Source: Solirubrobacterales bacterium
GTDB lineage: Bacteria > Actinomycetota > Thermoleophilia > Solirubrobacterales > 70-9
Direction: 5' to 3'
Length of the DNA stretch: 64,000 nucleotides
NCBI GenBank assembly: GCA_021155855.1
Contig: JAJNAZ010000012.1
Coordinates: forward strand, 1 to 64,000
Shown here: piece after piece, positions 1-64,000 of the stretch
How the letters are laid out: the number at the start of each line of letters is the position of its first letter
Position numbering within the stretch: position 1 is the first letter of the stretch
Notes under the pieces: generated by a model
What the model saw: only the letters and a program-made list of their open reading frames with translations
Database searches by the model: none
What the model was told of the DNA's origin: nothing
Position numbers and translations under genes: made by a program

Positions 1-1824
1 AAGCTCGAGGGCGACTTCGTCGTCAACCCCGAGGAGGAGGCGCTCGAGGAGCTCGAGATGGATCTGATCGTCTCCGGGTCCGACGACGCGATTTTGATGG
101 TCGAGTGCGGCGCCGACGGCGTCACCGAGGCCGAGGTCCTCGATGCGCTCGACATCGCCCATGGCGAGATCAAGACCCTGATCGGGGCGATGGAGGAGCT
201 GCGCCGTGACGCCGGCAAGGACAAGGTCGAGGTCACCGAGCCCGAGATCGACGAGGGCGTGCTGGAGCAGATCCGGTCCAAGTACGGCGAGAAGCTCGAC
301 CAGGCAACGCAGATTCCGGAGAAGCTCGCCCGCCAGGACGCGATCGACGCGATCGAGACCGAGGCGCTCGCCGAGCTCGCCGCCGGCGAGGGCGAGGCCG
401 AAGTCGATCCCGAGAAGGCGCCCGAGGTCGCGCGCGCGTTCGCGAAGCTGGAGAAGGACGTGATCAGGCGCCGGATCGCGATCGAGAAGAAGCGGCCCGA
501 CGGCCGTGCGCAGGATGAGATCCGGCCGATCGAGTGCGAGGTCGATGTCGCCCCGCGCGTCCATGGCTCGGCGCTGTTCACCCGCGGTGAGACCCAGATC
601 CTCTCCTCGGTCGCGCTCGGGACCACCCGCATGGACATGAAGGTCGACAACCTCGGCCTCCAGGAGTCGAAGCGCTTCTGGCATCACTACAACTTCCCGC
701 CCTTCTCGGTCGGGGAGGCGGGGTTCATGCGCGGGCCGAAGCGGCGCGACATTGGGCACGGCGCGCTCGCCGAGCGGGCGCTGGCGCCGACGATCCCCGA
801 CGAGGAGGACTTCCCCTACGTGATCCGAGTCGTCTCCGACACGCTCGAGTCCAACGGCTCGTCGTCGATGGGCTCGGTCTGCGCCTCCTCGATGGCCCTG
901 CAGGCCGCCGGTGTACCGGCCTCGACCGCGGTCGCCGGGGTCGCGATGGGGCTGATCAAGGAGGGCGACGACTACATCGTGCTCACCGACATCGCCGGCG
1001 TGGAGGACCATCTCGGCGACATGGACTTCAAGGTCGCCGGATCCGAGGACGGGATCACCGCCCTGCAGATGGACATCAAGATCACCGGGGTCACGTTCGA
1101 GATCCTCACCGACGCGCTCGAGCAGGCGCGCAAGGGCCGCCTGTTCATCCTCGACAGGATGTCGGCGGCGATCGACGGCCCGCGCCAAAAGCTCTCCGTC
1201 TACGCCCCGGCGATCGAGACGATCAAGATCGATCCGGAGAAGATCGGGGCCGTGATCGGCAAGGGCGGCGAGACGATCCGCGGCATGCAGGAGGAGTTCG
1301 AGGCCGAGATCGACATCGACGACGATGGCACCGTGCGCGTCTACGCCCCGAGCGGCGCTCTGGTCGAGGCCTGCATCGCCCGGATCGAGGCGATGACCCG
1401 CGAGGCCGAGGTCGGCGACCAGTTCCCGACCGCCAAGGTCGTCAAGACGACCACCTTCGGCGCCTTCGTCGAGTTGGTAAAGGGCACCGACGGCCTCCTC
1501 CACATCTCCAACATCAAGCCCGGCGAGCGGGTGGACACGGTCGAGAGCGTGCTCTCGCAGGGCGACGAGATCGACGTCACCGTCGCCGAGGTCGACAAGG
1601 AGCGCGGCCGGATCGGGCTGCGGCTGTCGGACGACCCGGCGATCGCGGACAAGAGCCCGGAGGAGCTGCAGAAGCTCGGCACCGGCGATCCGACGATGGG
1701 CGGCGGAGGCGGCCGTGGAGGCCGCGGTCGTGAGGGGCGCGGCGGGCGCGGCGGGCGCGATCGCGAGCGACTCGACGGCGGCGGCCGGGACCGCGAGCGC
1801 CGCGGCGGGCGCGACCGGCGTTGA
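1..1824 (+). CDS. pnp: Polyribonucleotide nucleotidyltransferase (PNPase), 5'-truncated by window edge
   Basis: The reading frame is open from base 1, so the N-terminal RNase PH domain lies mostly outside the window. What is present is the linker, the second RNase PH domain, a KH domain (IGAVIGKGGETIRG at about 1250-1300) and an S1 domain (FGAFVELVKGTDGLLHIS). A C-terminal Arg/Gly-rich tail of about 40 residues (GGRGGRGREGRGG) follows. PNPase degrades RNA 3' to 5' using phosphate, usually as a trimer and often in RNA-degradation complexes. The RGG-like tail is typical of RNA-binding extensions. Its stop overlaps the next start by 4 nt, so the two are probably co-translated. Confidence 0.97.
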   Translation, partial: KLEGDFVVNPEEEALEELEMDLIVSGSDDAILMVECGADGVTEAEVLDALDIAHGEIKTLIGAMEELRRDAGKDKVEVTEPEIDEGVLEQIRSKYGEKLDQATQIPEKLARQDAIDAIETEALAELAAGEGEAEVDPEKAPEVARAFAKLEKDVIRRRIAIEKKRPDGRAQDEIRPIECEVDVAPRVHGSALFTRGETQILSSVALGTTRMDMKVDNLGLQESKRFWHHYNFPPFSVGEAGFMRGPKRRDIGHGALAERALAPTIPDEEDFPYVIRVVSDTLESNGSSSMGSVCASSMALQAAGVPASTAVAGVAMGLIKEGDDYIVLTDIAGVEDHLGDMDFKVAGSEDGITALQMDIKITGVTFEILTDALEQARKGRLFILDRMSAAIDGPRQKLSVYAPAIETIKIDPEKIGAVIGKGGETIRGMQEEFEAEIDIDDDGTVRVYAPSGALVEACIARIEAMTREAEVGDQFPTAKVVKTTTFGAFVELVKGTDGLLHISNIKPGERVDTVESVLSQGDEIDVTVAEVDKERGRIGLRLSDDPAIADKSPEELQKLGTGDPTMGGGGGRGGRGREGRGGRGGRDRERLDGGGRDRERRGGRDRR

Positions 1825-3170
1825 CGGACCCGACGCTCGCCGCCTCCTCGACTCCGCTGCCGGGGTCGGTGAGGACCGCTCTCCCCGAAGGGGTCGAGCT
1901 CACCGAGCTCGACTCGGGGCTTCGGGTGGTCACCGAGGCGGTGCCCTCGGTGCGCTCGGTGGCCCTCGGGATGTGGGTGCGGACCGGATCGCGCGACGAG
2001 ACGCCGGCTGAGGCCGGCGTCTCCCACTTCCTCGAGCACCTGTTGTTCAAGGGCACCGAGCGACACTCGGCGATCGAGATCTCCGAGCTCTTCGACGGCA
2101 TGGGGGCGGCGGCCAACGCCGCCACCGGCAAGGAGACCACGCATCTGCACACGCGCTTTCTCGACGAGCACACCGAGCCCGCCTTCGACCTGATGGCCGA
2201 GATGCTGCTCGCCCCCGCGCTGCCCCCCGACGAGATCGACTCCGAGCGCGAGGTGGTGCTCGAGGAGATCGCGATGTACGAGGACGAGCCCCAGGATCGG
2301 GTCCACGACGTGCTCGCCGAGGCGATCTACGGCGACCACCCGCTCGGCCGCCGGGTTCTCGGCCGTGCCGACGTGATCGGGACGATCCCGGTGCCCCGGA
2401 TCGCCGGCTACCACAACCAGCGCTACACGGCCCCCAACATCGTCGTCGCGGCGGCCGGCCACGTCGAGCACGGGCGGATCGCCGAGCTCTCCGAGCGCCT
2501 GCTCTCGGCGCCGGCCGCCAACGGCGGCGGCGAGCTCGACGGTGCCGGCGAGGCGCCGCCGCAGCGGTTTCGCTTCTACGAGAAGGAGACCGAGCAGTAC
2601 CACATCTGCTTCGGCGGACCGGGCATCTCCCGCGCCGATGAGCGCCGCTACGCGCTCGGGATCCTCGATGCGATCTTCGGCGGGTCGGTCTCCTCGCGCC
2701 TCTTTCGCGAGGTCCGGGAGAAGCGCGGGCTGGCCTACTCGGTCGGCTCCTACACGGAGCAGTTCGTCGACCGCGGAACGATCGCGATGTACGTCGGCAC
2801 CCGCGCGGAGAACGTCGCCGAGGCATGCGAGATCATCGGTCGCGAGCTGGCGCAGCTGCACTCGGACGGCGTCAGCTTCGAGGAGATGCGCCGGGCCAAG
2901 GAGCATGTCAAGGGCCGGATGGTGCTCGGGCTCGAGTCGACGGGGGCGCGAATGACGCGGATCGCTCGCGGGATCCTCCTCGACGTGCCGCTGTACTCGC
3001 TCGACGAGATGCTCGAGCGCGTCGACGCGGTCGAGCTCGACGAGCTCGGCGAGCTGGCGCAGGAGCTGTATGACCCGGCCGGCCTGGCGGCGGCGTGCGT
3101 GGGCCCCGACGAGGCGTGCTTCCGCAGCGCCGCGGGCCACGTCAGCGCGCAGCTGGCAACCGGCGGCTAG
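1821..3170 (+). CDS. M16 family zinc metallopeptidase (pitrilysin/processing-peptidase-like)
   Basis: The 449-residue protein has the inverted zinc motif HFLEH near residues 69-73 (HxxEH) and a downstream EREVVLEEI segment supplying the third ligand glutamate. The C-terminal half carries the family R/Y region (FREVREKRGLAYSVGS). This is the two-domain half-length M16B architecture, related to mitochondrial processing peptidase beta and B. subtilis YmxG/MlpA. The TTG start overlaps the pnp stop by 4 nt; pnp followed by an M16 gene is a recurrent bacterial arrangement. The physiological substrate cannot be inferred. No signal peptide is visible, so it is probably cytoplasmic. Confidence 0.93.
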   Translation: MTDPTLAASSTPLPGSVRTALPEGVELTELDSGLRVVTEAVPSVRSVALGMWVRTGSRDETPAEAGVSHFLEHLLFKGTERHSAIEISELFDGMGAAANAATGKETTHLHTRFLDEHTEPAFDLMAEMLLAPALPPDEIDSEREVVLEEIAMYEDEPQDRVHDVLAEAIYGDHPLGRRVLGRADVIGTIPVPRIAGYHNQRYTAPNIVVAAAGHVEHGRIAELSERLLSAPAANGGGELDGAGEAPPQRFRFYEKETEQYHICFGGPGISRADERRYALGILDAIFGGSVSSRLFREVREKRGLAYSVGSYTEQFVDRGTIAMYVGTRAENVAEACEIIGRELAQLHSDGVSFEEMRRAKEHVKGRMVLGLESTGARMTRIARGILLDVPLYSLDEMLERVDAVELDELGELAQELYDPAGLAAACVGPDEACFRSAAGHVSAQLATGG

Positions 3171-3182
3171 TCGCCGGCGACG

Positions 3183-3863
3183 ATGATTCGCGTAGTCGTC
3201 TCGGGCGCCGCGGGGAGGATGGGCGAGACCGTCTGCGCGGCGGTTGACGGCGCCGAGGACCTGGAGCTCGCCGGTCGTGCCGACCCGGCGCTGGACGCGC
3301 CGCTGGCGGGCCTCGTGGGCATTGCAGACGTGGTCGTCGACTTCACCACGCCCGAGGCGGCCCCGACGAACGTGCGCTCGTGTCTCGAGGCCGGCGCGCA
3401 CGCGGTCGTCGGCACCACGGGCTTCGACCTCGAGGAGCTGCGAGCGACGGCGGAGGCGGCGCGCGGCGACGGCGCGGCAGCCAATGTGCTCGTCGCCCCG
3501 AACTTCGCGATCGGGGCGGTGCTGATGATGCGCTTCGCCGCCGAGGCCGCCCGCCGGCTGCCCGAGTGCGAGATCGTCGAGCTGCACCACGAGGGCAAGC
3601 TCGACGCGCCCTCGGGGACCGCGAAGCGCACCGCCGAGCTCGTCCGCGAGGCGGGCGGCAACGTGCACGAGCCGATCCACTCGGTGCGGCTCCCCGGCCT
3701 AGTCGCGCACCAGGAGGTGCTGCTGGGCGGCCAGGGACAGACGCTCTCGATCCGCCACGATTCGCTCGACCGAAGCTCGTTCATGCCGGGCGTCCTGCTC
3801 GCCGCCCGCCGCGTCGGCGAGCTCGAGCAGCCGTTCACGGTCGGCCTCGAGGCGCTGCTCTAG
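3183..3863 (+). CDS. dapB: 4-hydroxy-tetrahydrodipicolinate reductase
   Basis: DapB reduces the DapA product to tetrahydrodipicolinate with NAD(P)H in the diaminopimelate/lysine pathway. The N-terminus has the Rossmann motif VSGAAGRMG (residues 6-14), then GTTGF (78-82) and APNFAIG. The catalytic signature ELHHEGKLDAPSGTA covers about 133-147, with the His pair at 135-136 and the active Lys at 139. At 226 residues it is at the short end of the family. It lies 12 nt after the M16 gene and 2 nt before an amidase gene, with dapA next, so a polycistronic mRNA is likely. Confidence 0.96.
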   Translation: MIRVVVSGAAGRMGETVCAAVDGAEDLELAGRADPALDAPLAGLVGIADVVVDFTTPEAAPTNVRSCLEAGAHAVVGTTGFDLEELRATAEAARGDGAAANVLVAPNFAIGAVLMMRFAAEAARRLPECEIVELHHEGKLDAPSGTAKRTAELVREAGGNVHEPIHSVRLPGLVAHQEVLLGGQGQTLSIRHDSLDRSSFMPGVLLAARRVGELEQPFTVGLEALL

Positions 3864-3865
3864 CG

Positions 3866-5326
3866 ATGCCGGAGCTGGCGCGCATGGATGCGACCGCGCA
3901 GGCGGAGCTGGTGCGGTCGGGCGAGGCCTCCGCGCTGGAGCTGGTCGACGCCGCCATCGCTCGCACGGAGGCACTCAACCCACGGCTGAACGCGGTCATC
4001 CACGAGCTCTTCGATGAGGCCCGCGAGGCGGCGGCGAACGAGCTGCCCGACGGCCCCTTCCGCGGCGTGCCGTTCCTGTTCAAGGACCTCGGGGCGGCGC
4101 TCGCCGGACAGCCGCTTCACGTCGGCATGACGCTGTTGAAGGAGCTTGACTTTCGCTCCCCCGTCGACACGTTCCTCGGCGAGCGCTTCCGCGACGCCGG
4201 GTTCGTCACCATCGGCAAGACCAATACGCCCGAGCTCGGCATCCTGCCGACCACCGAGCCGCGCGCCTACGGGCCAAGCCGCAATCCCTGGGATCCCGAG
4301 CGGACAACCGGGGGCTCCAGCGGTGGCTCGGCGGCGGCGGTCAGCTCGGGCATGGTCCCGATCGCCCACGCCAACGACGGTGGCGGCTCGATCCGGATCC
4401 CGGCGAGCTGCTGCGGGCTGTTCGGGCTCAAGCCGACCCGTCAGCGGATCTCCGAGGGCCCGCTGGTCGGCGACGTGATCTCGGGACTCACGGTCGAGCT
4501 CGCGGTAACCCGCTCGGTGCGCGACGCGGGGCGCCTGCTCGACGCCGTCGGCGGCCCCGCGCCCGGTGATCCCTACGTGGCCCCGGCGCCCGAGCGGCCC
4601 TACGTCGAGGAGCTCGACGCCGACGCCGGCTCGCTGCGGATCGGTTTCGTCGAGCAGCCCCCGGTCCCCGGCCTGGAGTCGGACCCCGAGTGCGTCGAGG
4701 CGGTCCGCGCGACGGTGGGCCTGCTCGAGTCGCTCGGCCACGAGGTCGAGGAGTCCTCGCCGATCGACCCGAGCCTCACCGAGGCGCTCGATCTCGAGGA
4801 CACCTTCCTCACCCGTTGGGCGGCGGGACAGGCGGCGAGCCTGGACCAGTTCTCGATCCTGCTCGGACGCGAGATCGAAGCGCACGAGGTCGAACCGCTG
4901 ACCTGGGCGCTCGCCGAGATCGGCCGCGAGCGCTCCAGCGGGCGCTATCTGTGCGACGTCGCCATCCACCAGACGGTGGCTCGCGCGATCGCCGCCTGGT
5001 ACGAGAGCGGCTTCGACCTGTTGCTGACGCCGACCATGAGCGTGTCGCCGGTGCCGCTGGGCACCTACGACGACTCCGGCCCCGACCCGCTGGCCGCGTT
5101 CGAGCGCGCTGTACCGGCCGGCGCCTTCACCGCGATCTTCAACGCCACCGGACAGCCGGCGGCGTCGGTGCCGCTGCATTGGAGCGAGTCCGGGCTGCCG
5201 ATCGGGGTCCAGCTCGTCGCCCCGTTCGGACGCGAGGACCTGCTGATCCGGATCGGCGCGGAGCTCGAGCGGGCACGCCCGTGGGCGGATCGCACCCCGC
5301 CCGTCTTCGCCTCGCGCGATAATTAG
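3866..5326 (+). CDS. Amidase signature family hydrolase
   Basis: This 486-residue protein has the complete Ser-cisSer-Lys triad of the amidase signature family. Lys73 is in FLFKD, the cis-Ser is in the GGSSGGSA loop (about 151), and the nucleophile Ser is in [11 protein letters not shown] (about 175). Members hydrolyse fatty-acid amides, aryl amides, nylon oligomers or amide drugs, and relatives include GatA. There is no gatB or gatC alongside and the C-terminus is not GatA-like, so a stand-alone amidase is more likely than a tRNA amidotransferase subunit. ATG 3866 is 2 nt after the dapB stop. Its position between dapB and dapA suggests co-expression, but no role in DAP synthesis is known for the family. 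Confidence 0.92.
5318..5323 (+). promoter_or_regulatory. Candidate -10 element upstream of dapA
   Basis: GATAAT lies at the amidase 3' end and spans its TAA codon region, 6 nt before the dapA ATG. It resembles a -10 hexamer placed so that transcription would start at or near the start codon. No convincing -35 element is seen. An internal promoter is possible, but the genes are also close enough for simple readthrough. Confidence 0.3.
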
Positions 5327-5329
5327 GGC

Positions 5330-6211
5330 ATGGCCGAGCTCCGCGGAGTGATCACCGCGATGGTGACCCCGTTCACCGCCGATGGTGCGATCGACGTCGA
5401 CGCGACCCGGCGACTCGCTCGTCACCTGGTCGAGAACGGCTCGCATGGCTTGGTCGTCGCCGGCACCACGGGCGAGTCGCCGACCCTCTCCGACGATGAG
5501 AAGCTGCGGCTCTTCCACCTCGTTCTCGATGAGGTCGGCGACGAGGCGACCGTAATCGCAGGCACCGGCTCGAACGACACCCGTCACGCCGCCGGGCTGA
5601 CCGGCAAGGCCTGCGCCGTCGGCGTCGACGCCGTGCTGGTGGTGACGCCGTACTACAACAAGCCGAACCGCGCCGGCCTGCGAGCGCATTTTGCGGAGGT
5701 CTCGCAGGCAGCCGGCGAGACACCGGTCGTGCTCTACAACATCCCCTCGCGCACGGTGATCAACCTGCCGCCCGACCTGCTCGCGGAGCTCGCCGCCGAG
5801 AACGAGAACGTGGTTGCCGTCAAGCAGGCCAACAACGAGGATCTCGGACCGATCGAAGGGATCGAAATCCTCGCCGGCAACGACGACGTCTTCGCCCGCA
5901 CGCTCGAGTTCGGCGGCGTCGGAGGCATTCTCGTCGCGTCCCACGTCGTCGGCCCCGCGATGCGCGAGATCTACGACGCCGCCGGCGCCGGCGAGCATCA
6001 GCACGCGGCCGAGATCGACGCCGGGTTGCGCCCGATCTACGAGGCGATGACCGTGACCGCGAACCCGATCCCGGTTAAGACCGCCCTCGAGCTACTGGGA
6101 CTGCTCGAGGCGCGGCTGCGGCTGCCGATGGTCGCGGCGTCGGAGGACGAGCGCGAGGCCGTGAGGACGGCGCTCGAGGCCCACGGACTGTTGGTCGGCG
6201 GAGCGAGATAG
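5330..6211 (+). CDS. dapA: 4-hydroxy-tetrahydrodipicolinate synthase
   Basis: DapA condenses pyruvate with aspartate semialdehyde, the committed step to diaminopimelate and lysine. The 293-residue TIM-barrel protein shows AGTTGES (44-50), the catalytic Tyr in VVLYNIPSRT (about 136) and the Schiff-base Lys in VAVKQANNED (about 165). The TPYYNKP substrate loop is also intact. Length is typical for the family. It lies 3 nt after the amidase and 5 nt before RNase J. The dapA-RNase J neighbourhood is common in Actinomycetota. Confidence 0.97.
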   Translation: MAELRGVITAMVTPFTADGAIDVDATRRLARHLVENGSHGLVVAGTTGESPTLSDDEKLRLFHLVLDEVGDEATVIAGTGSNDTRHAAGLTGKACAVGVDAVLVVTPYYNKPNRAGLRAHFAEVSQAAGETPVVLYNIPSRTVINLPPDLLAELAAENENVVAVKQANNEDLGPIEGIEILAGNDDVFARTLEFGGVGGILVASHVVGPAMREIYDAAGAGEHQHAAEIDAGLRPIYEAMTVTANPIPVKTALELLGLLEARLRLPMVAASEDEREAVRTALEAHGLLVGGAR

Positions 6212-6216
6212 CTCAG

Positions 6217-7881
6217 GTGAGCGATTCGGTACGCATCCTCCCGCTCGGGGGGCTGGGCGAGATCGGCAAGAACATGACCGTGGTCGAGCACGGCGGCCGG
6301 ATCGTCGTCGTCGACGCCGGGCTCATGTTCCCGACCGCAGAGATGCTGGGGATCGACCTGGTGCTGCCCGACTTCTCCTACCTGCGCGAGCGCGCCGACG
6401 ACATCGACGCGATCGTGCTCACCCACGGTCACGAGGACCACGTCGGCGCCCTGCCCTACGTGCTGCGAGAGGTCGGGATGCCGCCGGTGATCTACGGCGG
6501 CCCGCTGACGATCGGGCTGGTGCGCTCGAAACTGGAGGAGCACAAGCTCCGCCACGCTCCGCTCGAGGTGCTCGATCCCGGCGAGCGCGTAACCGCGGGG
6601 CCGATCGAGATCGAGACGATCCACATGTCGCACTCGATCCCGGACGCCCGCGCGGTGGCGCTGCACACACCGCTTGGGGCGGTGCTCGTCACCGGCGATT
6701 ACCGCTTCGACCAGACTCCGGTCGACGGTCGTCCGGCGGACGTCGCGCGGCTCGCGGCGCTCGGATCCGAGGGCGTGGTCTGCCTCTGCGGCGACTCCAC
6801 CAACGCCGACCGCCCGGGCGTCGTCCCCTCCGAGGCGAGCGTAGGGCCCGCCCTGCTCGACGTCTTCGGACGCTGCACGGGACGGATCATCGTCACCTGC
6901 TTCGCCTCCAACGTGCACCGGGTGCAACAGGTCGTCGACGCCGCCGCGAAGCTCGATCGCCGCGTCGCGCTCGTCGGCCGCTCGATGCGCAAGAACTTCA
7001 ACATCGCCACCAACCTCGGCATCGCCAACGCGCCGGATGGACTGCTGATCCCGCCGAAGGAGATCGAGGACTTCCCGGATCACAAGGTGATCGCGATCTC
7101 GACCGGCAGCCAGGGCGAGCCGCTCTCGGCACTGCGGCGGATGGCGTTCAACGATCATCGCGACGTCGAGCTGCACTCCGGGGACACGGTGATCTTCGCG
7201 GCCACGCCGATCCCCGGCAACGAGCGCTCGGTGAACGAGACGATCGACCGGATCTATGAGATCGGCGCCCGGGTGGTGACCGCCGCCGATGCCCCGATCC
7301 ACGTCTCCGGCCATGGCTCGCGCGAGGAGCTGAAGCTGATGCTCAATCTGACCAGGCCGCGCCACGTGTTCCCCTTCCACGGCGACCACAAGCGCATCCA
7401 CCTGCACGCCGAGCTCGCCGAGGCGGTGGGGATCCCGGCCCAGCGCATCCACAAGGGACGCAACGGTCTCCCGCTCCTGATCGATGCCGACGGTGCGAGG
7501 TTCGGCGACTCGGTGGGGGCCGGGATGATCTTCGTCGACGGCGTCGACATCGGCGATCCCGACGACGTCGCGCTTCGCGACCGGCGCATGCTCTCCGCCG
7601 ACGGGGTCTTCATCGTCGTCGCCACCGTCGACTCGGAGGACGGCAGCTCGGTGGCGCCGCCGGAGATCATCTTTCGCGGCGTGCCCTTCCTCGACGTCGA
7701 GGCCGACGGGTTCGTCGGCGAGCTTCGCGAGGTGGTCGAGGACTCGCTCGCGGCCGCCGCCCGGGAGGGGGTCAACGAGCCGGTGCTGCTGCAGCAGGAC
7801 CTCCACGACGACATCGCGGCGTTCGTCTACGAGCGGCTGCGACGGCGCCCGATGGTCCTCCCGGTGGTGGTCGAGGTATGA
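6217..7881 (+). CDS. rnj: Ribonuclease J (beta-CASP metallo-beta-lactamase)
   Basis: The 554-residue enzyme begins MSDSVRILPLGGLGEIGKN, a near-diagnostic RNase J N-terminus, from a GTG start. The zinc-binding motif HGHEDHVGA is at residues 70-78. Further metallo-beta-lactamase and beta-CASP motifs follow (STNADRPG, GRSMRKN, STGSQGEPLSAL, HVSGHGSREELK), then the C-terminal domain. RNase J combines 5'-3' exonuclease and endonuclease activity in rRNA maturation and mRNA decay. The same window also encodes PNPase and an RNase Y, so a Gram-positive-type RNA decay set is represented here. Confidence 0.97.
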   Translation: MSDSVRILPLGGLGEIGKNMTVVEHGGRIVVVDAGLMFPTAEMLGIDLVLPDFSYLRERADDIDAIVLTHGHEDHVGALPYVLREVGMPPVIYGGPLTIGLVRSKLEEHKLRHAPLEVLDPGERVTAGPIEIETIHMSHSIPDARAVALHTPLGAVLVTGDYRFDQTPVDGRPADVARLAALGSEGVVCLCGDSTNADRPGVVPSEASVGPALLDVFGRCTGRIIVTCFASNVHRVQQVVDAAAKLDRRVALVGRSMRKNFNIATNLGIANAPDGLLIPPKEIEDFPDHKVIAISTGSQGEPLSALRRMAFNDHRDVELHSGDTVIFAATPIPGNERSVNETIDRIYEIGARVVTAADAPIHVSGHGSREELKLMLNLTRPRHVFPFHGDHKRIHLHAELAEAVGIPAQRIHKGRNGLPLLIDADGARFGDSVGAGMIFVDGVDIGDPDDVALRDRRMLSADGVFIVVATVDSEDGSSVAPPEIIFRGVPFLDVEADGFVGELREVVEDSLAAAAREGVNEPVLLQQDLHDDIAAFVYERLRRRPMVLPVVVEV

Positions 7882-9374
7882 GCGCTGCCGCGGCGCGGCG
7901 CCTGGCCGCGCCGGCGATCGCAGCGCTGACGCTGCTCGCCGGCGCCCCGGCGGCAGGCGGCTCCGAGCGTGTCTTGGCCCGCGCGGCGGCCGCCGCCGCG
8001 CCGCCCGGCCAGCTCGCCCCGGCGGCGCGAGTCGAGGTGCCCGGCGGGGGTCTCATCCACCGCTACCGCCAGCGCGCCGGCGGGCTGGCGGTGTTCGGTG
8101 CCGAGGTGGTCGTCGCCGATCCGCCGGAGGCGCCCCCGGTGCTCGTCGCCGACACCACGGCGCCGGACGTCGAGCCGCCGAGCGCCGACGCCGCGATCTC
8201 GCGGGCGCGGGCGATCGAGTCGGCCAGGGCGGCGACGGGCAGCGAGTCGCTGCGCGCGGCGGCCCGCGCCCGACTCGGTGTCGATCCGGGCACCGGCTCG
8301 CTCGCCTGGCAGGTCTCGCTGCCGTCGGCGCGGCCGCTCGGCGACTTTTTGGTCCTCGTCGACGGGCGCAGCGGCGAGACGATCGAGACCCGCGACCTGC
8401 TCTGGCGGGCGACCGCGAAAGCGACGCTCTTCGACCCGAACCCGGTCGTCGCCCAGGGCTCCTACTCGGGCCTGCTCGATGCCAAGGATCGCGACTCGAC
8501 CCTGCTGACCAACCTGCGGGTGCCGGTCTCCCTCCCGCGGATCACCAGCGCCAAAGGCTGCCTGGTGGGCGTCTACGCCCACGCCAAGCTCGGCAAGCGG
8601 GCGAAGTCGCTCTGCCGTCCGAGCCTCGACTTCACCGGGATCGAGCGCTCCAACGAGCGCTTCGAGGCGCTGATGGCGTACTTTCACATCGACCGGACGC
8701 GCGTCTACGTCGACTCCCTCGGGCTCTCCGAGTCGCTGCGCTCGAAGCCGCAGAAGGTCCGCGTCAACGCGATCCCCGAGGACAACTCGTTCTACTCGCC
8801 GATGACGCGGACGATGACCCTCGGCGCCGGCGGGGTCGACGACGGCGAGGACGCGGACGTGATCGTGCATGAGTACGGCCATTCGCTTCAGGACCAGGCG
8901 GTCCAGGGATTCGGCCGTTCGCTCGGGGCCGGCTCGATGGCCGAGGGCTTCGGCGACTATCTCGCCGCCGCGATGTCCGCGCTCGTGACCGGTGGCGACG
9001 AGCGCTTCGATCCCTGCATCTTCGACTGGGACTCGGTCTCCTACAGCGGCTCGGGCTGCGGGCGGAGGGCCGACCGGTCGCTCACGCGCAAGCGCGCCGA
9101 GCGCCGCTGCCTGCGCGCGATCCACTGCATCGGCGAGGCCTGGTCGGGAGCCCTTTACGAGCTTCGCGGCAGCCTCGGCAGCGACCCCCAGGGGCGCTCG
9201 GTCATGGATCGGGTGGTGCTCGAGTCGCACTTCATGCTCGGCAAGCGATCGGGGTTCGGCGACGGCGCCCGGGCCCTGATCGCCGCCGACCAGCTGCTCT
9301 ATGCCGGCGCCCACGTCCCGGTGCTCGAGGCGGAGATGATCGAGCGCAAGTTCTGCCGCCAATCAGGCTGTTGA
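7878..9374 (+). CDS. Secreted M36-like (fungalysin-type) zinc metallopeptidase
   Basis: The 498-residue product starts with a signal peptide (Arg-Arg followed by an Ala/Leu-rich core, cleavage near AGAPAAGG). A propeptide-like region of about 200 residues follows. The catalytic domain has HEYGHSLQD at 331-339 (HExxH) and the downstream ligand glutamate in MAEGFGDYLAAA. HEYxH with this spacing is characteristic of M36 fungalysins and their bacterial relatives. Several late Cys residues (around IFDWDSVSYSGSGCG and RRCLRAIHC) suggest disulfides in an exported protein. It overlaps the rnj stop by 4 nt. The substrate is unknown; it is probably a protein-degrading exoenzyme. Confidence 0.85.
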   Translation: MSAAAARRLAAPAIAALTLLAGAPAAGGSERVLARAAAAAAPPGQLAPAARVEVPGGGLIHRYRQRAGGLAVFGAEVVVADPPEAPPVLVADTTAPDVEPPSADAAISRARAIESARAATGSESLRAAARARLGVDPGTGSLAWQVSLPSARPLGDFLVLVDGRSGETIETRDLLWRATAKATLFDPNPVVAQGSYSGLLDAKDRDSTLLTNLRVPVSLPRITSAKGCLVGVYAHAKLGKRAKSLCRPSLDFTGIERSNERFEALMAYFHIDRTRVYVDSLGLSESLRSKPQKVRVNAIPEDNSFYSPMTRTMTLGAGGVDDGEDADVIVHEYGHSLQDQAVQGFGRSLGAGSMAEGFGDYLAAAMSALVTGGDERFDPCIFDWDSVSYSGSGCGRRADRSLTRKRAERRCLRAIHCIGEAWSGALYELRGSLGSDPQGRSVMDRVVLESHFMLGKRSGFGDGARALIAADQLLYAGAHVPVLEAEMIERKFCRQSGC

Positions 9375-9390
9375 CGCCCGCCGAGACAGG

Positions 9391-9439
9391 CAAAAAAGTG
9401 GCCCGCTGAGCCTCAGGGAGGGGGAGGGCTCAGCGGGCC
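9391..9439 (-). terminator. Intrinsic terminator for the histidine kinase operon
   Basis: A perfect 13-bp stem (9400-9412 pairing with 9427-9439, GGCCCGCTGAGCC with its complement) encloses a 14-nt loop. On the minus strand it is followed by ACTTTTTTG (A-run 9392-9397 on +). This is the best intrinsic terminator in the window. It serves transcription from the regulator/kinase pair. The stem could also halt opposing readthrough from the metallopeptidase, but there is no U-run in that direction. Confidence 0.85.
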
Positions 9440-9555
9440 GATTGGCTCAGACTCAGCGGCTGGCCAATTGCCGCCCGCCGGGCTCGTGTCGGGGGATGCC
9501 TCGGCGGGCTGTGTCTCGTCCGAGAACAAAGGGTAGCCGGGTATGTAAACGGCCA

Positions 9556-10980
9556 CTAAAGCTTTGCCGCCGGGGTGGGCACATCTGTGAGCGCCTGCTC
9601 ACCGAGCGCGCCGCCGAGGGGCAGGCGGACGCTGAACCTGGCGCCGCCCGCGGGCGAGCGCCCGGCCTCGACCGAGCCCCCGTGCGCGATCGCCACCGCC
9701 TTGACGATCGCCAGCCCGAGCCCGGTTCCGGTCTCGACGGTGAGGTCGGCCGGGCCGCCGCCGCGCACGAAGCGCGCGAAGAGCTGATCGCCGACCTCTT
9801 CCCGAATCCCCGGGCCGTCGTCGGTGACCTCGAGCAGCGCCTCGTCATCACGGCGAACGACCGCGACCGCGACCTCGGTGCCGGGCGGGGTATGGCGGAC
9901 CCCGTTCTCGACCAGGTTGACGGCGAGCCGGTGGAGGTCGTCGGGGTTTCCGTCGACGGGCACCGGCCCGTCTGACTCGACCAGCAGCCGGTGGTCGGGG
10001 GCGACCGGGCGTACCTCGGCCACCGCCGTGGTGGCGATCTCGACCAGATCGCACTCGCGGCGAGGCCCGGCTCGACCCGCGTCGGCGTGGGCGAGCAGCA
10101 GCAGGTCAGATACCAGCCGGCGCATTCGCCGCGAGGAGCCGAGCGCCCCGGCGACGATCTCCTCGTCCTCGGGGTTGGCGCCGCGGGCCGCGAGGCCGGC
10201 CTCGAGCAGCTCGAGGTTCGCGAGGATGCTGGTCAGCGGGGTGCGCAGCTCATGCGAGGCGTCGGCGACGAAGTCGCGCTGCGCCTGGACCATCTGCTCG
10301 GTCTCCGAGCGGGCGGCGTCGAGCTCGCGAAGCATCTCGTCGAGCGTGCGTGCGAGCTCGGCGACCTCGTCGTCGGTCTCGGTCTCGGGCAGGCGCAGCG
10401 AGGGATCGCGGGTGGCGGCAATCTCACGCGCGGCGGCGGTAAGCGAGGAGATCGGGCGCATCGCCCGCCCGGCGACCGCGAGCCCGGCCAGAAGCGCCAG
10501 CAACGTGCCGCCCAAGACCCCGGCGCCGAGCAGGATCCAGAGCCGCTCGATCGTCGCGTCGAGGTCGTCGTGGGTCTCGGCGTACTGGACGTAGTAGGGC
10601 ACGCCGCCGAGCTCTGGGGTGAGCACCTCCTGGGCCGCGACCTCGTACTCGCCGATCTGGGTCACGTCCGGCTTCGGGGAGCCGAACGACGGCTCGGTGG
10701 GTGTTCCCTGAAGGGGGCTGCCGGCGGCGTCGACTACCCGGACCAGGCCGTCGCCCGACATCACCGTGTCGCGGAAGAAGTTGCGCGGGTCGCCGAGCCG
10801 GCCCTCGATCGCGAGCTGGTTGGCCGTGCTCTGCAGCTCGTCGCGAAAATCGCTCTTCAGCCGGTCGGTTGCCAGGCGGCCGACCAGAAGCGCGAAGCAG
10901 ACCAGGATCAGGAGCGTCAACCCGGCAGAGACGCCGGCGATTCGCCAGCGAACGGGCCAGTGGCGAAACAGCGATCTCAA
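9556..10980 (-). CDS. Membrane sensor histidine kinase (HAMP-HisKA-HATPase)
   Basis: This 474-residue kinase has an N-terminal TM helix (ISAGLTLLILVCFALLVG-like region), an extracytoplasmic sensor segment of about 110 residues and a second TM helix near 150-175. A HAMP linker follows, then the phospho-acceptor His243 in DASHELRTPLTSI. The ATP-binding domain has the N box (LAVNLVENGVRHT), DDGPGI and GTGLGLAI. Its start overlaps the response-regulator stop by 4 nt, so the two form a cotranscribed two-component pair. The architecture resembles MprB/TcrY-type actinobacterial kinases. The stimulus cannot be inferred. Confidence 0.95.
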   Translation of the reverse strand: MRSLFRHWPVRWRIAGVSAGLTLLILVCFALLVGRLATDRLKSDFRDELQSTANQLAIEGRLGDPRNFFRDTVMSGDGLVRVVDAAGSPLQGTPTEPSFGSPKPDVTQIGEYEVAAQEVLTPELGGVPYYVQYAETHDDLDATIERLWILLGAGVLGGTLLALLAGLAVAGRAMRPISSLTAAAREIAATRDPSLRLPETETDDEVAELARTLDEMLRELDAARSETEQMVQAQRDFVADASHELRTPLTSILANLELLEAGLAARGANPEDEEIVAGALGSSRRMRRLVSDLLLLAHADAGRAGPRRECDLVEIATTAVAEVRPVAPDHRLLVESDGPVPVDGNPDDLHRLAVNLVENGVRHTPPGTEVAVAVVRRDDEALLEVTDDGPGIREEVGDQLFARFVRGGGPADLTVETGTGLGLAIVKAVAIAHGGSVEAGRSPAGGARFSVRLPLGGALGEQALTDVPTPAAKL

Positions 10981-11696
10981 GAGGTGGCGCGGAGGACGTA
11001 GCCGGCGCCCCGCTTGGTGTGCAGGAGACGGTCCTCGTTGCCCTCCTCCAGCTTGCGCCGCAGGTTCGAGATGAAGACGTCGATCGTATTCGTCAGCGCC
11101 ATCGGGTCATAGCCCCAGACCTCCTCGAGCAGGCGCTCGCGGGATATCACCAGGCGCTCATTGCGCATCAGGTACTCGAGCAGCTCGAACTCGCGGTTGG
11201 TGAGCTCGATCTGCCGCTCGCCGCGGGTCACCTCGTGCGTGTCGGGGTTGAGCCGGAGGTCGCCGACCACGAGGGCGGCGCTGCCGCGCGGCGGTCGGCG
11301 GCGCATCAGCGCGCGCATCCGCGCCAGCAGCTCCTGGCGCTCGAACGGCTTCACCAAATAATCGTCGGCTCCGGCGTCGAGGCCCTCGACCCGGTCGTCG
11401 AGCTCCGAGCGCGCGGTGAGGATCAGGATCGGGACGTCGGAGTCGGCGCGCAGCCGCCGGCAGACCTCTACCCCGTCGAGCCCGGGGAGACCGAGGTCGA
11501 GGATGACCAAATCGGGGACGAACTCCTCCGCCGCATGCAGCGCCTCGACGCCGTGCACCGAGGAGCGGACCTCGTGTCCCTCCTGGCGCAGCGTCCGGCG
11601 AAGGACGTCGGCGATCGACTCGTCGTCCTCGATCACGAGCACCCGGCCCGCGGTTGGCGAATCGTTGGCGAGCATCGCTTCAAGGGTAGAGCGCAA
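10977..11696 (-). CDS. OmpR/PhoB-family response regulator
   Basis: The protein has a receiver domain (VLVIEDDESI acidic pocket, phospho-acceptor Asp in VILDLGLPG, switch Thr/Ser in ILTARSE, Lys in DDYLVKPF). A winged-helix trans-activator domain follows (LTNREFELLEYLM, TIDVFISNLRRKLE, RGAGYVLR). The annotated ATG gives 239 residues, but an internal ATG eight codons in (MLANDSPTAG) is equally plausible. It is the first gene of the pair with the downstream kinase. The 92-bp gap to the divergent ftsK is the likely promoter region for both directions. Confidence 0.95.
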   Translation of the reverse strand: MRSTLEAMLANDSPTAGRVLVIEDDESIADVLRRTLRQEGHEVRSSVHGVEALHAAEEFVPDLVILDLGLPGLDGVEVCRRLRADSDVPILILTARSELDDRVEGLDAGADDYLVKPFERQELLARMRALMRRRPPRGSAALVVGDLRLNPDTHEVTRGERQIELTNREFELLEYLMRNERLVISRERLLEEVWGYDPMALTNTIDVFISNLRRKLEEGNEDRLLHTKRGAGYVLRATS

Positions 11697-11788
11697 TCGT
11701 CGCTTACGCCGGGATATTTAGCGCTCGTTTATGCCCTTGGCGAGCCGGCGCAGGGGTCGATGCACGGGCGTCGAACCCAGTCGCAAGC

Positions 11789-14257
<2,469 letters not shown>

Positions 14258-14276
14258 CACGCGACAATACGGCCGG

Positions 14277-15062
14277 ATGGCTGGCCAACTCCCGGGCAAG
14301 ATGCGGATCGGCGAGGTGCTGCAGGACGCGCGGCGCCGTGCCGGACTCGAGATGCGCACGGTCGAGGAGCGGACGAAGATCCGGATCAAGTACCTGCGCG
14401 CGCTCGAGGGCGAGGACTGGGACGCCCTCCCCAGCCCCGCCTACGCGAAGGGGTTCCTGCGCACCTACGCGCAGCTTCTCGGGCTCGACGGGGAGGCGCT
14501 CGTGGACGAGTTCCGCCGCCAGGTCGAGCCCGATCGCGGCGACTCGGCCTACCCGCTCGGCGACCAGGTGCTCGAGGCGCGGCGGCGCCGTGGTGAGCGC
14601 GCCTCCGGCTCGCGCCTCTGGCTCGTGCTGGGCGTGGTCGTGCTCGCGGTGGTGGGAGCGCTGCTGGTGATCGGGCTCACGGGCGACGACGAGCGCGCCG
14701 ACCGCCAGCGCCGGCAGGGCTCCGACGAGCGCCGCGGCCAGCAGGACGGCCGCAAGCCCGACCGCCCGCGGGGCACGGTCAGCCTCGCGCTGACCGTCGT
14801 CGAGCCGGTCGAAGTCTGTCTGCTGGGGGGCGGGGGAGAGGCGCTGATCGACGGCCAGGTGCTCGCCGTGGGGACCGAGGAGGCCTACGAGCGCCGCCGG
14901 TTCGAGCTTCGCTTCCCGAAGGGTTTCGACAACGAGCAGTTCAGGCTCGAGATCGCGGGCAAGCGGCGGCGTCTGCCCAAGGCGCAGGGCCCCGCGGCCT
15001 ACGAGATCATCGCCCCGCAGCGGGTCAAGACCGCTCCCCCGCCGGGGGAGGAGTGTCCGTGA
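14277..15062 (+). CDS. RodZ-like membrane-anchored helix-turn-helix protein
   Basis: The protein has 261 residues. Residues 8-75 form an Xre/HTH_25 domain (IGEVLQDARRRAGL, RTKIRIKYLRALE, YAKGFLRTYAQLLG). A basic linker precedes one TM helix near 115-135 (LVLGVVVLAVVGALLVIGL), and an external beta-rich domain of the DUF4115/RodZ C-terminal type follows (EVCLLGGGGEALIDGQVL). RodZ links MreB filaments to the cell-elongation machinery; in MreB-free Actinomycetota such proteins have less clear roles. It lies 19 nt downstream of ftsK and 55 nt before cinA. Family assignment is good; function is inferred. Confidence 0.85.
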   Translation: MAGQLPGKMRIGEVLQDARRRAGLEMRTVEERTKIRIKYLRALEGEDWDALPSPAYAKGFLRTYAQLLGLDGEALVDEFRRQVEPDRGDSAYPLGDQVLEARRRRGERASGSRLWLVLGVVVLAVVGALLVIGLTGDDERADRQRRQGSDERRGQQDGRKPDRPRGTVSLALTVVEPVEVCLLGGGGEALIDGQVLAVGTEEAYERRRFELRFPKGFDNEQFRLEIAGKRRRLPKAQGPAAYEIIAPQRVKTAPPPGEECP

Positions 15063-15117
15063 GCGCGGGGCGACGCGCGCGCAGCGGCGAGTCGATCCGA
15101 GGCGCGGGCAGCTGTCC

Positions 15118-16398
15118 GTGAGCGTGCGCGCGGGCATTCTCGTCACAGGCACCGAGGTGATCACCGCGCGGATCACCGATCGCAATGGTCCCTGGATCTC
15201 GCAGCGGCTGGGCGAGCTCGGGATCGAGGTCGCCCACATCCTCACCGTCGCCGACCGGCCCGAGGACCTCGAGGCGGGACTTGCGTTCATGGCCGGCGAG
15301 GGCTGTGAGCTGATCGTCACCAGTGGCGGACTGGGGCCGACGGCCGATGACCTCACCGCCGAGATCGTCGCGCGTTTCGCCGGCGTCGGGATGTCGCTCG
15401 ACGAGGACATGGAGCGCAAGATCGCTCGGATCCTCGCCGCCTTCGCCCGCCGGCTGCGCTTCGACCCCGAGGCGCTGCGGGTCGCGAATCGCAAGCAGGC
15501 CATGGTTCCCGACGGAGCCGAGACCATCGACCCGGCGGGGACCGCGCCGGGGCTGGTGCTCGCGATCGACGGTGGACCGACGGTGATCGTGCTCCCGGGC
15601 CCGCCGCGCGAGCTGCACGCGATGTGGGAGCCGGCCCTGGCGACCACCGGCGCTCAGGCCGTGCTCGAGCGCGCCGAGGCCTACCTGGGTCAGACGGTGC
15701 GGCTGTTCGGGATCCCGGAGTCGGAGATCGCGAAGACGTTGCGCGAGATCGAGGCCGACGTCGAGCTCGCGCAGCTCGAGATCACCACGTGCCTGCGCCG
15801 CGGGGAGCTGGAGGTCGACATCCGCCACCGCCCCGGCGCGGAGCAGGCGCGCGAGGCGCTCGTCGCCGGGATCGTCGAGCGCCATGGGCGGTTCGTGTTC
15901 AGCACCGATGGGACGACGATCGACGAGCAGGTGGGCGAGCTGCTGCGCGACCGGCGACGGATCGCGCTGGCCGAGTCGTGCACCGCCGGCCAGCTCGCTG
16001 CCCGCCTCGCCGAGCCGCCGGGGGCGTCGAGCTACCTCGCCGGGGGCATCGTCGCCTACTCCAACGAGGCCAAGGTCGAGCTGCTCAGGGTGCCGCCGGC
16101 GCTGATCGAGGAGCACGGGGCGGTCTCACCCGAGGTGGCCGCGGCGATGGCCGACGGGGCGATCGCCCGCTTCGGCGCCGACCTCGGGGTTGGCATCACC
16201 GGGATCGCCGGCCCCGACGGCGGGACGGAGGAGAAGCCGGTCGGCTACGTCTGCGTCTGCGTCAAGGTGGGCGACGGTCCGATGATCGCCCGCGATCCGG
16301 TGATCCCCGGAGAGCGGGTAGAGATCAAGGACCGCTCCTGCACATTGGCCCTGCACCTGCTGCGGCGGCTGCTACGCGGCGAGGAGTTCCCGCTTTGA
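15118..16398 (+). CDS. cinA: CinA: competence/damage-inducible protein, nicotinamide-nucleotide amidase family
   Basis: The 426-residue protein has an N-terminal MoCF-type domain (GILVTGTEVITARITDRNG, SGGLGPTADDLT, LPGPPRELHAM) and a C-terminal PncC-like domain (LAESCTAGQLAARLAEPPG, GIVAYSNEAK, GITGIAGPDGG). The fusion is the full-length CinA form. The C-terminal part deamidates NMN in pyridine-nucleotide recycling, while the N-terminal domain has ADP-ribose pyrophosphatase activity in some members. cinA-thpR-recA is a conserved association linked to competence and recombination. GTG 15118 is preferred because it gives the canonical N-terminus. An identical 12-bp context occurs 59 bp upstream. 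Confidence 0.95.
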   Translation: MSVRAGILVTGTEVITARITDRNGPWISQRLGELGIEVAHILTVADRPEDLEAGLAFMAGEGCELIVTSGGLGPTADDLTAEIVARFAGVGMSLDEDMERKIARILAAFARRLRFDPEALRVANRKQAMVPDGAETIDPAGTAPGLVLAIDGGPTVIVLPGPPRELHAMWEPALATTGAQAVLERAEAYLGQTVRLFGIPESEIAKTLREIEADVELAQLEITTCLRRGELEVDIRHRPGAEQAREALVAGIVERHGRFVFSTDGTTIDEQVGELLRDRRRIALAESCTAGQLAARLAEPPGASSYLAGGIVAYSNEAKVELLRVPPALIEEHGAVSPEVAAAMADGAIARFGADLGVGITGIAGPDGGTEEKPVGYVCVCVKVGDGPMIARDPVIPGERVEIKDRSCTLALHLLRRLLRGEEFPL

Positions 16399-16411
16399 GC
16401 CAGCGCGCGCG

Positions 16412-16807
16412 CTAGGTGTGGGGAAACGAGTGGTGCTCGTGCGCGACGACCCAACGTCCACCCTCCTTTCGCAGCCCGAGCGTGAGCCGGAGGCGGTTGG
16501 CGGGTTGCCCTGCGAGCTCCTGCGGCATTCCGCAACGCAGCAGAGCGTGGGCGTAGGCGGCGCCGTCGCCGGCGGTGATCTCCAGGGACACGATCTCGAA
16601 CACGGCGCCCTTTGCCTGCCACGCGAAGAACGGGGGCCACGTCTCGCGGTAGGCGTCGATGCCGCGAACGCCCTCGTAGGGCGGCGGGACATCGAACATG
16701 ACGATGTCGTCGGCGTGATCGGCGAGCACACCGGGCATGTCGCCGCGGTGTACCGCCTCGGCCCAGCGCTCGATCAGCGTACGGATCTGTCGCTCGTCGT
16801 CGGGCAT
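16412..16807 (-). CDS. SnoaL/NTF2-like domain protein
   Basis: The 131-residue single-domain protein has the alpha+beta NTF2 fold pattern: an N-terminal helix pair (IRTLIERWAEAVHRGD), the loop DDIVMFDVPPPYEG, a YRETW helix and strands ending in WVVAHEHHS. Such stand-alone domains (SnoaL_3 / ketosteroid-isomerase-like) bind small hydrophobic ligands or serve as isomerases or stress proteins. The function here is unknown. It is convergent with cinA (13 nt apart), and its start overlaps the 3' end of the upstream membrane-protein gene on the same strand. Confidence 0.85.
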   Translation of the reverse strand: MPDDERQIRTLIERWAEAVHRGDMPGVLADHADDIVMFDVPPPYEGVRGIDAYRETWPPFFAWQAKGAVFEIVSLEITAGDGAAYAHALLRCGMPQELAGQPANRLRLTLGLRKEGGRWVVAHEHHSFPHT

Positions 16808-17244
16808 GGCTGACTAGATAGACCGAGGAAGAGGCCGGGATTCATCGCTTCCGACGACGGGCATTTCGCTCTCGCGTGCTCACCGCGGGAGCGTGCCACG
16901 AGCAGGACAAGCCCGACGGCCGTCAGGACTCCAAGCGTGGGCACCGCCCGCCGGGCAGCTCGGGGTGGGAGCACGAGCTCGAACAGGGGGACGGTGTCGC
17001 CGATCCGTTCGCCGACCGCTCCCAACGGGCAGTCGCCGCGGTTCGCCGCGACGACCACGCCCTCCCCGATCAGGGCCGCTATCGCCGGGCGCAACAGCGG
17101 CCCGCGGCGACCGCTGAGCGCGCACCACCACACGTATCCGATTGCGGCCAGGAAGACGATCGCGACGACGGTGTGGCCCGCGCGCCAGACAACCACCGCC
17201 GGTGACAGGCCCGAGTTTGGCCGGGCGGCAGAGACGCTCCGCAT
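16774..17244 (-). CDS. Small integral membrane protein of unknown function
   Basis: From ATG 17244 the product is 156 residues. It has one to two hydrophobic N-terminal segments (VVAIVFLAAIGYVWWCAL, AIAALIGEGVVVAA), a conserved-looking loop with the motif NRGDCPLGAVGERIGD, and a last helix (VPTLGVLTAVGLVLLVA). The Cys-Pro-Leu loop followed by Arg and Asp resembles small actinobacterial membrane proteins of the DUF2784 kind, but I cannot name the family with certainty. The longer frame from 17334 adds an unlikely basic N-terminus. It overlaps the SnoaL-like gene start by 34 nt. Confidence 0.65.
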   Translation of the reverse strand: MRSVSAARPNSGLSPAVVVWRAGHTVVAIVFLAAIGYVWWCALSGRRGPLLRPAIAALIGEGVVVAANRGDCPLGAVGERIGDTVPLFELVLPPRAARRAVPTLGVLTAVGLVLLVARSRGEHARAKCPSSEAMNPGLFLGLSSQPCPTTSDRSVR

Positions 17245-17440
17245 GTCCCCACCGTACGTGGCACGACCGCTGACCACAAACAACCGCCGGCTCGACCGTG
17301 GGCCCCGATAGGTTCGCGACCGTGCTCGGCCCACCTCGACCGCGTGCAGCGCCGGTCGTTGGCGCTCTTGTGACGGTATCGCCGCAGCTCCTCGACCTCG
17401 ACGCGTCTTTCGCGCCGCCCGGCCGCGTAGCGTGGCTCCG

Positions 17441-18073
17441 ATGGCGAAGGAGAGGCTGAAGAGCCCGCGGGCGCGGCTGTTCGTCGCCCTCGACCTGCCG
17501 GATGCGGTTCGCGACGGGCTCGCGGAATGGCAGGCGCGGGCGCTCTCGGACCCGGCCCTGCGGCCGATGCGGCGCGAGGCGCTGCACGTGACCCTCTGCT
17601 TTCTCTCCTATCACCCGGAGAAGCTGATCCCGCGAGTCGCCGAGGTGTTCGCCTCGATCCCGGCGCGGCCGGTCGAGCTGCGCTTCGAATCGGAGCCATC
17701 GCCGCGGCCGAAGGGGCGACCGCGGCTGTACGCGCTCGACGCGCACAGCGAGGGCGCCGTCGCCCTGCAGGCGGAGCTCTCCGAGGCGCTCGAGGCCGAG
17801 CGCTTCTACAAGCAGGAGACGCGCGCCTTCTGGCCCCACGTGACGGTGGCCAGGGTGCGCACCGAACGCCAGCCGCCGGGAGCCGGCGAGCGCCGCGGCA
17901 GGGGGCGCCCGAAGCGGGTCGCCGGACCGCCCGCGGCGCTTCCGGACTCGCTCACCGAGCCGTTCGGGGCCGTCCGGATGGCTCTCTACCGTTCCAATCT
18001 CAAGCCCCAGGGGGCCGAGTACGTGTCCCTGGCGGGCGTCGATTTGCCGTCCCCTAGGGACCAGAAGAGGTGA
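17441..18073 (+). CDS. thpR: RNA 2',3'-cyclic phosphodiesterase
   Basis: This two-histidine (2H) phosphoesterase has 210 residues. The two catalytic HxT motifs are LHVTLCFL (His49-Thr51) and WPHVTVARV near residue 140, and the N-terminus RLFVALDLP is typical of ThpR/LigT. The enzyme hydrolyses 2',3'-cyclic phosphate ends to 2'-phosphomonoesters and can ligate tRNA half-molecules in vitro. A basic insert follows the second motif. ATG 17441 is chosen over GTG 17432; a TAGCGT box ends 7 nt before it. It is 10 nt upstream of recA, so the two are probably cotranscribed. Confidence 0.93.
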
Positions 18074-18083
18074 TGAGAAGCAG

Positions 18084-19214
18084 ATGACAGATGCAAAGAA
18101 GGCGGATCTGAAGGCGGCCGACAAGGAGGCGCGGGCCAAGGACGCGGCGCTGCAGGCCGCGGTGAAGCAGATCGAGAAGGACTTCGGCCAGGGGTCGGTG
18201 ATGAAGCTCGGCGACAAGAGCGCGGTCGAGGTCGACGCGATCCCGACCGGGGCGCTGGCGCTCGATCTGGCGCTCGGCGTCGGCGGTGTGCCCCGGGGGC
18301 GGATCGTCGAGATCTTCGGCCCGGAGTCGTCGGGAAAGACGACGCTCGTCTACCACATCATCGCCGAGGCCCAGACGCGGGGCGGGGTCTGCGCCTTCGT
18401 CGACGCCGAGCATGCGATCGACCCGATCTACGCGAAGCGGATCGGCGTCAACACCGACGAGCTGCTGGTCTCCCAGCCCGACTACGGTGAGCAGGCGCTC
18501 GAGATCGTCGACGTGCTGGTGCGCTCGGGCGCCGTCGACGTGGTCGCCGTCGACTCGGTCGCGGCGCTGACGCCGCGGGTCGAGCTCGAGGGCCAGATGG
18601 GGGAGACTCAGGTCGGGCTCCAGGCACGGCTGATGTCACAGGCGCTGCGCAAGCTAGCCGGCAACCTCAACCGGTCGAGGACCGTCTGCCTGTTCACGAA
18701 CCAGATCCGGGAGAAGATCGGGGTCATGTTCGGGTCCAACGAAACTCAGCCCGGCGGCAGGGCGCTGAAGTTCTACTCCTCACAGCGACTGGACCTGCGC
18801 CGGATCGAGACGCTCAAGGAGGGCACCGAGGCGGTCGGCAACCGGGTCCGGGTGAAGGTGGTCAAGAACAAGGTCGCGGCGCCGTTTCGCCAGGCCGAGT
18901 TCGACGTCGAGTACGGCACCGGGGTCTCCCACGAGGGCGGCCTGCTCGATCTCGCGATCGAGAACGACCTGATCCAGAAGTCGGGCTCGTTCTTCTCCTA
19001 CGGGGAGCTGCGGCTCGGTCAGGGACGCAACAACACCAAGCAGTACCTGGCCGAGAATCCGGAGCTGGCACAGGAGATCGAGGCGAAGCTGTTCGCCGAG
19101 CTCGGCATCGAGCGGACACCGGCGCCACCGCGCGCGGTGCCGGAGGAGGCGTCCGCCGAGCCGGTGGCCGAGGTGGCGGACGCCGCGCCGGAGTCCGAGC
19201 GCAAGGCCGCCTGA
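18084..19214 (+). CDS. recA: Recombinase A
   Basis: The 376-residue protein carries Walker [10 protein letters not shown] (79-87), the MAW region, [15 protein letters not shown] and the L2 loop with [14 protein letters not shown] ([19 protein letters not shown] region). The acidic/Ala-rich C-terminal tail is typical. RecA forms ATP-dependent filaments on ssDNA for homologous recombination and SOS co-protease activity. A good Shine-Dalgarno (GAGGTGAT) lies 10 nt before the ATG. I found no clear LexA box in the thpR-recA spacer. No intein is present. Confidence 0.99.
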
Positions 19215-19236
19215 GCGCGCCCGGTCATCCTCCGCC

Positions 19237-19728
19237 GTGTTCGCCTCGGAGCCCGAGCCCCAGCCCGGGTGCGAGCGCTCCCGCGAGGCCTTCGAACGGG
19301 CGGTCGAAGCGCTCTCGCGCAAGGAGCGCGGCGCTGCCGAGCTCGGAGCCTGGCTGGCGGAGCGCGGCTTCGCCCCGGCGGAGATCGTGGTCGCGATCGG
19401 CCGCCTGGTCGAGGCCGGGGCGCTCGACGACGAGCGGTTCGCGAAGCGGTTCGCCGAGGACAAGCGCGAGCTCCGAGGCTGGGGGCCGAAGCGAATCCGC
19501 GAGGCGCTCGCCGGACGGGGCATAGACGGCGAGCTGATCGACGCCGCGCTCGCCGGTGAACGGCGAGATTCACAGCTCGAACGGGCGATCGAGCTGCTCG
19601 AACGTCGCGCCGAGGCGCCCGCCGATGAAGCGTCGCGCGCTCGCGCGCTCGCCTTCCTCGCCCGCCGCGGCTACGACTCGGAGCTCGCCCATGACGCCGT
19701 GCGACTTGCAGAACGTCGAGCGGCTTGA
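19237..19728 (+). CDS. recX: Regulatory protein RecX
   Basis: The 163-residue alpha-helical protein is built from three-helix RecX repeats (RAVEALSRKERGAAELGAWL, IGRLVEAGALDDERFAKRFA, LRGWGPKRIREAL). RecX binds within the RecA filament and inhibits or modulates its extension and ATPase. It follows recA by 22 nt with a GTG start, the usual arrangement. The repeats match the family in order and length, which makes the call secure despite low sequence complexity. Confidence 0.93.
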   Translation: MFASEPEPQPGCERSREAFERAVEALSRKERGAAELGAWLAERGFAPAEIVVAIGRLVEAGALDDERFAKRFAEDKRELRGWGPKRIREALAGRGIDGELIDAALAGERRDSQLERAIELLERRAEAPADEASRARALAFLARRGYDSELAHDAVRLAERRAA

Positions 19729-19859
19729 CCGCCGGCCCATCGCGGCTCTACGATCAGGGCTGCGGCCGACGGCCGCCCGAAGACGCGATTGGCAAGCTGA
19801 AACAAGATTTTTTCGTCGTGAGCACCGAGCAGGAGGACCACCTCACCCGGCATTGCTGA
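19725..19859 (+). CDS. Possible 44-residue small protein overlapping the recX stop
   Basis: A short frame opens at TTG 19725 (TTGA overlap with the recX stop) and ends at TGA 19857. It encodes 44 residues including GCGRRPPEDAIGKLKQDFF and VVSTEQEDHLTRHC. Codons around 19790-19820 are unusually A/T-rich for this genome (AAGCTGAAACAAGATTTTTT). No family is recognised. The same frame continues after the TGA to a hydrophobic stretch (FAAQVAVILMIAG) before TAG at about 19969, and the meaning of that is unclear. It could be a real small protein, a gene relic or a structured RNA. Confidence 0.25.
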   Translation: MTAGPSRLYDQGCGRRPPEDAIGKLKQDFFVVSTEQEDHLTRHC

Positions 19860-20005
19860 GCCGGTGACAGCCCGCGCGCGCGGACGTCCGCGCGCCTGGA
19901 TCCAGCCAGCCATACGCACTTCGCGGCCCAGGTCGCGGTGATCCTGATGATCGCCGGATAGCGGAACCGCGACACCGGCCCGCGGGTGGCCGGGGAGAGG
20001 AAGCG
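19729..20005 (+). other. recX-rny intergenic region with 20-bp palindrome and T6 tract
   Basis: This 277-bp spacer is the longest gap within the recA cluster. It contains the candidate small frame described at 19725, a T6 tract (19808-19813) with no strong preceding hairpin, and a perfect 20-bp palindrome at 19876-19895 (GCGCGCGGAC and its complement). It ends with a purine-rich ribosome-binding site (GGGGAGAGGAAG) just before the RNase Y ATG. The palindrome has no U-run, so it is not a standard terminator. Confidence 0.6.
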
Positions 20006-21433
20006 ATGGGTCAACGCGCGCTGTGGCTACCGTGGCGGCGCGATCGCGCCGCAGCCGAGCCCGAGGCTGCGTCTGCGAGCGACGGTCCCGGGCCGGCGGC
20101 GGCCGGCGCAGGCGACGAGCTTCGCGCCCGGCGCGAGGAAATCGCTCGCATGGAGGAGCGGGCGCTGCGCGAGACGGAGTCGCTCGCGGTCCAGCGCGCC
20201 GATCTCGAGCGTCGCGGGCAGACGCTGGACGACCGCGAGCGCAACCTCGACCATGCGATCGAGGAGCTGAAGCAGGCCAAGCGGGTCCAGCGCCGCGAGC
20301 TCGAGCGGCTCTCGGGCCTATCGGCCGCGCAGGCCAAGCAGCTGCTGCTGGCGGAGGTAGAGCAGGAGGCCAAGCACCAAGCGGGGCTACGGCTGCAGCA
20401 GATCGAGGAGGAGACACGCGCCGAGGCCGAACGCCGAGCGCGCAACATCCTCTCGGTGGCGATGCAGCGACTCGCCGCCAAGGCCTCGAGCGACAGCACC
20501 ACGCGTTTGGTCGAGCTGCCGAACGACGAGATGAAGGGTCGGATCATCGGTCGCGACGGGCGCAACATCCGCGCGCTCGAGAAGCTCACCGGCGTCGACG
20601 TGATCATCGACGAGACCCCGTCCGCCGTCGTGCTCTCGAGCTTCGACGGCGTTCGCCGCGAGATCGCCCGGATCACGCTCGAGCGGCTGATCGCGGACGG
20701 TCGAATCCACCCGGCCCTGATCGAGGAGACCTACGAGCACGCGCGCGAGGAGATCGAAGGACGGATCGCCGAGGAGGGGGAGAAGGCGGCGCTCGAGGCG
20801 CGCGTCAACGCGCTCGATCCCGAGCTCCTGCGCCTGCTCGGACAGCTCCGCTACCGGACCAGCTACGGACAGAACGTCCTCGACCACCTGGTCGAGTGCT
20901 CGCACCTCGCGGCGTTGATGGCGGAGGAACTGGGGGCGTCGGTCGAGACCGCTCGGCGGGCGGCACTGCTGCACGACATCGGCAAGGCGGTCACGCACGA
21001 GGTCGAGGGCCCGCACGCGCTCGTCGGAGGCAAGATCGCGCGCCGCCGCGGCGAGGTGGAGGCGGTCACCCACGCGATGGAGGCCCACCATGGGGAGGTC
21101 GAACCGCGCACGGTGGAGGCGGTGATCGTGCAGGCAGCCGACGCGGTCTCGGGTGCCCGCCCGGGGGCCCGCGGGGATGCGCTCGAGCAGTACGTGGCCA
21201 GGCTCCGCGAGCTCGAGGAGATCGCCTCGCGCAATCAGGGGGTGGAGCGGGTGTTCGCGATGCGCGCAGGACGCGAGATCCGCGTCGTCGTCGACCCCGG
21301 TGAGGTCGACGACGAGCGGGCCGCCCTGATCTCCCACGAGATCGCCGCGGCCGTGGAGAAGGAGATGGAATACCCCGGCCGGATCAAGATCACGGTGATC
21401 CGCGAGAGCCGCTCCGTGTCCTTTGCCAGCTAA
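20006..21433 (+). CDS. rny: Ribonuclease Y-type KH/HD endoribonuclease lacking an N-terminal membrane anchor
   Basis: The 475-residue protein has a long charged coiled coil (about 40-150), a KH domain (NDEMKGRIIGRDGRNIRALE, about 173-195) and an HD domain with metal-binding LLHDIGKAV (His323, Asp324) and HGEVEP. This is the RNase Y/YmdA architecture; the enzyme initiates mRNA decay. Canonical RNase Y begins with a TM helix. Here the N-terminus MGQRALWLPWRRDRAAAEPE is basic then Ala/Pro-rich, with no hydrophobic helix. The in-frame upstream sequence (RGDPDDRRIAEPRHRPAG) does not supply one either. A clear ribosome-binding site supports ATG 20006. The enzyme may therefore be soluble or attached through a partner. 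Confidence 0.92.
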   Translation: MGQRALWLPWRRDRAAAEPEAASASDGPGPAAAGAGDELRARREEIARMEERALRETESLAVQRADLERRGQTLDDRERNLDHAIEELKQAKRVQRRELERLSGLSAAQAKQLLLAEVEQEAKHQAGLRLQQIEEETRAEAERRARNILSVAMQRLAAKASSDSTTRLVELPNDEMKGRIIGRDGRNIRALEKLTGVDVIIDETPSAVVLSSFDGVRREIARITLERLIADGRIHPALIEETYEHAREEIEGRIAEEGEKAALEARVNALDPELLRLLGQLRYRTSYGQNVLDHLVECSHLAALMAEELGASVETARRAALLHDIGKAVTHEVEGPHALVGGKIARRRGEVEAVTHAMEAHHGEVEPRTVEAVIVQAADAVSGARPGARGDALEQYVARLRELEEIASRNQGVERVFAMRAGREIRVVVDPGEVDDERAALISHEIAAAVEKEMEYPGRIKITVIRESRSVSFAS

Positions 21434-21448
21434 TAGGATCCGCCGCGC

Positions 21449-22033
21449 ATGAACGAGACGCTGTTCTTCGTCCTCGGGATCAGCCTGGTAGTCCTCGCGG
21501 TGCTGGTCGCCGCGGTCGGCCTGCGGTTCGAGAGGTTTCCGCGCTCGAAGGGGCTGCTGGGCGTGGGGATGATCGCGTTCGCCTGCGTGGTGGTCGGCAC
21601 CGGTGCCTTCGCCTGGCTGCAGGCCGAGGACGAGCAGGAGCATCGTCAGGAGGAGCTCGCCCAGGCGGGGGAAGAGAGCGCTGCCGAGGGCGAGGAGGGC
21701 GAGGCGGAGGAGGAGGTCGGCCCGGAGGCCGCCGAGGAGCCCACCGGCGCCGCTTCCGCCGAGGGCGCCGCGCTGTTCGAGGCCAATGGCTGCGGCGGTT
21801 GCCACAGGCTCGCCGCCGCCGGCTCGACCGGCACCACCGGGCCCGATCTCGACGGCGCCCTGCGAGGCAAGGACGAGGCCTACATCGAGGAGTCGATCGT
21901 CGACCCGAACGCCGAGGTGGCGCCGGGTCAGCCGCCCGACGTGATGCCGCAGACCTTCGGCGACGACCTCAGCCCCCAGGAGCTCGACGCCCTGGTCCAA
22001 TACCTCGCCGAGTCGACCAGCGGACAGAGTTGA
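21449..22033 (+). CDS. Membrane-anchored c-type cytochrome
   Basis: The 194-residue protein has two N-terminal TM helices (about 4-24 and 36-55), a very acidic Glu/Ala linker (60-100) and a C-terminal cytochrome c domain. The haem motif is CGGCH at 115-119 and the probable axial Met lies in PDVMPQTF. The domain is outside the membrane. Such small monohaem subunits shuttle electrons to terminal oxidases. No oxidase genes are nearby; ccdA at 48.9 kb may serve cytochrome maturation. A TAGGAT box ends 9 nt before the ATG. Confidence 0.88.
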   Translation: MNETLFFVLGISLVVLAVLVAAVGLRFERFPRSKGLLGVGMIAFACVVVGTGAFAWLQAEDEQEHRQEELAQAGEESAAEGEEGEAEEEVGPEAAEEPTGAASAEGAALFEANGCGGCHRLAAAGSTGTTGPDLDGALRGKDEAYIEESIVDPNAEVAPGQPPDVMPQTFGDDLSPQELDALVQYLAESTSGQS

Positions 22034-22042
22034 CCGGCGACG

Positions 22043-22813
22043 ATGCCGCGGCGCAAAGCTGCGTCCGAAGTGGAGGTTACGGAGCTCTACTCGCTGCCGC
22101 TCGAGCGGTTCACCGCCGAGCGCAATGCGCTCGCAAAACGTCTGCGCGGCGAGGGCGAGCGAGAGCGCGCCGAAGCGATCGGCAAGCTGAAGAAACCCTC
22201 CCGCTCCGCCTGGGCCGTCAATCGGGGGGTGCGGGCCGACCCGAAGGCGGCGAAGCGACTGGTTGAGGCGGGCGAGGAGCTCGAGGCGGCGCAGAAGGCC
22301 GCGCTCAGGGGCGAGGGCAAGCCCGAGCTGAAGCGGGCGATGGCCGCGCAACAGGAGGCGGTCGAGAACATGATCGAGGCGGTCCGCGAGGCGCTCGGCT
22401 CCGAGCAGGCGAGCCCGGCGACCATCGATCGAGCCCGGGAGACACTGCGGGCGGTAGCGAGCGACGAGCAGCTACGGGCCGAGTTCACGACCGCGCGGGT
22501 CGCCGCGGACAAGGAGGCGGTGGGGTTCGGCGGCGCGACTTCCGAGGTCGCCCCACGGGCGCCGAAGCGCAGGCGCAAGGCCCCATCCGCCGCCCGCCGC
22601 CGAGAGGCGGAGCGCGAGCTGAAGCGGGTCGAGCGCTCGCTGGGCGTCGCCGACAAGCAGGTCGAAAAACGGCGGAGCGGGCTCGACAAGGCCCGGCAGG
22701 ACCTCGAGGCCGCCGAGGAGGAGCTGGCGGAGGCCGAGCGGCAGCGTGCCCGGCGCGAGGCCGAGGCCGAGAGGGCACGAGAGGCCCTCAGCGCGCTCGA
22801 GGGGGACGACTAG
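22043..22813 (+). CDS. Conserved actinobacterial coiled-coil protein of unknown function
   Basis: The 256-residue, highly charged, helical protein has an N-terminal motif TELYSLPLERFTAERNALAK followed by KPSRSAWAVNR. I associate this motif with a family of uncharacterised actinobacterial proteins. The C-terminal half is a long Glu/Arg/Ala coiled coil (about 180-256). There is no signal peptide or TM helix. It lies 9 nt after the cytochrome gene, but a shared function is not obvious. A 7-bp stem (22812-22818 with 22828-22834) separates it from the convergent enoyl-CoA hydratase gene. Confidence 0.8.
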   Translation: MPRRKAASEVEVTELYSLPLERFTAERNALAKRLRGEGERERAEAIGKLKKPSRSAWAVNRGVRADPKAAKRLVEAGEELEAAQKAALRGEGKPELKRAMAAQQEAVENMIEAVREALGSEQASPATIDRARETLRAVASDEQLRAEFTTARVAADKEAVGFGGATSEVAPRAPKRRRKAPSAARRREAERELKRVERSLGVADKQVEKRRSGLDKARQDLEAAEEELAEAERQRARREAEAERAREALSALEGDD

Positions 22814-22834
22814 GCGCCTGGTGGTGGGGCGCCT
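22812..22834. terminator. Weak candidate stem-loop between convergent genes
   Basis: AGGCGCC (22812-22818) pairs with GGCGCCT (22828-22834) across a 9-nt loop in the 33-bp gap between convergent genes. There is no U-run on either strand, so it would be at best an imperfect bidirectional terminator. Confidence 0.3.
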
Positions 22835-22846
22835 GCCACACAGCTC

Positions 22847-23650
22847 CTAGAGGCCGTGGTGCGGCCACTCGGGCACGTCGCCACGCTTGAACGCGGCGGC
22901 GCCGATCGCGTGCGAGTCGCGGCGCCAGAACATCGACAGCGCCGCCTCGGCCTCCTGGCGCAGGCGCTCCTCGAAGCTGCGCCCGAGGTTGCGAATCATC
23001 GTCTCCTTGTCGGTCCGGATCGCGCCCTGTGGCAGCGCCGCGATCTCGCGGGCGAGCTCGAGCGCCCGCTCGAGCGCCCGGCCCTCCGGGACGAGCTCGT
23101 TCGCGAGCCCGATCCGCAGCGCCTCCTCCGCGCTCACCGGTCGCCCGGTGATGATCAGCTCCATCGCCTTCGCCCAGCCGACGACGAGCGGCAGGCGCAC
23201 GGTCATCCCGTCGCCGGCGACGATGTTCCAGCGCCGTTCGAGCGCTCCGAAGACCGCGTTCTCGGCGACGATCCGGATGTCGGCGAGCAGAGCGTTCTCG
23301 AGCCCCGCGGCGACCGCCCAGCCGTTGACCGCGGCGATCACCGGCTTGAACACGTCGGCGCGCCGGGTGTAGCCGCAGACCCCGTCCTCGTCATAGAGGT
23401 GGGTGCGGAACTCGTCCCAATCGGGGCGCGGCCAGTCGGCGGCGTCCTGAAGGTCCCAGCCGGCGCAGAAGGCGTCGCCGGCGCCGGTGATCACGAGCAC
23501 GAACGCGTCCGGGTCGTCACGAAAGCGACGCCAGGCGTGGTGAAGCTCGCCGTTCATCTCCCGCGAGACCGCGTTTCGCTGCTCGGGCCGGTCGTAGGTG
23601 AGCACGGCGACGTGGTCATCGAGCTCGTAGCTGAGGGTCCGGTACTCCAT
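22847..23650 (-). CDS. Enoyl-CoA hydratase/isomerase family protein
   Basis: The 267-residue crotonase-fold protein shows the oxyanion-hole motifs GAGDAFCAGWDLQ and NGWAVAAGLENALLADIRI. Residues matching the paired catalytic glutamates are only partly evident (ALERRWNIVAGDG), so isomerase or hydratase specificity is open. Late helices (GLANELVPEGRALERALELAREIA) are typical. ATG 23650 is preferred over the upstream in-frame ATG because AGGAGG sits 6 nt before it. Its start is only 13 nt from the divergent miaB start. Confidence 0.88.
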   Translation of the reverse strand: MEYRTLSYELDDHVAVLTYDRPEQRNAVSREMNGELHHAWRRFRDDPDAFVLVITGAGDAFCAGWDLQDAADWPRPDWDEFRTHLYDEDGVCGYTRRADVFKPVIAAVNGWAVAAGLENALLADIRIVAENAVFGALERRWNIVAGDGMTVRLPLVVGWAKAMELIITGRPVSAEEALRIGLANELVPEGRALERALELAREIAALPQGAIRTDKETMIRNLGRSFEERLRQEAEAALSMFWRRDSHAIGAAAFKRGDVPEWPHHGL

Positions 23651-23663
23651 TCGTCCTCCTAAG

Positions 23664-24995
23664 ATGGCGCTGGTGGAGCACAAGCGGTACCACGTCACCA
23701 CCTTCGGGTGCCAGATGAACGTCCACGACTCCGAGCGCATGAAGGGGATGCTCGAGTCGCTCGGCTACGCGCAGGCGGACGAGCGCGCCGACGCCGACCT
23801 GATCCTGTTCAACACCTGCTCGATCCGCGAGGCGGCCGACAACCGCTTCATCGCCCATCTCGGCGAGGCGAAGCGTCTCAAGTCCGAGGATCCGGAGCGC
23901 GTGATCGGAGTGGGCGGCTGCTGGGCACAGTCGGTCAAGGACGAGGTCTTCGAGCGGTTCCCGTTCGTCGACGTCGCCTTCGGTCCCGGCCAGATCGCCC
24001 GGCTCGCGGAGTTTCTCGCCTCGGACTCGCTCTCGGCCCAGGGCTACTTCGAGTTCGAAGATTTCTCCGGCCATCTGCCGATGAAGCGCGAGCGCGAGTT
24101 CCAGGCGTGGCTGCAGATCTCGCAGGGGTGCAACTGCCGCTGCTCCTACTGCATCGTGCCCTCCACCCGTGGACGCGAGCGGAGCCGCGACCCGGCCGAG
24201 TTGGTCGCCGAGGTCGAGGCCCTGGTCGCCGACGGAGTTCGAGAGGTGACGCTGCTTGGTCAGAACGTGAACAGCTACGGCCGTGACCTGGGAGCGAGCC
24301 GAACGACCTTTGCCGAGCTCCTGGCCCTCATCGACGGGGTCGACGGCGTCGAGCGCCTCCGCTATACGAGCCCGCACCCGAAGGACATGCGCGAGGACGT
24401 CGTCCGCGCCCACGCGGAGCTCGCCGCGGTCTGCGAGCACATCCACTTGCCGCTGCAGTCGGGGTCCGGCAGCGTCTTGAAGGCGATGCGGCGCACCTAC
24501 AACCGAGAGCGCTATCTCGATCGGGTGGCGCTCATCCGCGAGCACGTGCCCGACTGCGCGCTCACCACCGACATCATCGTCGGCTTTCCGGGCGAGACCG
24601 AGGAAGATTTCGCGCAGACGCTCGAGGTCGTCGACGACGTGGGCTATGACGGGGCCTTCACCTTTCTCTTCTCGCCGCGGCGTGGCACCGAGGCCGCCGA
24701 GCTGGGCGACCAAGTGCCCCATGCGGTGAAGCGCGAGCGCATGGCTCGGCTGGTCGAGCTCGTCCAGCGCCGGGCGCGCGAGCGAGCACAGCGCTTCGTC
24801 GGGCGGACGATGGAGGTGCTGGTCGAGGGCGGCACGCGCCGCGACCCAGGCCAACTGCGCGGCCGCACCCGGCACAACAAGGCGGTCAACTTCGAGGGCA
24901 CGGCGTCAGTCGGCGAGCTGGTCGAGGTCGAGATCGAGTCCGCCACCTCCCAGACCCTGACCGGGCACGAGCGCCTGCTCAGCCGCGTCCCGTAG
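23664..24995 (+). CDS. miaB: tRNA-2-methylthio-N6-dimethylallyladenosine synthase
   Basis: MiaB is a radical-SAM methylthiotransferase modifying i6A37 of tRNAs. The UPF0004 domain has CQMN, NTCSIRE and GGCWAQS supplying the three auxiliary-cluster Cys. The radical-SAM domain has GCNCRCSYC (CxxxCxxC) and DIIVGFPGETEEDF, and a C-terminal TRAM domain (VGRTMEVLVEGG) follows. The 443-residue length is normal. No Shine-Dalgarno is visible because the upstream 13 nt carry the divergent gene's site. GTG 23673 is an alternative start. Confidence 0.97.
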   Translation: MALVEHKRYHVTTFGCQMNVHDSERMKGMLESLGYAQADERADADLILFNTCSIREAADNRFIAHLGEAKRLKSEDPERVIGVGGCWAQSVKDEVFERFPFVDVAFGPGQIARLAEFLASDSLSAQGYFEFEDFSGHLPMKREREFQAWLQISQGCNCRCSYCIVPSTRGRERSRDPAELVAEVEALVADGVREVTLLGQNVNSYGRDLGASRTTFAELLALIDGVDGVERLRYTSPHPKDMREDVVRAHAELAAVCEHIHLPLQSGSGSVLKAMRRTYNRERYLDRVALIREHVPDCALTTDIIVGFPGETEEDFAQTLEVVDDVGYDGAFTFLFSPRRGTEAAELGDQVPHAVKRERMARLVELVQRRARERAQRFVGRTMEVLVEGGTRRDPGQLRGRTRHNKAVNFEGTASVGELVEVEIESATSQTLTGHERLLSRVP

Positions 24996-25003
24996 TCTCG
25001 CGC

Positions 25004-25900
25004 GTGCGCGTCCTCGCGATCTTCGGCCCGACTGCGGTCGGCAAGACCGGGGTCGCGATCGAGCTCGCCGACCAGCTGCGCGAGCGCGGCGAGGATCCGG
25101 TGGCGATCTCCTGTGACGCGATTCAGATCTACCGCGGATTCGAGGTCCTCTCGGGAGCGGCGACCGCCGAGGAGCGGGCGCGGCTCGAGCACCGGCTGCT
25201 CGGGATCGCCGAGCTCGACGAGGAGTTCTCCGCGGGTCGCTTCGCCGAGCTCGCTCACGCCGAAATCGACGCCCTGCTCGCCGAGGGCCGGCGGCCGATC
25301 GTCGTCGGGGGGGCCGGCCTCTACCTGCGCGCCGCTTTGGCCGAGCTGGACCTGCGCCCACCGGTCCCAGCGGCGGTCCGCGCCGCGGTCGAGGCGGAGG
25401 TCGCCGATCGAGGGCCGCAGGCGCTGCATGCCGAGCTTCCCGACGAGCTTGGCTCCGGTGTGCACCCCAACGACCGCAAGCGGATCGTCCGCCTGACCGA
25501 GCTCGCGCGCCTCGGGATCGCCGCGCATCCCTCGAGCTCCGGGCTGTGGGGCGAGGGCATGCGGGTGCCGACGCTACTGGTCGGGCTGACCGCCGACCGC
25601 GACGAGCTGCGGGCGCGGATCGAGGCCCGGGCCGATGAGATGGTGAGGCTGGGCGCGGTGGACGAGGTGCGTAGCGCGGATCTCGCAGGAGCCCGGCGCA
25701 CGGCCCGCGCGGCGATCGGCTTCGACGAGCTCCTGGGTGGCGACGCGGAGGCGATGAAGCGCGCCCAGTGGCGCTTCGCGCGCCGCCAGCTCACGTGGAT
25801 GCGACGGATGGAGGACGTGACGCAGCTCGACCGCACCGGGCGCCGGAACGCCGACGTCGCCGCCGAGATCGTCTCCCTGCTCGACGTCGCCGAACGATGA
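25004..25900 (+). CDS. miaA: tRNA dimethylallyltransferase
   Basis: MiaA transfers the dimethylallyl group to A37, making the substrate for MiaB. The 298-residue protein has the P-loop GPTAVGKTG (8-16), SCDAIQIYRG, VGGAGLYLRAAL and a C-terminal RRQLTWMRRM tRNA-binding segment. The usual DSxQVY is DAIQIY here, a mild variation. GTG 25004 is 8 nt after the miaB stop. A TAGTCT box, which includes the miaB TAG, ends 5 nt before it. miaB-miaA-dapF linkage is typical of Actinomycetota. Confidence 0.96.
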   Translation: MRVLAIFGPTAVGKTGVAIELADQLRERGEDPVAISCDAIQIYRGFEVLSGAATAEERARLEHRLLGIAELDEEFSAGRFAELAHAEIDALLAEGRRPIVVGGAGLYLRAALAELDLRPPVPAAVRAAVEAEVADRGPQALHAELPDELGSGVHPNDRKRIVRLTELARLGIAAHPSSSGLWGEGMRVPTLLVGLTADRDELRARIEARADEMVRLGAVDEVRSADLAGARRTARAAIGFDELLGGDAEAMKRAQWRFARRQLTWMRRMEDVTQLDRTGRRNADVAAEIVSLLDVAER

Positions 25901-26367
25901 CGGCGATCGACCTGGTTTATGAGCTGAACTCGCTCTTCGAGAGCCACGACTTCACCTCCTTGCGCGACGCGCTCGAGGCCTCGGAGGCGAACGCGATCAG
26001 CTCCGGTCTCACCGGCGCCGACGCCCTGGTCCGCGAATCCCTCACCGATCGGGTGGTCGTCGAGTTCAACGGCGCCACCGCGCCGCCGGAGGGGCGCCGC
26101 TACGTCGGCCTCGACGCATACCTGAAGCTCTGGCGCCAGTGGCTGGCGGCGTTCGACGAGTACGAGCTCGAGCACTCCGGCTACGAACAGGTGGGCGCCA
26201 ACGTCCTCGTCGCGGTGACCCACCGCGGGCGCGGCCGGGGGAGCGGCCTGCCGGTCGAGCTCCCGCAGTTCCAGCGCTGGGTGGTCCGCGACGGCCGCGT
26301 GTACGAGATCCACATCTACGAGCGCCGCGAGCAGGCGCTGTCGGACCTGCCCGCGGGCAACGAATAG
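25897..26367 (+). CDS. NTF2/SnoaL-like domain protein
   Basis: The 156-residue protein overlaps the miaA stop by 4 nt (ATGA). It has the NTF2-like pattern: N-terminal helices (LVYELNSLFESHDF), RYVGLDAYLKLWRQWLAAFDEYE and strands ANVLVAVTHRGRG and WVVRDGRVYEIHIYE. It is conserved in fold only. No catalytic residue set is recognisable and function is unknown. The genetic coupling suggests co-translation with miaA rather than a shared pathway. Confidence 0.82.
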   Translation: MTAIDLVYELNSLFESHDFTSLRDALEASEANAISSGLTGADALVRESLTDRVVVEFNGATAPPEGRRYVGLDAYLKLWRQWLAAFDEYELEHSGYEQVGANVLVAVTHRGRGRGSGLPVELPQFQRWVVRDGRVYEIHIYERREQALSDLPAGNE

Positions 26368-26377
26368 CCTCCGACCG

Positions 26378-27217
26378 GTGCGCTTCGAGAAGTGGCAGGC
26401 GCTGGGCAACGACTACGTGATCGTCGAGCGCGACGCGCTGCCCTGGGAGCTGAGCGAGGAGCGGATCCGGCGCATCTGCGAGCCACACTTCGGCGTCGGC
26501 TCCGACGGCATCCTGCTGCTGGCCCGACCGCAGGACGAGCGTTACGTGGCCGAGCTGCGGATCTTCAACCCCGACGGCTCGGAGGCCGAGCTGTCGGGAA
26601 ACGGCGCGCGCGAGGCGGTGCTCTACCTGCGCGCGTCCGGCTGGACCGAGGAGGACACGTTCACGATCGTCACCAGGGCGGGGGAGCTGACGCCCACGAT
26701 CACCGGCCCGGACGAGGTCTCGATGGCGATCGGGCGGGCGTCACTGAGCTCGCCCGACTATCCGTCGGGCCCCCCCGAAGGTACCGGGACGCTGAGCGCC
26801 GGCAGCCGACGGTGGAGCTTTCGCCATGTCAACGTCGGCAACCCGCAATGCGTGGTCGATGTCGGTGACGAGATCGAGACGCTGGACATCGGTTCCGTCG
26901 GCCACGAGTTCGAGAACCACTCGCTGTTCCCGAACCGCACCAACGTCTCCTTCATCCGCGTCGAGGGCTCCAGGGTCCGGGCGCGAATCTTCGAGCGCGG
27001 CGTGGGGGAGACGCTCTCCTCGGGGACCGGCGCGAGCGGCGCCGCGGTGGCCGCCTTCCTCGACGGCGTGGCGAGCCCGATCACGGTCGTTCTCGACGGA
27101 GGCAAGCTCGCGGTCGAGATCACCGACGAGCTCGACCTGACCCTGATCGGCTCCGCGACTCGGGTCTACTCCGGAGAGCTCGACGGCGGCTTCGTCGGGG
27201 CCCTCGCCGCGGCGTGA
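26378..27217 (+). CDS. dapF: Diaminopimelate epimerase homologue with both catalytic Cys replaced by Ser
   Basis: The 279-residue protein has the two-lobed DapF fold. Substrate-binding residues are retained: Asn11 in LGNDYV, Asn in FNPDGSEAE, VNVGNPQCV and FERGVGET. The two thiols that abstract and donate the alpha-proton in known DapF enzymes are missing. The usual CGNGAR(C) motif reads SGNGARE, with Ser73 at the position of E. coli Cys73. The usual A-C-G-(S/T)-G-A-C motif reads S-S-G-T-G-A-S, with Ser215 at the second catalytic position. Codons are unambiguous (TCG at 26594 and 27020). It is embedded in a DAP gene context next to a dapL-like gene. It may be altered in mechanism, altered in substrate, or inactive. 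Confidence 0.9.
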   Translation: MRFEKWQALGNDYVIVERDALPWELSEERIRRICEPHFGVGSDGILLLARPQDERYVAELRIFNPDGSEAELSGNGAREAVLYLRASGWTEEDTFTIVTRAGELTPTITGPDEVSMAIGRASLSSPDYPSGPPEGTGTLSAGSRRWSFRHVNVGNPQCVVDVGDEIETLDIGSVGHEFENHSLFPNRTNVSFIRVEGSRVRARIFERGVGETLSSGTGASGAAVAAFLDGVASPITVVLDGGKLAVEITDELDLTLIGSATRVYSGELDGGFVGALAAA

Positions 27218-27276
27218 TCGGGGCCCCACGGATCGTGGGCCCGGAGGAGGCCGGCACCGGTAGCCTCTCGCGCGCG

Positions 27277-28449
27277 ATGGCGCTCACCGATCCCTGCAAG
27301 CGGCTGGAGGCCATCCCGCCTTACATGTTCGCCGAGCTCGAGCGCAAGGTCGCGGCCAAGCGCGAGGCCGGAATCGATGTGATCAGCCTCGGCATCGGCG
27401 ACCCCGATCAGCCGACCTACCCGCACGTGATCGAGGCAATGCAGGCGGCGGTGGCCGATCCGGGCACCCACCGGTACCCCTCCAACCGCGGCCGGGCCGA
27501 GTTCCGGGACGCGTTCGCGGGCTTCTACGAGCGCCGCTTCGGGGTCGAGATCGATCCCGAGACCGAGGTGATCCCGGCGATCGGCGCCAAGGAGTGCATC
27601 TACAACCTCTGCTTCGCCTTCCTCGACCCAGCCGACGTGGCGCTCGCCTCCGATCCGGGCTACCCGATCTACACCGGCGGACCTCTGCTGGCCGGCGCCG
27701 AGGCGGCCCTGATGCCGCTCCTCGGTGAGCAGGGGTTTGCCCCGAACCTCGACGCGATCGCCGCCGACGTGCTCGAGCGCGCGCGACTGATGTTTCTCAA
27801 TTACCCCAACAACCCGACCGGGGCGGTCGTCCCCGAGGGTCTGTTCGAGCGGGCGGTGGAGCTGGCGCACGCGAACGAGGTCTTGGTCGTCCACGACAAC
27901 GCCTACTCGGAAACGACCTTCGACGGCTACGTCGCGCCCAGCTTCCTCGCCACGCCGGGGGCGAAGCAGGTCGGGGTCGAGGTCTTCTCGCTCTCCAAGG
28001 GCTTCAACATGACTGGCTGGCGCTGCGCGGCGATCCTCGGCAATCCCGACGCGATCGCCGCCTACTGGCGCCTGAAAACGAACGTCGACTCGGGCCTGTT
28101 CGAGGCGGTGCAGCTCGCCGGCGCCGCGGCGCTCAACGGACCGCGGCGCGCAATCGACGAGATGAACGGCGTCTATCAGCGCCGCCGTGACCTGGTCGTC
28201 GGGGCGCTGCGCGAGATCGGCGTCGAAGTGAGTCCCCCGCGCGGGACGATCTACGTCTGGGCGCCGGTCCCCGAGGGGCACACCTCGTCCTCGTTCGCCG
28301 AGCTCGTGCTCGAGCAGGCGGCGGTGGTGATCTCACCGGGCTCGATGTACGGGCCGAGCGGTGAGGGCTTCTTCCGGATCTCGCTGACCACCCCCGACGA
28401 CCGCCTCGCCGAGGCCGTCGAGCGAATGCGCGAGCACCTCGCCCCGTGA
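27277..28449 (+). CDS. LL-diaminopimelate aminotransferase-like PLP enzyme
   Basis: The 390-residue fold-type I aminotransferase begins CKRLEAIPPYMFAELERKV and VISLGIGDPDQPTYPHV, which closely resembles LL-DAP aminotransferases (DapL) and related class I/II enzymes. It has NYPNNPTG, YSETTFDG, the PLP-lysine in SLSKGFNMTGWR and the C-terminal Arg in FFRISLT. DapL converts tetrahydrodipicolinate directly to LL-DAP; succinyl-DAP aminotransferase is the main alternative. ATG 27277 is preferred over GTG 27214 because of the family N-terminus and a TAGCCT box ending 10 nt upstream. Its place after dapF supports a DAP role. Confidence 0.85.
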   Translation: MALTDPCKRLEAIPPYMFAELERKVAAKREAGIDVISLGIGDPDQPTYPHVIEAMQAAVADPGTHRYPSNRGRAEFRDAFAGFYERRFGVEIDPETEVIPAIGAKECIYNLCFAFLDPADVALASDPGYPIYTGGPLLAGAEAALMPLLGEQGFAPNLDAIAADVLERARLMFLNYPNNPTGAVVPEGLFERAVELAHANEVLVVHDNAYSETTFDGYVAPSFLATPGAKQVGVEVFSLSKGFNMTGWRCAAILGNPDAIAAYWRLKTNVDSGLFEAVQLAGAAALNGPRRAIDEMNGVYQRRRDLVVGALREIGVEVSPPRGTIYVWAPVPEGHTSSSFAELVLEQAAVVISPGSMYGPSGEGFFRISLTTPDDRLAEAVERMREHLAP

Positions 28450-28459
28450 TCACCGATCG

Positions 28460-28840
28460 ATGAGCGCGGCTCGACGCGCCCGCTCGGAGTCGCCCTATGA
28501 GCGGCGCTACGGCTTCAGTCGTGCCGTCCGTGCCGGCGACCGGGTGATCATCGCGGGCAGCGCCCCGATCTGGCCCGACGGGTCATTCGATTCCGACCCC
28601 GCGGCCCAGGCCCGGCGCTGTTGCGAGATCGTCGTCGCCGCTCTCGAGGATCTCGGTGCGGGTGCCCGGGACGTCGTCAGGACGCGCATGTTCCTCACCG
28701 ACGCGGCGATCTCCGACGCCGTCGGCACGGTGCACCGCGAGTACTTCGGCGAGGCCGCTCCGGCGGCGACGATGGTCGTCGTCGCAGGGCTGCTCGACCC
28801 GCGCTGGGTGGTCGAGATCGAGGCCGAAGCACAGCTCTGA
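28460..28840 (+). CDS. RidA/YjgF/UK114 family protein
   Basis: The 126-residue protein has the RidA trimer-forming fold: RYGFSRAVRAGDRVIIAGSAP, CCEIVVAALEDLGAGARDVVRTRMFLTD, and PAATMVVVAGLLDPRWVVEIEAEA. RidA enzymes deaminate reactive enamine/imine intermediates released by PLP enzymes. The Arg of VVRTRMFL matches the conserved substrate-carboxylate ligand. It lies 10 nt after the aminotransferase, which fits a protective role against PLP-derived imines. Confidence 0.9.
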   Translation: MSAARRARSESPYERRYGFSRAVRAGDRVIIAGSAPIWPDGSFDSDPAAQARRCCEIVVAALEDLGAGARDVVRTRMFLTDAAISDAVGTVHREYFGEAAPAATMVVVAGLLDPRWVVEIEAEAQL

Positions 28841-28994
28841 TTGCGTTCAGATTGTCACTAGCCGCGGGGCGGAAGTGAAACCGCCTGGCGGCGAATGTGT
28901 TAACAAGTGCTCATACGGCGCTCCGGGGTTTCGTGGCCACCGCCGCGGGGGGCGATTCAAGGCGCCGCTGGCACTTAACGATTTCAGCTGACCG
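28841..28994 (+). other. Structured leader candidate upstream of DMT-type transporter gene
   Basis: This 154-bp spacer holds a regular stem-loop at 28861-28892. The outer 5-bp helix (28861-28865 with 28888-28892), a 2x2 internal loop and an inner 5-bp helix (28868-28872 with 28881-28885) close an AAGTGAAA loop. A/T-richer segments follow (GTGTTAACAAG, CACTTAACGATTTCAG). No known riboswitch consensus fits. It may be a 5' leader of the transporter gene or simply hold a promoter. Confidence 0.35.
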
Positions 28995-29852
28995 ATGACC
29001 ACCCTTGGGATAGCGCTCGCGCTCGCCTGCGCCGCGATGGCCAACCTCGGCATGCTCTGCAAGCACCGGGGGGCCTGCGAGTCGCCCGAGATCCGGCTGC
29101 GCAGCCCGTTGCGCAGCGCGGTGTCGCTGTTCGATTCGACGTGGTGGACGATCGGCTTCGCCGTCGCAGCGGCCGCCTGGGTGCTCCATGTCGCCGCGAT
29201 GGCGGTCGCCCCGTTGTCGCTGGTGCAGGCGGTGATCGCCGGTGGCCTGGTGCTGCTCGCATACCCGGCGACCCGCTATTTCGGCCACAGCCTGAGCCGG
29301 CGCGAGTGGATCGGGCTCGGCCTCGCGGCCGCCGGACTTGCGTTCCTCGCGGTCACCGTCCCGCACGCTCACGAGAGCGAGGGCTACTCGGTGGCGACGA
29401 TGATCGCCTTCGAGACGGTGACGATCGGGGTCGGCTTCGCCCTCTTCGCCTCGGGGGTGCTGCGTCGCGGCTCGATCTGCCACGGGGTCGTGCTCGGGCT
29501 CTCCTCGGGCCTGCTGATCGGGGTCTCGAACGTCGCGATCAAGGCGCTGACCGAGGGGGCGGAGAGCGGGATCGCCCTACTTTTCTCCCCGTGGACGGCG
29601 GTCGCCGTGATCGGCGGGCTGGGAGCGTTCTTCGCACTCGCCCGGGGGATGCAGCTCGGCGATGCGATCCCCGTGATCGCCACCGCCTCGGTCGCCTCCA
29701 ACTGCTCGGCGATCCTCGGCGGCGTGGTCGTCTTCGGCGACCCGATTGGCTCGGGCCTGGCCGATGGTCTGGCACGCGGGCTTGCCTTCGCCGCGGTGAT
29801 CGCGGCCGCGGCGCTGCTGCCGGCGCCCCGTAGCGGGCCGACGCCCGCCTGA
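28995..29852 (+). CDS. DMT-superfamily (EamA/NIPA-like) multi-pass membrane protein
   Basis: The 285-residue protein has about nine to ten hydrophobic helices in two half-repeats, starting with TLGIALALACAAMANLGMLC. It includes motifs typical of drug/metabolite transporters (PLSLVQAVIAGGLVLLA, GMQLGDAIPVIATASVASN, GGVVVFGDP). The overall pattern resembles NIPA-like Mg2+ transporters and EamA proteins. The substrate cannot be inferred. ATG 28995 follows a 154-bp possibly structured leader. It is convergent with the epimerase gene. Confidence 0.85.
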   Translation: MTTLGIALALACAAMANLGMLCKHRGACESPEIRLRSPLRSAVSLFDSTWWTIGFAVAAAAWVLHVAAMAVAPLSLVQAVIAGGLVLLAYPATRYFGHSLSRREWIGLGLAAAGLAFLAVTVPHAHESEGYSVATMIAFETVTIGVGFALFASGVLRRGSICHGVVLGLSSGLLIGVSNVAIKALTEGAESGIALLFSPWTAVAVIGGLGAFFALARGMQLGDAIPVIATASVASNCSAILGGVVVFGDPIGSGLADGLARGLAFAAVIAAAALLPAPRSGPTPA

Positions 29853-29901
29853 TTCATGCAGGAGGTCCAGTCCGGGCGACCACGACCAACGGCGATCTGC
29901 T

Positions 29902-30885
29902 CTAGCCCAGCCCGTTCTCGGCGGCGAGCGTGTCGCGAAGCCCGGCCTCGAGTCCACGCGGCGCATAGCCGAGCTCGGCGATCGCCTTGTCGTGCTTCGC
30001 CCAGAAGGTGACCCCGTCCGCCGAAGAGATCAGCTCTCGCAAATTGGGCGGCTGGCCCATGATCTTGCCGACCAGTCCGCCGACCGGTGTCATCGCCTTC
30101 AGCACCGGCGTCGGCATGGTGCGCGTGGGTGGCGCGCGGCCCGCGACCCGCCCGACGGTGGCGATCAACTCGCGCATGGTCGTGATCTCGCCGCCCAGCA
30201 CGTAGGCCTCGCCGGGCTTGCCCTTGTCGAGCGCGAGCAAGATCCCGGCCGCGACGTCGTCGACATGAACCATGTTCATGCCGAGGTCGGGGAAGGCGAT
30301 CGCGGGCATCCGCCCGGCGAGGAACTGGTTTATCTGCTGGCCGATCGCCGAGTGGTCCTCGGGACCGTAGACCCCGCCCGGCTGCACGATCACGCAAGGC
30401 AGGCCCTGCTCGGCGATCAACCGCTTGGCGACCTGGTGCGCCTCGTACTTGGTCTGCTCGTAGTAGGAGGTGAACTCCTTGCCCGGGTGCTCGTAGCTTT
30501 CGTCGACCACCTCGCCGTGGGTGTTGCCGAACGCGCCCACGGTCGAGACATAGACGACCTTGGGAGTCTTCGCGTCGAGTGCCGCGCCCAGCACCCGTTC
30601 GGTTCCGAGCACGTTTGCGGTGTACATCGCGCGGCGCTCTGAGGCCGGGATCCCGACCTCGTAGATCGCGGCGTTGTGGATCAGCGCATCGCAGCCCTCG
30701 AGGCCCGCGGCGATCGCCGCGCCGTCGGCGAGGTCGCCGGCGACGAGCTCGCAGCCCAGCGCCTCGAGCGCCCCTCCCTTTTCGAGGTCGCGCACGAGCA
30801 CGCGCACGTCGTCGCCACGCTCGCGGAGCTTGCGGGCCACGTGACCCCCGATGAACCCGGTGCCGCCGGTGAGGAATACCCTCAT
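29902..30885 (-). CDS. NAD(P)-dependent epimerase/dehydratase (extended SDR)
   Basis: The 327-residue extended short-chain dehydrogenase has the Rossmann motif TGGTGFIGGHVA (5-16), DLADGAAIAAGLEGCDALIHNAA, and the catalytic YEQTKYEAHQVA (YxxxK). The downstream PGGVYGPED and VHVDDVAAGILLAL are typical of NAD-dependent epimerases and dihydroflavonol-reductase-like SDRs. The substrate is probably a nucleotide sugar, sterol or hopanoid, but cannot be specified. ATG 30885 gives the canonical start. An inverted repeat TGGATA-N7-TATCCA lies immediately upstream. Confidence 0.9.
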   Translation of the reverse strand: MRVFLTGGTGFIGGHVARKLRERGDDVRVLVRDLEKGGALEALGCELVAGDLADGAAIAAGLEGCDALIHNAAIYEVGIPASERRAMYTANVLGTERVLGAALDAKTPKVVYVSTVGAFGNTHGEVVDESYEHPGKEFTSYYEQTKYEAHQVAKRLIAEQGLPCVIVQPGGVYGPEDHSAIGQQINQFLAGRMPAIAFPDLGMNMVHVDDVAAGILLALDKGKPGEAYVLGGEITTMRELIATVGRVAGRAPPTRTMPTPVLKAMTPVGGLVGKIMGQPPNLRELISSADGVTFWAKHDKAIAELGYAPRGLEAGLRDTLAAENGLG

Positions 30886-30886
30886 C

Positions 30887-30905
30887 TGGATACGCAGGAT
30901 ATCCA
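30887..30905. promoter_or_regulatory. Inverted repeat at the epimerase start
   Basis: TGGATA (30887-30892) and TATCCA (30900-30905) form a perfect 6-bp inverted repeat with a 7-nt spacer. The right arm also lies inside the 8-bp palindrome GGATATCC. It begins directly upstream of the epimerase ATG and lies 69 bp from the divergent hflX start. A small dimeric repressor could bind here, but this is unsupported beyond symmetry. Confidence 0.25.
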
Positions 30906-30973
30906 CGATCGCGGTGGCCGATCCTCCGCTCACCTGTCGCTGAATGCCCGCCCGACCGTCCTACACTGGTCCC

Positions 30974-32278
30974 GTGGACAACGGCGCCGGAGTCAAAAGC
31001 CGGAGGGCGCGCCAGCGCGCGATGGCGATCGGCGTGATCGACAAGGGGGCGGCCGGCACCGACGCGCTGGCCGAGCTCAAGGAGCTGCTGCGCACCGCCG
31101 GCGTGGCGACGGCCGGTGAGCTCGTCCAGGCGCGGGCGGAGCCCGACCCCGACCGCTACCTCGGCCGCGGCAAGCTCGCCGAGCTGCGCGAGCAGATCAG
31201 GCGCGACGGAGCCAACCTGGTCGCCTGCGACGACGAGCTCGCCCCGCGCCAGGAGCGCAACCTCGAGGCGGCCCTCGACGTGCCGGTGATCGACCGCACC
31301 GCGATCATCCTCGACATCTTCGCCGACCACGCCCACTCGGCCGAGGGCAAGCTCCAGGTCGAGCTCGCCCAGCTCGAGTACAACCTCGCCCGGATGCGAG
31401 GCCTGTGGACCCACCTCGAGCGGCTCGGCGCCGGGCGCATCGACGGCGGCATCGGCACCAGGGGCCCCGGGGAGTCCCAGATCGAGACCGACCGGCGGCT
31501 CGCCCGCGACCGGATCACAACCCTGCGTCGCCGGCTCGGGCGGGTGGAGCGCAACCGCGGCGTCCAACGGGCCCGGCGCGAGTCCTCGGCCGTGCCCGCG
31601 GTGGCCCTCGCCGGATACACGAACGCCGGCAAGTCGACGCTGCTGAACGCGCTCACGGGGGCCGGCGTCGGGGTGGGGGAGAGGCTGTTTCACACCCTCG
31701 ACCCGACCACGCGCGCCTATGAGCACCACGGGCGCCGGTTCGTGGTCACCGACACCGTCGGCTTCATCCGCAAGCTCCCGCATCAGCTCGTCGAGGCGTT
31801 CAAGGCGACCCTGGAGGAGACTCGGCTGGCCGACCTGATCGTCCACGTGGTCGACGGCTCCGAGCCCGAGCAGGTCCGGGTCGAGGCGATCGCCGCGGTC
31901 GACTCCGTACTCGAGGAGATCGGCGCCGGCGAGCGCCCGCGACTCCTCGTCTACAACAAGCTCGACCTGCTCGACGCGGACCAACGCCGCGACCTGCTCG
32001 TCGGTGCCGGAGACGCGGTCGGTGTCTCAGCCGCCACCGGGGAGGGGCTCGAGCTGCTGCGTGACCGGATCGAGGCCGGCTTTCTGGAGACCCTGCGCGA
32101 GGTCGAGCTCCTGGTCCCCTACTCGGAGGGCGGCATGCTCTCGGAGATCCACGAGCTCGCCGGCGAGCTCGACCGCACCGAGCGCGGCGACGGCGTACTG
32201 GTGAAGGCGAGGATCCCGGCGACGTTCGCGCACCGGTTCGAGCGCTTCTCGGTCAACGGCACCCGCACGGTCGAGTAG
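30974..32278 (+). CDS. hflX: GTPase HflX
   Basis: HflX is a ribosome-associated GTPase that splits stalled or hibernating ribosomes. The N-terminal domain (YLGRGKLAEL, ACDDELAPRQERNLE, VIDRTAIILDIFA) and coiled linker (GPGESQIETDRRLARDRI) precede the G domain. That domain has G1 GYTNAGKSTLLN, G3 DTVGF and G4 NKLD. GTG 30974 (434 residues) is preferred to ATG 30944, because a TACACT -10-like box ends just 6 nt before it and would leave the ATG untranscribed. dut follows after 4 nt. Confidence 0.95.
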   Translation: MDNGAGVKSRRARQRAMAIGVIDKGAAGTDALAELKELLRTAGVATAGELVQARAEPDPDRYLGRGKLAELREQIRRDGANLVACDDELAPRQERNLEAALDVPVIDRTAIILDIFADHAHSAEGKLQVELAQLEYNLARMRGLWTHLERLGAGRIDGGIGTRGPGESQIETDRRLARDRITTLRRRLGRVERNRGVQRARRESSAVPAVALAGYTNAGKSTLLNALTGAGVGVGERLFHTLDPTTRAYEHHGRRFVVTDTVGFIRKLPHQLVEAFKATLEETRLADLIVHVVDGSEPEQVRVEAIAAVDSVLEEIGAGERPRLLVYNKLDLLDADQRRDLLVGAGDAVGVSAATGEGLELLRDRIEAGFLETLREVELLVPYSEGGMLSEIHELAGELDRTERGDGVLVKARIPATFAHRFERFSVNGTRTVE

Positions 32279-32282
32279 CCGC

Positions 32283-32717
32283 TTGGAGCTGCGTTTCAAG
32301 CTGCTCGCGGAGGGCGCGCGCCTGCCCGACCGCGCCAACTACGACGATGCCGGCCTCGACCTGCACGCGGCCGAAGCGGCGACCTTGGAGCCCGCCGGCG
32401 GGCGGGTGAGCATCGGCACCGGGCTCGCGGTCGAGATCCCGCCCGGCCACGCAGGACTGGTGCTGCCGCGCTCGGGCCTCGCCACGCGCCACGGGATCGC
32501 GCTCACCAACGCCCCCGGCCTGATCGACCCCGGCTACCGCGGCGAGATCCGCGTCCTGCTGCTCAACACCGATCCGACCGAGCGCTTCGAGGTCCGTCCC
32601 GGAGACCGCATCGCCCAGCTCCTGCTGGCGCCGTTCGTGGAGGCCGAGCCGCTCGAGGCCGCGGCGCTGTCGGAGAGCGAGCGCGGCGAGCGCGGCTTCG
32701 GCTCTTCGGGCAGTTGA
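32283..32717 (+). CDS. dut: Deoxyuridine 5'-triphosphate nucleotidohydrolase
   Basis: The 144-residue trimeric-type dUTPase shows all five motifs: DDAGLDLHA, PRSGLATRHGI, GLIDPGYRGEI, RPGDRIAQLLL and the C-terminal GERGFGSSG. The motif-3 residue is Tyr (GYRGE), as usual. It converts dUTP to dUMP and PPi, preventing uracil incorporation and supplying thymidylate synthesis. The TTG start is 4 nt after hflX, so translation is probably coupled. Confidence 0.96.
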   Translation: MELRFKLLAEGARLPDRANYDDAGLDLHAAEAATLEPAGGRVSIGTGLAVEIPPGHAGLVLPRSGLATRHGIALTNAPGLIDPGYRGEIRVLLLNTDPTERFEVRPGDRIAQLLLAPFVEAEPLEAAALSESERGERGFGSSGS

Positions 32718-32727
32718 GCGCGCCGAC

Positions 32728-33465
32728 CTAACCGCGCATCGCGGCTGCGCGGGCGTTCTCGTGGGCGCTGGCCTCGAGCGTGTCGTCGAGAGGCGCCAGC
32801 TCGGGCTCGGCGCCAGCGCGCCGGGCGAGCGCAAGCTGGATCAGGCGGTCGGCTAGGCGGGCATTCTTCGGCAGCAGCGGGCCGTGCAGGTAGGTGCCGA
32901 ACAGGTTCAGCCGGCGGACGCCCTCGAAGCCGTCGCGTCCGTTGTTGCCGTGACCTCGGATCACCCGCCCCAGCGGCTGGGTCTCGTCGCCTAGATAGGT
33001 CCGCCCGCCGTGGTTCTCGAACCCGGCGATCCGCAGCGGGCCGTTGCCGAGCTCGGCCTCGATCGCCACGTTTCCGATCAGCCGTGGCCCCGGCTCGCGG
33101 ACGGTCTCGAGGTCGACCAGGCCGAGGCCCGGGATCCGCTCGTCGCCGAGCTGGTAGCTGTGGCCGAGCAACTGATATCCGCCGCAGACCGCGAGCACGA
33201 CGGCGGCGTCGTCGATCCCGGCGGCGAGGGCGTCTCGCTTGCTGCGCAGCATGTCGTCGGCGACCAGCCGCTGGTCGCGATCCTGGCCGCCGCCGATGTA
33301 GACGAGGTCGTGGGCGGCGGGATCGAAGCCCTCGCCGGGACCGGCCGCCGCGTGGTCGAAGCCGATATTTCGCCACTGGCAGCGTCGCTGGAGGAAGAGG
33401 ATGTTGCCGCGGTCGGCGTAGATGTTCATCTGCTCCGGATAGAGGGCGAGCAGGCGGAGCCTCAT
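32728..33465 (-). CDS. gatD: Lipid II isoglutaminyl synthase, glutamine amidotransferase subunit
   Basis: The 245-residue class-I-like glutaminase (CobB/CobQ family) has the nucleophile Cys94 in VCGGYQLLGHS and the catalytic His194 in YLHGPLLPKN. The N-terminus LLALYPEQMNIYADRGN matches GatD. GatD supplies ammonia from glutamine to MurT, which amidates the D-Glu of the peptidoglycan stem peptide. In S. aureus the nucleophile is also Cys94. It is the last gene of a four-gene operon, overlapping the methyltransferase stop by 4 nt. The unusual feature is that methyltransferase between murT and gatD. Confidence 0.94.
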   Translation of the reverse strand: MRLRLLALYPEQMNIYADRGNILFLQRRCQWRNIGFDHAAAGPGEGFDPAAHDLVYIGGGQDRDQRLVADDMLRSKRDALAAGIDDAAVVLAVCGGYQLLGHSYQLGDERIPGLGLVDLETVREPGPRLIGNVAIEAELGNGPLRIAGFENHGGRTYLGDETQPLGRVIRGHGNNGRDGFEGVRRLNLFGTYLHGPLLPKNARLADRLIQLALARRAGAEPELAPLDDTLEASAHENARAAAMRG

Positions 33466-34199
33466 CGTCGTCCCTCCAGCACACAGGCGATCGAGCCGAC
33501 ATGGTCGGTGGTCGGGGCGATCTCGATCCGCTCGCGTGGCATCAGGCCCGCCGCGACCGCCTCCGCTTCGAAACCGTCGGCGGTGAGCCGGTCGAGCCGG
33601 ATCGTCGCGGTCTGCTCGCGGAGCGAGCCTTCGGGCGAGACGACCTGCCGTAGCCGGCGGAGTTCGATGCCGCCCTCGTCGCCGCGCACCTCGATCGGCA
33701 GCGAGGAGTAGACCCAGCCGTCGCGTTCGAGCACGTCGGGCAGCGGCGGGTTCCCGTGCGCGACTGCGTCGGCGTCGCCGGACAGCAAGGCCGCAGCAAA
33801 CAAGCCCCCAGGCGCCAGGTGCGCCGCCACCCGCTCGAACATTGCCGCGCGCCCCGCCGGCCCGCCGAGTAGATGCGCGAGCTGCATCGGCGCCAGGATC
33901 GCCGCGAAGCGGCGCTCGAGCTCAAACGCCCGCGCCTCGGCGACGACCGCCTCGACTTCTATACGAGCGGCCTCGGCTCGCCGGCGCAGCTCGGCGAGCA
34001 GCGCCGGCGAGCGGTCGAGCGCGATCACCGCATGGCCCTCGGCCGCGAGGTGCACGGCGACCCGGCCGGTCCCGCAGCCGAGCTCGAGCACCGGCCCGGC
34101 GGCCTCGCGGGCGAGCTCGGTCCAGAGCGCCAGGTCGGCCGCGTAGGCGCCACATTCGACCTCATGCCAGATCACCTCGTCACCGGTCGCGATCGTCAT
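33462..34199 (-). CDS. Class I SAM-dependent methyltransferase within the murT-gatD operon
   Basis: The 245-residue protein has motif I VLELGCGTGRVAVHLA (about 38-53), an acidic residue ending motif II (VIALDRSP), LAPMQLAHLL and the post-motif region HLAPGGLFAAALLSG. The C-terminal beta-rich part (IELRRLRQVVSPEGSL, REQTATIRLDRLT) is typical of small-molecule methyltransferases. It overlaps murT upstream and gatD downstream by 4 nt each (ATGA), implying tight co-translation. The substrate is unknown. Context suggests a peptidoglycan precursor or an envelope metabolite, but this is inference. Confidence 0.9.
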   Translation of the reverse strand: MTIATGDEVIWHEVECGAYAADLALWTELAREAAGPVLELGCGTGRVAVHLAAEGHAVIALDRSPALLAELRRRAEAARIEVEAVVAEARAFELERRFAAILAPMQLAHLLGGPAGRAAMFERVAAHLAPGGLFAAALLSGDADAVAHGNPPLPDVLERDGWVYSSLPIEVRGDEGGIELRRLRQVVSPEGSLREQTATIRLDRLTADGFEAEAVAAGLMPRERIEIAPTTDHVGSIACVLEGRR

Positions 34200-35608
34200 C
34201 GCCAGAACTCCGCGGCGAGCCCGCGGGACGCGAGCAGCGTGCGCAGCTCGAGCAGAGCGGTGTAGGTCGGGAGCGCGAAAAGCCGCGACTCGGCCTCGGC
34301 CACCGCGCGGTCCAGCCCCCGCTCGATCGAGGGCTCGACCTCGATCGACTCCGGCGCCAATCCGGCGTACTTCAGCCGCAGGGCCATCTCAGGCGCCCGG
34401 GTCCCTGCGCAGAGGATGCGCCGCACATAGCCCGCGATGAGCTCGAAGTCGGCATCCCAGATCCAGGAGATGTCGCGCCCGTCGGCGATCCCGTCGTTGA
34501 GCGCGATCAAGAGATCGATCCCGTCGCCGGCGTCGGCCGATCCGCGCGTCGCCTCCAGCCGCAGCGTGCGCAGGACCTCGTTCGCGCCGGCCGGGTTCTT
34601 GATCAGCAGGATCGATACCGATACGCCTTCGACCGCGATCGTCTCCACGCGGCCGAAAGCGGCCTCGACCTTCGCCAGCGCGCCGACCGCGTGCTCCAAA
34701 CCGATGCCGAGCCGTAACGCGGCGGCGAGCGCGGCGAGCGCGTTGTAGACGTTGTAGAGACCGGGCAGCGGCAGCTCGAGCGTCGCCTCGCCCTCGCGGG
34801 TTCGGACCCGGGCCCGCGAGCCGTCCATGCCGCGGAGCTCGATCGCGGTCGCGGCGACGTCGGGCGCGGGGCGATCCGCGTCGCAGTTGGGGCACTCGTA
34901 GTGGCCGAGGTGGCCGACGAAGGCGCGGTGGTAGGTGTACGGCGACCCGCAGCGGCGGCAATGCTTGGCGTCGTGAGCGTGCTGAAGCTCGGGTAGTGCC
35001 TGCTCGGGGTCCTCGATCCCGAAATAGGTGACGCCCTCGCGCCGGCGCAGCTCACGGTCACGACCGAGATCGGCGACGAGTGGATCGTCCGCGTTGAGCA
35101 CGAAGCCCGTGGATCCGGCCCGCTCGGAGACCAGCGCCGCCCAGTCGTCGGCGAGCCGCTCGAGCTCGCCGTATCGGTCGAGCTGGTCGCGAAACAGGTT
35201 GGCGAGCACGACCAGGCGTGGGGCGAGCTCGGCGACCATCCTCGGCAGCCACGCCTCATCGACCTCGAACAGGCCCTCGCGGCCACGCTGCTCGAGCAGC
35301 GCCGTAGCCACACCCCAGCTCATGTTCGAGCCGGCGCGGTTGTGGACCGGGTCGCGGCCGACCGTGCGCAGCGCGGCGGCGATCATCCCCGCCGTGGTCG
35401 TCTTGCCGTTGGTGGCGCTGACGATCGTCGACCCCCCGGTGAGGTCCACCGCGAGCCGCGCGACCGCGTCGGGGGCCAGGCGCAGGAGCAGCCGTCCCGG
35501 GAGCGTTGTGCCGCCGCCGCGGCCACTGCGCCGGCTCAACGATCCGGTCGCCCGCGCGAGCGCGAGCTTGGCCCGAAAGCCGGCCCCGGTTGCGCCCGGC
35601 GCGCTCAT
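34196..35608 (-). CDS. murT: Lipid II isoglutaminyl synthase, Mur-ligase-like subunit
   Basis: The 470-residue Mur ligase homologue has the ATP loop SATNGKTTT (64-72), the central domain with LFRDQLDRYGEL, and an inserted zinc ribbon (CRRC and CPNC around 205-235). The C-terminal DUF1727 domain has NDGIADGRDISWIWDADFE, whose Asp is part of the MurT-GatD catalytic triad in S. aureus. MurT activates the alpha-carboxyl of D-Glu in lipid II for amidation with GatD-derived ammonia. ATG 35608 overlaps the lipid-kinase stop by 4 nt. Longer upstream frames are spurious. Confidence 0.95.
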   Translation of the reverse strand: MSAPGATGAGFRAKLALARATGSLSRRSGRGGGTTLPGRLLLRLAPDAVARLAVDLTGGSTIVSATNGKTTTAGMIAAALRTVGRDPVHNRAGSNMSWGVATALLEQRGREGLFEVDEAWLPRMVAELAPRLVVLANLFRDQLDRYGELERLADDWAALVSERAGSTGFVLNADDPLVADLGRDRELRRREGVTYFGIEDPEQALPELQHAHDAKHCRRCGSPYTYHRAFVGHLGHYECPNCDADRPAPDVAATAIELRGMDGSRARVRTREGEATLELPLPGLYNVYNALAALAAALRLGIGLEHAVGALAKVEAAFGRVETIAVEGVSVSILLIKNPAGANEVLRTLRLEATRGSADAGDGIDLLIALNDGIADGRDISWIWDADFELIAGYVRRILCAGTRAPEMALRLKYAGLAPESIEVEPSIERGLDRAVAEAESRLFALPTYTALLELRTLLASRGLAAEFWR

Positions 35609-36486
35609 TTCGGCACGATCACCCGCAGGGCTCGCGGCAGGACGCGCACCGTCGCCGGCAGGTCGGCCAGGTGGTCGCCGTCGGCGTAGACGGCGAACGG
35701 CCTGTCGGCCTCGATCCGCACCTCCGCTGCCCGCGAGACCGTGATCTCGTCGTTGTCGACGTGCGTGCCGTCGAACACCTTCGGCAGATTGACCAGGAAG
35801 CGAAGCTTGCCCACCTCGCCGGTGCTGACGACGTCGAGAAGCCCGTCGTCGAGCTTCGCATCTGGGGCGATGAACATGCCGCCGCCGTACGCGGGACTGT
35901 TGGCCGCGGCGACCGAGTAGCCGCCGAACCGGTGCCGCTCGCCGTCGAGGGTGAGAGTGAAGCGGGCCGGCCTCCAGACCGCAAGCGCACGCAGCGCCGC
36001 GTAAGCGTAGACGAGCCTGCCGCGGAACCACTTCGCCTCGTTGGCGATGCGGTTGGCATCGGAGTCGAAGCCGCAGCTGGCGATCCCGAGAAAGCGCTTG
36101 CCGTTGACCTCGCCGACATCGATCTCGCGCGGCGCGCCGGTCGCGAGCACCGCCGCCGCCGCGGCGACGTCGTCGGGGATGCCGGTGACACGGGCGAAGT
36201 CGTTCCCGCGGCCGCCCGGGATCACGCCCAGCAGCGCGCCGGTGTCGGCGAGTGTCCCGCCGACCTGTCCGATCAGCCCGTCGCCGCTCATCACCACCGT
36301 GGTCTCGCCGGCCTCCGCAGCCGCGGCGGCCTCGTGACAGCCGTGGTCGATGTCGTCGGTGAACACGCGGCGGTACTCGATCCTGTGCGCGCGCAGCGCC
36401 CGCTCCGCGGCGGGAAGCAGCTCGCGCACCCGGCCCCCGCCCGCGGAGGGGTTGACGAGTAGCAGGTGTCGGTCGCCGGTCGCCAT
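35605..36486 (-). CDS. Diacylglycerol kinase family lipid kinase (YegS/BmrU/DgkB-like)
   Basis: The 293-residue protein starts at ATG 36486 (MATGDRHLLLVNPSAGGG); GTG 36516 is an alternative. The nucleotide-binding loop MSGDGLIGQVGGTL and GVIPGGRGNDFARV (GGTGNDxAR-like) are diagnostic. The C-terminal beta-sandwich ends EADRPFAVYADGDHL. These cytosolic or peripheral kinases phosphorylate diacylglycerol or related lipids, recycling lipids released by envelope synthesis. It is the first gene of the kinase-murT-methyltransferase-gatD operon. The catalytic loop is GGDG in most members and SGDG here. Confidence 0.92.
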   Translation of the reverse strand: MATGDRHLLLVNPSAGGGRVRELLPAAERALRAHRIEYRRVFTDDIDHGCHEAAAAAEAGETTVVMSGDGLIGQVGGTLADTGALLGVIPGGRGNDFARVTGIPDDVAAAAAVLATGAPREIDVGEVNGKRFLGIASCGFDSDANRIANEAKWFRGRLVYAYAALRALAVWRPARFTLTLDGERHRFGGYSVAAANSPAYGGGMFIAPDAKLDDGLLDVVSTGEVGKLRFLVNLPKVFDGTHVDNDEITVSRAAEVRIEADRPFAVYADGDHLADLPATVRVLPRALRVIVPK

Positions 36487-36522
36487 CGAGCGCACCAGCC
36501 TAGATGGCTGGTTCACCGATTC

Positions 36523-37176
36523 TCACCCGCGGATGCGCTTGCGCGCCACGAACCAGGTCCCGGTGTCGGTCTCACCGACGGTTGCCGACTCGAATCCCCG
36601 CCGGCGAAGGCCCCGCTCGAGCACCGCGGGCGGGGTGTAGAAGGGCGTCGCCTCGCCCCAGCTCGCAGCGACGATCACATGTCCGCCGGGCCGCAGCACG
36701 CGCGCGATCTCGTCGAAGAAGGGCGGCATGTTGAGCTGCGCGACGAGGTCGAAGGACTCGTCGCCATAGGGCAGCCCGATCGCGTCGGCGACCCGGAACG
36801 CGATCCGGCCGTCGGGATCGAGGCCCACCTTGGCCTGCGCGGCGCGAATCATCTCCTCGGAGATGTCGACGCCGCGAACGCTCGCACGCGGAAATTCGCG
36901 GGCCAAAAACAGGGCCGACTCGCCGGTCCCGGTACCGAGGTCGAGCACCCGTTCGGGGGCGGGCTCGATCCGCGTGCAGGCCGCCGCAAACGCCGCCAGA
37001 TGGTCGACCGAGCCCGCTCGCGTGCGCTCGTCCCAGCCGGCCGACGCACGGTCGAAGAAGCGGCGCAACGCCGGTCGCATCACCGGCCACAGCCAGGGCG
37101 CGTGCGCGATGGTCACGTTCACCGCCCGGCCCGCTACCCGGATGCGCGCCGGGGTCGGACGTCCGGAGCCTTCCAC
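36523..37176 (-). CDS. Class I SAM-dependent methyltransferase
   Basis: The methyltransferase domain has motif I VLDLGTGTGESALFLA, motif II VRGVDISEEMI, motif IV FDLVAQLNMPPFF and motif V LRPGGHVIVAAS, of the UbiE/Methyltransf_11 type. N-terminally AHAPWLWPVMRPALRRFFDRA precedes the fold. The start is uncertain: GTG 37176 is used here, GTG 37122 gives a shorter product, and ATG 37260 adds a compositionally odd N-terminus. The substrate is unknown. It is a monocistronic gene divergent from the cyclophilin gene. Confidence 0.85.
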   Translation of the reverse strand: MEGSGRPTPARIRVAGRAVNVTIAHAPWLWPVMRPALRRFFDRASAGWDERTRAGSVDHLAAFAAACTRIEPAPERVLDLGTGTGESALFLAREFPRASVRGVDISEEMIRAAQAKVGLDPDGRIAFRVADAIGLPYGDESFDLVAQLNMPPFFDEIARVLRPGGHVIVAASWGEATPFYTPPAVLERGLRRRGFESATVGETDTGTWFVARKRIRG

Positions 37177-37277
37177 CGGCCCATCATCGCAAGGCGCTGG
37201 CGCGCCGCCGATTTCGCCGAACCGTTCCGCGCAGGGGTGTGACCGGCTCGTGGCAAGCAAACTAAGGTTTCCGCCCG

Positions 37278-37943
37278 ATGCCCACTGCCCGCCCCTGGCT
37301 GATCGCCATGCTCGCGCTCTGCGCCGCGGCGCTTCTCGCCTGCGGTGATGACGACGGGGGGGCGGCCGACACCGAGACGGGGGCCGAGGGCGAGTGCGCC
37401 GAGGTCGAGGTCCCGGCTCCCAAGGACGAGAGGTTCAAGGCGCCCGATCTGGTCCTCAGGCGGGGCGAAACCGCAGCCGCCACGGTCGAGACCAGCTGCG
37501 GCAGCTTCGTGATCGAGCTCGATACCAAAGGGTCGCCGAAGACCGCGAACTCGTTCGCGTTTCTTGCCGAGCAGGGTTTCTACGACGGCACGGTGTTTCA
37601 CCGCATCGCGCCGGGATTCGTGATCCAGGGCGGCGACCCGAAGGGCGACGGCACCGGGGGGCCGGGCTACTCGGTCACCGAGGCGCCGCCGCAGGACACG
37701 ACCTACGCCAAGGGCCTGGTCGCGATGGCGAAAACGGCGGTCGAGCCGCCGGGGACGTCGGGTAGCCAGTTCTTCGTCGTCACCGCCCCCGCCGACGCCG
37801 GGCTGCCGCCCGACTACGCGGTGCTCGGCGAGGTCACCGAGGGGACCGATGTGGTCGAGGCGATCGGCGAGCTCGGCGACCCGGCCACCGAGCAGCCGCT
37901 GCAACCGGTCACGATCGACAGCGTCACGATCGAGGCCGGATGA
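37278..37943 (+). CDS. Lipoprotein peptidyl-prolyl cis-trans isomerase (cyclophilin type)
   Basis: The 221-residue protein has a lipoprotein signal (hydrophobic core then LLACG, lipobox Cys about 22) and an acidic linker. The cyclophilin domain has FLAEQGFYDGTVFHRI, PGFVIQGGDP, GLVAMAKT and SGSQFFVV. The active-site Arg of FHRI and the QGGDP loop are intact. It is therefore an extracytoplasmic foldase tethered to the membrane. A TAAGGT box ends 9 nt before the ATG. A peroxiredoxin gene follows 22 nt downstream. Confidence 0.93.
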   Translation: MPTARPWLIAMLALCAAALLACGDDDGGAADTETGAEGECAEVEVPAPKDERFKAPDLVLRRGETAAATVETSCGSFVIELDTKGSPKTANSFAFLAEQGFYDGTVFHRIAPGFVIQGGDPKGDGTGGPGYSVTEAPPQDTTYAKGLVAMAKTAVEPPGTSGSQFFVVTAPADAGLPPDYAVLGEVTEGTDVVEAIGELGDPATEQPLQPVTIDSVTIEAG

Positions 37944-37965
37944 GCCCGCGCTAGGCTCGCCGCGG

Positions 37966-38427
37966 ATGGCCAGGATCGAGATCGGGGACCGGGCGCCCGA
38001 GTTCGAGCTCGAGGGCACGGGCGAGAGGCGATACCGGCTCGCCGACCAGCGCGGGCGGTGGACCATCCTCGCCTTCTATCCGGGCGACTTCACCCACGTC
38101 TGCACGCGCCAGTTCTGCGCCTATCGCGATCGCGCCGACCGCCTCGACGAGCTCGACGCCGACGTGCTCGGGATCTCGGCGCAGTCGGTCGACTCGCACC
38201 AGCGGTTCACGGCCGAGCACGAGCTCAACGTGCCCCTGCTGGCGGATCTCGACCACGCCACCGCGAGGGCCTACGGCGTGCTCGGGCCCGGCGGGCTGGT
38301 GCGTCGCTCGATCTTCATCATCGATCCGGAGGGGATCGTCCGCTACCGACACGTCGCCCTGCTCGGCCTCCGCTACAAGGACATCGACGATCTCGGCGAG
38401 GCGCTGGCGCGGGCCCGAGAGGCCTGA
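37966..38427 (+). CDS. Peroxiredoxin (AhpC/BCP-like)
   Basis: The 153-residue thioredoxin-fold peroxidase has the motif FYPGDFTHVCTRQFC: peroxidatic Cys46 with a second Cys five residues later (Cys51), as in atypical 2-Cys BCP/PrxQ enzymes. The conserved Arg is in RRSIFIIDPEG. It reduces peroxides using thioredoxin or another thiol donor. ATG 37966 lies 8 nt after a TAGGCT box, supporting a leaderless or near-leaderless transcript. Longer upstream frames are rejected. Confidence 0.93.
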   Translation: MARIEIGDRAPEFELEGTGERRYRLADQRGRWTILAFYPGDFTHVCTRQFCAYRDRADRLDELDADVLGISAQSVDSHQRFTAEHELNVPLLADLDHATARAYGVLGPGGLVRRSIFIIDPEGIVRYRHVALLGLRYKDIDDLGEALARAREA

Positions 38428-38445
38428 TCCGGTGCTGCTCGGATC

Positions 38446-39303
38446 GTGAGCGGGGCGGAGCCGGAACCGAAGCAGTTCGCGGTCCCCGCCGCCGGGCGGC
38501 TCGCCGGCGAGGTGGTGGGGGAGGGGCCGGCGATCGTGCTCCTGCACGGGTTGACCGCGTCGCGACGTTACGTCGTGCATGGCTCGCGACTGTTGCCGCG
38601 GCGAGGCTTTCGCGCCGTCTCCTACGACGCGCGCGGCCACGGCGCCTCCGACCCGGCGCCCGAGGACCAGGGTTACTCATACGCCGAGCTGGCGGCCGAC
38701 CTCGGTGCGGTCGCCGACCGGTTCGCGGGTGCCCGTCGCTTCGTGATCGCCGGCCACTCGATGGGCGCGCATACGCTTGCGGCCTACGCGCTCGGCGCGG
38801 CCGACCGGATCGCGGCGGTGGTTTTGATCGGGCCCACGTTCCTCGGCGCGGCCGTGAGCGAGGAGACGCTCGCCTACTGGGACCGGCTCGCCGATGGACT
38901 CGAGCAGGGGGGCGTCGAGGGCTTCGTCGCGGCCTATGACCATGACCTCGAGCCGCGCTGGCGCGAGAACCTGCTGCGGATCACCCGCGACCGGCTCGCC
39001 GTGCACCGTCATCCCGCGGCGGTGGCGCGGGCGCTCCGCGAGGTGCCGCGCTCGCGGCCGTTCGAGGGCCTGGCCGAGCTCGAGTTCCTCGACCTGCCGG
39101 CGCTCGTCGTCGCCAGCTACGACGAGGCGGACCCCGGGCACCCCTACGCGATCGCCGCGGCCTGGGCCGAGCGACTGCCGCGCGCGAGCCTGATCAGCGA
39201 AAAGCCGGGCACCTCACCGCTGGCCTGGCAGGGGGGCAGGCTCTCGCGCGAGATCGCCGCCTTCTGCGAGCTCCCGGAGGTCGCCGAGCGCCTCGCCGCG
39301 TAG
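38446..39303 (+). CDS. Alpha/beta hydrolase
   Basis: The 285-residue protein has LLHGLTASRRY (oxyanion HG), YDARGHGASDP, the nucleophile elbow AGHSMGAHT with Ser105, an acid candidate in VVASYDEADPGHPY (near 225) and a C-terminal His candidate near the end (EKPGTSPLAWQGG region lacks a clear one). The substrate is unknown; lipase/esterase, haloperoxidase-like or C-C hydrolase activity are all possible. The GTG start is 18 nt after the peroxiredoxin stop. Confidence 0.88.
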   Translation: MSGAEPEPKQFAVPAAGRLAGEVVGEGPAIVLLHGLTASRRYVVHGSRLLPRRGFRAVSYDARGHGASDPAPEDQGYSYAELAADLGAVADRFAGARRFVIAGHSMGAHTLAAYALGAADRIAAVVLIGPTFLGAAVSEETLAYWDRLADGLEQGGVEGFVAAYDHDLEPRWRENLLRITRDRLAVHRHPAAVARALREVPRSRPFEGLAELEFLDLPALVVASYDEADPGHPYAIAAAWAERLPRASLISEKPGTSPLAWQGGRLSREIAAFCELPEVAERLAA

Positions 39304-39369
39304 CCTCGGCGGTCGCCCGGCGGCGGCCGCCCGAGTCCCCCGCCCACCCGCCCACCCTATGCTTGAGGC

Positions 39370-39708
39370 GTGATCGACGACGGCAATGCGATCCACTACA
39401 CGGCGGTCGCGCGGGGGACGCCGGTCTACGCAGCCGACGGCACCGAGGTGGGCAGGGTCCATCAGGTCGTCGACAACTACCGCGAGCACATCCTCGACGG
39501 AATCGTGCTCGAGACAGCGGGCGGGCAGCTTCGCTTCGTCGACGGCCCGGAGGTCGGTCGCACGGCGGAGCGCGGGGTGACGCTGGCGATCGGCCCGGAC
39601 GAGGTGCAGACCCTGCCGCCCCCCGAGTCCGGCCCCGGGAGCTTTCGGGCAAACGTCGGCGGCGGGCGCTTGTCACGCCTCTTTGGCCGGTCCTGGAAAC
39701 GAGATTAG
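39370..39708 (+). CDS. PRC-barrel-like small protein
   Basis: The 112-residue protein contains a beta-rich segment (TPVYAADGTEVGRVHQVVD, HILDGIVLETAGGQLRFVD, GVTLAIGPDEVQTLP) typical of PRC-barrel or DUF2171-like domains. A basic C-terminal tail follows. Such proteins in Actinomycetota are often stress-related, with no defined activity. The GTG start is 6 nt after a TATGCT box. It lies directly before the anti-sigma-like gene, which appears to have its own promoter. Confidence 0.72.
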   Translation: MIDDGNAIHYTAVARGTPVYAADGTEVGRVHQVVDNYREHILDGIVLETAGGQLRFVDGPEVGRTAERGVTLAIGPDEVQTLPPPESGPGSFRANVGGGRLSRLFGRSWKRD

Positions 39709-39728
39709 GCGCTAACAAACGAGGGTAT
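39703..39728 (+). promoter_or_regulatory. Candidate SigB/SigF-type promoter of the anti-sigma-like gene
   Basis: GATT (39703-39706), 16 nt, then GGGTAT (39723-39728) matches the general-stress sigma consensus GTTT-N14-17-GGGTAT in seven or more key positions. The -10 ends 10 nt before the ATG at 39739, so the transcript would be essentially leaderless. The spacing equals that of the candidate site upstream of the sigma gene at 41495-41520. Confidence 0.5.
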
Positions 39729-39738
39729 TCGACCGCTG

Positions 39739-40560
39739 ATGAAGCCCGAGGCCAGAGTCGAGTTCTCGTTGCCGGCCCGGGCCGAGAGCGTTTCGCTCGT
39801 CCGCCATGCGCTGGCCGGGCTGGCGGAGGCGCTCGAGATGAGTGCCTCGGACGTCGCCGACCTGAAGACGGTGGTCACCGAGGCCTGCACGAACGTCGTC
39901 GTCCACGCCTATCGCGGCGAGGACGGCGCGGGACCGCTGGAGGTCCACGCATGGCAGGAGAACGCGCGCCTGGTGGTCACGGTGCGCGATTTCGGCGCCG
40001 GTATCCGCCCGCTCGCCGACGTCGAGAACCGGAGTTTGCGCCTCGGCCTGCCGCTGATCGCCGCCTTGACCGAGAGCTTCGAGATCAGCGGCGGACCGGT
40101 GTACGGGACCGAGGTGACGATGCGGGTGCCGCTCTCGCCGAACGGTGCCGACCGGCCCCGGGTAGCGGCCCCGGAATCGGTCGACGAGACGCGGATCCAT
40201 CTGCCCGCGGGCGAGCTGCTGGCCCCGGTGCTCTCGAGGGTGATCTCGATGTTCGCCGCCAGGGCCGACCTCTCCGTCGACGAGCTGTCGGATGCGGTCC
40301 TGATCAGCGACGCGCTCTCCGCCCAGAGCCCCGACGAGTTCCCGAACCGGACCGCCCGGATCGCGGTCAGCGAGGAGGACGGGGCGTTCAACGTCCGCGT
40401 CGGCCCGCTCGGCGAGGGCGGCGGCCAGCGCCTGCTCGACGGGTTGCGGATCCCGATGCTCAACGCCACGCTCGAGAGCCTCGCCGATGAGGTCAAAGTC
40501 GAGCAGGCCGAGGGGGGCGAGCTGCTGATGCTGCGGATCGGGCGTGCCGGAGCGCGCTAG
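39739..40560 (+). CDS. RsbW-like serine-kinase/anti-sigma protein with tandem GHKL domains
   Basis: The 273-residue protein has an intact N-terminal GHKL ATPase (residues 5-135): N box VVTEACTNVVVHAYRG, G1 VRDFGAGI and a late YGTEVTMRVPL. This is RsbW/SpoIIAB-like. Residues 150-270 repeat the same secondary-structure order with aligned segments (LPAGELLAPVLSRVISMFAA, RIPMLNATLESLADEVKV, GELLMLRI). In that copy the N box reads VLISDALSAQS and the nucleotide-binding glycines are degraded. It is probably an anti-sigma factor for the convergent SigB/F-type sigma gene ending 4 nt away. No anti-anti-sigma gene is adjacent. Confidence 0.85.
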   Translation: MKPEARVEFSLPARAESVSLVRHALAGLAEALEMSASDVADLKTVVTEACTNVVVHAYRGEDGAGPLEVHAWQENARLVVTVRDFGAGIRPLADVENRSLRLGLPLIAALTESFEISGGPVYGTEVTMRVPLSPNGADRPRVAAPESVDETRIHLPAGELLAPVLSRVISMFAARADLSVDELSDAVLISDALSAQSPDEFPNRTARIAVSEEDGAFNVRVGPLGEGGGQRLLDGLRIPMLNATLESLADEVKVEQAEGGELLMLRIGRAGAR

Positions 40561-40563
40561 GCC

Positions 40564-41376
40564 CTAGCCCTCGCGATCGTCCGCGGCGTCACGGAGCTTG
40601 CCGAGCGCCCGGCGGAGGATGCGCGAGACGTGCATCTGCGAGTACCCGACCTGTTCGGCGATCTTCGACTGGGTCAGGTCCTCGGCGAAGCGCAGGCGCA
40701 GCACCTCGCGCTCGGTTTCGTCGAGCACGTCGGCACTGGCGTCGATCGCCTCGCGGTCCTCGACCAGCTCGAACCCGGGGTCATCGACCCCGATCCGCTC
40801 CGTCATCGGCGCCTCCTCTCCCGGCTCGGCGCCCGCGGAGGGGGCGTCCAGCGACACCGTGCGGCGCGCGACGGTCGCCTCGAACGCCTCGAGCACATCG
40901 GCCTCGTGGATATCCAGGACCTCGGCGATCTCGGTGACCGTCGGCGAGCGTTCGAGCTCGTGGCTGAGCTTTGCGATCGCCCCGTCGACGTCGCGGATTC
41001 GTTCCTGAAGGCCGCGGGGGACGCGCAACGTCCAGACCCGGTCGCGGAAGTGGCGCCGCAGCTCGCCCAGGATCGTCGGTCCGGCGAAGGCTGCGAAGGG
41101 CACGCCGCGCTCGGGGTCGAAGCGCTCGAGCGCCGAGACCAGCCCGAGGCTGGCGACCTGGATCAGGTCCTCGCTCGGCTCGACCCCGCCGCTGTAGCGC
41201 ATCGCGAGGCTGCGGGCGAAAGGCAAGAAGCGGTTGACGAGCTCCTCGCGCGCCGCCTCGTCGCGGGTCGTCGCGTAGCTGCGCAGGAGCTCGCTCTCGG
41301 CCGCCAGCCCCTCCTCGGGGCCCGGTGGCGGCGGCAGGTTGTCGGCGCGCTTGCGCTGATTCGGGTCGACTGTCAT
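40564..41376 (-). CDS. RNA polymerase sigma factor, SigB/SigF/SigG subfamily
   Basis: The 270-residue sigma-70 factor has region 2 (LVNRFLPFARSLAMRYSG, EDLIQVASLGLVSALERFDPERG), region 3 (HFRDRVWTLRVPRGLQERI, LERSPTVTEIAEVLDI) and region 4 (LDETEREVLRLRFAEDLTQ, VGYSQMHVSRILRRALGKL). This layout is characteristic of SigB/F-type factors controlling stress response or development. ATG 41376 is chosen; longer frames run through the hairpin-bearing leader. It is convergent with the anti-sigma-like gene and preceded by a candidate GTTT/GGGTA promoter, suggesting autoregulation. Confidence 0.94.
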   Translation of the reverse strand: MTVDPNQRKRADNLPPPPGPEEGLAAESELLRSYATTRDEAAREELVNRFLPFARSLAMRYSGGVEPSEDLIQVASLGLVSALERFDPERGVPFAAFAGPTILGELRRHFRDRVWTLRVPRGLQERIRDVDGAIAKLSHELERSPTVTEIAEVLDIHEADVLEAFEATVARRTVSLDAPSAGAEPGEEAPMTERIGVDDPGFELVEDREAIDASADVLDETEREVLRLRFAEDLTQSKIAEQVGYSQMHVSRILRRALGKLRDAADDREG

Positions 41377-41457
41377 CGGGCGCGGCGCAAGATACTGTGT
41401 GTGCGCCCGCCTGCAGACATGACGAAGACCCGGGTGGGGGGTGACCCGGGCCTCCGA

Positions 41458-41487
41458 GCACACCCTGACGGCAAGTCTAGGGTGTGC
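41458..41487 (-). promoter_or_regulatory. Stem-loop at the predicted 5' end of the sigma-factor mRNA
   Basis: A perfect 9-bp stem (GCACACCCT at 41458-41466 and its complement at 41479-41487) with a 12-nt loop begins where transcription from the candidate promoter would start (about 41488). A 5'-terminal stem of this kind can stabilise mRNA. A second 7-bp stem follows at 41429-41450. Confidence 0.45.
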
Positions 41488-41494
41488 CTGGAAG

Positions 41495-41520
41495 CTACCC
41501 GCGTGCCTGGGCGGCCAAAC
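41495..41520 (-). promoter_or_regulatory. Candidate SigB/SigF-type promoter upstream of the sigma-factor gene
   Basis: On the minus strand GTTT (41520-41517), 16 nt, then GGGTAG (41500-41495) fits the general-stress sigma promoter consensus. The predicted start near 41488 gives a leader of about 110 nt before the ATG at 41376. A second -10-like box (TATCTT, about 41391-41396) sits closer to the gene and could drive basal expression. Confidence 0.5.
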
Positions 41521-41787
41521 GCGCGATAACCGGCGTAAACCTGGAGCGCTTCCAGGCGGCGCGGATGCCCGACCGAGACCGGTGCGAGGCCTCGCCTCGG
41601 AGCTGCCGGAGGTCGCCGAGCGCACCCCTGGGGACCCCGGCGAGATGGTGCGGGGCGGCAAGATGTTCGCGCGGCTGTGCGAGGACGGCGACACCGGCGC
41701 GGCGCGAGCTTGACCGAATCCTGGCGCGAGCGGGCCCCGAAGTGCATGCTGCGGGCGGTCGACGAGTCCGAGGGGACATAAGCGCGC

Positions 41788-42324
41788 TTATCGCGCGTTG
41801 TATCGCGCGTACTGCGCCGACCCGGCCGCTTCGGGCGCCGGCGCGGCGGCTGCTGCTGCCACTGCCGCCGCTGCTGCTATCAGCAGCGAGAGGGAGATCG
41901 AGATGACTGTGGCCACGGTGCGGACGGGATAAAGTCGCCCGGCGGTCAATACCGCGATCACGCGCGCCGGCAGATCGCGCTCGCGGGCGCGAAGGAGGAG
42001 CTGAAGACCCTTAGTTCCGGCGAGCAACCCGGTCAGGAGCGCCACGGTGATCGCCAGCGGCGCAACCGGCAGGGCCGTGACGCCGCGCCCGCCCCCCGCC
42101 CCATTCACTCCGGCCCCGGCGACAAGCAGCAGCGCTCCGCGCAAGGCGAGCTCGAGGGCGAGGATCATCACCACCGCGAGCGCGAACTGACGGCCGACCG
42201 TCGCCCACGCGACCCGGCTGCTGTCGCCGCGGATCGTGCGCCTGAGCTCGATCAGCGGAGCGAACAGTGCCGTGAGGATGAAGAACAGCCCACCGAGCCC
42301 AAGTCCCGGGAGTCCCGCGTTCAT
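41788..42324 (-). CDS. Multi-pass membrane protein coupled to a glycosyltransferase gene
   Basis: The 178-residue protein has four hydrophobic helices: GLGGLFFILTALFAPLIEL, FALAVVMILALELALRGALLLV, LAITVALLTGLLAGTKGLQLLL and VRTVATVISISLSLLIAAAAAV. The C-terminal tail is Ala-rich. No family is recognised. Its ATG overlaps the glycosyltransferase stop by one base (TGATG), so translation is coupled and the two products probably work together in envelope polysaccharide synthesis or export. TTG 42327 is an alternative start. Confidence 0.7.
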   Translation of the reverse strand: MNAGLPGLGLGGLFFILTALFAPLIELRRTIRGDSSRVAWATVGRQFALAVVMILALELALRGALLLVAGAGVNGAGGGRGVTALPVAPLAITVALLTGLLAGTKGLQLLLRARERDLPARVIAVLTAGRLYPVRTVATVISISLSLLIAAAAAVAAAAAAPAPEAAGSAQYARYNAR

Positions 42325-43357
42325 CAATGCCCCTTTTCGTAGACGAGCAACGGCTGGCCTAGGACGAACTCTCGCCAGACAGCCGCGAGCATGAAAAACC
42401 CGTTGACGATCCGGAGCACGAAGAAGCTCGGAAAGCTCACCAGTGCCCGGCCGGTCTCCCGCCGCCCAACCGCCTGCCAGAGCACCGGGACGAGCACCAC
42501 CGGCGCATCGACGAGGTAGGCGAGAAGCACCAGCGGATCGATCAGGATCGCCAGCGCAGGCAGCAGCATCAGATAGGCGATCGAGGCGAGCAACGCATCC
42601 CAGAACGCGACCGCGACGATCGAGCGCAGATAGCCCAGCTCGAGCAGTGAGCGTCGGTGCAGGCGAACGTTCTGGACGAACCCATGCGACCAGCGGCGAA
42701 GCTGCTTGCCCAGGAACTCGAAATCCTGCGGTTCGAGCGGATAGGCGACCGCTTCGGGTATGAACCGCACCTTGTGGTCAGCCCCATAGAAAGTCCATGT
42801 GAGGTCCATGTCCTCGGCCTCGTCCGGGTCGACCAGCCGCCCGCCGCACGGAGCGCCGCGGTGCGGTAGATCGAGAAGCATCCCGAGGAGATCAGGGGCT
42901 TGCCGAACTGATCCTGAATCCGCTTGAAGAAGCTAAAGGCGAGCATGTACTCGACGTAGCGGCCGCGCTCCCAGATCGTGCGCACGCGCCGCGGCAGCAC
43001 CATGCCGCACGCTGCCGCGACCTCGGGGTCGTCGAACGCGGGCGCCAGCCTTTCGACCGCGTCCGAGGCGAGCGTCGTGTCGGCGTCGACGGCGATCACC
43101 CAGTCGGTCTCGACCCACCCGAGCGCAAAGGTCTGCGCTCCGGCCTTCGAACCGGTGTTCACGGGCGGGCACAGGACGGTGGCGCCGGCCGCTCGCGCGA
43201 CCTGCGCGGTGCCGTCGGTGGAGCAGTCGTCGACGACCACGATCTCGGCCGGGGTGAGGGTCTGAGCGCGCAACGACCGTACGGTCTCGGCGACGGTCTC
43301 AGCCTCGTTGTAGGCAGGGACAATCGCGGTAAGGCGGTGTTCGACCTTTCCGTGCAT
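42324..43357 (-). pseudogene. Family 2 glycosyltransferase interrupted by a single-base frameshift
   Basis: The first part from ATG 43357 is a classic GT2 catalytic domain: AIVPAYNEAETVAETV, VVVDDCSTDGTAQVA, the DxD-like AVDADTTLASDA, and SSGCFSIYRTAALRAAGGW. The family motif expected next (EDMDLTW, then QLRRWSHG of the QxxRW type and C-terminal TM helices) is present only in the next frame (42324 to about 42822). The two halves join cleanly if one base is added near 42820, restoring 344 residues (1034 + 1 nt). The intact-looking downstream half and the coupled next gene argue for a recent mutation, a sequencing error or, less likely, programmed shifting. Confidence 0.85.
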
Positions 43358-43432
43358 GAGAGCAGCAACGCGACGAGGCCGCGAACGTCAGGGTCTATCC
43401 GCTTGTCGTCCTGGGTCGTATGGTGAGCGGCG

Positions 43433-43522
43433 CTAGGGCGCGTCGAAGGCGATCGTCGCCACGCCGGCGTTCTCGAGCGCCGCCGACAGCTCGCTGGCGA
43501 ATGGGTGCTGGTCGGCCGTCCT
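43433..43522 (-). pseudogene. Possible gene remnant (C-terminal fragment)
   Basis: On the minus strand a stretch bounded by an upstream TAA and ending at TAG 43435 reads TADQHPFASELSAALENAGV, then ATIAFDAP. Its composition and hydrophobic pattern look protein-like, whereas other frames here do not. There is no start codon of its own. It may be a relic of a gene lost between the glycosyltransferase and oxidase genes. No family can be named from 29 residues. Confidence 0.2.
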
Positions 43523-43596
43523 TTACGGGTAGCCACACCGCGAGACGCCGGGAAACCGTCTTGGCGGCGCCCCCGGGTTTTGAAAGCCTGGTCCGC

Positions 43597-44979
43597 GTGA
43601 CCTCCACGGATGCCCTGGCAGCGAGCTCGATCGCCCTGCTCGAAGCCGAGCTCAATGGTCGCGCGATCGTTCCCGGCGACTTTCGCTACGACGAGGCGCG
43701 CAAGGTCTTCTCGGGTGCCTTCGACCGCCGCCCGGCGCTGATCGTCCGGGTCGCGGACTCGACCGACGTCTCGCGCGTGCTCTCGCTCGCGCGAGAGACG
43801 GGCCTCGAGCTCGCCATTCGCAGCGGCGGACACAGTGGCGCCGGCCATGGCGTCAGCGAGGGGGGGATCGTGATCGACCTCCGCGAGATGCGAGGACTCG
43901 AGATCGATGCTGAGCGACGCGTGGCGCGGGCCGAGACCGGCCTGACGGCCGGCGAGTACACGACGGCTGCGGCCACGCACGGGCTGGCGACCGGGTTCGG
44001 CGACACGGGCTCGGTCGGGATCGGGGGAATCACGCTCGCCGGCGGCGTCGGCTACCTGGTCCGCAAGCACGGCCTCACGATCGACGCCCTGCTCGCCGCC
44101 GAGGTCGTGACCGCGAGCGGCGAACTCCTGCGCGTTGACGCCGAGACCCACCCCGATCTGTTCTGGGCGATCCGCGGCGGTGGGGGCAACTTCGGCGTCG
44201 CGACCCGGTTCGAGTTCCGCCTCCACGAGCTCGAGACGATCCTCGGCGGAATCCTGATCTTGCCCGCGACCCCGGAGTCGATCACCTCGTTCATCGCCGA
44301 GGCCGAGGCCGCGCCGGAGGAGCTGTCGACGATCGCCAACGTGATGCCGGCGCCGGCGCTGCCCTTCCTCCCCACCGAGCACCACGGCCGCCTGGTCCTG
44401 ATGGCCACGCTCGCCTACGCCGGCCCGCCCGGGGACGGCGAACGTGCGATCACGCCCTTCCGGGAGCTGGCCGAGCCGATCGCCGACATGGTTCGGCCGA
44501 TCCCCTATCCGGAGATCTACCCTCCCGAGCCGGAGGACTACCACCCGGTGGCGACCGCGCGCACGATGTTCGTCGATCGCGTCGACACCCGGGCGGCGAA
44601 GGCGATCGTCGACCAGCTTCGCGCCGCCACAGCGCCGATGGCCGCGGTGCAGCTCCGGGTGCTCGGCGGGGCGATGGCGCGCGTGCCGGTGGGGGCCACC
44701 GCCTTCGCGCACCGTGAGAGCCGGATCATGGTCAACGTCGCCGCCATCTACGAACGCCCGGAGGAGGCGCCGCTGCACGAGCCTTGGGTCGCCGGGCTGG
44801 CGGCGGCGCTGCGCAGAGGTGACGCCGGGGCCTACGTCGGCTTCCTCGGCGACGAGGGCGAGGGTCGCATCCGGGCCGCTTACCCGGGGGCGACCTGGGA
44901 TCGGCTGACGGCGGTCAAGGACCGCTACGACCCGACCAACCTCTTCCGGCTGAACCAGAACGTCCCGCCATCGGCGTAG
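43597..44979 (+). CDS. FAD-binding oxidoreductase (berberine-bridge-enzyme-like)
   Basis: From GTG 43597 the product is 460 residues. The FAD_binding_4 domain has the flavin-attaching His motif RSGGHSGAGHG, then GDTGSVGIGGITLAGGVGYL, VVTASGELLRVDAETHPDLFW and RGGGGNFGVATRFEF. The C-terminus NLFRLNQNVPP is the standard BBE signature. A second flavin-linking Cys is not seen, so attachment is probably through His alone. Relatives oxidise oligosaccharides, alkaloids or polyketides; the substrate is unknown. TTG 43561 is an alternative start. No signal peptide is clear. Confidence 0.9.
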   Translation: MTSTDALAASSIALLEAELNGRAIVPGDFRYDEARKVFSGAFDRRPALIVRVADSTDVSRVLSLARETGLELAIRSGGHSGAGHGVSEGGIVIDLREMRGLEIDAERRVARAETGLTAGEYTTAAATHGLATGFGDTGSVGIGGITLAGGVGYLVRKHGLTIDALLAAEVVTASGELLRVDAETHPDLFWAIRGGGGNFGVATRFEFRLHELETILGGILILPATPESITSFIAEAEAAPEELSTIANVMPAPALPFLPTEHHGRLVLMATLAYAGPPGDGERAITPFRELAEPIADMVRPIPYPEIYPPEPEDYHPVATARTMFVDRVDTRAAKAIVDQLRAATAPMAAVQLRVLGGAMARVPVGATAFAHRESRIMVNVAAIYERPEEAPLHEPWVAGLAAALRRGDAGAYVGFLGDEGEGRIRAAYPGATWDRLTAVKDRYDPTNLFRLNQNVPPSA

Positions 44980-44989
44980 GCGCTTTGTA

Positions 44990-45003
44990 GCCCGCGCGCG
45001 GGC
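44990..45003. repeat. 14-bp GC palindrome after the FAD oxidase gene
   Basis: GCCCGCGCGCGGGC is a perfect palindrome 11 nt after the oxidase stop and 29 nt before the sensor-kinase start. It can form a compact hairpin but has no U-run. The first 11 bases also occur at the palindromic element in the recX-rny gap. Confidence 0.35.
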
Positions 45004-45032
45004 GCTGTCCGCGCGGCAAATATCCTCCGTGC

Positions 45033-46154
45033 GTGCGCGAGCGGGCCTCCGACTTCGATCCGGAGCCTTGGGGCGAGGATCCGAATCTGGTCGCGGTGTT
45101 GGGCGAGCGGGGCGCGACCGGGTTCCGCGCCCTTCTCGACGGCTTTCCGGAGGCGGTCGGAGTGCTCTGGGCCCTGCGGGACGACGGCGGGCGGATCGTC
45201 GACTTCAGCTTCGGCTACGGCAACCCGGCGATGCTGCGCGGCTTTCGGCTCCCGGCCGCGACCCGCGATCGCTACACGCTGCTGGAGGCGCTGCCACCGA
45301 TCCGCGGCAGCCGCGCATTCGACGCCTACGTCGAGGTCTGCGACTCCGGCCGTCCCTGGGTCACCGAGGTCACCTACGACACGCCATTCGGCGACGGCTA
45401 CATGCTCGGGACCTTCATGCACCGGGCGGCGAAGCTCGGCGATGGACTGGTCGTGTTCCTCCACGATGTCACCGAACGGCGACGGATGGAGGCCGATCTG
45501 CGTGGCTACGCCGACGTCGTCGCTCACGACCTGAGTGAGCCGCTTGCCGGCATCGCACTGTTGGTGACGCTGCTCGAGCAGAACCCCGGCGAGCCGCCCG
45601 ATCCGGAGGTGCTGGGAGAGCTGCGCGCAAGCACCAGGCGGGCACGCGACCTGATCAACGGGGTCCTCGCCTACGCGCAGTCGGGCGAGCTGCGCGCCGA
45701 GCGCGTCGCGCTGCAGGCGGTGGTCGGCGAGGTCGGCGCCGATCTCCGCCCGGGGTTTGAGCGCGCCGGCGCAACGCTCGTCGTCGGCGAGCTGCCGGAG
45801 GTCGACGGTGACGCTCGGCAGCTGCGCCGCGTGTTCTTGAACCTGATCGGAAACGCGCTCAAGTTCCGAGACCAGGCCCCGCTTCGGGTCGAGCTCTCGG
45901 CCCTCCGCGACCGCGCGGAATGGGTGTTCACCGTGCGCGACAACGGGATCGGCGTCGACCCCGCGCGGGCGAGCGGGATCTTCGACATGTTCGCTCGCCT
46001 CGACCGCGAGATCGACGGCATCGGAGTCGGGCTCACGGTCTGTCGGCGCATCGTCGAGGCCCACGGCGGGAGGATCTGGGTCGAGCCCGCCGCGGGCGGT
46101 GGAAGCGCGTTCCGCTTCACCCTGCCGGCGACGCGACTCGACCGCGCCCCCTGA
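45033..46154 (+). CDS. Soluble PAS-type sensor histidine kinase
   Basis: The 373-residue cytosolic kinase has an N-terminal PAS/PAS-fold region (about 30-150, ending FLHDVTERRRMEADL). A HisKA domain follows with the phospho-acceptor His165 in VVAHDLSEPLAG, then an ATPase domain with NLIGNALKF, VRDNGIGVDP and GIGVGLTVCRRIVEAHGG. There are no TM segments and no adjacent response regulator, so it is an orphan kinase sensing an internal cue. The phytochrome-like HDLSEPL motif is common in bacteriophytochrome-type kinases. GTG 45033 is 6 nt after a TATCCT box. Confidence 0.9.
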   Translation: MRERASDFDPEPWGEDPNLVAVLGERGATGFRALLDGFPEAVGVLWALRDDGGRIVDFSFGYGNPAMLRGFRLPAATRDRYTLLEALPPIRGSRAFDAYVEVCDSGRPWVTEVTYDTPFGDGYMLGTFMHRAAKLGDGLVVFLHDVTERRRMEADLRGYADVVAHDLSEPLAGIALLVTLLEQNPGEPPDPEVLGELRASTRRARDLINGVLAYAQSGELRAERVALQAVVGEVGADLRPGFERAGATLVVGELPEVDGDARQLRRVFLNLIGNALKFRDQAPLRVELSALRDRAEWVFTVRDNGIGVDPARASGIFDMFARLDREIDGIGVGLTVCRRIVEAHGGRIWVEPAAGGGSAFRFTLPATRLDRAP

Positions 46155-46160
46155 GCACGG

Positions 46161-47528
46161 TCAGCCCGCGCCCAGCTTCAGCTCGTGGGTTCGCCGGGCT
46201 CGAACGCGGCCCAGCAGTCCGCCATTGCGACGCTCGCGCGCGATCGCGCGCATGTAGGGATCGAAGTCGACCTGGATCGTATGGCGCTTGGAGGCGACGT
46301 AGCGCTTCGCCATCCGCTCGCGCTCGCGCGCGATCACCCGCCGCATCTCCCCGGCGTCGGGCAACCCGGCCTTGCCCTCCAGCAGGTCGGCGATCCACTC
46401 CGACTGTGCCTCGGCGAGCGGCATGATCGCCCCCAGGGGTTGCAGCAGCCCGATGAAGTAGAGCCCGGGATGCTCGGGGCTGACCACGCGCCGGTAAAGC
46501 GGGATCTCGTTGTCCGGCGCCGAGATCAGCTCAGGGTCGAAGAACGGAAAGCTGATCCTGTAGCCGGTGCACCAGATCACCAGGTCGACCTCCTCCTCGG
46601 AGCCGTCGGCGAAGCGAATCGCCCTGCCGCCGCTGAACTCGGCGATGTTCGGCTTCACCGCGATGTCGCCATGGCCGATCCGCGGCAGCAGGTCGGAGGA
46701 GATCGTCGGATGAGCCTCGGCTAGCTTGTGGTCGGGCTCCGGTAGCCCGTAGTCCATCGGGTCGCCCGTCGCCAGCCTCAGCCAGCGCCGGTAGAACGAG
46801 CGGATCAGCGGCAGCGGCATCCTGTTGGTGAGCGCATTGCCGAGCTCGTCGGTCGGCCGTCCCTTGAGGTACTTGGGGAGGATCCAGGCTCCGCGGCGCA
46901 TCGCCAAGAGGGTTCGCTGAGCATTGCGTGAGGCCTCGACCGCGATGTCGCAGGCCGAGTTGCCGATCCCGAGCACCAGCACCCGCTTGCCCTCGAGTAC
47001 CTCGGGCGTCTTGTAGTCGTGCACGTGCATCTGCTCGCCCTCGAACGAGTCCTGGCCCGGAAACGGGGGCTCGGGCCAGCGCGGATCCCAGTGGTGGCCG
47101 TTGGCGACGAAGACGGCGGCGTAGATCCCCGATCCCTCCTCCCCGGCCTCCAGCTCGCGCCAGCTCACCCTCCACCCCCCGTCCGCCGCCGGCTCCACCC
47201 TGCTCACCTCGGTGCGGAAGCGGATTCGGTCGCGAAACCCGAAGTGGTCGACGTAGTCGTCGAAGTACCTCGCGATCTGGAAGTGGTTCGGGTAGTCCGG
47301 GTAGTCCCGGGGCATCGGGTAGGTCGCGTAGGCCATCATCCGGCGCGAGGTGTTGATGTGCAGCGAGCGGTACGCCGACGACATCTCGTTGTCGTTCATG
47401 TAGCGCCAGTTGCCGCCGACCTGGGAGCCGACCTCGAAGCAGTCGAAGCCGATCCCGCGCGCGTTCAGCACCTGGCATGAGGCGATCCCCGAGGATCCCG
47501 CCCCGATCACGCAGACATCCTCGTTCAC
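46161..47528 (-). CDS. Flavin-containing monooxygenase (FMO-like)
   Basis: The enzyme has FAD-binding GAGSSGI near the N-terminus, the FMO-like signature FEGEQMHVHDYKTPE (FxGxxxHxxx), and NADPH-binding VLGIGNSACDIAVEAS. The YPMPRDYPDYPNHFQI segment is typical of class B flavin monooxygenases of the FMO branch. Substrates are usually soft nucleophiles (N, S) or ketones. GTG 47528 (455 residues) is preferred over ATG 47582, because it places VCVIGAGSSG near the N-terminus and avoids overlap with the upstream gene. Confidence 0.9.
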   Translation of the reverse strand: MNEDVCVIGAGSSGIASCQVLNARGIGFDCFEVGSQVGGNWRYMNDNEMSSAYRSLHINTSRRMMAYATYPMPRDYPDYPNHFQIARYFDDYVDHFGFRDRIRFRTEVSRVEPAADGGWRVSWRELEAGEEGSGIYAAVFVANGHHWDPRWPEPPFPGQDSFEGEQMHVHDYKTPEVLEGKRVLVLGIGNSACDIAVEASRNAQRTLLAMRRGAWILPKYLKGRPTDELGNALTNRMPLPLIRSFYRRWLRLATGDPMDYGLPEPDHKLAEAHPTISSDLLPRIGHGDIAVKPNIAEFSGGRAIRFADGSEEEVDLVIWCTGYRISFPFFDPELISAPDNEIPLYRRVVSPEHPGLYFIGLLQPLGAIMPLAEAQSEWIADLLEGKAGLPDAGEMRRVIARERERMAKRYVASKRHTIQVDFDPYMRAIARERRNGGLLGRVRARRTHELKLGAG

Positions 47529-47562
47529 GCGGGCAACCACCCCCTTGCGTCCCTCCGAAGCC

Positions 47563-48111
47563 TCAATTCTGCGACGGATCATCGGGCATCCGCGCGATCA
47601 GCGCGAACTGGCCGCCCTTGCGGGCGAGGACTCCCTGCCACAGCAGCAGCGGATCGTCCGGAAACAGCTCCGCCGGCATCGGGGGCTCGACGATCCACGC
47701 CTCCTCGGCGAGCTCGGCCTCGAGCTGGCCTTCGCCCCAGCCCGAGTAGCCGGCGTAGACGCGGCCCCGGCGAATCGCGCGGGCGAGGTCGTCACTCTCG
47801 GTCTCGGCGGAGACGAAACCGACGTCGGCGGCGACGATCCACGCCGCGGCCTGGATGTCGTTGAACTCGGCGAGCACCACCAGTGCCTGGGGCTGCACCG
47901 GGCCACCGATGAACACCGGCTCGCCGGTGACCAGCCCCGCGAGCTCCGGCGCGACCTCGTCGACCGCGGTTTCCGAGGGCCGGTTGAGGACCACGCCCAT
48001 CGCCCCCTCGTCGTTGTGCTCGGTGATCAGGACCACCGTCCGGGCGAAGTTCGGATCGACGAGCGCCGGTGAGGCGATCAGCAGCTTTCCCCGCAGCGAG
48101 TCCTCCATCAT
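47563..48111 (-). CDS. YqgE/AlgH family protein (DUF179)
   Basis: The 182-residue protein matches the DUF179 family: GKLLIASPALVDPNFARTVVLI, GAMGVVLNRPSE, VFIGGPVQPQALVVL, YAGYSGWGEGQLEAEL and WIVEPP. Crystal structures of the family show a compact alpha/beta fold. Biochemical function is unknown, and the AlgH link to alginate regulation is specific to pseudomonads. It is divergent from the thioredoxin-like gene 34 nt away. Confidence 0.93.
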   Translation of the reverse strand: MMEDSLRGKLLIASPALVDPNFARTVVLITEHNDEGAMGVVLNRPSETAVDEVAPELAGLVTGEPVFIGGPVQPQALVVLAEFNDIQAAAWIVAADVGFVSAETESDDLARAIRRGRVYAGYSGWGEGQLEAELAEEAWIVEPPMPAELFPDDPLLLWQGVLARKGGQFALIARMPDDPSQN

Positions 48112-48145
48112 GTTGATTCTGACCGCTCGCTAACCTCGATACACG

Positions 48146-48913
48146 ATGATCTTCAATGTCAGCGAGTCCGAGTTCATGACCCGGGTGGTTGAGCGCTCGC
48201 GCGAGCTTCCCGTGGTGGTCGACTTCTGGGCCGAGTGGTGCGGGCCCTGCCGCCAGCTCGGCCCGGCGCTCGAGACGGCCGTCTCCAAGCGCGGCGGAAA
48301 GGTCGAGCTGGCAAAGGTCGACGTCGATGCCAACCAGTCGCTCGCCGCGAGCTTCGGCGTCCAGGGCATCCCGGCGGTGAAGGCATTCCGCGACGGCCAG
48401 GTCGCCGCCGAGTTCACCGGCGCGATTCCGCCGGCGCAGATCGAAGCGTTTCTCGACCGGCTCGTCCCCTCCCCCGCCGACGAGCTTGCCGCGGTAGGGG
48501 ACGAGGAATCGCTGCGGAAGGCGCTGGCGCTCGACCCCCGGCACCCTGAGGCCGCGGCGAGCCTCGGCCGCATGCTCTTGCGCCGCGGCGACTCCGAGCA
48601 GGCGCTGGCGCTGCTGGAGCCACTGCAGGGGGACTTCCTCGCCGAGGGGCTCGCCGCCAGGGCTCGGCTCGCGGCGACGAACGGCAACGGCGCCGGGCCC
48701 GACTTGCACGGGCTCGAGCGCGCCTTCTCCGCCTGGGATGCGGGCGACTTCGAGACCGCCCTCGAGGCCCTGCAGGAGGCGATCGCGGCCACCGGCGACG
48801 AGCAGCGGCGCGATCTGATCCGCCGCGTGATGGTCGGCATCTTCACCGAGCTCGGCGCCGATCACGCGCTCGCGCGCGAACATCGCCGCCGCCTCGCTGC
48901 GGCGCTGCACTGA
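48146..48913 (+). CDS. Thioredoxin-TPR fusion protein (CnoX/YbbN-like)
   Basis: The 255-residue protein has an N-terminal thioredoxin domain with active site WCGPC (31-35) and the cis-Pro in GIPAVKAF. TPR-like helices follow (EESLRKALALDPRHPEAAAS to the C-terminus). This is the YbbN/CnoX architecture: a holdase chaperone protecting and delivering proteins to chaperonins during oxidative stress. Unlike E. coli YbbN (SxxC), both Cys are present, so it could also be redox-active, as in Caulobacter. ccdA follows 35 nt downstream. Confidence 0.92.
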   Translation: MIFNVSESEFMTRVVERSRELPVVVDFWAEWCGPCRQLGPALETAVSKRGGKVELAKVDVDANQSLAASFGVQGIPAVKAFRDGQVAAEFTGAIPPAQIEAFLDRLVPSPADELAAVGDEESLRKALALDPRHPEAAASLGRMLLRRGDSEQALALLEPLQGDFLAEGLAARARLAATNGNGAGPDLHGLERAFSAWDAGDFETALEALQEAIAATGDEQRRDLIRRVMVGIFTELGADHALAREHRRRLAAALH

Positions 48914-48948
48914 TCCGGGCGGTGCGGCCTCACTAGAGCGCCCGGACG

Positions 48949-49677
48949 ATGGACCCGATCTCAGGCGCCGACGTCCCGGTGGCTTTCGCGGCCGGGCTGG
49001 TCTCCTTCCTCTCTCCCTGCGTCCTGCCGCTGGTGCCGGGCTACCTGGCCGCGGTCACCGGCGTCAGCGTGACCGAGATCGAAACCGCCGACTGGCGCCG
49101 GGTGCTGGCCCCGAGCCTGCTGTTCATCGCCTCGTTCTCGACCGTCTTCATCCTGCTCGGCCTCGCCGCCACCGCGCTCGGGCAGACGCTACGCGACAAC
49201 CAGGCCCTGCTCAGCGACATCGGCGCCGTGATGCTGATCGTCATGGGTGCGCTGTTCATCACCGCTCCCTTCGTCGATCGCCTGAACCGCGAATGGCACA
49301 TCGACGCGCTGCTCGAGCGAGCGGGCAAGGGCGGCCCGGTGGTCGCCGGCGCGGCCTTCTCGATCGCCTGGACGCCGTGCACGGGCCCGGCGCTCGGAGG
49401 CATCCTGACGCTCGCTGGGATCGACGGCGAGCTCGCCCACGGGGCCTTCCTGCTCGCGGTCTACTCGCTCGGGCTCGCGATCCCTTTCCTGGTCACGGCG
49501 TTCGCCTTCTCGCGCGCGACCACCGCCTTCGCGGCGGTCAAGCGCCACTACCGCGTGATCGTCGGCGTCGGCGGCGGGATCCTGATCGCGATGGGGGTCC
49601 TGATCCTCACCGGCACCTTCACCGAGCTCAACCGCTGGGCCGACGGCATCACCCGCGACCTCGGCCTCAACCTCTGA
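48949..49677 (+). CDS. ccdA: Cytochrome c biogenesis protein CcdA (DsbD-like transmembrane domain)
   Basis: The 242-residue protein has six TM helices and the two conserved Cys: SFLSPCVLPLVPGY (helix 1) and WTPCTGPALGGIL (helix 4). CcdA passes electrons from cytoplasmic thioredoxin to extracytoplasmic thiol proteins, including apocytochrome c reductases. Its position behind a thioredoxin-like gene is functionally sensible, and the cytochrome c at 21.4 kb is a possible beneficiary. Length and topology are typical. Confidence 0.95.
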   Translation: MDPISGADVPVAFAAGLVSFLSPCVLPLVPGYLAAVTGVSVTEIETADWRRVLAPSLLFIASFSTVFILLGLAATALGQTLRDNQALLSDIGAVMLIVMGALFITAPFVDRLNREWHIDALLERAGKGGPVVAGAAFSIAWTPCTGPALGGILTLAGIDGELAHGAFLLAVYSLGLAIPFLVTAFAFSRATTAFAAVKRHYRVIVGVGGGILIAMGVLILTGTFTELNRWADGITRDLGLNL

Positions 49678-49716
49678 CGCGGCAGCGACTGCGGGCCGTC
49701 CGGCGAGTTGGATCGG

Positions 49717-50010
49717 CTAAGTGGGCGGCTGCGGCCGTGGCTCGGCGGGGGCGCCGACCTCGACCGGCTCGCCGATCGCCTCGGTCTCCTCGAGCCGCTC
49801 ACCGTCGCCCTCGCGGGAGCAGACGATCCGGAAGCGCCCGGTGCCGAGCGCCGGGTCGGCGACGATCGGCAGTCCGCGGATCTCCTCCCAGCCCAGGCGC
49901 TCGACCTCGAACGGGTTCATCCGCACCTCGGAGGCCGGCCACGGGCAGCCCGAGTTGTGCTCGTCGATCGCCTGCGAGATCGCCTCGAGGTTCTTCGCCG
50001 CCGCGCCCAC
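49717..50010 (-). CDS. Small uncharacterised protein with a Cys-Pro-Trp motif
   Basis: The 97-residue soluble protein has an ordered N-terminal part (AISQAIDEHNSGCPWPASEV, FEVERLGWEEIRGLPIV, GTGRFRIVCSRE) and a Pro/Glu-rich tail. The codon pattern and amphipathic segments support a real gene. No family is recognised. GCPWP and a second Cys could bind metal or form a disulfide. It is 10 nt downstream of the acidic small protein on the same strand and may share its transcript. Confidence 0.62.
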   Translation of the reverse strand: MGAAAKNLEAISQAIDEHNSGCPWPASEVRMNPFEVERLGWEEIRGLPIVADPALGTGRFRIVCSREGDGERLEETEAIGEPVEVGAPAEPRPQPPT

Positions 50011-50020
50011 GAGGGCGATG

Positions 50021-50257
50021 CTACTCGTCTGCCTCCGGCGTTTCGCTCGACCGTTCGTGATCGGCCTCGCCGTAGACCGACTCAGCGCTCTCGGGGTCCT
50101 CGGGGTCGCCGGCCAGCTCGCTCGGGTCGGGCGCCGGGTCGCCGTGTGAGGCGTGCTCGATCAACTCCTCCTCGGCGTCCTCGAAGCCCTCGGCCTCGCC
50201 GCCTCCGGCCTCGCGAAGCGGTCGCTGCTCCTGCTCATGTCTGTCGTGCTCGTTCAT
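50021..50257 (-). CDS. Small acidic protein, probably lineage-specific
   Basis: From ATG 50257 the product has 78 residues and is very acidic, with the segment GFEDAEEELIEHASHGD and the late motif YGEADHERSSE. I associate this pattern with small conserved proteins of Solirubrobacterales, but this is recall rather than a search result. It is likely partly disordered. Longer frames upstream lack protein character and would run into the acyltransferase gene's promoter region. Function unknown. Confidence 0.6.
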   Translation of the reverse strand: MNEHDRHEQEQRPLREAGGGEAEGFEDAEEELIEHASHGDPAPDPSELAGDPEDPESAESVYGEADHERSSETPEADE

Positions 50258-50344
50258 GCCGGTCACCTTACCCGCCTGTTCGTCAGGGGCGACTGGGCAA
50301 GTTGCCCTCGCGTCGGGTCCCGGCTCGTCTGCGAAGATTCGTGC

Positions 50345-51781
50345 GTGAACCCGGACCGGCTCACCGGCCTCGATTCCTCGTTCCTGCACTTGGAGAGCGG
50401 CCCCGCGCACATGCACGTCGCCTCCACTGCTCTATTCGAGGGCCCGACACCCGACTACGACGAACTCCGCGAGCACATCGACTCGCGCCTCCACCTCGTG
50501 CCGCGCTTTCGCCAGAAGCTGCGCTTCGTCCCCCTTGGGCAGGGTCGCCCGCGATGGGTCGACGACCCGCACCTCAACCTGGCCTACCACATCCGCCACA
50601 CCGCGCTTCCGGCGCCCGGCTCCGAGGAGCAGCTGCGCACGCTCGCCGCCAGGATCTTCTCCCAGCGGTTGGATCGCTCGAAGCCGCTCTGGGAGATGTG
50701 GCTGGTCGATGGCCTCGAGCGAGACCGGTTTGCGATCGTCACCAAGGCGCACCACGCGCTTGTCGACGGCGTCGCCGGGATGGACATAACCACGGTCCTC
50801 TTCGACGCCGCCCCCGATCCCGAGCCGCTGCCCACCCCCGAGCCCTGGACCCCACGCCCCGAGCCGAGCGAGGCCGAGGTCCTCGGCGAGGCCCTGCTCG
50901 AGCGCGCCACCAGCCCGGCTGAGATCGTTCGCGGGGCGCGGGCGGTATTCCGCGCGCCGCGCCGCGCCGCCCGGGCCGCGGTCGATGCGCTCGAGGCGGC
51001 CGGCACCTTCGCTCGCACCGGGTTCGGGGCCCCGCCGTCACCGTTCAATGTCGAAATCGGGCCCTACCGGCGCTTTGAGATGGTCCGCGCCGAGCTGGCG
51101 GAGCTGAAGCGGATCAAGAACGCCACCGGCGGCACGGTCAACGACGTCGTGCTCGCCGCGGTGGCGGGAGCCCTCGGGCGCTACCTGCGCGGCCATGGAT
51201 ACGCGACCCATGATCTCCAGCTGCGGGCGATGGTGCCGATCAGCGTTCGCACCGCCGACCAGTACGGCGCGCTCGGCAACCGCGTCTCCTCCTTTATGGC
51301 CCCGCTGCCGATCGGGATCGACGACCCGCTCGGCTGCCTGGGCGCCGTGAGCGCGACGATGGGCGACCTGAAGCAGTCCAAGCAGGCGGTCGGCGCGACC
51401 CTGATGACCGAGCTCGCCGACTTCGCCCCGCCGACGATCGCCGGCCAGGCGGCTCGCCTGCAGTCGCGCCAGCGCTTCTTCAACCTCGTGGTCACCAACG
51501 TTCCCGGCCCCCAGTTCCCGCTCTATCTGATGGGTCGGGAGCTCGAGGCGGTGTTTCCGATGGTGCCGCTGGCGAAGCGACAGGCGGTCTGCTTCGGGAT
51601 CATGAGCTACAACGGAACGGTCAACTTCGGCCTGATCGGCGACTACGACGCGATGTCGGACCTCGACGCCCTCGCCCGCGACCTCGAGTCCTCCCTCGGC
51701 GAGCTCGCCGAGGCGGCACCGGCGAAGCCGCCGTCGCGGCGGCCAGAGCCGGCCGCCGGCAGGCAGGCGACGAACGCCTGA
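50345..51781 (+). CDS. Wax ester synthase/diacylglycerol acyltransferase (WS/DGAT)
   Basis: The 478-residue acyltransferase begins PDRLTGLDSSFLHLE, the standard WS/DGAT N-terminus, from GTG 50345. The catalytic motif HHALVDG is at 136-142 (HHxxxDG). Later motifs include NDVVLAAVAGALGRYL, VPISVRT, GNRVSSF and the C-terminal VTNVPGPQFPLYLMG. It makes triacylglycerols or wax esters from acyl-CoA at the membrane, a carbon store common in Actinomycetota. It is monocistronic and divergent from the small acidic gene. Confidence 0.94.
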   Translation: MNPDRLTGLDSSFLHLESGPAHMHVASTALFEGPTPDYDELREHIDSRLHLVPRFRQKLRFVPLGQGRPRWVDDPHLNLAYHIRHTALPAPGSEEQLRTLAARIFSQRLDRSKPLWEMWLVDGLERDRFAIVTKAHHALVDGVAGMDITTVLFDAAPDPEPLPTPEPWTPRPEPSEAEVLGEALLERATSPAEIVRGARAVFRAPRRAARAAVDALEAAGTFARTGFGAPPSPFNVEIGPYRRFEMVRAELAELKRIKNATGGTVNDVVLAAVAGALGRYLRGHGYATHDLQLRAMVPISVRTADQYGALGNRVSSFMAPLPIGIDDPLGCLGAVSATMGDLKQSKQAVGATLMTELADFAPPTIAGQAARLQSRQRFFNLVVTNVPGPQFPLYLMGRELEAVFPMVPLAKRQAVCFGIMSYNGTVNFGLIGDYDAMSDLDALARDLESSLGELAEAAPAKPPSRRPEPAAGRQATNA

Positions 51782-51796
51782 GCGAGGCTTCTCCAG

Positions 51797-51829
51797 GCGT
51801 ACAAACTCTCGCGAACGAATCCTGTACGC
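51797..51829. promoter_or_regulatory. Inverted repeat upstream of glnB-amtB
   Basis: GCGTACA (51797-51803) and TGTACGC (51823-51829) form a perfect 7-bp inverted repeat with a 19-nt spacer, about 100 bp before the glnB start. A -10-like GATAGT follows at 51833. The half-sites contain GTAC, as GlnR sites do, but the spacing does not fit the GlnR consensus. It may be an operator for nitrogen control or an RNA stem. Confidence 0.4.
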
Positions 51830-51927
51830 GGGGATAGTGCCCGGCGCTGCGAGCGCTCGGAGAATCGCCTCGGCGCGCCGGGGTCAGCCGCGCCGCAGCT
51901 GCTCCAGACGCGTGGGAGAGGGAAACC

Positions 51928-52281
51928 GTGAAGCTCGTGATCGGCATCGTCCGTCCGGAGAAGGCGAACGACGTGCTCGAGGCGCTCTACCGCGCCGAGG
52001 TGCGCGGGCTCTCGATCAGCCGGGTGCAGGGGCACGGCGGCGAGCTCGACCGGGTCGAGACCTATCGCGGCACGACCGTGAAGATGGGGCTCGCCGACAA
52101 GGTGCGCTTCGAGATCGCGGTCTCCGACCCGTTCGTCGAACCGACGATCGAGGCCCTCTGCGGAGGCGCCCGCACCGGTGAGGTCGGCGACGGCAAGATC
52201 TTCGTCGTGCCACTCGAGCGGGCGGTTCGCATCCGCACCGGCGAAACGGACCATGGCGCCGTGACCCCGGTGGGCAAGTGA
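51928..52281 (+). CDS. glnB: PII nitrogen regulatory protein without Tyr51
   Basis: The 117-residue PII trimer subunit aligns without gaps to E. coli GlnB over the first 60 residues. It keeps Tyr46 in TYRG, Lys58, TGEVGDGKIFVV and RIRTGE (ATP/2-oxoglutarate sites). The modified residue Tyr51 of the T-loop is Val51 (YRGTTVKM), so uridylylation or adenylylation at that site is impossible; Thr49 and Thr50 are present instead. PII senses 2-oxoglutarate and ADP/ATP and gates AmtB. The GTG start has a purine-rich ribosome-binding site. amtB follows after 19 nt. Confidence 0.95.
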   Translation: MKLVIGIVRPEKANDVLEALYRAEVRGLSISRVQGHGGELDRVETYRGTTVKMGLADKVRFEIAVSDPFVEPTIEALCGGARTGEVGDGKIFVVPLERAVRIRTGETDHGAVTPVGK

Positions 52282-52300
52282 GCGAGCCGCGGGCCTGGGG

Positions 52301-53587
52301 GTGATCGCCCAGGTGAACACCGGAGATACCGCATGGATGCTGATGGCGACCGCGCTCGTGATCCTGATGACGATCGGGCTCGGGGTCTTCTACGCCGGTC
52401 TGGTGCGCTCGAAGAACACTTTGAACACGTTCATGATGTGCGTCGCAGCTCTCGGCGTCGCGGGGATCTCGTGGGCCGTGATCGGCTACTCGCTCGCCTT
52501 CGGCGAGGGCAACGGCTTCATCGGGGACTTCGATTACGCGTTCCTGAACGGGGTCGCCTTCGAGCCGCTCGAGGGCCAGACGATTCCGCACTTGGTCTTC
52601 TTCGCCTTCCAGGGGAGCTTCTGCATCATCACCCTGGCCCTCGTCTCAGGCGCCGTTGTCGAGCGGATGCGGTTCGGGACCTTCCTGATCTTCGCCGCGC
52701 TGTGGTCGGTGCTCGTCTACCCGGTGATGGCCCACTGGGTCTTCGGCGGCGGTTTCTTGCAGGAGGGCGGCACGCTCGACTTCGCCGGCGGGGTGCCGGT
52801 CGAGATGGGGTCCGGGTTCACGGCGCTGGCGGCCGCGCTGGTGGTCGGGGCCCGCAAGGACTACGGGCGGCAGGCATTGCTGCCGCACAACACGATCTAT
52901 GTGCTCCTGGGCGCCGGCCTGCTCTGGTTCGGCTGGTTCGGCTTCAACGGCGGCAGCGGCGTCTCGACCGGGAACTCCAGCGTGCTCGCGTTCGTAAACA
53001 CCCTGCTGACGCCCGCCGTCTGCCTGGTGACCTGGTTCGTGCTCGACCTGATCCGCGGCCGGCACGTGACCGCGGTCGGAGCGGGGACGGCGATCATCGT
53101 CGGCTGCGTGGGGATCACCCCCGCGGGCGGCTTCATCAGCCCCGGGTGGGCGATGGTGCTGGGTGTGGTCGTGGCACTGCCCAGCTATGCGGTGATCGTC
53201 TGGAGGCCGCGCACCCGGGTCGACGAGACGCTCGACGTGCTCGCCGCTCACGGGATCGCCGGGATGACCGGGATCCTGTTCATCGGCCTCTTCGCGCAGC
53301 TCGCCTGGAACGGCGTCTCCGACGGCCTCTTCTACGGCGGCGCCGGCTTGCTCGGCGACCAGGCGCTGGCCGCGCTCGTGGCTCCGATCTACGCCTTCGG
53401 CGCCACCTACGTGCTGTTGCGGGTTCTCGGCAGCGTGATGCCGCTGCGGGCGAGCGACCATGAGGAGGCGATCGGGATGGACATCGTCCAGCACGGTGAG
53501 GAGGCCTACGTGACCGGCCAGGGCGCGATCCTGGTCACGCCCGAGGCCGGGATCGAGGCCGAGGTGCCTGTCGCCGACGCCAGGTAG
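52301..53587 (+). CDS. amtB: Ammonium transporter with Glu at the first twin-His position
   Basis: The 428-residue Amt protein has 11 predicted TM helices and family motifs: GLVRSKNTLN, FQGSFCIITLAL (Phe-gate region), LDFAGG (Asp160-type), WFGWFGFNGGSG and LAAHGIAGMTG. In E. coli AmtB the pore pair is His168/His318. Here the first site reads VPVEMGSG with Glu168, while the second His (AAHGIAG) is kept. The same His-to-Glu change is known in fungal Mep1/Mep3 transporters. The C-terminal cytosolic tail is present. It forms the classic glnB-amtB pair, so PII probably controls it. Confidence 0.95.
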   Translation: MIAQVNTGDTAWMLMATALVILMTIGLGVFYAGLVRSKNTLNTFMMCVAALGVAGISWAVIGYSLAFGEGNGFIGDFDYAFLNGVAFEPLEGQTIPHLVFFAFQGSFCIITLALVSGAVVERMRFGTFLIFAALWSVLVYPVMAHWVFGGGFLQEGGTLDFAGGVPVEMGSGFTALAAALVVGARKDYGRQALLPHNTIYVLLGAGLLWFGWFGFNGGSGVSTGNSSVLAFVNTLLTPAVCLVTWFVLDLIRGRHVTAVGAGTAIIVGCVGITPAGGFISPGWAMVLGVVVALPSYAVIVWRPRTRVDETLDVLAAHGIAGMTGILFIGLFAQLAWNGVSDGLFYGGAGLLGDQALAALVAPIYAFGATYVLLRVLGSVMPLRASDHEEAIGMDIVQHGEEAYVTGQGAILVTPEAGIEAEVPVADAR

Positions 53588-53607
53588 TGGCGCGCGCAGG
53601 GGCCGGC

Positions 53608-54024
53608 TCAGGCGCCGAGGTCGCGCATGAACTCGGGCTCGTGGCCCTCGATGAAGACGAATAGCGGGTTCGGTACCCCCTCCTCGGAAGCCTTGCGCGC
53701 GTAATCGGGCGGCGCCTCGTCGTCGTCGGCGAGCGGCTCGTCGGCGTCCTGCCAGAAGCGAGCCGACGGGTTCCAGCGGCGTCGGCGCGTCTTGGCCTCG
53801 AGCCCGTCCTCGGCGAGGACTTCGCTGACCACGCGCGCGGCCTCGCGCAGCGCCTCGGCGGTCTGCGTGTAGACGTACATCCGCTCCCCGTCCCTGGTCA
53901 CGATCACGCGGTCGCCGAGCCGCTCCTGGACGTCGTCGTCGAGGTCGAGTGAGCGCAGCCGGTCGCCGAGTCCGTGCAGGGCTTCGTGGAGGTCGATCTC
54001 GAGTCGGAACTCGTCGCTGGCCAT
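53608..54024 (-). CDS. Conserved-looking protein of unknown function
   Basis: The 138-residue soluble protein has an N-terminal alpha/beta part (LEIDLHEALHGLGDRLRSL, VIVTRDGERMYVYTQTAEAL, AARVVSEVLAEDGLEA). A basic/aromatic segment follows (RRRRWNPSARFWQDAD), then an acidic tail ending FVFIEGHEPEFMRDLGA. The pattern of a small ferredoxin-like fold followed by a linker is plausible but unproven. It is divergent from a small membrane-protein gene (46 nt apart). No family is recognised. Confidence 0.68.
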   Translation of the reverse strand: MASDEFRLEIDLHEALHGLGDRLRSLDLDDDVQERLGDRVIVTRDGERMYVYTQTAEALREAARVVSEVLAEDGLEAKTRRRRWNPSARFWQDADEPLADDDEAPPDYARKASEEGVPNPLFVFIEGHEPEFMRDLGA

Positions 54025-54069
54025 CGCGCCGGGACGCTACCAGCCGCCGTCACTACCCTGGTCGGCGGC

Positions 54070-54324
54070 ATGGACCAAGCGATTCAGGTCGTCGGAGCGC
54101 TGCTCGTCCTCGCCGGCTTTGCCGCGGCGCAGTTCGGCTGGCTGCGAGTCGACTCTCGCACCTACCTGCTCCTCAACCTGCTCGGCTCGGCGGTCCTCAG
54201 CTACCTCGCCTGGCACGAGGAGCAATGGGGCTTCTTGCTCCTCGAGGCGGTCTGGGCGGCGGTCTCGCTGTGGAGCCTGGTGCGGCTGGCCCGCGGGTTG
54301 CCGGTGGCCGGCGCCCATCGGTGA
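54070..54324 (+). CDS. CBU_0592-like small membrane protein
   Basis: The 84-residue protein has three TM segments: IQVVGALLVLAGFAAAQFGWL, YLLLNLLGSAVLSYLAW and FLLLEAVWAAVSLWSLV. The order and the QWGFLLLE motif match the small CBU_0592-type membrane family of unknown function. ATG 54070 is 10 nt after a TACCCT box. Longer upstream frames lack hydrophobic character. The ion-channel gene follows 47 nt later. Confidence 0.8.
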   Translation: MDQAIQVVGALLVLAGFAAAQFGWLRVDSRTYLLLNLLGSAVLSYLAWHEEQWGFLLLEAVWAAVSLWSLVRLARGLPVAGAHR

Positions 54325-54371
54325 CGAAATCGCGGCGCGATCTCGTCCGGCCCGGCCCGTATAGAGGGCGT

Positions 54372-55079
54372 ATGGAGGGTTCCGCGCTGCCCGCCGATGC
54401 CGCCCTATGGCGTCGCCACCTTGATCCGGACGGCTGGGGCTACGGCTGGCTGCTGGTCCTGATCCTCACCTCGCTCGCCTTTCAGCTCGGCGCTCCCGAG
54501 GAGGAGTGGGCGCGGGTGGCGACCATCGTCATGCAAAGCGCCGCCCTGCTCGCCGCGCTGTACGTCTCGCGCGCCCACCGGTGGCTGATCCGCCTCGCAG
54601 CGATCGCGATCGTGGTCGCCATCGCGGGCACGGCCGGGCTCGCGATTTTCCGCGGCGAGGTCGGGTTGGTTGCCGCCCGCACGGTCGGCTTGATGCTGGT
54701 GTTGCTCGCCCCGACGGCGATCGCGCTCGGCATCGTCCGCCAGGCGCGCGCGGCCGGCGCGATCACCGTGCGGACGATGTTCGGCGTCCTCTGCGTGTAT
54801 CTGATGCTCGGGATGGCGTTCGCGTTCGCGTACGGGCTGATCTCGGCCGCCGATGACGGCGCCTTCTTCGCCCAGGTCGAGGACGGCACACAGGCCGACT
54901 TCCTCTACTTCAGCTTCGTCACCCTGACCACCACCGGCTTCGGCGATCTGACCGCGGTCGACGACCTGGGGCGGTCGCTATGTGTAACCGAGGCGCTGAT
55001 CGGGCAGATCTACCTGGTCACGGTGGTCGCCTTGATCGTCGCCAACCTAGGTCGTGCGCGCCCCCGCGCAGCCCGGTGA
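54372..55079 (+). CDS. Potassium-channel-like (Ion_trans_2) membrane protein
   Basis: The 235-residue protein has about four N-terminal TM helices, then a two-helix pore module (VLCVYLMLGMAFAFAYGLI and QIYLVTVVALIVANL) enclosing the filter TLTTTGFGDLT. TTGFGD replaces the canonical T-V-G-Y-G-D; Tyr to Phe occurs in some K+ channels. There is no RCK or cyclic-nucleotide domain, so gating is unknown. A TATAGA box ends 6 nt before the ATG. The GH3 gene start overlaps its last 26 nt. Confidence 0.87.
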   Translation: MEGSALPADAALWRRHLDPDGWGYGWLLVLILTSLAFQLGAPEEEWARVATIVMQSAALLAALYVSRAHRWLIRLAAIAIVVAIAGTAGLAIFRGEVGLVAARTVGLMLVLLAPTAIALGIVRQARAAGAITVRTMFGVLCVYLMLGMAFAFAYGLISAADDGAFFAQVEDGTQADFLYFSFVTLTTTGFGDLTAVDDLGRSLCVTEALIGQIYLVTVVALIVANLGRARPRAAR

Positions 55080-56253
55080 GCGCGCCCTCGATCCGGCGCG
55101 CGGGCGCCGCGCACGACGCCGGCATCGAGAGGCGGCGCGGCGCCGCCTGATAGCGCTCGCCGTGGTGGCGGTCGCGGCGGCCGTCGGCGGCGCGATCGTC
55201 GGCGCCCGTGGCGGCGGCGATGATCCGCAGCCGATCGCCGCCCCGCAGCCGGCCTGCCCGGCGCGGGTCGCAGCCGAACCGCGGCGGCTGGTCGGCCAGA
55301 TGCTGATCGTGCGCATGGAGGCCACCGCCACCGACGGCCTGCGTCACGCGCTGCGCCGGGGAGAGATCGGAGGCGTGGTCCTCTTTCCGCCGGCCGCCAC
55401 GCGACCCCGCGACCTGGCGCGCGAGATCGCCTCGCTGCGGGCCGCGGCCGCGGCGGGCGGCGCCGTGCCGCCGCTGGTGATGATCGATCAGGAGGGCGGC
55501 GAGGTGAAGCGCCTGCCCACCCTGCCCCCGGATCGCCCGCCCGACCGGCTCGGCGCCGACGGCAAGCGGGCCGCCGTCGAGCAGGGGCGCAAGACGGCCG
55601 CCGCGCTGGCCGGGCTCGGGATCGACGTCGACCTGGCACCGGTGCTCGACGTACCGGCGACGCCCGATTCGTTCATCGCCTCGCGCGCGCTCGGCTCCGA
55701 TCCGGCCGCGGTGGCGCGGATCGGGGCGGCCTTCGCCGAGGGTCTGGAGGCCGAGCGGGTGGCGGCGACCGCGAAGCACTTCCCCGGGCTCGGCCTGGCG
55801 CCGGCCAACACCGACCTCGCCCCGAGCTCGGTCGGGGCCACGCGGGCCGAGCTCGCGCCGGGGCTCGAACCGTTCGAGGCGGCGATCGCGAGCGGCGTCG
55901 ATCTGGTCATGATCGCCAACGCGATCTATGAGGCCTACGATCCCGACCGACCGGCGTCGCAGTCGCCGCGCGTAATCGAGGGCCTGCTGCGACGGCGGCT
56001 GGGTTATGGCGGCGCGGTGGTCACCGACGATCTCGGCGCTCAGGCGCTGGCGCAGGCCGGGATCGCGGAGGGCGAGGCCGCGGTCGCGGCCGCGGGCGCC
56101 GGCGCCGACCTGTTGCTGTTCGCGCTTTCCGACGGGGATGCGGCCCGCGAGGCGCTCGTCAGCGCCCTGCGCCGCGGCGGGCTCGAGCGCGAGGCGCTGA
56201 TCCGCTCGTGCGCACGGTCGACCTCCTTGCGCGAGCGACTCAGCGACGCCTGA
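55054..56253 (+). CDS. Membrane-anchored GH3 family protein (NagZ-like) lacking the usual catalytic dyad
   Basis: The 399-residue protein has a basic N-terminus, one TM/signal helix (LIALAVVAVAAAVGGAIVGA) and a GH3 N-terminal TIM-barrel domain: QMLIVRME, VMIDQEGGEVKRL, VDLAPVLDVP, AKHFPGLG and VVTDDLGAQAL. The nucleophile Asp is probably in VTDDLG. NagZ enzymes use an Asp-x-His dyad in a loop reading about GHG-(N)-DSH. Here that loop is LGLAPANTDLAP with no His. It may cleave muropeptide-like substrates by another mechanism or be a binding protein. GTG 55054 overlaps the channel gene by 26 nt. Confidence 0.85.
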   Translation: MRAPAQPGERALDPARGRRARRRHREAARRRLIALAVVAVAAAVGGAIVGARGGGDDPQPIAAPQPACPARVAAEPRRLVGQMLIVRMEATATDGLRHALRRGEIGGVVLFPPAATRPRDLAREIASLRAAAAAGGAVPPLVMIDQEGGEVKRLPTLPPDRPPDRLGADGKRAAVEQGRKTAAALAGLGIDVDLAPVLDVPATPDSFIASRALGSDPAAVARIGAAFAEGLEAERVAATAKHFPGLGLAPANTDLAPSSVGATRAELAPGLEPFEAAIASGVDLVMIANAIYEAYDPDRPASQSPRVIEGLLRRRLGYGGAVVTDDLGAQALAQAGIAEGEAAVAAAGAGADLLLFALSDGDAAREALVSALRRGGLEREALIRSCARSTSLRERLSDA

Positions 56254-57787
56254 GACGAGCGCTGAACTTCTGGCCGTCCTTGCGGTAGATCCAATCGGTG
56301 CCGGCGAACCCCTTGACGCGGCCGTCGGCGTTGGCGATCACGGCGGTGATCCGCTTGAACCTGCCGGGCGAGTCGAGGCTCACCGAGCCCTTGCCACCCC
56401 TGCCGAGATACTCGCGCTTGCCGGTCACCCGGCCGCCGGCCCGGTCGCGGCGACGGCCGACGAGGGCGAGCCCGGCTCGGGTGCCGTCCGGCGCTCGCAC
56501 GGTCAGCTTGATCGGCCTCTTGCCGCGGGCGCGAACGTCGAGCAGACGCATTGCCGTGTGATCGAGCCGGAAACGCTTCGTCCTTGCCTCGCGGAGGGCG
56601 CCCTTGCGCTTCATGTCCGGGTACAGGCTCGCGTCCGGGAAGCCGCCGAAGCCGGTCCGCCATTCGGCCGTGGCGGCGGCGAAGTCGACGAACTCGCGGC
56701 CGAAGCCCTTGCCACCCCGGTTCCGGATCGCCCGTTCATAGGCGGAGATCGCGAAGTCGGGCGGTTCGACCGTCGGCGAGACCTCCCAGGCCCGGCGCAC
56801 CGCCTCGACCCCGTAGCCGCCACCCGAGCCGCTGAGCCAGTGGTTCCAGACGTTGGCCCCGTAGATCTTCAGGCCGCCGGCGGCCTCGCGGTCGGTGATC
56901 GGGGCCCCGGGGCTCGACGCGAATGCCCGGATGTAGCGGACGTAGTCGTTGATCGCCGGGTAGACGAACTCCTCCGACCAGGTCGCGGTCGCCTCGAACA
57001 TCCACAGGTCCTGGTAGCTGTCGTAGTTCTGCTGCAGCAGGTGGTTGAACTCATGGGCGAACGTGACCCTCGCCGGCTCCAGCGGGTCCGGGTAGCCATA
57101 TTCGGAGCGGGCGTAGTCGTTGTCGATCACCATGTAGCCGTACTTCCTGCGCTCCAGGCCCTGCCCCGGATCCACCGACTCGTAGCCGAACAGCCCCAGA
57201 TCGCCGAGCTGCTTCAGATAGATATCCGCGCGCGCCGAGGGATCCGCGCCGCAGCCCTTCGTGTCGGGCTTCGGCGCCCGCCAGCCGAGCGCGCCCGGCG
57301 CGACCTCGACCGAGTAGCTGAACTCGGCGATCTCGAGGATCGCGTCGGCGTAGTCCGGGACACCATCCGCGTCGGCGTCAGCGAGGTTGGGGGCATCCTT
57401 GTTCTGAGGCTCGTCGACCCAAAAGACGCAGAAATGCGGGCTCTCCGCGTAGGCGACGGGGGCGCCCGATGGATACCCGTGGCCGAACGGATCCGCGGCG
57501 CCGTCGGTCGGCCGGGCGAGCAGGCTGCGGGCGCGCTTTCGCTCGCCGGCCTCGAGCCCGGGCATCGCGGCGGCGAGCGCGTTCATCGCCAGCGTTGCGT
57601 CGGGCACCTGCACCGGCCCTCCCTGCGGCGTGAGCGTTGCCGCTGCGGTTGCCAGCGCCTCGCTCGCCGCCTCGCCGCCGGGGGGGCCCGGCGGCTGCTG
57701 CGCGAACGCTGGTGCGGCGATGAGCAGACTCGCGACCACCGCGGCGGCCGCCGACGTCAGCCCCTGCCCGATCGGACTCGGCGACAA
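56240..57787 (-). CDS. Secreted gluzincin-type metalloprotease (MXAN_6640-like)
   Basis: From TTG 57787 the 515-residue product has a signal peptide (LTSAAAAVVASLLIAAPAFA). An acidic Ca-binding-like repeat follows (ADADADGVPDYADAILE), then a zinc motif HEFNHLLQQ with His245. The third ligand Glu is probably in MFEATATWSEE. The C-terminal 130 residues are basic and beta-rich (GKGSVSLDSPGRFKRI), perhaps a wall- or substrate-binding domain. The overall order fits the MXAN_6640 putative metalloprotease family. The start codon is uncertain; upstream in-frame codons would reach into the nadE promoter. It is convergent with the GH3 gene (14-nt overlap). Confidence 0.85.
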   Translation of the reverse strand: MSPSPIGQGLTSAAAAVVASLLIAAPAFAQQPPGPPGGEAASEALATAAATLTPQGGPVQVPDATLAMNALAAAMPGLEAGERKRARSLLARPTDGAADPFGHGYPSGAPVAYAESPHFCVFWVDEPQNKDAPNLADADADGVPDYADAILEIAEFSYSVEVAPGALGWRAPKPDTKGCGADPSARADIYLKQLGDLGLFGYESVDPGQGLERRKYGYMVIDNDYARSEYGYPDPLEPARVTFAHEFNHLLQQNYDSYQDLWMFEATATWSEEFVYPAINDYVRYIRAFASSPGAPITDREAAGGLKIYGANVWNHWLSGSGGGYGVEAVRRAWEVSPTVEPPDFAISAYERAIRNRGGKGFGREFVDFAAATAEWRTGFGGFPDASLYPDMKRKGALREARTKRFRLDHTAMRLLDVRARGKRPIKLTVRAPDGTRAGLALVGRRRDRAGGRVTGKREYLGRGGKGSVSLDSPGRFKRITAVIANADGRVKGFAGTDWIYRKDGQKFSARLRRR

Positions 57788-57820
57788 GGTTGGGATCCCT
57801 TCGTGAGCATACTTGCAGCC

Positions 57821-59470
57821 ATGAATGAACCCCCCCAGGGGCTGCGCGTTGCGCTCGCGCAGATCAACCCGACCGTCGGCGACCTCGAGGGCAACGCGGA
57901 GTTGATCGCCCAGTTCACCGACCGCGCCCGCGACGCGGGTGCCGACCTCGTCGTCTTCGGTGAGCTCTGCCTGCCCGGGTATCCGGCCGAGGATCTCTAC
58001 TTGAAGCCTCACTTCGCCCGCGCCAACGTGATCGCGCTCGCCGCGCTTGCCAGGCGGACGTCGGGGATCGCGGCCCTGGTCGGTTTCGCCGAGCCCGCGG
58101 CAGCTCCGGCGGAGCGCCGCCGAGACGGGCCCGCTCCACGACCGGTGCACAACTCCGTCGCGCTGCTCGCCGATGGCGAGGTCGCGTCCGTGTATCGGAA
58201 GAACCGGCTGCCCAACTACGGCGTCTTCGACGAGGTCCGCTACTTCGAGCCCGGCGGTGAGCCGCTCGTGCGGGAGATCGCCGGCGTTACGGTCGGTTTG
58301 ACGATCTGCGAGGACCTCTGGGAGGAGGGGCCGCCGGCGGCGCTGGAGGCCGGGGCCGGCGCGCGGCTGATCGTCAACTCCTCCGGCTCGCCGTATCTGC
58401 GCGGCAAGGGGACCGACCGCGAGCAGATGTTCGCCGAGCGCGCCCGCGCCTACGGGGTCCCGATCGCGTTCTGCAACCTGGTCGGCGGCCAGGACGAGCT
58501 CGTGTTCGACGGTCACAGCTTTGTCGTCGACGCCGCGGGCGAGGTGGTCGCGCGGACGCGGCAGTTCGAGCAGGACTTGCTGGTGTGGGAGCTGGGCGAC
58601 CGCCGGGCCCGCGTCGAGGAGCCGCTCGCCGACCGCGACGAGGTCTACGCCGCGCTGACCCTCGGGGTCCGCGACTACACCCGCAAGAACGGCTTCGAGC
58701 GGGTGCTGGTCGGGCTCTCGGGCGGGATCGACTCGGCGCTGGTGGCGATGATCGCCGCCGACGCGGTCGGCGCCGATCGGCTCACCTGCGTCGTCATGCC
58801 CTCCCCCCACTCCAGCGAGGCGACCCAGAGCGACGCGCGCGCGATCGCCGAGAACCTCGGTGCGGAGTTGATCGAACTGCCGATCGGGCCGGCGATGGAC
58901 GCATACGGCGAGACGCTGGGGAACCAGTGGACCGGCAAGGGGCTGGCGCTCGAGAACGTGCAGGCACGGATCCGGGGCAACTTGCTGATGGCGCTCTCCA
59001 ACGACCGCGGTGGGCTGGTGCTGACGACCGGCAACAAGAGCGAGATGTCGGTCGGCTACGCGACCCTCTACGGCGACATGGCCGGTGGCCTCGCGGTGCT
59101 CAAGGACGTCCCCAAGCAGCTTGTTTACGAGCTCGTCGGCCACAAGAACGCCCGCGCCGGGCGGGAGCTGGTCCCGGGCTCGGTGATCGAGCGGCCGCCC
59201 TCGGCCGAGCTGCGCGCCGACCAGCTCGACGAGGACTCGCTGCCGGCCTACGAAGTCCTCGACCGGGTGCTCGAGGGATATGTCGAGCGCGATCTCTCCC
59301 GCGAGCAGCTGGTCGACGAGGGCTTGCCGGGCGAGGTCGTCGACTACGTGATCGCGCTCGTCGACCGAGCCGAGTACAAGCGCCGCCAGGCGCCGCCCGG
59401 GATCCGGATCACCTCGAAGGCATTCGGCCGCGACCGCCGGCTCCCGATCACTAACCGCTTCCAGGGTTAG
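57821..59470 (+). CDS. nadE: Glutamine-dependent NAD+ synthetase
   Basis: The 549-residue enzyme combines an N-terminal nitrilase-type glutaminase with the Glu-Lys-Cys triad (Glu48 in FGELCLPGYP, Lys127 in YRKNRLPNYG, Cys163 in TICEDLW) and a C-terminal synthetase with P-loop GLSGGIDSALVA. The later motifs TTGNKSEMSVGYATLYGDM and SKAFGRDRRLPITNR are intact. It converts deamido-NAD to NAD+ using glutamine. ATG 57821 is the first Met consistent with the family. The 20-nt tail overlaps the convergent thioesterase gene. Confidence 0.96.
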   Translation: MNEPPQGLRVALAQINPTVGDLEGNAELIAQFTDRARDAGADLVVFGELCLPGYPAEDLYLKPHFARANVIALAALARRTSGIAALVGFAEPAAAPAERRRDGPAPRPVHNSVALLADGEVASVYRKNRLPNYGVFDEVRYFEPGGEPLVREIAGVTVGLTICEDLWEEGPPAALEAGAGARLIVNSSGSPYLRGKGTDREQMFAERARAYGVPIAFCNLVGGQDELVFDGHSFVVDAAGEVVARTRQFEQDLLVWELGDRRARVEEPLADRDEVYAALTLGVRDYTRKNGFERVLVGLSGGIDSALVAMIAADAVGADRLTCVVMPSPHSSEATQSDARAIAENLGAELIELPIGPAMDAYGETLGNQWTGKGLALENVQARIRGNLLMALSNDRGGLVLTTGNKSEMSVGYATLYGDMAGGLAVLKDVPKQLVYELVGHKNARAGRELVPGSVIERPPSAELRADQLDEDSLPAYEVLDRVLEGYVERDLSREQLVDEGLPGEVVDYVIALVDRAEYKRRQAPPGIRITSKAFGRDRRLPITNRFQG

Positions 59471-59855
59471 ATCGGACGGCGATCGTCATCCGGACGAGGG
59501 CGCAGAGGCGGTCCTGGTCGTCGCTGAGCTCGCAGTCCCAGATCCAGGTCGTGCGGCCCCGGTGGCGGGCGGTGGCTTTGGCGTTGACGTGCCCGTCCGC
59601 GATCGGGCGGATGAAGGTCGCCTGATTCGCCTGTCCCAGGGCCACCATGCCGTCGTCGCGGACCGCCTCCCAGGTGGCTCGTGAGCAGAGCGACTCGGCG
59701 AGCGTCGCGAAGACGCCGCCGTGCACGACCCCCTGCGGCTGGCGCAGATCGTCGGTTACCTCGACTCGGCCCCGGGCGGTCTCGGTCCCGAGTTCGAGGT
59801 ATTCGACGCCGATCAGCCCGCTGAGGCCGTCTCCACGGCTGCCTCGATCACTCAT
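59451..59855 (-). CDS. PaaI-type hotdog thioesterase
   Basis: The 134-residue single hotdog domain has the characteristic sequence QPQGVVHGGVFATLAESLCS (HGG-x-x-x-x-x-x-D/E) and later ATFIRPIADGHVNAKA, the 4HBT/PaaI pattern. Glu in the TLAES helix is the likely catalytic residue. It hydrolyses acyl- or aryl-CoA, probably as a tetramer. The gene overlaps the nadE 3' end tail to tail and is divergent from the HTH/anti-sigma-like gene. Confidence 0.9.
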   Translation of the reverse strand: MSDRGSRGDGLSGLIGVEYLELGTETARGRVEVTDDLRQPQGVVHGGVFATLAESLCSRATWEAVRDDGMVALGQANQATFIRPIADGHVNAKATARHRGRTTWIWDCELSDDQDRLCALVRMTIAVRSNPGSG

Positions 59856-59910
59856 CCGCAGAGCCTATCCACCCGAATTGACGACGCCCCTTGGGCCAAC
59901 GGCAACCTGC

Positions 59911-59938
59911 TTGTTCGTTTAGAAGCACCGCGTAGGCT
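59911..59938 (+). promoter_or_regulatory. Candidate housekeeping promoter for the HTH/anti-sigma-like gene
   Basis: TTGTTC (59911-59916), 16 nt, then TAGGCT (59933-59938) gives a reasonable -35/-10 pair. The -10 ends 11 nt before ATG 59950, so the mRNA leader would be only a few nucleotides. Confidence 0.45.
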
Positions 59939-59949
59939 TGCGCGTTCAG

Positions 59950-60939
59950 ATGGCGATCACTCCCGACCAGCAGGCCACCCTTCAGCTCCTACTCGTGCGT
60001 GGCCAGAGCTACGCGGACCTGGCGAAGCTGCTCGCCGTCGACGAGTCCGCGATCCGCGCCCGGGCCCGGGCCGCGCTGACCGAGCTCGGCGGCATCGACC
60101 CCGACCGCCACGTCGGCCTCACCGACTACCTGCTCGGCCAGGCCGATCCGATCGGCCGCGCCGACGCCTCGCGGCATCTGCGCGAGCACGCCGCAGACCA
60201 CGCGCTTGCGACGACCCTCGGCGAGCGCCTGCGGGAGCTGTTCCCGGGCGCCGAGCTTCCCCGGCTCCCGGGCGAGCCGCGCCGGGGGCGCCGCCTGCGG
60301 CGCGCGCCTGCGGCGCGCGATGTCGCACCGGGGCCGGCGGCGCCAAGCCGGGGGGGCCGCGGGTCCGGCCTCTCGTCCTCACAGACGCGGCTGCTCGTCG
60401 TCCTCGGCAGCGCTGCCCTGCTGCTGATCGCGGTGGTGCTGGCGCTCACAGGCGCCTTCAACGGTGGCGGCGACGACGACTCCTCGGCCGCCAGCGGCGA
60501 GCCGACTACCACCGCCTCGGCGGACGATGAAGAGATCGAGCGGGTGGCGCTGCGCCCGACCGAGGGCGGTGACGCCCGCGGTGAGGCGCTCTTCGGCCTA
60601 GCCTCGGGCGACCAGCCGTTCGTCGAGCTCTCGATCGACGGCCTCGACCCGGCGCCGGGGGGCCAGCAGTACGTCGTCTGGCTGATGCTGACGCAGCGGC
60701 AGGGCTATCCCCTGTCGCCGATTGCGGCCAGCCAACAAGGCTCATTCTCGAACCGCTTCCCGATCCCCTCTGCGGTGCTTCCGGTAGTCGCCCGGGTGCG
60801 CTTCGTCGAGGTGGCGATTGCGCCGGCGAAGGAGATCCGCCGAGTCGTCGAGCGGGCGCTCGAGGAGACCAGCCTCGTGGTCGACCGGCCGGGCCGCTCA
60901 GTCCTTCGAGGCGAGATCCCGCCCGCCGGCGGACCATAG
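59950..60939 (+). CDS. Membrane protein with cytoplasmic HTH and RskA-like external domain
   Basis: The 329-residue protein has a cytoplasmic N-terminus with a sigma-region-4-like helix-turn-helix (QSYADLAKLLAVDESAIRAR) and helices resembling an anti-sigma domain (LTDYLLGQADPIGRADASRH). A basic Pro-rich linker precedes one TM helix (LLVVLGSAALLLIAVVLAL, about 145-165). The extracytoplasmic beta-rich domain (QYVVWLMLTQRQGYPLSP, RFVEVAIAPAKEI) recalls RskA C-terminal domains. This looks like a one-piece transmembrane regulator, but no partner sigma gene is adjacent. ATG 59950 is preferred over GTG 59938. Confidence 0.72.
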   Translation: MAITPDQQATLQLLLVRGQSYADLAKLLAVDESAIRARARAALTELGGIDPDRHVGLTDYLLGQADPIGRADASRHLREHAADHALATTLGERLRELFPGAELPRLPGEPRRGRRLRRAPAARDVAPGPAAPSRGGRGSGLSSSQTRLLVVLGSAALLLIAVVLALTGAFNGGGDDDSSAASGEPTTTASADDEEIERVALRPTEGGDARGEALFGLASGDQPFVELSIDGLDPAPGGQQYVVWLMLTQRQGYPLSPIAASQQGSFSNRFPIPSAVLPVVARVRFVEVAIAPAKEIRRVVERALEETSLVVDRPGRSVLRGEIPPAGGP

Positions 60940-60976
60940 CGGCGAGGTTTACTTGGGCGGATCTCGTCGGAGTTGT

Positions 60977-62614
60977 TCATTCCGGCAGCAGCTTGCCCGG
61001 GTTCATGATCCCGGCCGGGTCGAGGCGCCGCTTGATCGCCCGCAGGGCCTCGAGCCCCGTCTCCCCCACCTCAGCGGGCATGTAGGGGGCGTGGTCGCGG
61101 CCGATCGCGTGGTGGTGGGTGATCGTGCCGCGGGCGGCGACGATCGCCTCGCAGGCCGCGGCCTTCACCGCCCGCCACTGCGCGAGCTCCTCGCCACGAC
61201 GGCTGCGGGCGATCAAGGTGAAGTACAACGAGGCGCCGTCGCGGTAGGCGTGCGAGAGGTGGCAGATCACGATCCCGGGCGTACCCTGGGCTCGCAGCGC
61301 CGATTCGAGCGCCTCGCCGACCGCCCGGTACAGACGCTCGAGCCGCGACCAGGTGTGCGCGGTCTCGAGCGTCTCGACCAAGTAGCCGAGGTCCATCAGC
61401 TCGTCGCGCAGATACGGCCCCTCGAACCGGCTCCGCTCCCACGCGCGGCCGGGCGCCTCGCCGAGCGCTGCGCCGCCTCCTCGTCGCAGGAGCCGCGCAG
61501 AGAGCGCTCGCCGGCGATCCACCGACTCGCGCTCGCCCTCCCAGCCGCAGATCACCAGGCAGCCTCCGCGCCGGCGGCGCAGGCCGAGATAAGCGCCGAG
61601 CAGGGCGCGCTTGAACCCGCTCGTGCCCGCGAGGCCGAGCGAGACCCTGGTCTCGGCCTCGTCGGATAGCCGGGTCACGTCGGGTAGGGCGTCGGCTTGG
61701 GCGAGCGAGCGGATCAGCTCACGTCCAGAGGCGAAGTCGGGCGCCATCCAGGCCTCGTAGCGCCGCGCCTCCGGCGCCGGGCGGACGCGGACGGTGACCT
61801 CGGTGATCGCGCCCAGCACACCCTCGGAGCCCAGCGCCAGCTCGCGCAGGGACGGACCTGCCGCGGTGTGTGGCGTCGCCCGGGTGCGCAGCTCGCCGGC
61901 CGGGGTGACCATCGCCAGCGAGGTGACGATCTCATCGAAGCGCCCGTACCCGCTCGAAGCCTGGCCGGCCGACCGGGTCGCGGCGAAGCCGCCGATCGTC
62001 GCGTACTCGAACGACTGCGGGTAGTGGCCGATCGTCAGCCCCTGCGCGCGCACCGCCCCCTCGGCCTCGGGGCCGCGCAGGCCGGGTCCGAGCGTCGCCG
62101 TGAGCGAGATCCGGTCGATCTCGACCGTGCGCATCCGGCGCAGGTCGAGCGCGATCACCCGCTCGTGCGGGCCGGCGACCGGGTCCACTCCGCCGACCAC
62201 GCTGGTGCCGCCGCCGAACGGCACCACCGCGATTTTCTCCCGTGAGCAGATCTCGAGCAGGGCCGAGACCTGCTCCGGGGTGCCCGGCATGACGACGGCG
62301 TCGGGCACGCCGCCGACGCGTCCACTGCGCAGGCGGATCAGATCGGGATAGCTGCGGCCTGCCGCTCGCCGCACCCGTTGCTCGGGCGCGACGAGCACGC
62401 TCGCCGCGTTGACCGCCTCGACGATCGCGTCGGGCAGCGGCCGCGGAGCGGGTATCGCCACCTGGTCGAGCTCGACCCGGCGCACGGGCTCGGCCTCGCC
62501 GAGCTCGGAACGCAGCATCGCCAGCCCCCCTGCCGACAGCCGGGTGCGCTTATCGTCGTCCCCCCAACCCCACCACTTCGGCGCTCGGGTCGCCGGGTGT
62601 CGAGACTCAGCCAT
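60977..62614 (-). CDS. Alkyldihydroxyacetonephosphate synthase-like FAD oxidase
   Basis: The 545-residue VAO/PCMH flavoprotein starts with KWWGWGDDDKRT, a segment characteristic of alkylglycerone-phosphate synthases. The FAD domain has VPFGGGTSVVGGVD, IGGFAATRSAGQASSGYGRF and LGSEGVLGAITEVT. The C-terminal cap has SHAYRDGASLYFTLI and the catalytic-type HHHAIGRDHAPYM. AGPS replaces the acyl chain of acyl-DHAP with a fatty alcohol, forming ether lipids. Bacterial homologues may be true AGPS or lactate/glycolate-oxidase-like. ATG 62614 overlaps the SRPBCC gene by 8 nt, so they are cotranscribed. Confidence 0.88.
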   Translation of the reverse strand: MAESRHPATRAPKWWGWGDDDKRTRLSAGGLAMLRSELGEAEPVRRVELDQVAIPAPRPLPDAIVEAVNAASVLVAPEQRVRRAAGRSYPDLIRLRSGRVGGVPDAVVMPGTPEQVSALLEICSREKIAVVPFGGGTSVVGGVDPVAGPHERVIALDLRRMRTVEIDRISLTATLGPGLRGPEAEGAVRAQGLTIGHYPQSFEYATIGGFAATRSAGQASSGYGRFDEIVTSLAMVTPAGELRTRATPHTAAGPSLRELALGSEGVLGAITEVTVRVRPAPEARRYEAWMAPDFASGRELIRSLAQADALPDVTRLSDEAETRVSLGLAGTSGFKRALLGAYLGLRRRRGGCLVICGWEGERESVDRRRALSARLLRRGGGAALGEAPGRAWERSRFEGPYLRDELMDLGYLVETLETAHTWSRLERLYRAVGEALESALRAQGTPGIVICHLSHAYRDGASLYFTLIARSRRGEELAQWRAVKAAACEAIVAARGTITHHHAIGRDHAPYMPAEVGETGLEALRAIKRRLDPAGIMNPGKLLPE

Positions 62615-63071
62615 CCGGCTCACCGACCAAGGCGCGCTCGATTCCCTCCAGCGCCTCGTCCAGGCGTCTCCGGCTGGCGCCCCTCATCATCGCGGAGCCC
62701 AGGCGGGCGAGGCCCCGCAGGGTCTCGTCGCTGGTCAACGTCACCCGGGTCTCATCGCCGTCGCGATCGAGGCCGATCTCGAGCTTCGATGCCTTGAGGA
62801 TGCGCTCGAACGGCGTTCCCTCGATCTCCTGCTCCCAGGCGTAGCGGTGCCCGTGGGTCGAGCCGATGCAGCGGAAGTCGGCCCGCACGCCCGTCCCGCG
62901 CTCGGTCCCGAGCACGGTGGTCCAATGGGCTCGCCGGCCGCCCGGATCGCGTATGTCCTCGACCCGCTGGGTTCGTGGCCACCACCGGGGCAGGCTGTGC
63001 GGATCGGACACCAAATCCCATACCCGGCCGGACTCGGCGGCGATCGTCCGGCTTCGCGAGACACGCGGCAT
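62607..63071 (-). CDS. SRPBCC (START/polyketide-cyclase-like) domain protein
   Basis: The 154-residue single-domain protein follows the SRPBCC pattern: N-terminal strand and helix SRTIAAESGRVWDLVSDPHS, then LPRWWPRTQRVEDI, alternating beta strands and a long C-terminal helix (ARLGSAMMRGASRRRLDEAL). Such helix-grip proteins bind lipids or other hydrophobic ligands. Its overlap with the alkyl-DHAP-synthase-like gene suggests it may handle the lipid substrate or product, which is inference only. Confidence 0.85.
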   Translation of the reverse strand: MPRVSRSRTIAAESGRVWDLVSDPHSLPRWWPRTQRVEDIRDPGGRRAHWTTVLGTERGTGVRADFRCIGSTHGHRYAWEQEIEGTPFERILKASKLEIGLDRDGDETRVTLTSDETLRGLARLGSAMMRGASRRRLDEALEGIERALVGEPDG

Positions 63072-63183
63072 CCCCGAGGCTAGCGACGAAGTCGCGACCT
63101 ACCCGCCCACGAGCTGCCCTCTCTGAACGGGGCGCGACCCGCCGAGAGCGCACGCTGAGCGGAGCATCTCGGCGGTCGTGTGC

Positions 63184-63972
63184 TCACTCGGCGGTGGACT
63201 TGAGGCGGCGCAGATCCCTGACCAGCAGCAGGTGCTTGAGGTGCCCGCAGACCGCGGCGAGGCTCTCGAGATTCTCGACCGCCTCCTTGCGGCGGGCCTG
63301 GCTGCGGGAGCGAAGCTGGGCGCTCAGCAGCTGCTCGAGCAGCGCCGCCTCGCGGTCCGCCGAGGTGCGGAAGACGCGCAGGTTGCGACCGGCGACACCG
63401 AACTTCGACAGCTCGGCGGCCGCGCGGACGATCTCGAGGTCGGTCTCGTCGTACGCGGGGCGCCCATCGTGGCGAGCGGGCGTGACGATGCCGAACTCCT
63501 GCAGCTCGCGCAGAAACGATTCGCGAACCCCGGCCTGCTCCAGCAACTCCGCCTGGGTGAACGTGGTCACCGGCTCGCCGACCGAGGCGGCGCGCCGCTT
63601 CTGGCTCTCGCCGCTCGGGCGGCGGCCGGTGAAGTCACCCGTTGCCAGCTCCTGGCGGATCACGCGCAGGGGCAGGAACTCGTCGCGCTGCATGCGCAGG
63701 ATCGCGCGCAGGCGCTCGACGTCGGCCTGGCTGTAGAGGCGGTAGCCGCCGGCGGTGCGGCGTGGCGCCAGCAGCTTCTGGTCCTCGAGGTAGCGGATCT
63801 TGGAGATCGAGATGTCGTCGAACTCCTGCGAGAGCGCCTTGCAGACGGCGCCGATCGTCAGCGACTTGCCGCTGCCCTGGGGCGCGGCGGGCTCCGTCGG
63901 CGGATCGGGCGTGGGCGGCGGAACGGCGCCGTCGAGCTGCTCTGGGTCGTGCTCGGCCACGGCTCCGCTCAC
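63184..63972 (-). CDS. MerR-family regulator resembling FtsR
   Basis: The 262-residue protein has an acidic/Pro N-terminal tail, then a MerR winged helix (LTIGAVCKALSQEFDDISIS, KIRYLEDQKLLAPRRTAGGY, ADVERLRAILRMQRDEFLPL). A C-terminal half-domain follows (FTQAELLEQAGVRESFLREL, DLEIVRAAAELSKFGV). This layout matches actinobacterial FtsR (Rv1828-like), a regulator of ftsZ and cell division, rather than metal-sensing MerR proteins: the C-terminal effector domain has no Cys cluster. It starts at GTG 63972, 28 nt from the window end, so the upstream neighbour (often an FHA protein) is not visible. Confidence 0.85.
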   Translation of the reverse strand: MSGAVAEHDPEQLDGAVPPPTPDPPTEPAAPQGSGKSLTIGAVCKALSQEFDDISISKIRYLEDQKLLAPRRTAGGYRLYSQADVERLRAILRMQRDEFLPLRVIRQELATGDFTGRRPSGESQKRRAASVGEPVTTFTQAELLEQAGVRESFLRELQEFGIVTPARHDGRPAYDETDLEIVRAAAELSKFGVAGRNLRVFRTSADREAALLEQLLSAQLRSRSQARRKEAVENLESLAAVCGHLKHLLLVRDLRRLKSTAE

Positions 63973-64000
63973 CGCGCCAGGTACGTCAGCTTGTACTTGC

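What the first reader, a model, noticed from the sequence alone, without database searches (positions are those of the whole stretch)
26378..27217. DapF homologue with Ser replacing both catalytic cysteines
Ser73 (SGNGARE) and Ser215 (S-S-G-T-G-A-S) occupy the positions of the two thiols that epimerise LL-DAP to meso-DAP in characterised DapF proteins. The Asn and Arg/Glu substrate-binding motifs are preserved, and the later conserved Cys of each loop is also gone. Two independent Cys-to-Ser changes with the rest intact suggest selection for a new mechanism or substrate rather than decay. If this is the only DapF, meso-DAP synthesis needs another explanation.
Basis: partly seen in the sequence, partly recalled or inferred. 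Interest (0 to 1): 0.75.

Follow-up and report, generated by a model that had tools for sequence, protein, structure and literature searches.

The report
DapF with two catalytic serines
A whole order of soil bacteria appears to make an essential cell-wall amino acid with an enzyme whose two reactive cysteines, considered indispensable in every tested relative, have both been replaced by serine, which would mean that a textbook enzyme reaction can run without sulfur.

Summary
The gene at 26378-27217 is the only DapF in a 96%-complete genome. Ser73 and Ser215 sit where characterised DapF enzymes have their two catalytic cysteines. All 116 distinct Solirubrobacterales DapF sequences examined, and 20 more from two other families of the class, have Ser at both positions. 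All other substrate-binding residues are invariant. The gene keeps its ancestral place next to dapL. Conexibacter woesei (complete genome) has a meso-DAP cell wall, one Ser/Ser DapF, lysA and a DAP-type murE, but no meso-DAP dehydrogenase. The simplest reading is a working DAP epimerase that uses a serine/serine pair. This would be the first with no catalytic cysteine that I could find. Single Ser/Cys relatives exist both in DapF (sequence only) and in hydroxyproline epimerases (activity shown). Activity is inferred, not shown. Engineered Cys-to-Ser mutants of related enzymes keep under 0.1% activity, and an unknown second epimerase cannot be excluded. Probably two origins, but one origin is not rejected. 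Decay is excluded. A changed substrate is not supported.

The parts
26378..27217 (+). dapF orthologue with Ser/Ser active site (279 aa)
   Evidence: TIGR00652 equivalog 195 bits against cut-off 114.65; PF01678 both halves; AF2 model mean pLDDT 96.1 with DapF structures as top PDB fold hits
26594..26596 (+). Ser73 codon (TCG), position of first catalytic Cys
26846..26848 (+). Gln157 codon (CAA), position of the active-site His (GNPH to GNPQ)
   Evidence: 116/116 Q in the order, H in all Cys/Cys and other Ser/Ser sequences of the class
27020..27022 (+). Ser215 codon (TCG), position of second catalytic Cys
27277..28449 (+). dapL, LL-diaminopimelate aminotransferase, the step before DapF
   Evidence: NF006756 533.7 bits against cut-off 507; TIGR03540 is below its own cut-off; adjacent to dapF in most loci, sometimes on the opposite strand
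25004..25900 (+). miaA, conserved upstream neighbour
   Evidence: TIGR00174 147.7 bits, just under cut-off 148.65; upstream of dapF in Cys/Cys and Ser/Ser loci alike

Best explanation
This is the cell's diaminopimelate epimerase. It turns the LL-DAP made by the neighbouring DapL into meso-DAP for LysA and MurE, by the usual two-sided 1,1-proton transfer, but with the hydroxyls of Ser73 and Ser215, each at the N-end of a central helix, in place of the two thiols. Shown: the Ser/Ser state, its invariance, the intact substrate pocket, sole copy, gene context and downstream demand for meso-DAP. Inferred: that the protein is catalytically active, and that the serines are the acid and base. The His-to-Gln change implies that the first serine is activated differently from the Cys/His arrangement. 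A plausible but untested benefit is immunity to the disulfide or peroxide inactivation that switches off thiol DapF.
For: Only one PF01678 gene in G000 and in nearly all other order and f8 genomes searched, the exception being G094 with two. No Ddh (PF16654) in 31 of 32 genomes tested, including G000 and C. woesei. lysA and murE in 32 of 32; the DNPR motif of DAP-adding MurE found in 26 of 30 loci, including G000 and C. woesei. Meso-DAP wall in C. woesei and, per that paper, all Solirubrobacterales (PMC3035278) and in Solirubrobacter (PMC10722151). The 6,359,369-bp contig of G111 equals the published C. woesei chromosome and its DapF is Ser/Ser/Gln. Of 16 Ser-majority columns in the order only 73, 191 and 215 are invariant; residues N11, N64, N155, N189, E206, R207 are invariant. 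Synteny with dapL. Precedent: a natural Ser/Cys hydroxyproline 2-epimerase with the same fold is active and its Ser is assigned as catalytic (PMC4113996). Ser73/Cys217 DapFs occur in other families of the phylum and once in the class.
Against: Cys-to-Ser mutants of PddB keep under 0.1% activity, and the same paper cites like results for M. tuberculosis DapF (PMC8225329); HisR mutants are also crippled (PMC11602996). The His described as essential for catalysis (PMC5885031) is Gln here. No Ser/Ser member of the fold has a demonstrated racemase or epimerase activity that I found. The characterised Ser-Thr member is a dehydratase. The wall isomer of the window's own organism, an uncultured genome, is unknown.
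Confidence: 0.62

Rival explanations
1. The Ser/Ser protein has lost epimerase activity and keeps a binding, sensing or partner role (for example with DapL), while an unrelated unidentified epimerase, racemase or D-specific aminotransferase makes meso-DAP.
For: Engineered Cys-to-Ser mutants are nearly dead. His is Gln in the whole order. E. coli DapF has a second role as partner of RppH (PMC4227774, listed; structures). G000 and C. woesei have a MurI, and other racemases were not surveyed.
Against: A dead site would be expected to drift to Ala, Gly or Thr, but Ser is fixed in 136 of 136 sequences. The full substrate pocket is invariant. No Ddh, no second DapF in nearly all, and no proline racemase in G000 or C. 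woesei.
Confidence: 0.2
2. The protein is an active enzyme on a different substrate or does a different reaction (elimination, or another amino-acid epimerisation), as seen for Ser/Thr and Thr/Cys members of the proline racemase superfamily.
For: DapF relatives change substrate easily (HisR, PddB, O-ureidoserine racemase). Ser/Thr and Thr/Cys members of the proline racemase superfamily are dehydratases.
Against: Substrate-contact residues of DapF are unchanged, synteny with dapL is kept, TIGR00652 equivalog score is well above cut-off. The cell would then lack any known route to the meso-DAP that its relatives contain.
Confidence: 0.1
3. It is an active DAP epimerase, but the serines are not the bases: another group, such as an ordered water or the conserved Glu206, does the proton transfer and the serines only position it.
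For: The His-to-Gln change and further order-specific changes (E-to-S191, A-to-G221) show that the active site was rebuilt. PhzF, which keeps the fold, is known to use a carboxylate (my own knowledge).
Against: The absolute conservation of exactly these two hydroxyls, at the helix N-ends facing the substrate, argues for a direct role.
Confidence: 0.08

Closest known systems
Canonical DapF (diaminopimelate epimerase, TIGR00652; H. influenzae, E. coli, C. glutamicum, Anabaena)
   Same: Fold, length, substrate-contact residues, dapL neighbourhood, sole copy in a DAP/lysine pathway
   Different: Both catalytic Cys are Ser and the active-site His is Gln; no thiol chemistry possible at the site
Ser/Cys 4-hydroxyproline 2-epimerase of the proline racemase superfamily (PMC4113996)
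   Same: Same overall fold; natural Ser in the first catalytic position with epimerase activity shown
   Different: Only one Cys is replaced; different substrate and family; its Ser is held by an Asn three residues on, which is Gly here
Ser/Cys DapF orthologues found here in other Actinomycetota families (L235-L242, L244, L299) and in L077
   Same: DapF with Ser at position 73
   Different: Keep Cys at position 217 and His in GNPH; not biochemically characterised as far as I found
Engineered DapF C73S and C217S mutants (PDB 2q9h, 2q9j)
   Same: Serine in the same position and a solved fold
   Different: Single laboratory replacements with His kept; here both are natural and fixed in a whole order
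Thr/Cys aspartate/glutamate racemases (review PMC8142540)
   Same: Hydroxyl amino acid replaces one of two catalytic Cys in a natural, active racemase
   Different: Different fold; one Cys remains; reported as unidirectional

Membership tests
DapF, diaminopimelate epimerase | Sequence family score over curated cut-off | tested here: met
   TIGR00652 195.1 bits against 114.65; PF01678 139.3 against 34.7
DapF, diaminopimelate epimerase | Two-domain DapF fold | tested here: met
   AF2 mean pLDDT 96.1; top 26 PDB hits are DapF or O-ureidoserine racemase, TM 0.69-0.89
DapF, diaminopimelate epimerase | Catalytic Cys/Cys thiol pair | tested here: not met
   Ser73 and Ser215
DapF, diaminopimelate epimerase | Active-site His (GNPH) | tested here: not met
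   GNPQ in 116/116 order sequences; His in all 14 Cys/Cys orthologues of the class compared
DapF, diaminopimelate epimerase | Substrate-contact Asn, Glu and Arg residues | tested here: met
   N11, N64, N155, N189, E206, R207, G216, T217 invariant; roles from the H. influenzae enzyme, partly from PMC12039745 and partly from my own knowledge
DapF, diaminopimelate epimerase | Pathway context (dapL, lysA, murE) | tested here: met
DapF, diaminopimelate epimerase | LL-DAP to meso-DAP activity | not testable with these tools
   needs assay
Proline racemase superfamily (PF05544) | PF05544 match | tested here: not met
   P0001 has no PF05544 match; no PF05544 gene in G000

The most novel reading that the evidence does not exclude
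A cofactor-independent amino-acid epimerase that uses two serine hydroxyls and no cysteine, fixed across an order of bacteria, probably evolved twice within one class, and coupled in this order to loss of the active-site His: a thiol-free two-base mechanism for a reaction held to need thiolates.
Probability: 0.55. Interest if true: 0.88.

Novelty: new variant of a known kind. Interest (0 to 1): 0.76.

Why it matters
DapF is a textbook case of a thiolate pulling a proton of very high pKa off an amino acid, and its two cysteines are the target of covalent inhibitor work. A natural, essential, widely conserved Ser/Ser version would show that the pair of thiols is not required, would give a clean system for asking how an enzyme tunes serine to do this chemistry, and predicts organisms insensitive to thiol-directed DapF inhibitors and to oxidative inactivation of lysine and cell-wall synthesis. 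If the protein turns out inactive instead, a whole order of common soil bacteria must hold an unknown meso-DAP-forming enzyme. Either outcome is new, and one assay separates them.

Tried and rejected
Sequencing or assembly error: rejected, because the state recurs in over 130 distinct sequences and in complete genomes. A second normal DapF in the genome: not found; only G094 of the order genomes tested has a second, distant Cys/Cys copy (L075). Replacement by meso-DAP dehydrogenase: only G028 has one. Decay or pseudogene: rejected by conservation. Horizontal replacement by a paralogue: not supported, since the miaA-dapF-dapL context is the same in Cys/Cys and Ser/Ser loci. Role as glutamate racemase: G000 and C. 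woesei have MurI, and absence of MurI does not follow Ser/Ser, since Cys/Cys G191 lacks it too. Clues from genomes without DapF: seven such genomes also lack a dapL orthologue (best hits 27-30%), and G170 has only more distant hits (39-41%), so they may just miss the locus. One origin versus two for Ser/Ser: trees need two changes and 0 of 200 bootstrap trees have one, but AU tests give p 0.15-0.28. Literature on a Ser/Ser DapF: none found, within an open-access library only.

Full report
Observation. The ORF 26378-27217 (+) encodes a 279-residue DapF homologue with SGNGAR at 73-78 and SSGTGAS at 214-220. It scores 195 bits against the DapF equivalog model, whose cut-off is 115, and 139 bits against PF01678. 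Aligned with solved DapF enzymes, Ser73 and Ser215 fall on the two catalytic cysteines. The genome holding the window (2.83 Mb, 75 contigs, 96% complete) has no other PF01678 gene.

Distribution. I collected DapF loci from relatives, from named GTDB genomes and from further order genomes. The named hits include Conexibacter arvalis DSM 23288, Conexibacter sp. DBS9H8 and Svornostia abyssi, which identifies the order as Solirubrobacterales. Of 155 distinct sequences 136 are Ser/Ser, 15 Cys/Cys and one Ser/Cys; three could not be scored at both columns in that alignment, two of which were later read as Cys/Cys. All 116 order sequences are Ser/Ser, and so are 19 more order loci fetched later, some of which overlap with the first set. 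Two other families of the class (f7, f8) are also Ser/Ser. Families f6, f9, f10 and f11 are Cys/Cys in the members read, and f5 is Cys/Cys except one Ser/Cys member, L077.

Constraint. The Ser codons vary (TCG, TCC, TCA, TCT, AGC, AGT), but the residue never does. Of 16 Ser-majority columns in the order, only 73, 191 and 215 are invariant. The residues known to contact substrate (N11, N64, N155, N189, E206, R207, and the helix N-end G-N-G and G-T-G) are invariant too. This is not decay. Two further order-specific changes, E to S191 and A to G221, also fall near the pocket motifs.

Structure. An AlphaFold2 model from an alignment of the window's and loci's proteins has mean pLDDT 96.1. Its best PDB matches are DapF structures, including the C73S and C217S mutants of the H. 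influenzae enzyme, followed by PhzF and hydroxyproline epimerases. Both serines lie directly before the central helices (74-86 and 216-228), as the cysteines do in DapF.

Pathway. The next gene (27277-28449) is an LL-DAP aminotransferase of the DapL type. The miaA-dapF-dapL arrangement is shared by Cys/Cys and Ser/Ser loci, with dapL on the opposite strand in some, so this is the vertical orthologue of DapF. In 32 genomes across the class, lysA and murE are always present. The DNPR motif of DAP-adding MurE was found in 26 of 30 MurE loci, including G000 and C. woesei. Meso-DAP dehydrogenase was found in only one genome, G028, and not in G000 or C. woesei. Among 31 order genomes and two f8 genomes searched with PF01678, only G094 has a second copy. 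Proline racemase is absent from G000 and C. woesei.

The link to chemistry. G111 is a single contig of 6,359,369 bp, the published length of the Conexibacter woesei chromosome. Its DapF is Ser/Ser with GNPQ, it has one PF01678 gene and no Ddh. C. [quoted passage not shown] Solirubrobacter also contains meso-DAP (PMC10722151). So at least one organism with a complete genome has the product, no known alternative route among those I searched for, and only the Ser/Ser enzyme. The identification of G111 with C. woesei rests on exact length.

What is known of Ser at these sites. Engineered Cys-to-Ser forms of PddB keep under 0.1% activity, and like results are cited there for M. tuberculosis DapF (PMC8225329). 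HisR mutants are greatly reduced (PMC11602996). In nature, however, a Ser/Cys 4-hydroxyproline 2-epimerase of the same fold is active, a Ser-Thr relative is a dehydratase (PMC4113996), and Thr/Cys aspartate/glutamate racemases work, apparently in one direction (PMC8142540). Here I also found Ser73/Cys217 DapFs in several other families of the phylum (pattern search, read). The first cysteine therefore seems replaceable more than once, and the double replacement may be a further step on that path. This order of events is an inference.

History. Trees built without the two catalytic columns need two changes to Ser/Ser. Family f7 groups with Cys/Cys family f9, and the order plus f8 groups near Cys/Cys family f6. 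No bootstrap tree out of 200 has a single origin, but the AU test does not reject one (p 0.15-0.28). Two origins are likely, not proven.

Interpretation. I take the protein to be the DAP epimerase of these cells, working through a serine pair (confidence 0.62). Sole copy, conservation, context and demand for the product all point that way. The mutant data and the missing His point the other way, so activity is the one thing to measure. The main rival is an inactive DapF beside an unknown epimerase. A possible selective reason is escape from oxidative inactivation: in C. glutamicum DapF the two cysteines form a disulfide under peroxide and shut the enzyme off (PMC5296763). That benefit is a guess.

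Membership. By sequence, fold, context and substrate pocket it is a DapF orthologue. By the catalytic features that define the characterised enzyme (the thiol pair and the His) it fails. I therefore describe it as a Ser/Ser variant orthologous to DapF that most likely works like DapF with a different acid-base pair, and not as a standard DapF. I found no earlier report of it, in an open-access library only.

Noticed in passing
L235, L236, L237 (family f70), L238-L242 (f54), L244 (f25), L299 (f18), L077 (f5): DapF orthologues elsewhere in the phylum, and once in the class, with natural Ser73 but Cys at the second position (Ser/Cys). A separate and probably recurrent variant.
   Followed up: partly
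L094-L113 (family f7 DapF): These Ser/Ser DapFs keep GNPH but mostly read SGTS or SGSS instead of SGTG after the second catalytic residue, and many are shorter (frames of about 230-260 aa). A different remodelling from that of the Solirubrobacterales.
   Followed up: partly
L075:1980-2807 (G094): A second, very divergent Cys/Cys DapF-like gene (35% identity to P0001) in one Solirubrobacterales genome. May be an amino-acid racemase of other specificity, or contamination.
   Followed up: no
G217, G218, G220, G209, G197, G041, G234: Genomes of the class with no PF01678 gene also lack a dapL orthologue, though lysA and murE were present in the three tested (G217, G220, G197). Missing locus, or another route to DAP.
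   Followed up: partly
L088 (G219) and L090 (G216): Cys/Cys DapFs of family f10 with unusual insertions: an Ala/Thr-rich loop before RMRILNPDG in L088, and a PQVAPQVA repeat between the domains in L090.
   Followed up: no
G051, G052, G071, G227, G191: No MurI glutamate racemase match over the TIGR00067 cut-off in these genomes of the class, some of them single contigs. The source of D-Glu is unclear.
   Followed up: no
window 25891-26367: A SnoaL-like gene overlapping the end of miaA and lying directly before dapF, seen here and in one close relative (L005/L117) only.
   Followed up: no

What the first reader, a model, noticed from the sequence alone, without database searches (positions are those of the whole stretch)
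32728..36486. Methyltransferase embedded between murT and gatD in a fully overlapping operon
MurT and GatD form one enzyme complex amidating lipid II. Here a class I SAM methyltransferase gene lies between them, with ATGA overlaps at all three junctions (kinase/murT, murT/methyltransferase, methyltransferase/gatD). Such coupling enforces stoichiometric co-synthesis. This raises the possibility of a methylated peptidoglycan precursor, for example methylation of the stem peptide, or methylation of the polyprenyl carrier.
Basis: partly seen in the sequence, partly recalled or inferred. Interest (0 to 1): 0.65.

Follow-up and report, generated by a model that had tools for sequence, protein, structure and literature searches.

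The report
Methyltransferase gene inside murT-gatD operon
In one large group of soil bacteria (Solirubrobacterales and one related family) a methyltransferase gene sits between the two genes of the enzyme that amidates cell-wall precursors; it is kept by selection but can be lost or kept without them, so it is probably a separate cell-envelope tailoring enzyme, and a candidate for the unidentified enzyme that methylates peptidoglycan.

Summary
On the minus strand the order is lipid kinase - murT - class I SAM methyltransferase (MT) - gatD, with ATGA overlaps at all three junctions. It is not unique to this strain: in Solirubrobacterales, 122 of 139 genomes with MurT have MT directly downstream, and in a second family of the class 38 of 38 matched genomes do. 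Sampled loci elsewhere in the class and phylum carry no such insert. MT is under purifying selection (omega about 0.25), and its model fits amine N-methyltransferases (TylM1, CypM, CcbJ, GSMT) along its whole length.

The "stoichiometric complex" reading fails. Twelve genomes have MurT but no MT. Two near-complete genomes keep MT at the locus but lack murT and gatD, although they have mraY. In a third case murT has moved away from MT-gatD. MT is therefore most likely a separate enzyme.

A peptidoglycan-precursor substrate is plausible but untested: dapF lies nearby, meso-DAP is reported for Solirubrobacter, and methylated stem peptides are known in mycobacteria and Pseudomonas; I found no paper assigning an enzyme. 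The polyprenyl-carrier idea has no support.

The parts
32728..33465 (-). gatD, glutamine amidotransferase subunit of lipid II isoglutaminyl synthase
   Evidence: PF07685 E 5e-35; NCBIfam GatD models 191/179 bits, below strict cut-offs; Cys94 and His194 conserved in all or all but one of 53 loci
33462..34199 (-). MT: class I SAM-dependent methyltransferase, 245 aa, between murT and gatD
   Evidence: PF13649 E 4e-17; AF2 pLDDT 93.1; full-length structural matches to TylM1, CypM, CalS10, DesVI, KedS8, GSMT, CcbJ; invariant W11 E15 D22 R117 P154 D155 S166 R182 R184 besides the SAM motif
34196..35608 (-). murT, Mur-ligase-like subunit of lipid II isoglutaminyl synthase
   Evidence: PF08353 E 8e-30 and PF08245 E 1e-17; P-loop Lys69 and Cys217/220/239/242
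35605..36486 (-). YegS/BmrU-family lipid (diacylglycerol-type) kinase, first gene of the overlapping run
   Evidence: PF19279 and PF00781; TIGR00147 above cut-off
36523..37182 (-). MT2: second, unrelated-subfamily class I methyltransferase 36 bp upstream of the kinase; found in the same place in several relatives
   Evidence: PF13649/PF08241; hits beside DAGK or MurT in L166, L167, L170, L074, L076, L080, L085
35605..35608 (-). ATGA overlap kinase/murT
   Evidence: sequence
34196..34199 (-). ATGA overlap murT/MT
   Evidence: sequence
33462..33465 (-). ATGA overlap MT/gatD
   Evidence: sequence
26378..27217 (+). diaminopimelate epimerase (dapF), nearby wall/lysine pathway gene, with an aminotransferase gene at 27214-28449; the same pair lies beside hflX in G049
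   Evidence: PF01678 E 8.5e-41, PF00155 E 1.3e-59; L153

Best explanation
A lineage-specific, stand-alone SAM methyltransferase is co-expressed with the MurT-GatD amidotransferase from one translationally coupled operon and most likely tailors a cytoplasmic peptidoglycan precursor (the stem peptide of UDP-MurNAc-pentapeptide, lipid I or lipid II, at a free amine or carboxylate of meso-DAP, or a carboxylate of Glu or Ala) in parallel with amidation. It is not a third subunit. Shown: gene, operon, conservation in the slot, purifying selection, fold class, mutual dispensability with MurT and GatD. Inferred: co-expression, activity, and above all the substrate.
For: In the slot in 122 of 139 MurT-bearing Solirubrobacterales genomes sampled and 38 of 38 matched genomes of family f5; absent from the slot in 33 sampled MurT loci from class families f6-f11 and from the rest of the phylum. 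Purifying selection like its partners: median omega MT 0.25, MurT 0.23, GatD 0.18, kinase 0.20. Fold: TylM1 Z 24.9, CypM 24.6, CalS10 24.2, GSMT 23.2, CcbJ 23.1, all over about 225 residues, mostly N-methyltransferases of amino sugars, peptides and amino acids. Context: MurT-GatD, with dapF 4 kb beyond hflX. meso-DAP was found in Solirubrobacter cells (PMC10722151). Methylation of Glu, mDAP or terminal Ala of stem peptides is reported in M. smegmatis, and O-methylated terminal Ala in P. aeruginosa, function unknown (PMC12632261, PMC9239049). G049 and G054, which keep MT without MurT-GatD, have mraY, so a precursor is still there to act on. In genus g18 a GGACT/AIG2-like gene also sits between murT and MT.
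Against: No direct evidence of substrate. MT diverges faster than its neighbours (median identity to the window 49%, against 64% MurT and 69% GatD). Extra copies stand far from any murT (L163, L082) and a remote homologue stands beside an FAD oxidase gene (L165). About five lineages lose MT without losing MurT-GatD. Operon membership alone does not give a substrate.
Confidence: 0.4

Rival explanations
1. MT methylates a small molecule or metabolite unrelated to peptidoglycan and is a passenger whose place in the operon was inherited from one old insertion.
For: Stand-alone copies away from murT (L163, L082, L165). Closest sequence and fold relatives act on antibiotics, sugars and amino acids. 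The gene survives without MurT-GatD and MurT-GatD survive without it. The slot also accepted a GGACT-like gene in g18, so it may simply be permissive.
Against: Position between two obligate partners kept in over 150 genomes of two families' worth of divergence, with -4 or -1 overlaps kept at most junctions; sampled outgroup MurT-GatD pairs carry no insert at all, so the slot is not generally permissive.
Confidence: 0.4
2. MT is a third subunit of the MurT-GatD complex, or methylates MurT or GatD.
For: Translational coupling at both junctions.
Against: MT kept where MurT and GatD are absent from the genome (G049, G054); MurT-GatD intact and adjacent where MT is absent (L056, L057, L060, L166-L172); murT separated from MT-gatD in g32 (L155-L160).
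Confidence: 0.08
3. MT works with the YegS-type lipid kinase on a lipid or polyprenyl phosphate; the kinase-MT pair is what survives when murT and gatD go.
For: Kinase-MT adjacency with no gap in L153/L028 and L154, and in L155, L157, L159.
Against: No kinase hit beside the MT in family f5; kinase kept in most MT-less loci (L166-L168, L171, L172); the fold neighbours are soluble small-molecule methyltransferases, not membrane lipid enzymes.
Confidence: 0.08

Closest known systems
murT-gatD lipid II isoglutaminyl synthase operon (S. aureus, S. pneumoniae, mycobacteria)
   Same: Both subunits present with conserved catalytic-type and zinc-ribbon-type residues
   Different: A methyltransferase gene lies between them; sampled Actinomycetota outside this clade have murT directly followed by gatD
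TylM1/DesVI/CalS10/KedS8 amino-sugar N-methyltransferases; CcbJ; CypM; GSMT
   Same: Whole-length fold including the beta lid (TylM1 4oqd Z 24.9, rmsd 2.4, 228 residues)
   Different: About 20% identity; no natural-product cluster; cell-wall operon context; substrate unknown
Daptide methyltransferase (NF041820, MpaM type)
   Same: Best NCBIfam hit, E 1.1e-31 over nearly the whole length; MpaM does N,N-dimethylation of a peptide-borne amine (PMC10036551)
   Different: 110 bits against a cut-off of 175; no daptide genes at the locus
Methylated stem peptides of M. smegmatis lipid II, M. leprae and P. aeruginosa muropeptides
   Same: The modification this enzyme would make under the best explanation (PMC4995902, PMC12632261, PMC9239049)
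   Different: The passages read name no enzyme or gene for it; no muropeptide data found for Solirubrobacterales

Membership tests
Lipid II isoglutaminyl synthase MurT-GatD | MurT_C and Mur_ligase_M domains; GATase_3 domain | tested here: met
   Pfam above cut-offs
Lipid II isoglutaminyl synthase MurT-GatD | Catalytic-type Cys/His in GatD, zinc-ribbon-type Cys and P-loop in MurT | tested here: met
   Cys94, His194; Cys217/220/239/242, Lys69
Lipid II isoglutaminyl synthase MurT-GatD | NCBIfam equivalog cut-offs (NF045635, NF045636) | tested here: not met
   227 against 800 and 191 against 400 bits; these strict models are best hits but score far below cut-off, so the names rest on Pfam, operon and residues
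Class I SAM-dependent methyltransferase | Rossmann fold with glycine-rich motif I | tested here: met
   Methyltransf_25; model and motif LxLGxGTGR
Daptide-type methyltransferase (NF041820) | Curated score cut-off 175 bits | tested here: not met
   110.2 bits
TylM1-type amine N,N-dimethyltransferase | Whole-length fold including C-terminal beta lid | tested here: met
   Z 24.9, 228 residues aligned
TylM1-type amine N,N-dimethyltransferase | Catalytic residues of TylM1 and amine N-methylation activity | not tested
   No residue-level mapping to TylM1 was made; activity needs the bench
Peptidoglycan-precursor methyltransferase | Transfer of methyl to lipid II or a nucleotide precursor | not testable with these tools
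   Needs enzyme assay or muropeptide mass spectrometry

The most novel reading that the evidence does not exclude
This gene family is a dedicated methyltransferase of peptidoglycan precursors: an enzyme and gene for stem-peptide methylation, a modification seen chemically in mycobacteria and Pseudomonas for which I found no assigned enzyme.
Probability: 0.3. Interest if true: 0.75.

Novelty: new variant of a known kind. Interest (0 to 1): 0.45.

Why it matters
Methylated stem peptides have been reported from M. smegmatis, M. leprae and P. aeruginosa, with function described as unknown (PMC12632261, PMC9239049, PMC4995902). A methyltransferase fixed inside the amidation operon of a whole bacterial order is a concrete, testable candidate, with natural knock-outs (MT-less sister genera) and natural MT-only strains to compare. 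If the substrate is something else, the case still shows that tight gene overlap between obligate partners does not imply a complex.

Tried and rejected
Stoichiometric third subunit: rejected on gene-loss evidence. Independent (convergent) recruitment of MT in family f5: suggested by the first tree and by profile scores (f5 closer to free-standing Myxococcota and Chloroflexota enzymes than to the Solirubrobacterales MT), but the AU test does not reject one clade of the two (p 0.56, and the held tree scores 4.1 log units higher), and the MurT+GatD tree does not reject the two groups as one clade either (p 0.65, held tree 3.35 higher). One old insertion and two insertions both stay open. Membership in the daptide methyltransferase family: score below cut-off. 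Literature for an already described murT-methyltransferase-gatD operon or a peptidoglycan methyltransferase: nothing relevant found in the open library.

Full report
What is there. The minus strand carries a lipid kinase (36486..35605), murT (35608..34196), a class I SAM methyltransferase, here MT (34199..33462), and gatD (33465..32728), with a four-base ATGA overlap at each of the three junctions. Pfam names all four above gathering scores. GatD keeps its Cys94 and His194, MurT its P-loop lysine and four zinc-ribbon-type cysteines, and these are conserved in all or nearly all of 53 aligned loci, so the amidotransferase should work. A second methyltransferase (MT2) lies 36 bp upstream of the kinase.

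How widespread. The genome belongs to the order Solirubrobacterales of the class Thermoleophilia, judged from the titles of the nearest records. Of 151 genomes of the order, 139 have a MurT_C hit and 129 an MT ortholog at E 1e-20 or better; in 122 the MT lies directly downstream of murT on the same strand. In another family of the class (f5, unnamed in the data) 38 of 38 genomes with both genes listed have MT in the same slot. In the sampled MurT loci of families f6-f11 and of the rest of the phylum, murT is followed by gatD (in all but a few where no GatD hit was found), and no MT hit falls between them. MT in f5 is remote (29-39% identity). Whether this is one old insertion or two is unresolved: trees and profile scores lean one way, AU tests do not reject a single origin.

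Is MT functional. The SAM motif and further residues (W11, E15, D22, R117, P154, D155, S166, R182, R184) are invariant in 27 orthologs. Close pairs give a median dN/dS of 0.25 for MT, against 0.23, 0.18 and 0.20 for MurT, GatD and the kinase. MT is the fastest-diverging of the four by identity to the window (49% median).

Natural experiments. Twelve genomes of the order have MurT but no MT ortholog; in the ten loci read, GatD directly follows MurT (L056, L057, L060, L166-L172). On the MurT+GatD tree this needs about five changes, three forced by well-supported branches. Two genomes, G049 and G054 (96% and 94% complete), have neither MurT nor GatD anywhere, yet keep MT between the kinase and dut on a continuous stretch (L153, L154), and in G049 the kinase and MT overlap by ATGA. 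Both have mraY, so they still make peptidoglycan. In three genomes of genus g32, kinase-MT-gatD stay together while murT is on another contig. MT and the amidotransferase are thus dispensable for each other over evolution. That argues strongly against an obligate complex and against MT acting only on the amidated product.

What kind of enzyme. The AlphaFold2 model (pLDDT 93) aligns over its whole length with amine N-methyltransferases: TylM1 Z 24.9, CypM 24.6, CalS10 24.2, DesVI 24.0, KedS8 23.4, GSMT 23.2, CcbJ 23.1, with the uncharacterised 3d2l at 25.8 (Foldseek agrees). C-methyltransferases such as PsmD follow at 22.5. The best NCBIfam model is the daptide methyltransferase, 110 bits against a cut-off of 175; MpaM of that family dimethylates a peptide-borne amine (PMC10036551). 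A shared fold does not prove the acceptor atom.

Most likely role. Peptidoglycan tailoring fits the operon, the nearby dapF gene, meso-DAP in Solirubrobacter (PMC10722151), and the known but enzymatically unexplained methylation of Glu, mDAP or Ala in stem peptides elsewhere (PMC12632261, PMC9239049, PMC4995902). An unrelated metabolite as substrate is about as likely, given stand-alone copies (L163, L082) and independent losses. I give 0.4 to each, and 0.08 each to a complex with MurT-GatD and to a lipid substrate shared with the kinase.

Limits. Only open-access papers were searched. The gene-overlap base rate comes from one window with a crude gene caller. No residue-level comparison with TylM1's catalytic residues was made.

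Noticed in passing
L010:917-1498 (+); L073:5396-5968 (+): In genus g18 a GGACT/AIG2-like gamma-glutamyl cyclotransferase-type gene is inserted between murT and MT, its stop overlapping the MT start in L010; striking because the stem peptide contains a gamma-glutamyl bond.
   Followed up: partly
window 36523-37182 (-): A second class I methyltransferase (MT2) directly upstream of the kinase, found in the same place in several relatives, including some that lack MT.
   Followed up: partly
L163:6156-6848; L082:6001-6705: Closely related stand-alone MT copies with no murT nearby, one of them in the cultured Solirubrobacter taibaiensis KCTC 29222.
   Followed up: partly
L165:5078-5851: A remote MT homologue in G012 next to an FAD-binding oxidase gene and an MFS transporter gene, a different context.
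   Followed up: no
window 26378-28449 (+): dapF and an aminotransferase gene overlapping by 4 bases, a few kb from hflX; the same pair lies beside hflX in G049.
   Followed up: no
G091 and G107: Two MurT_C hits in one genome each; the second copies were not examined.
   Followed up: no
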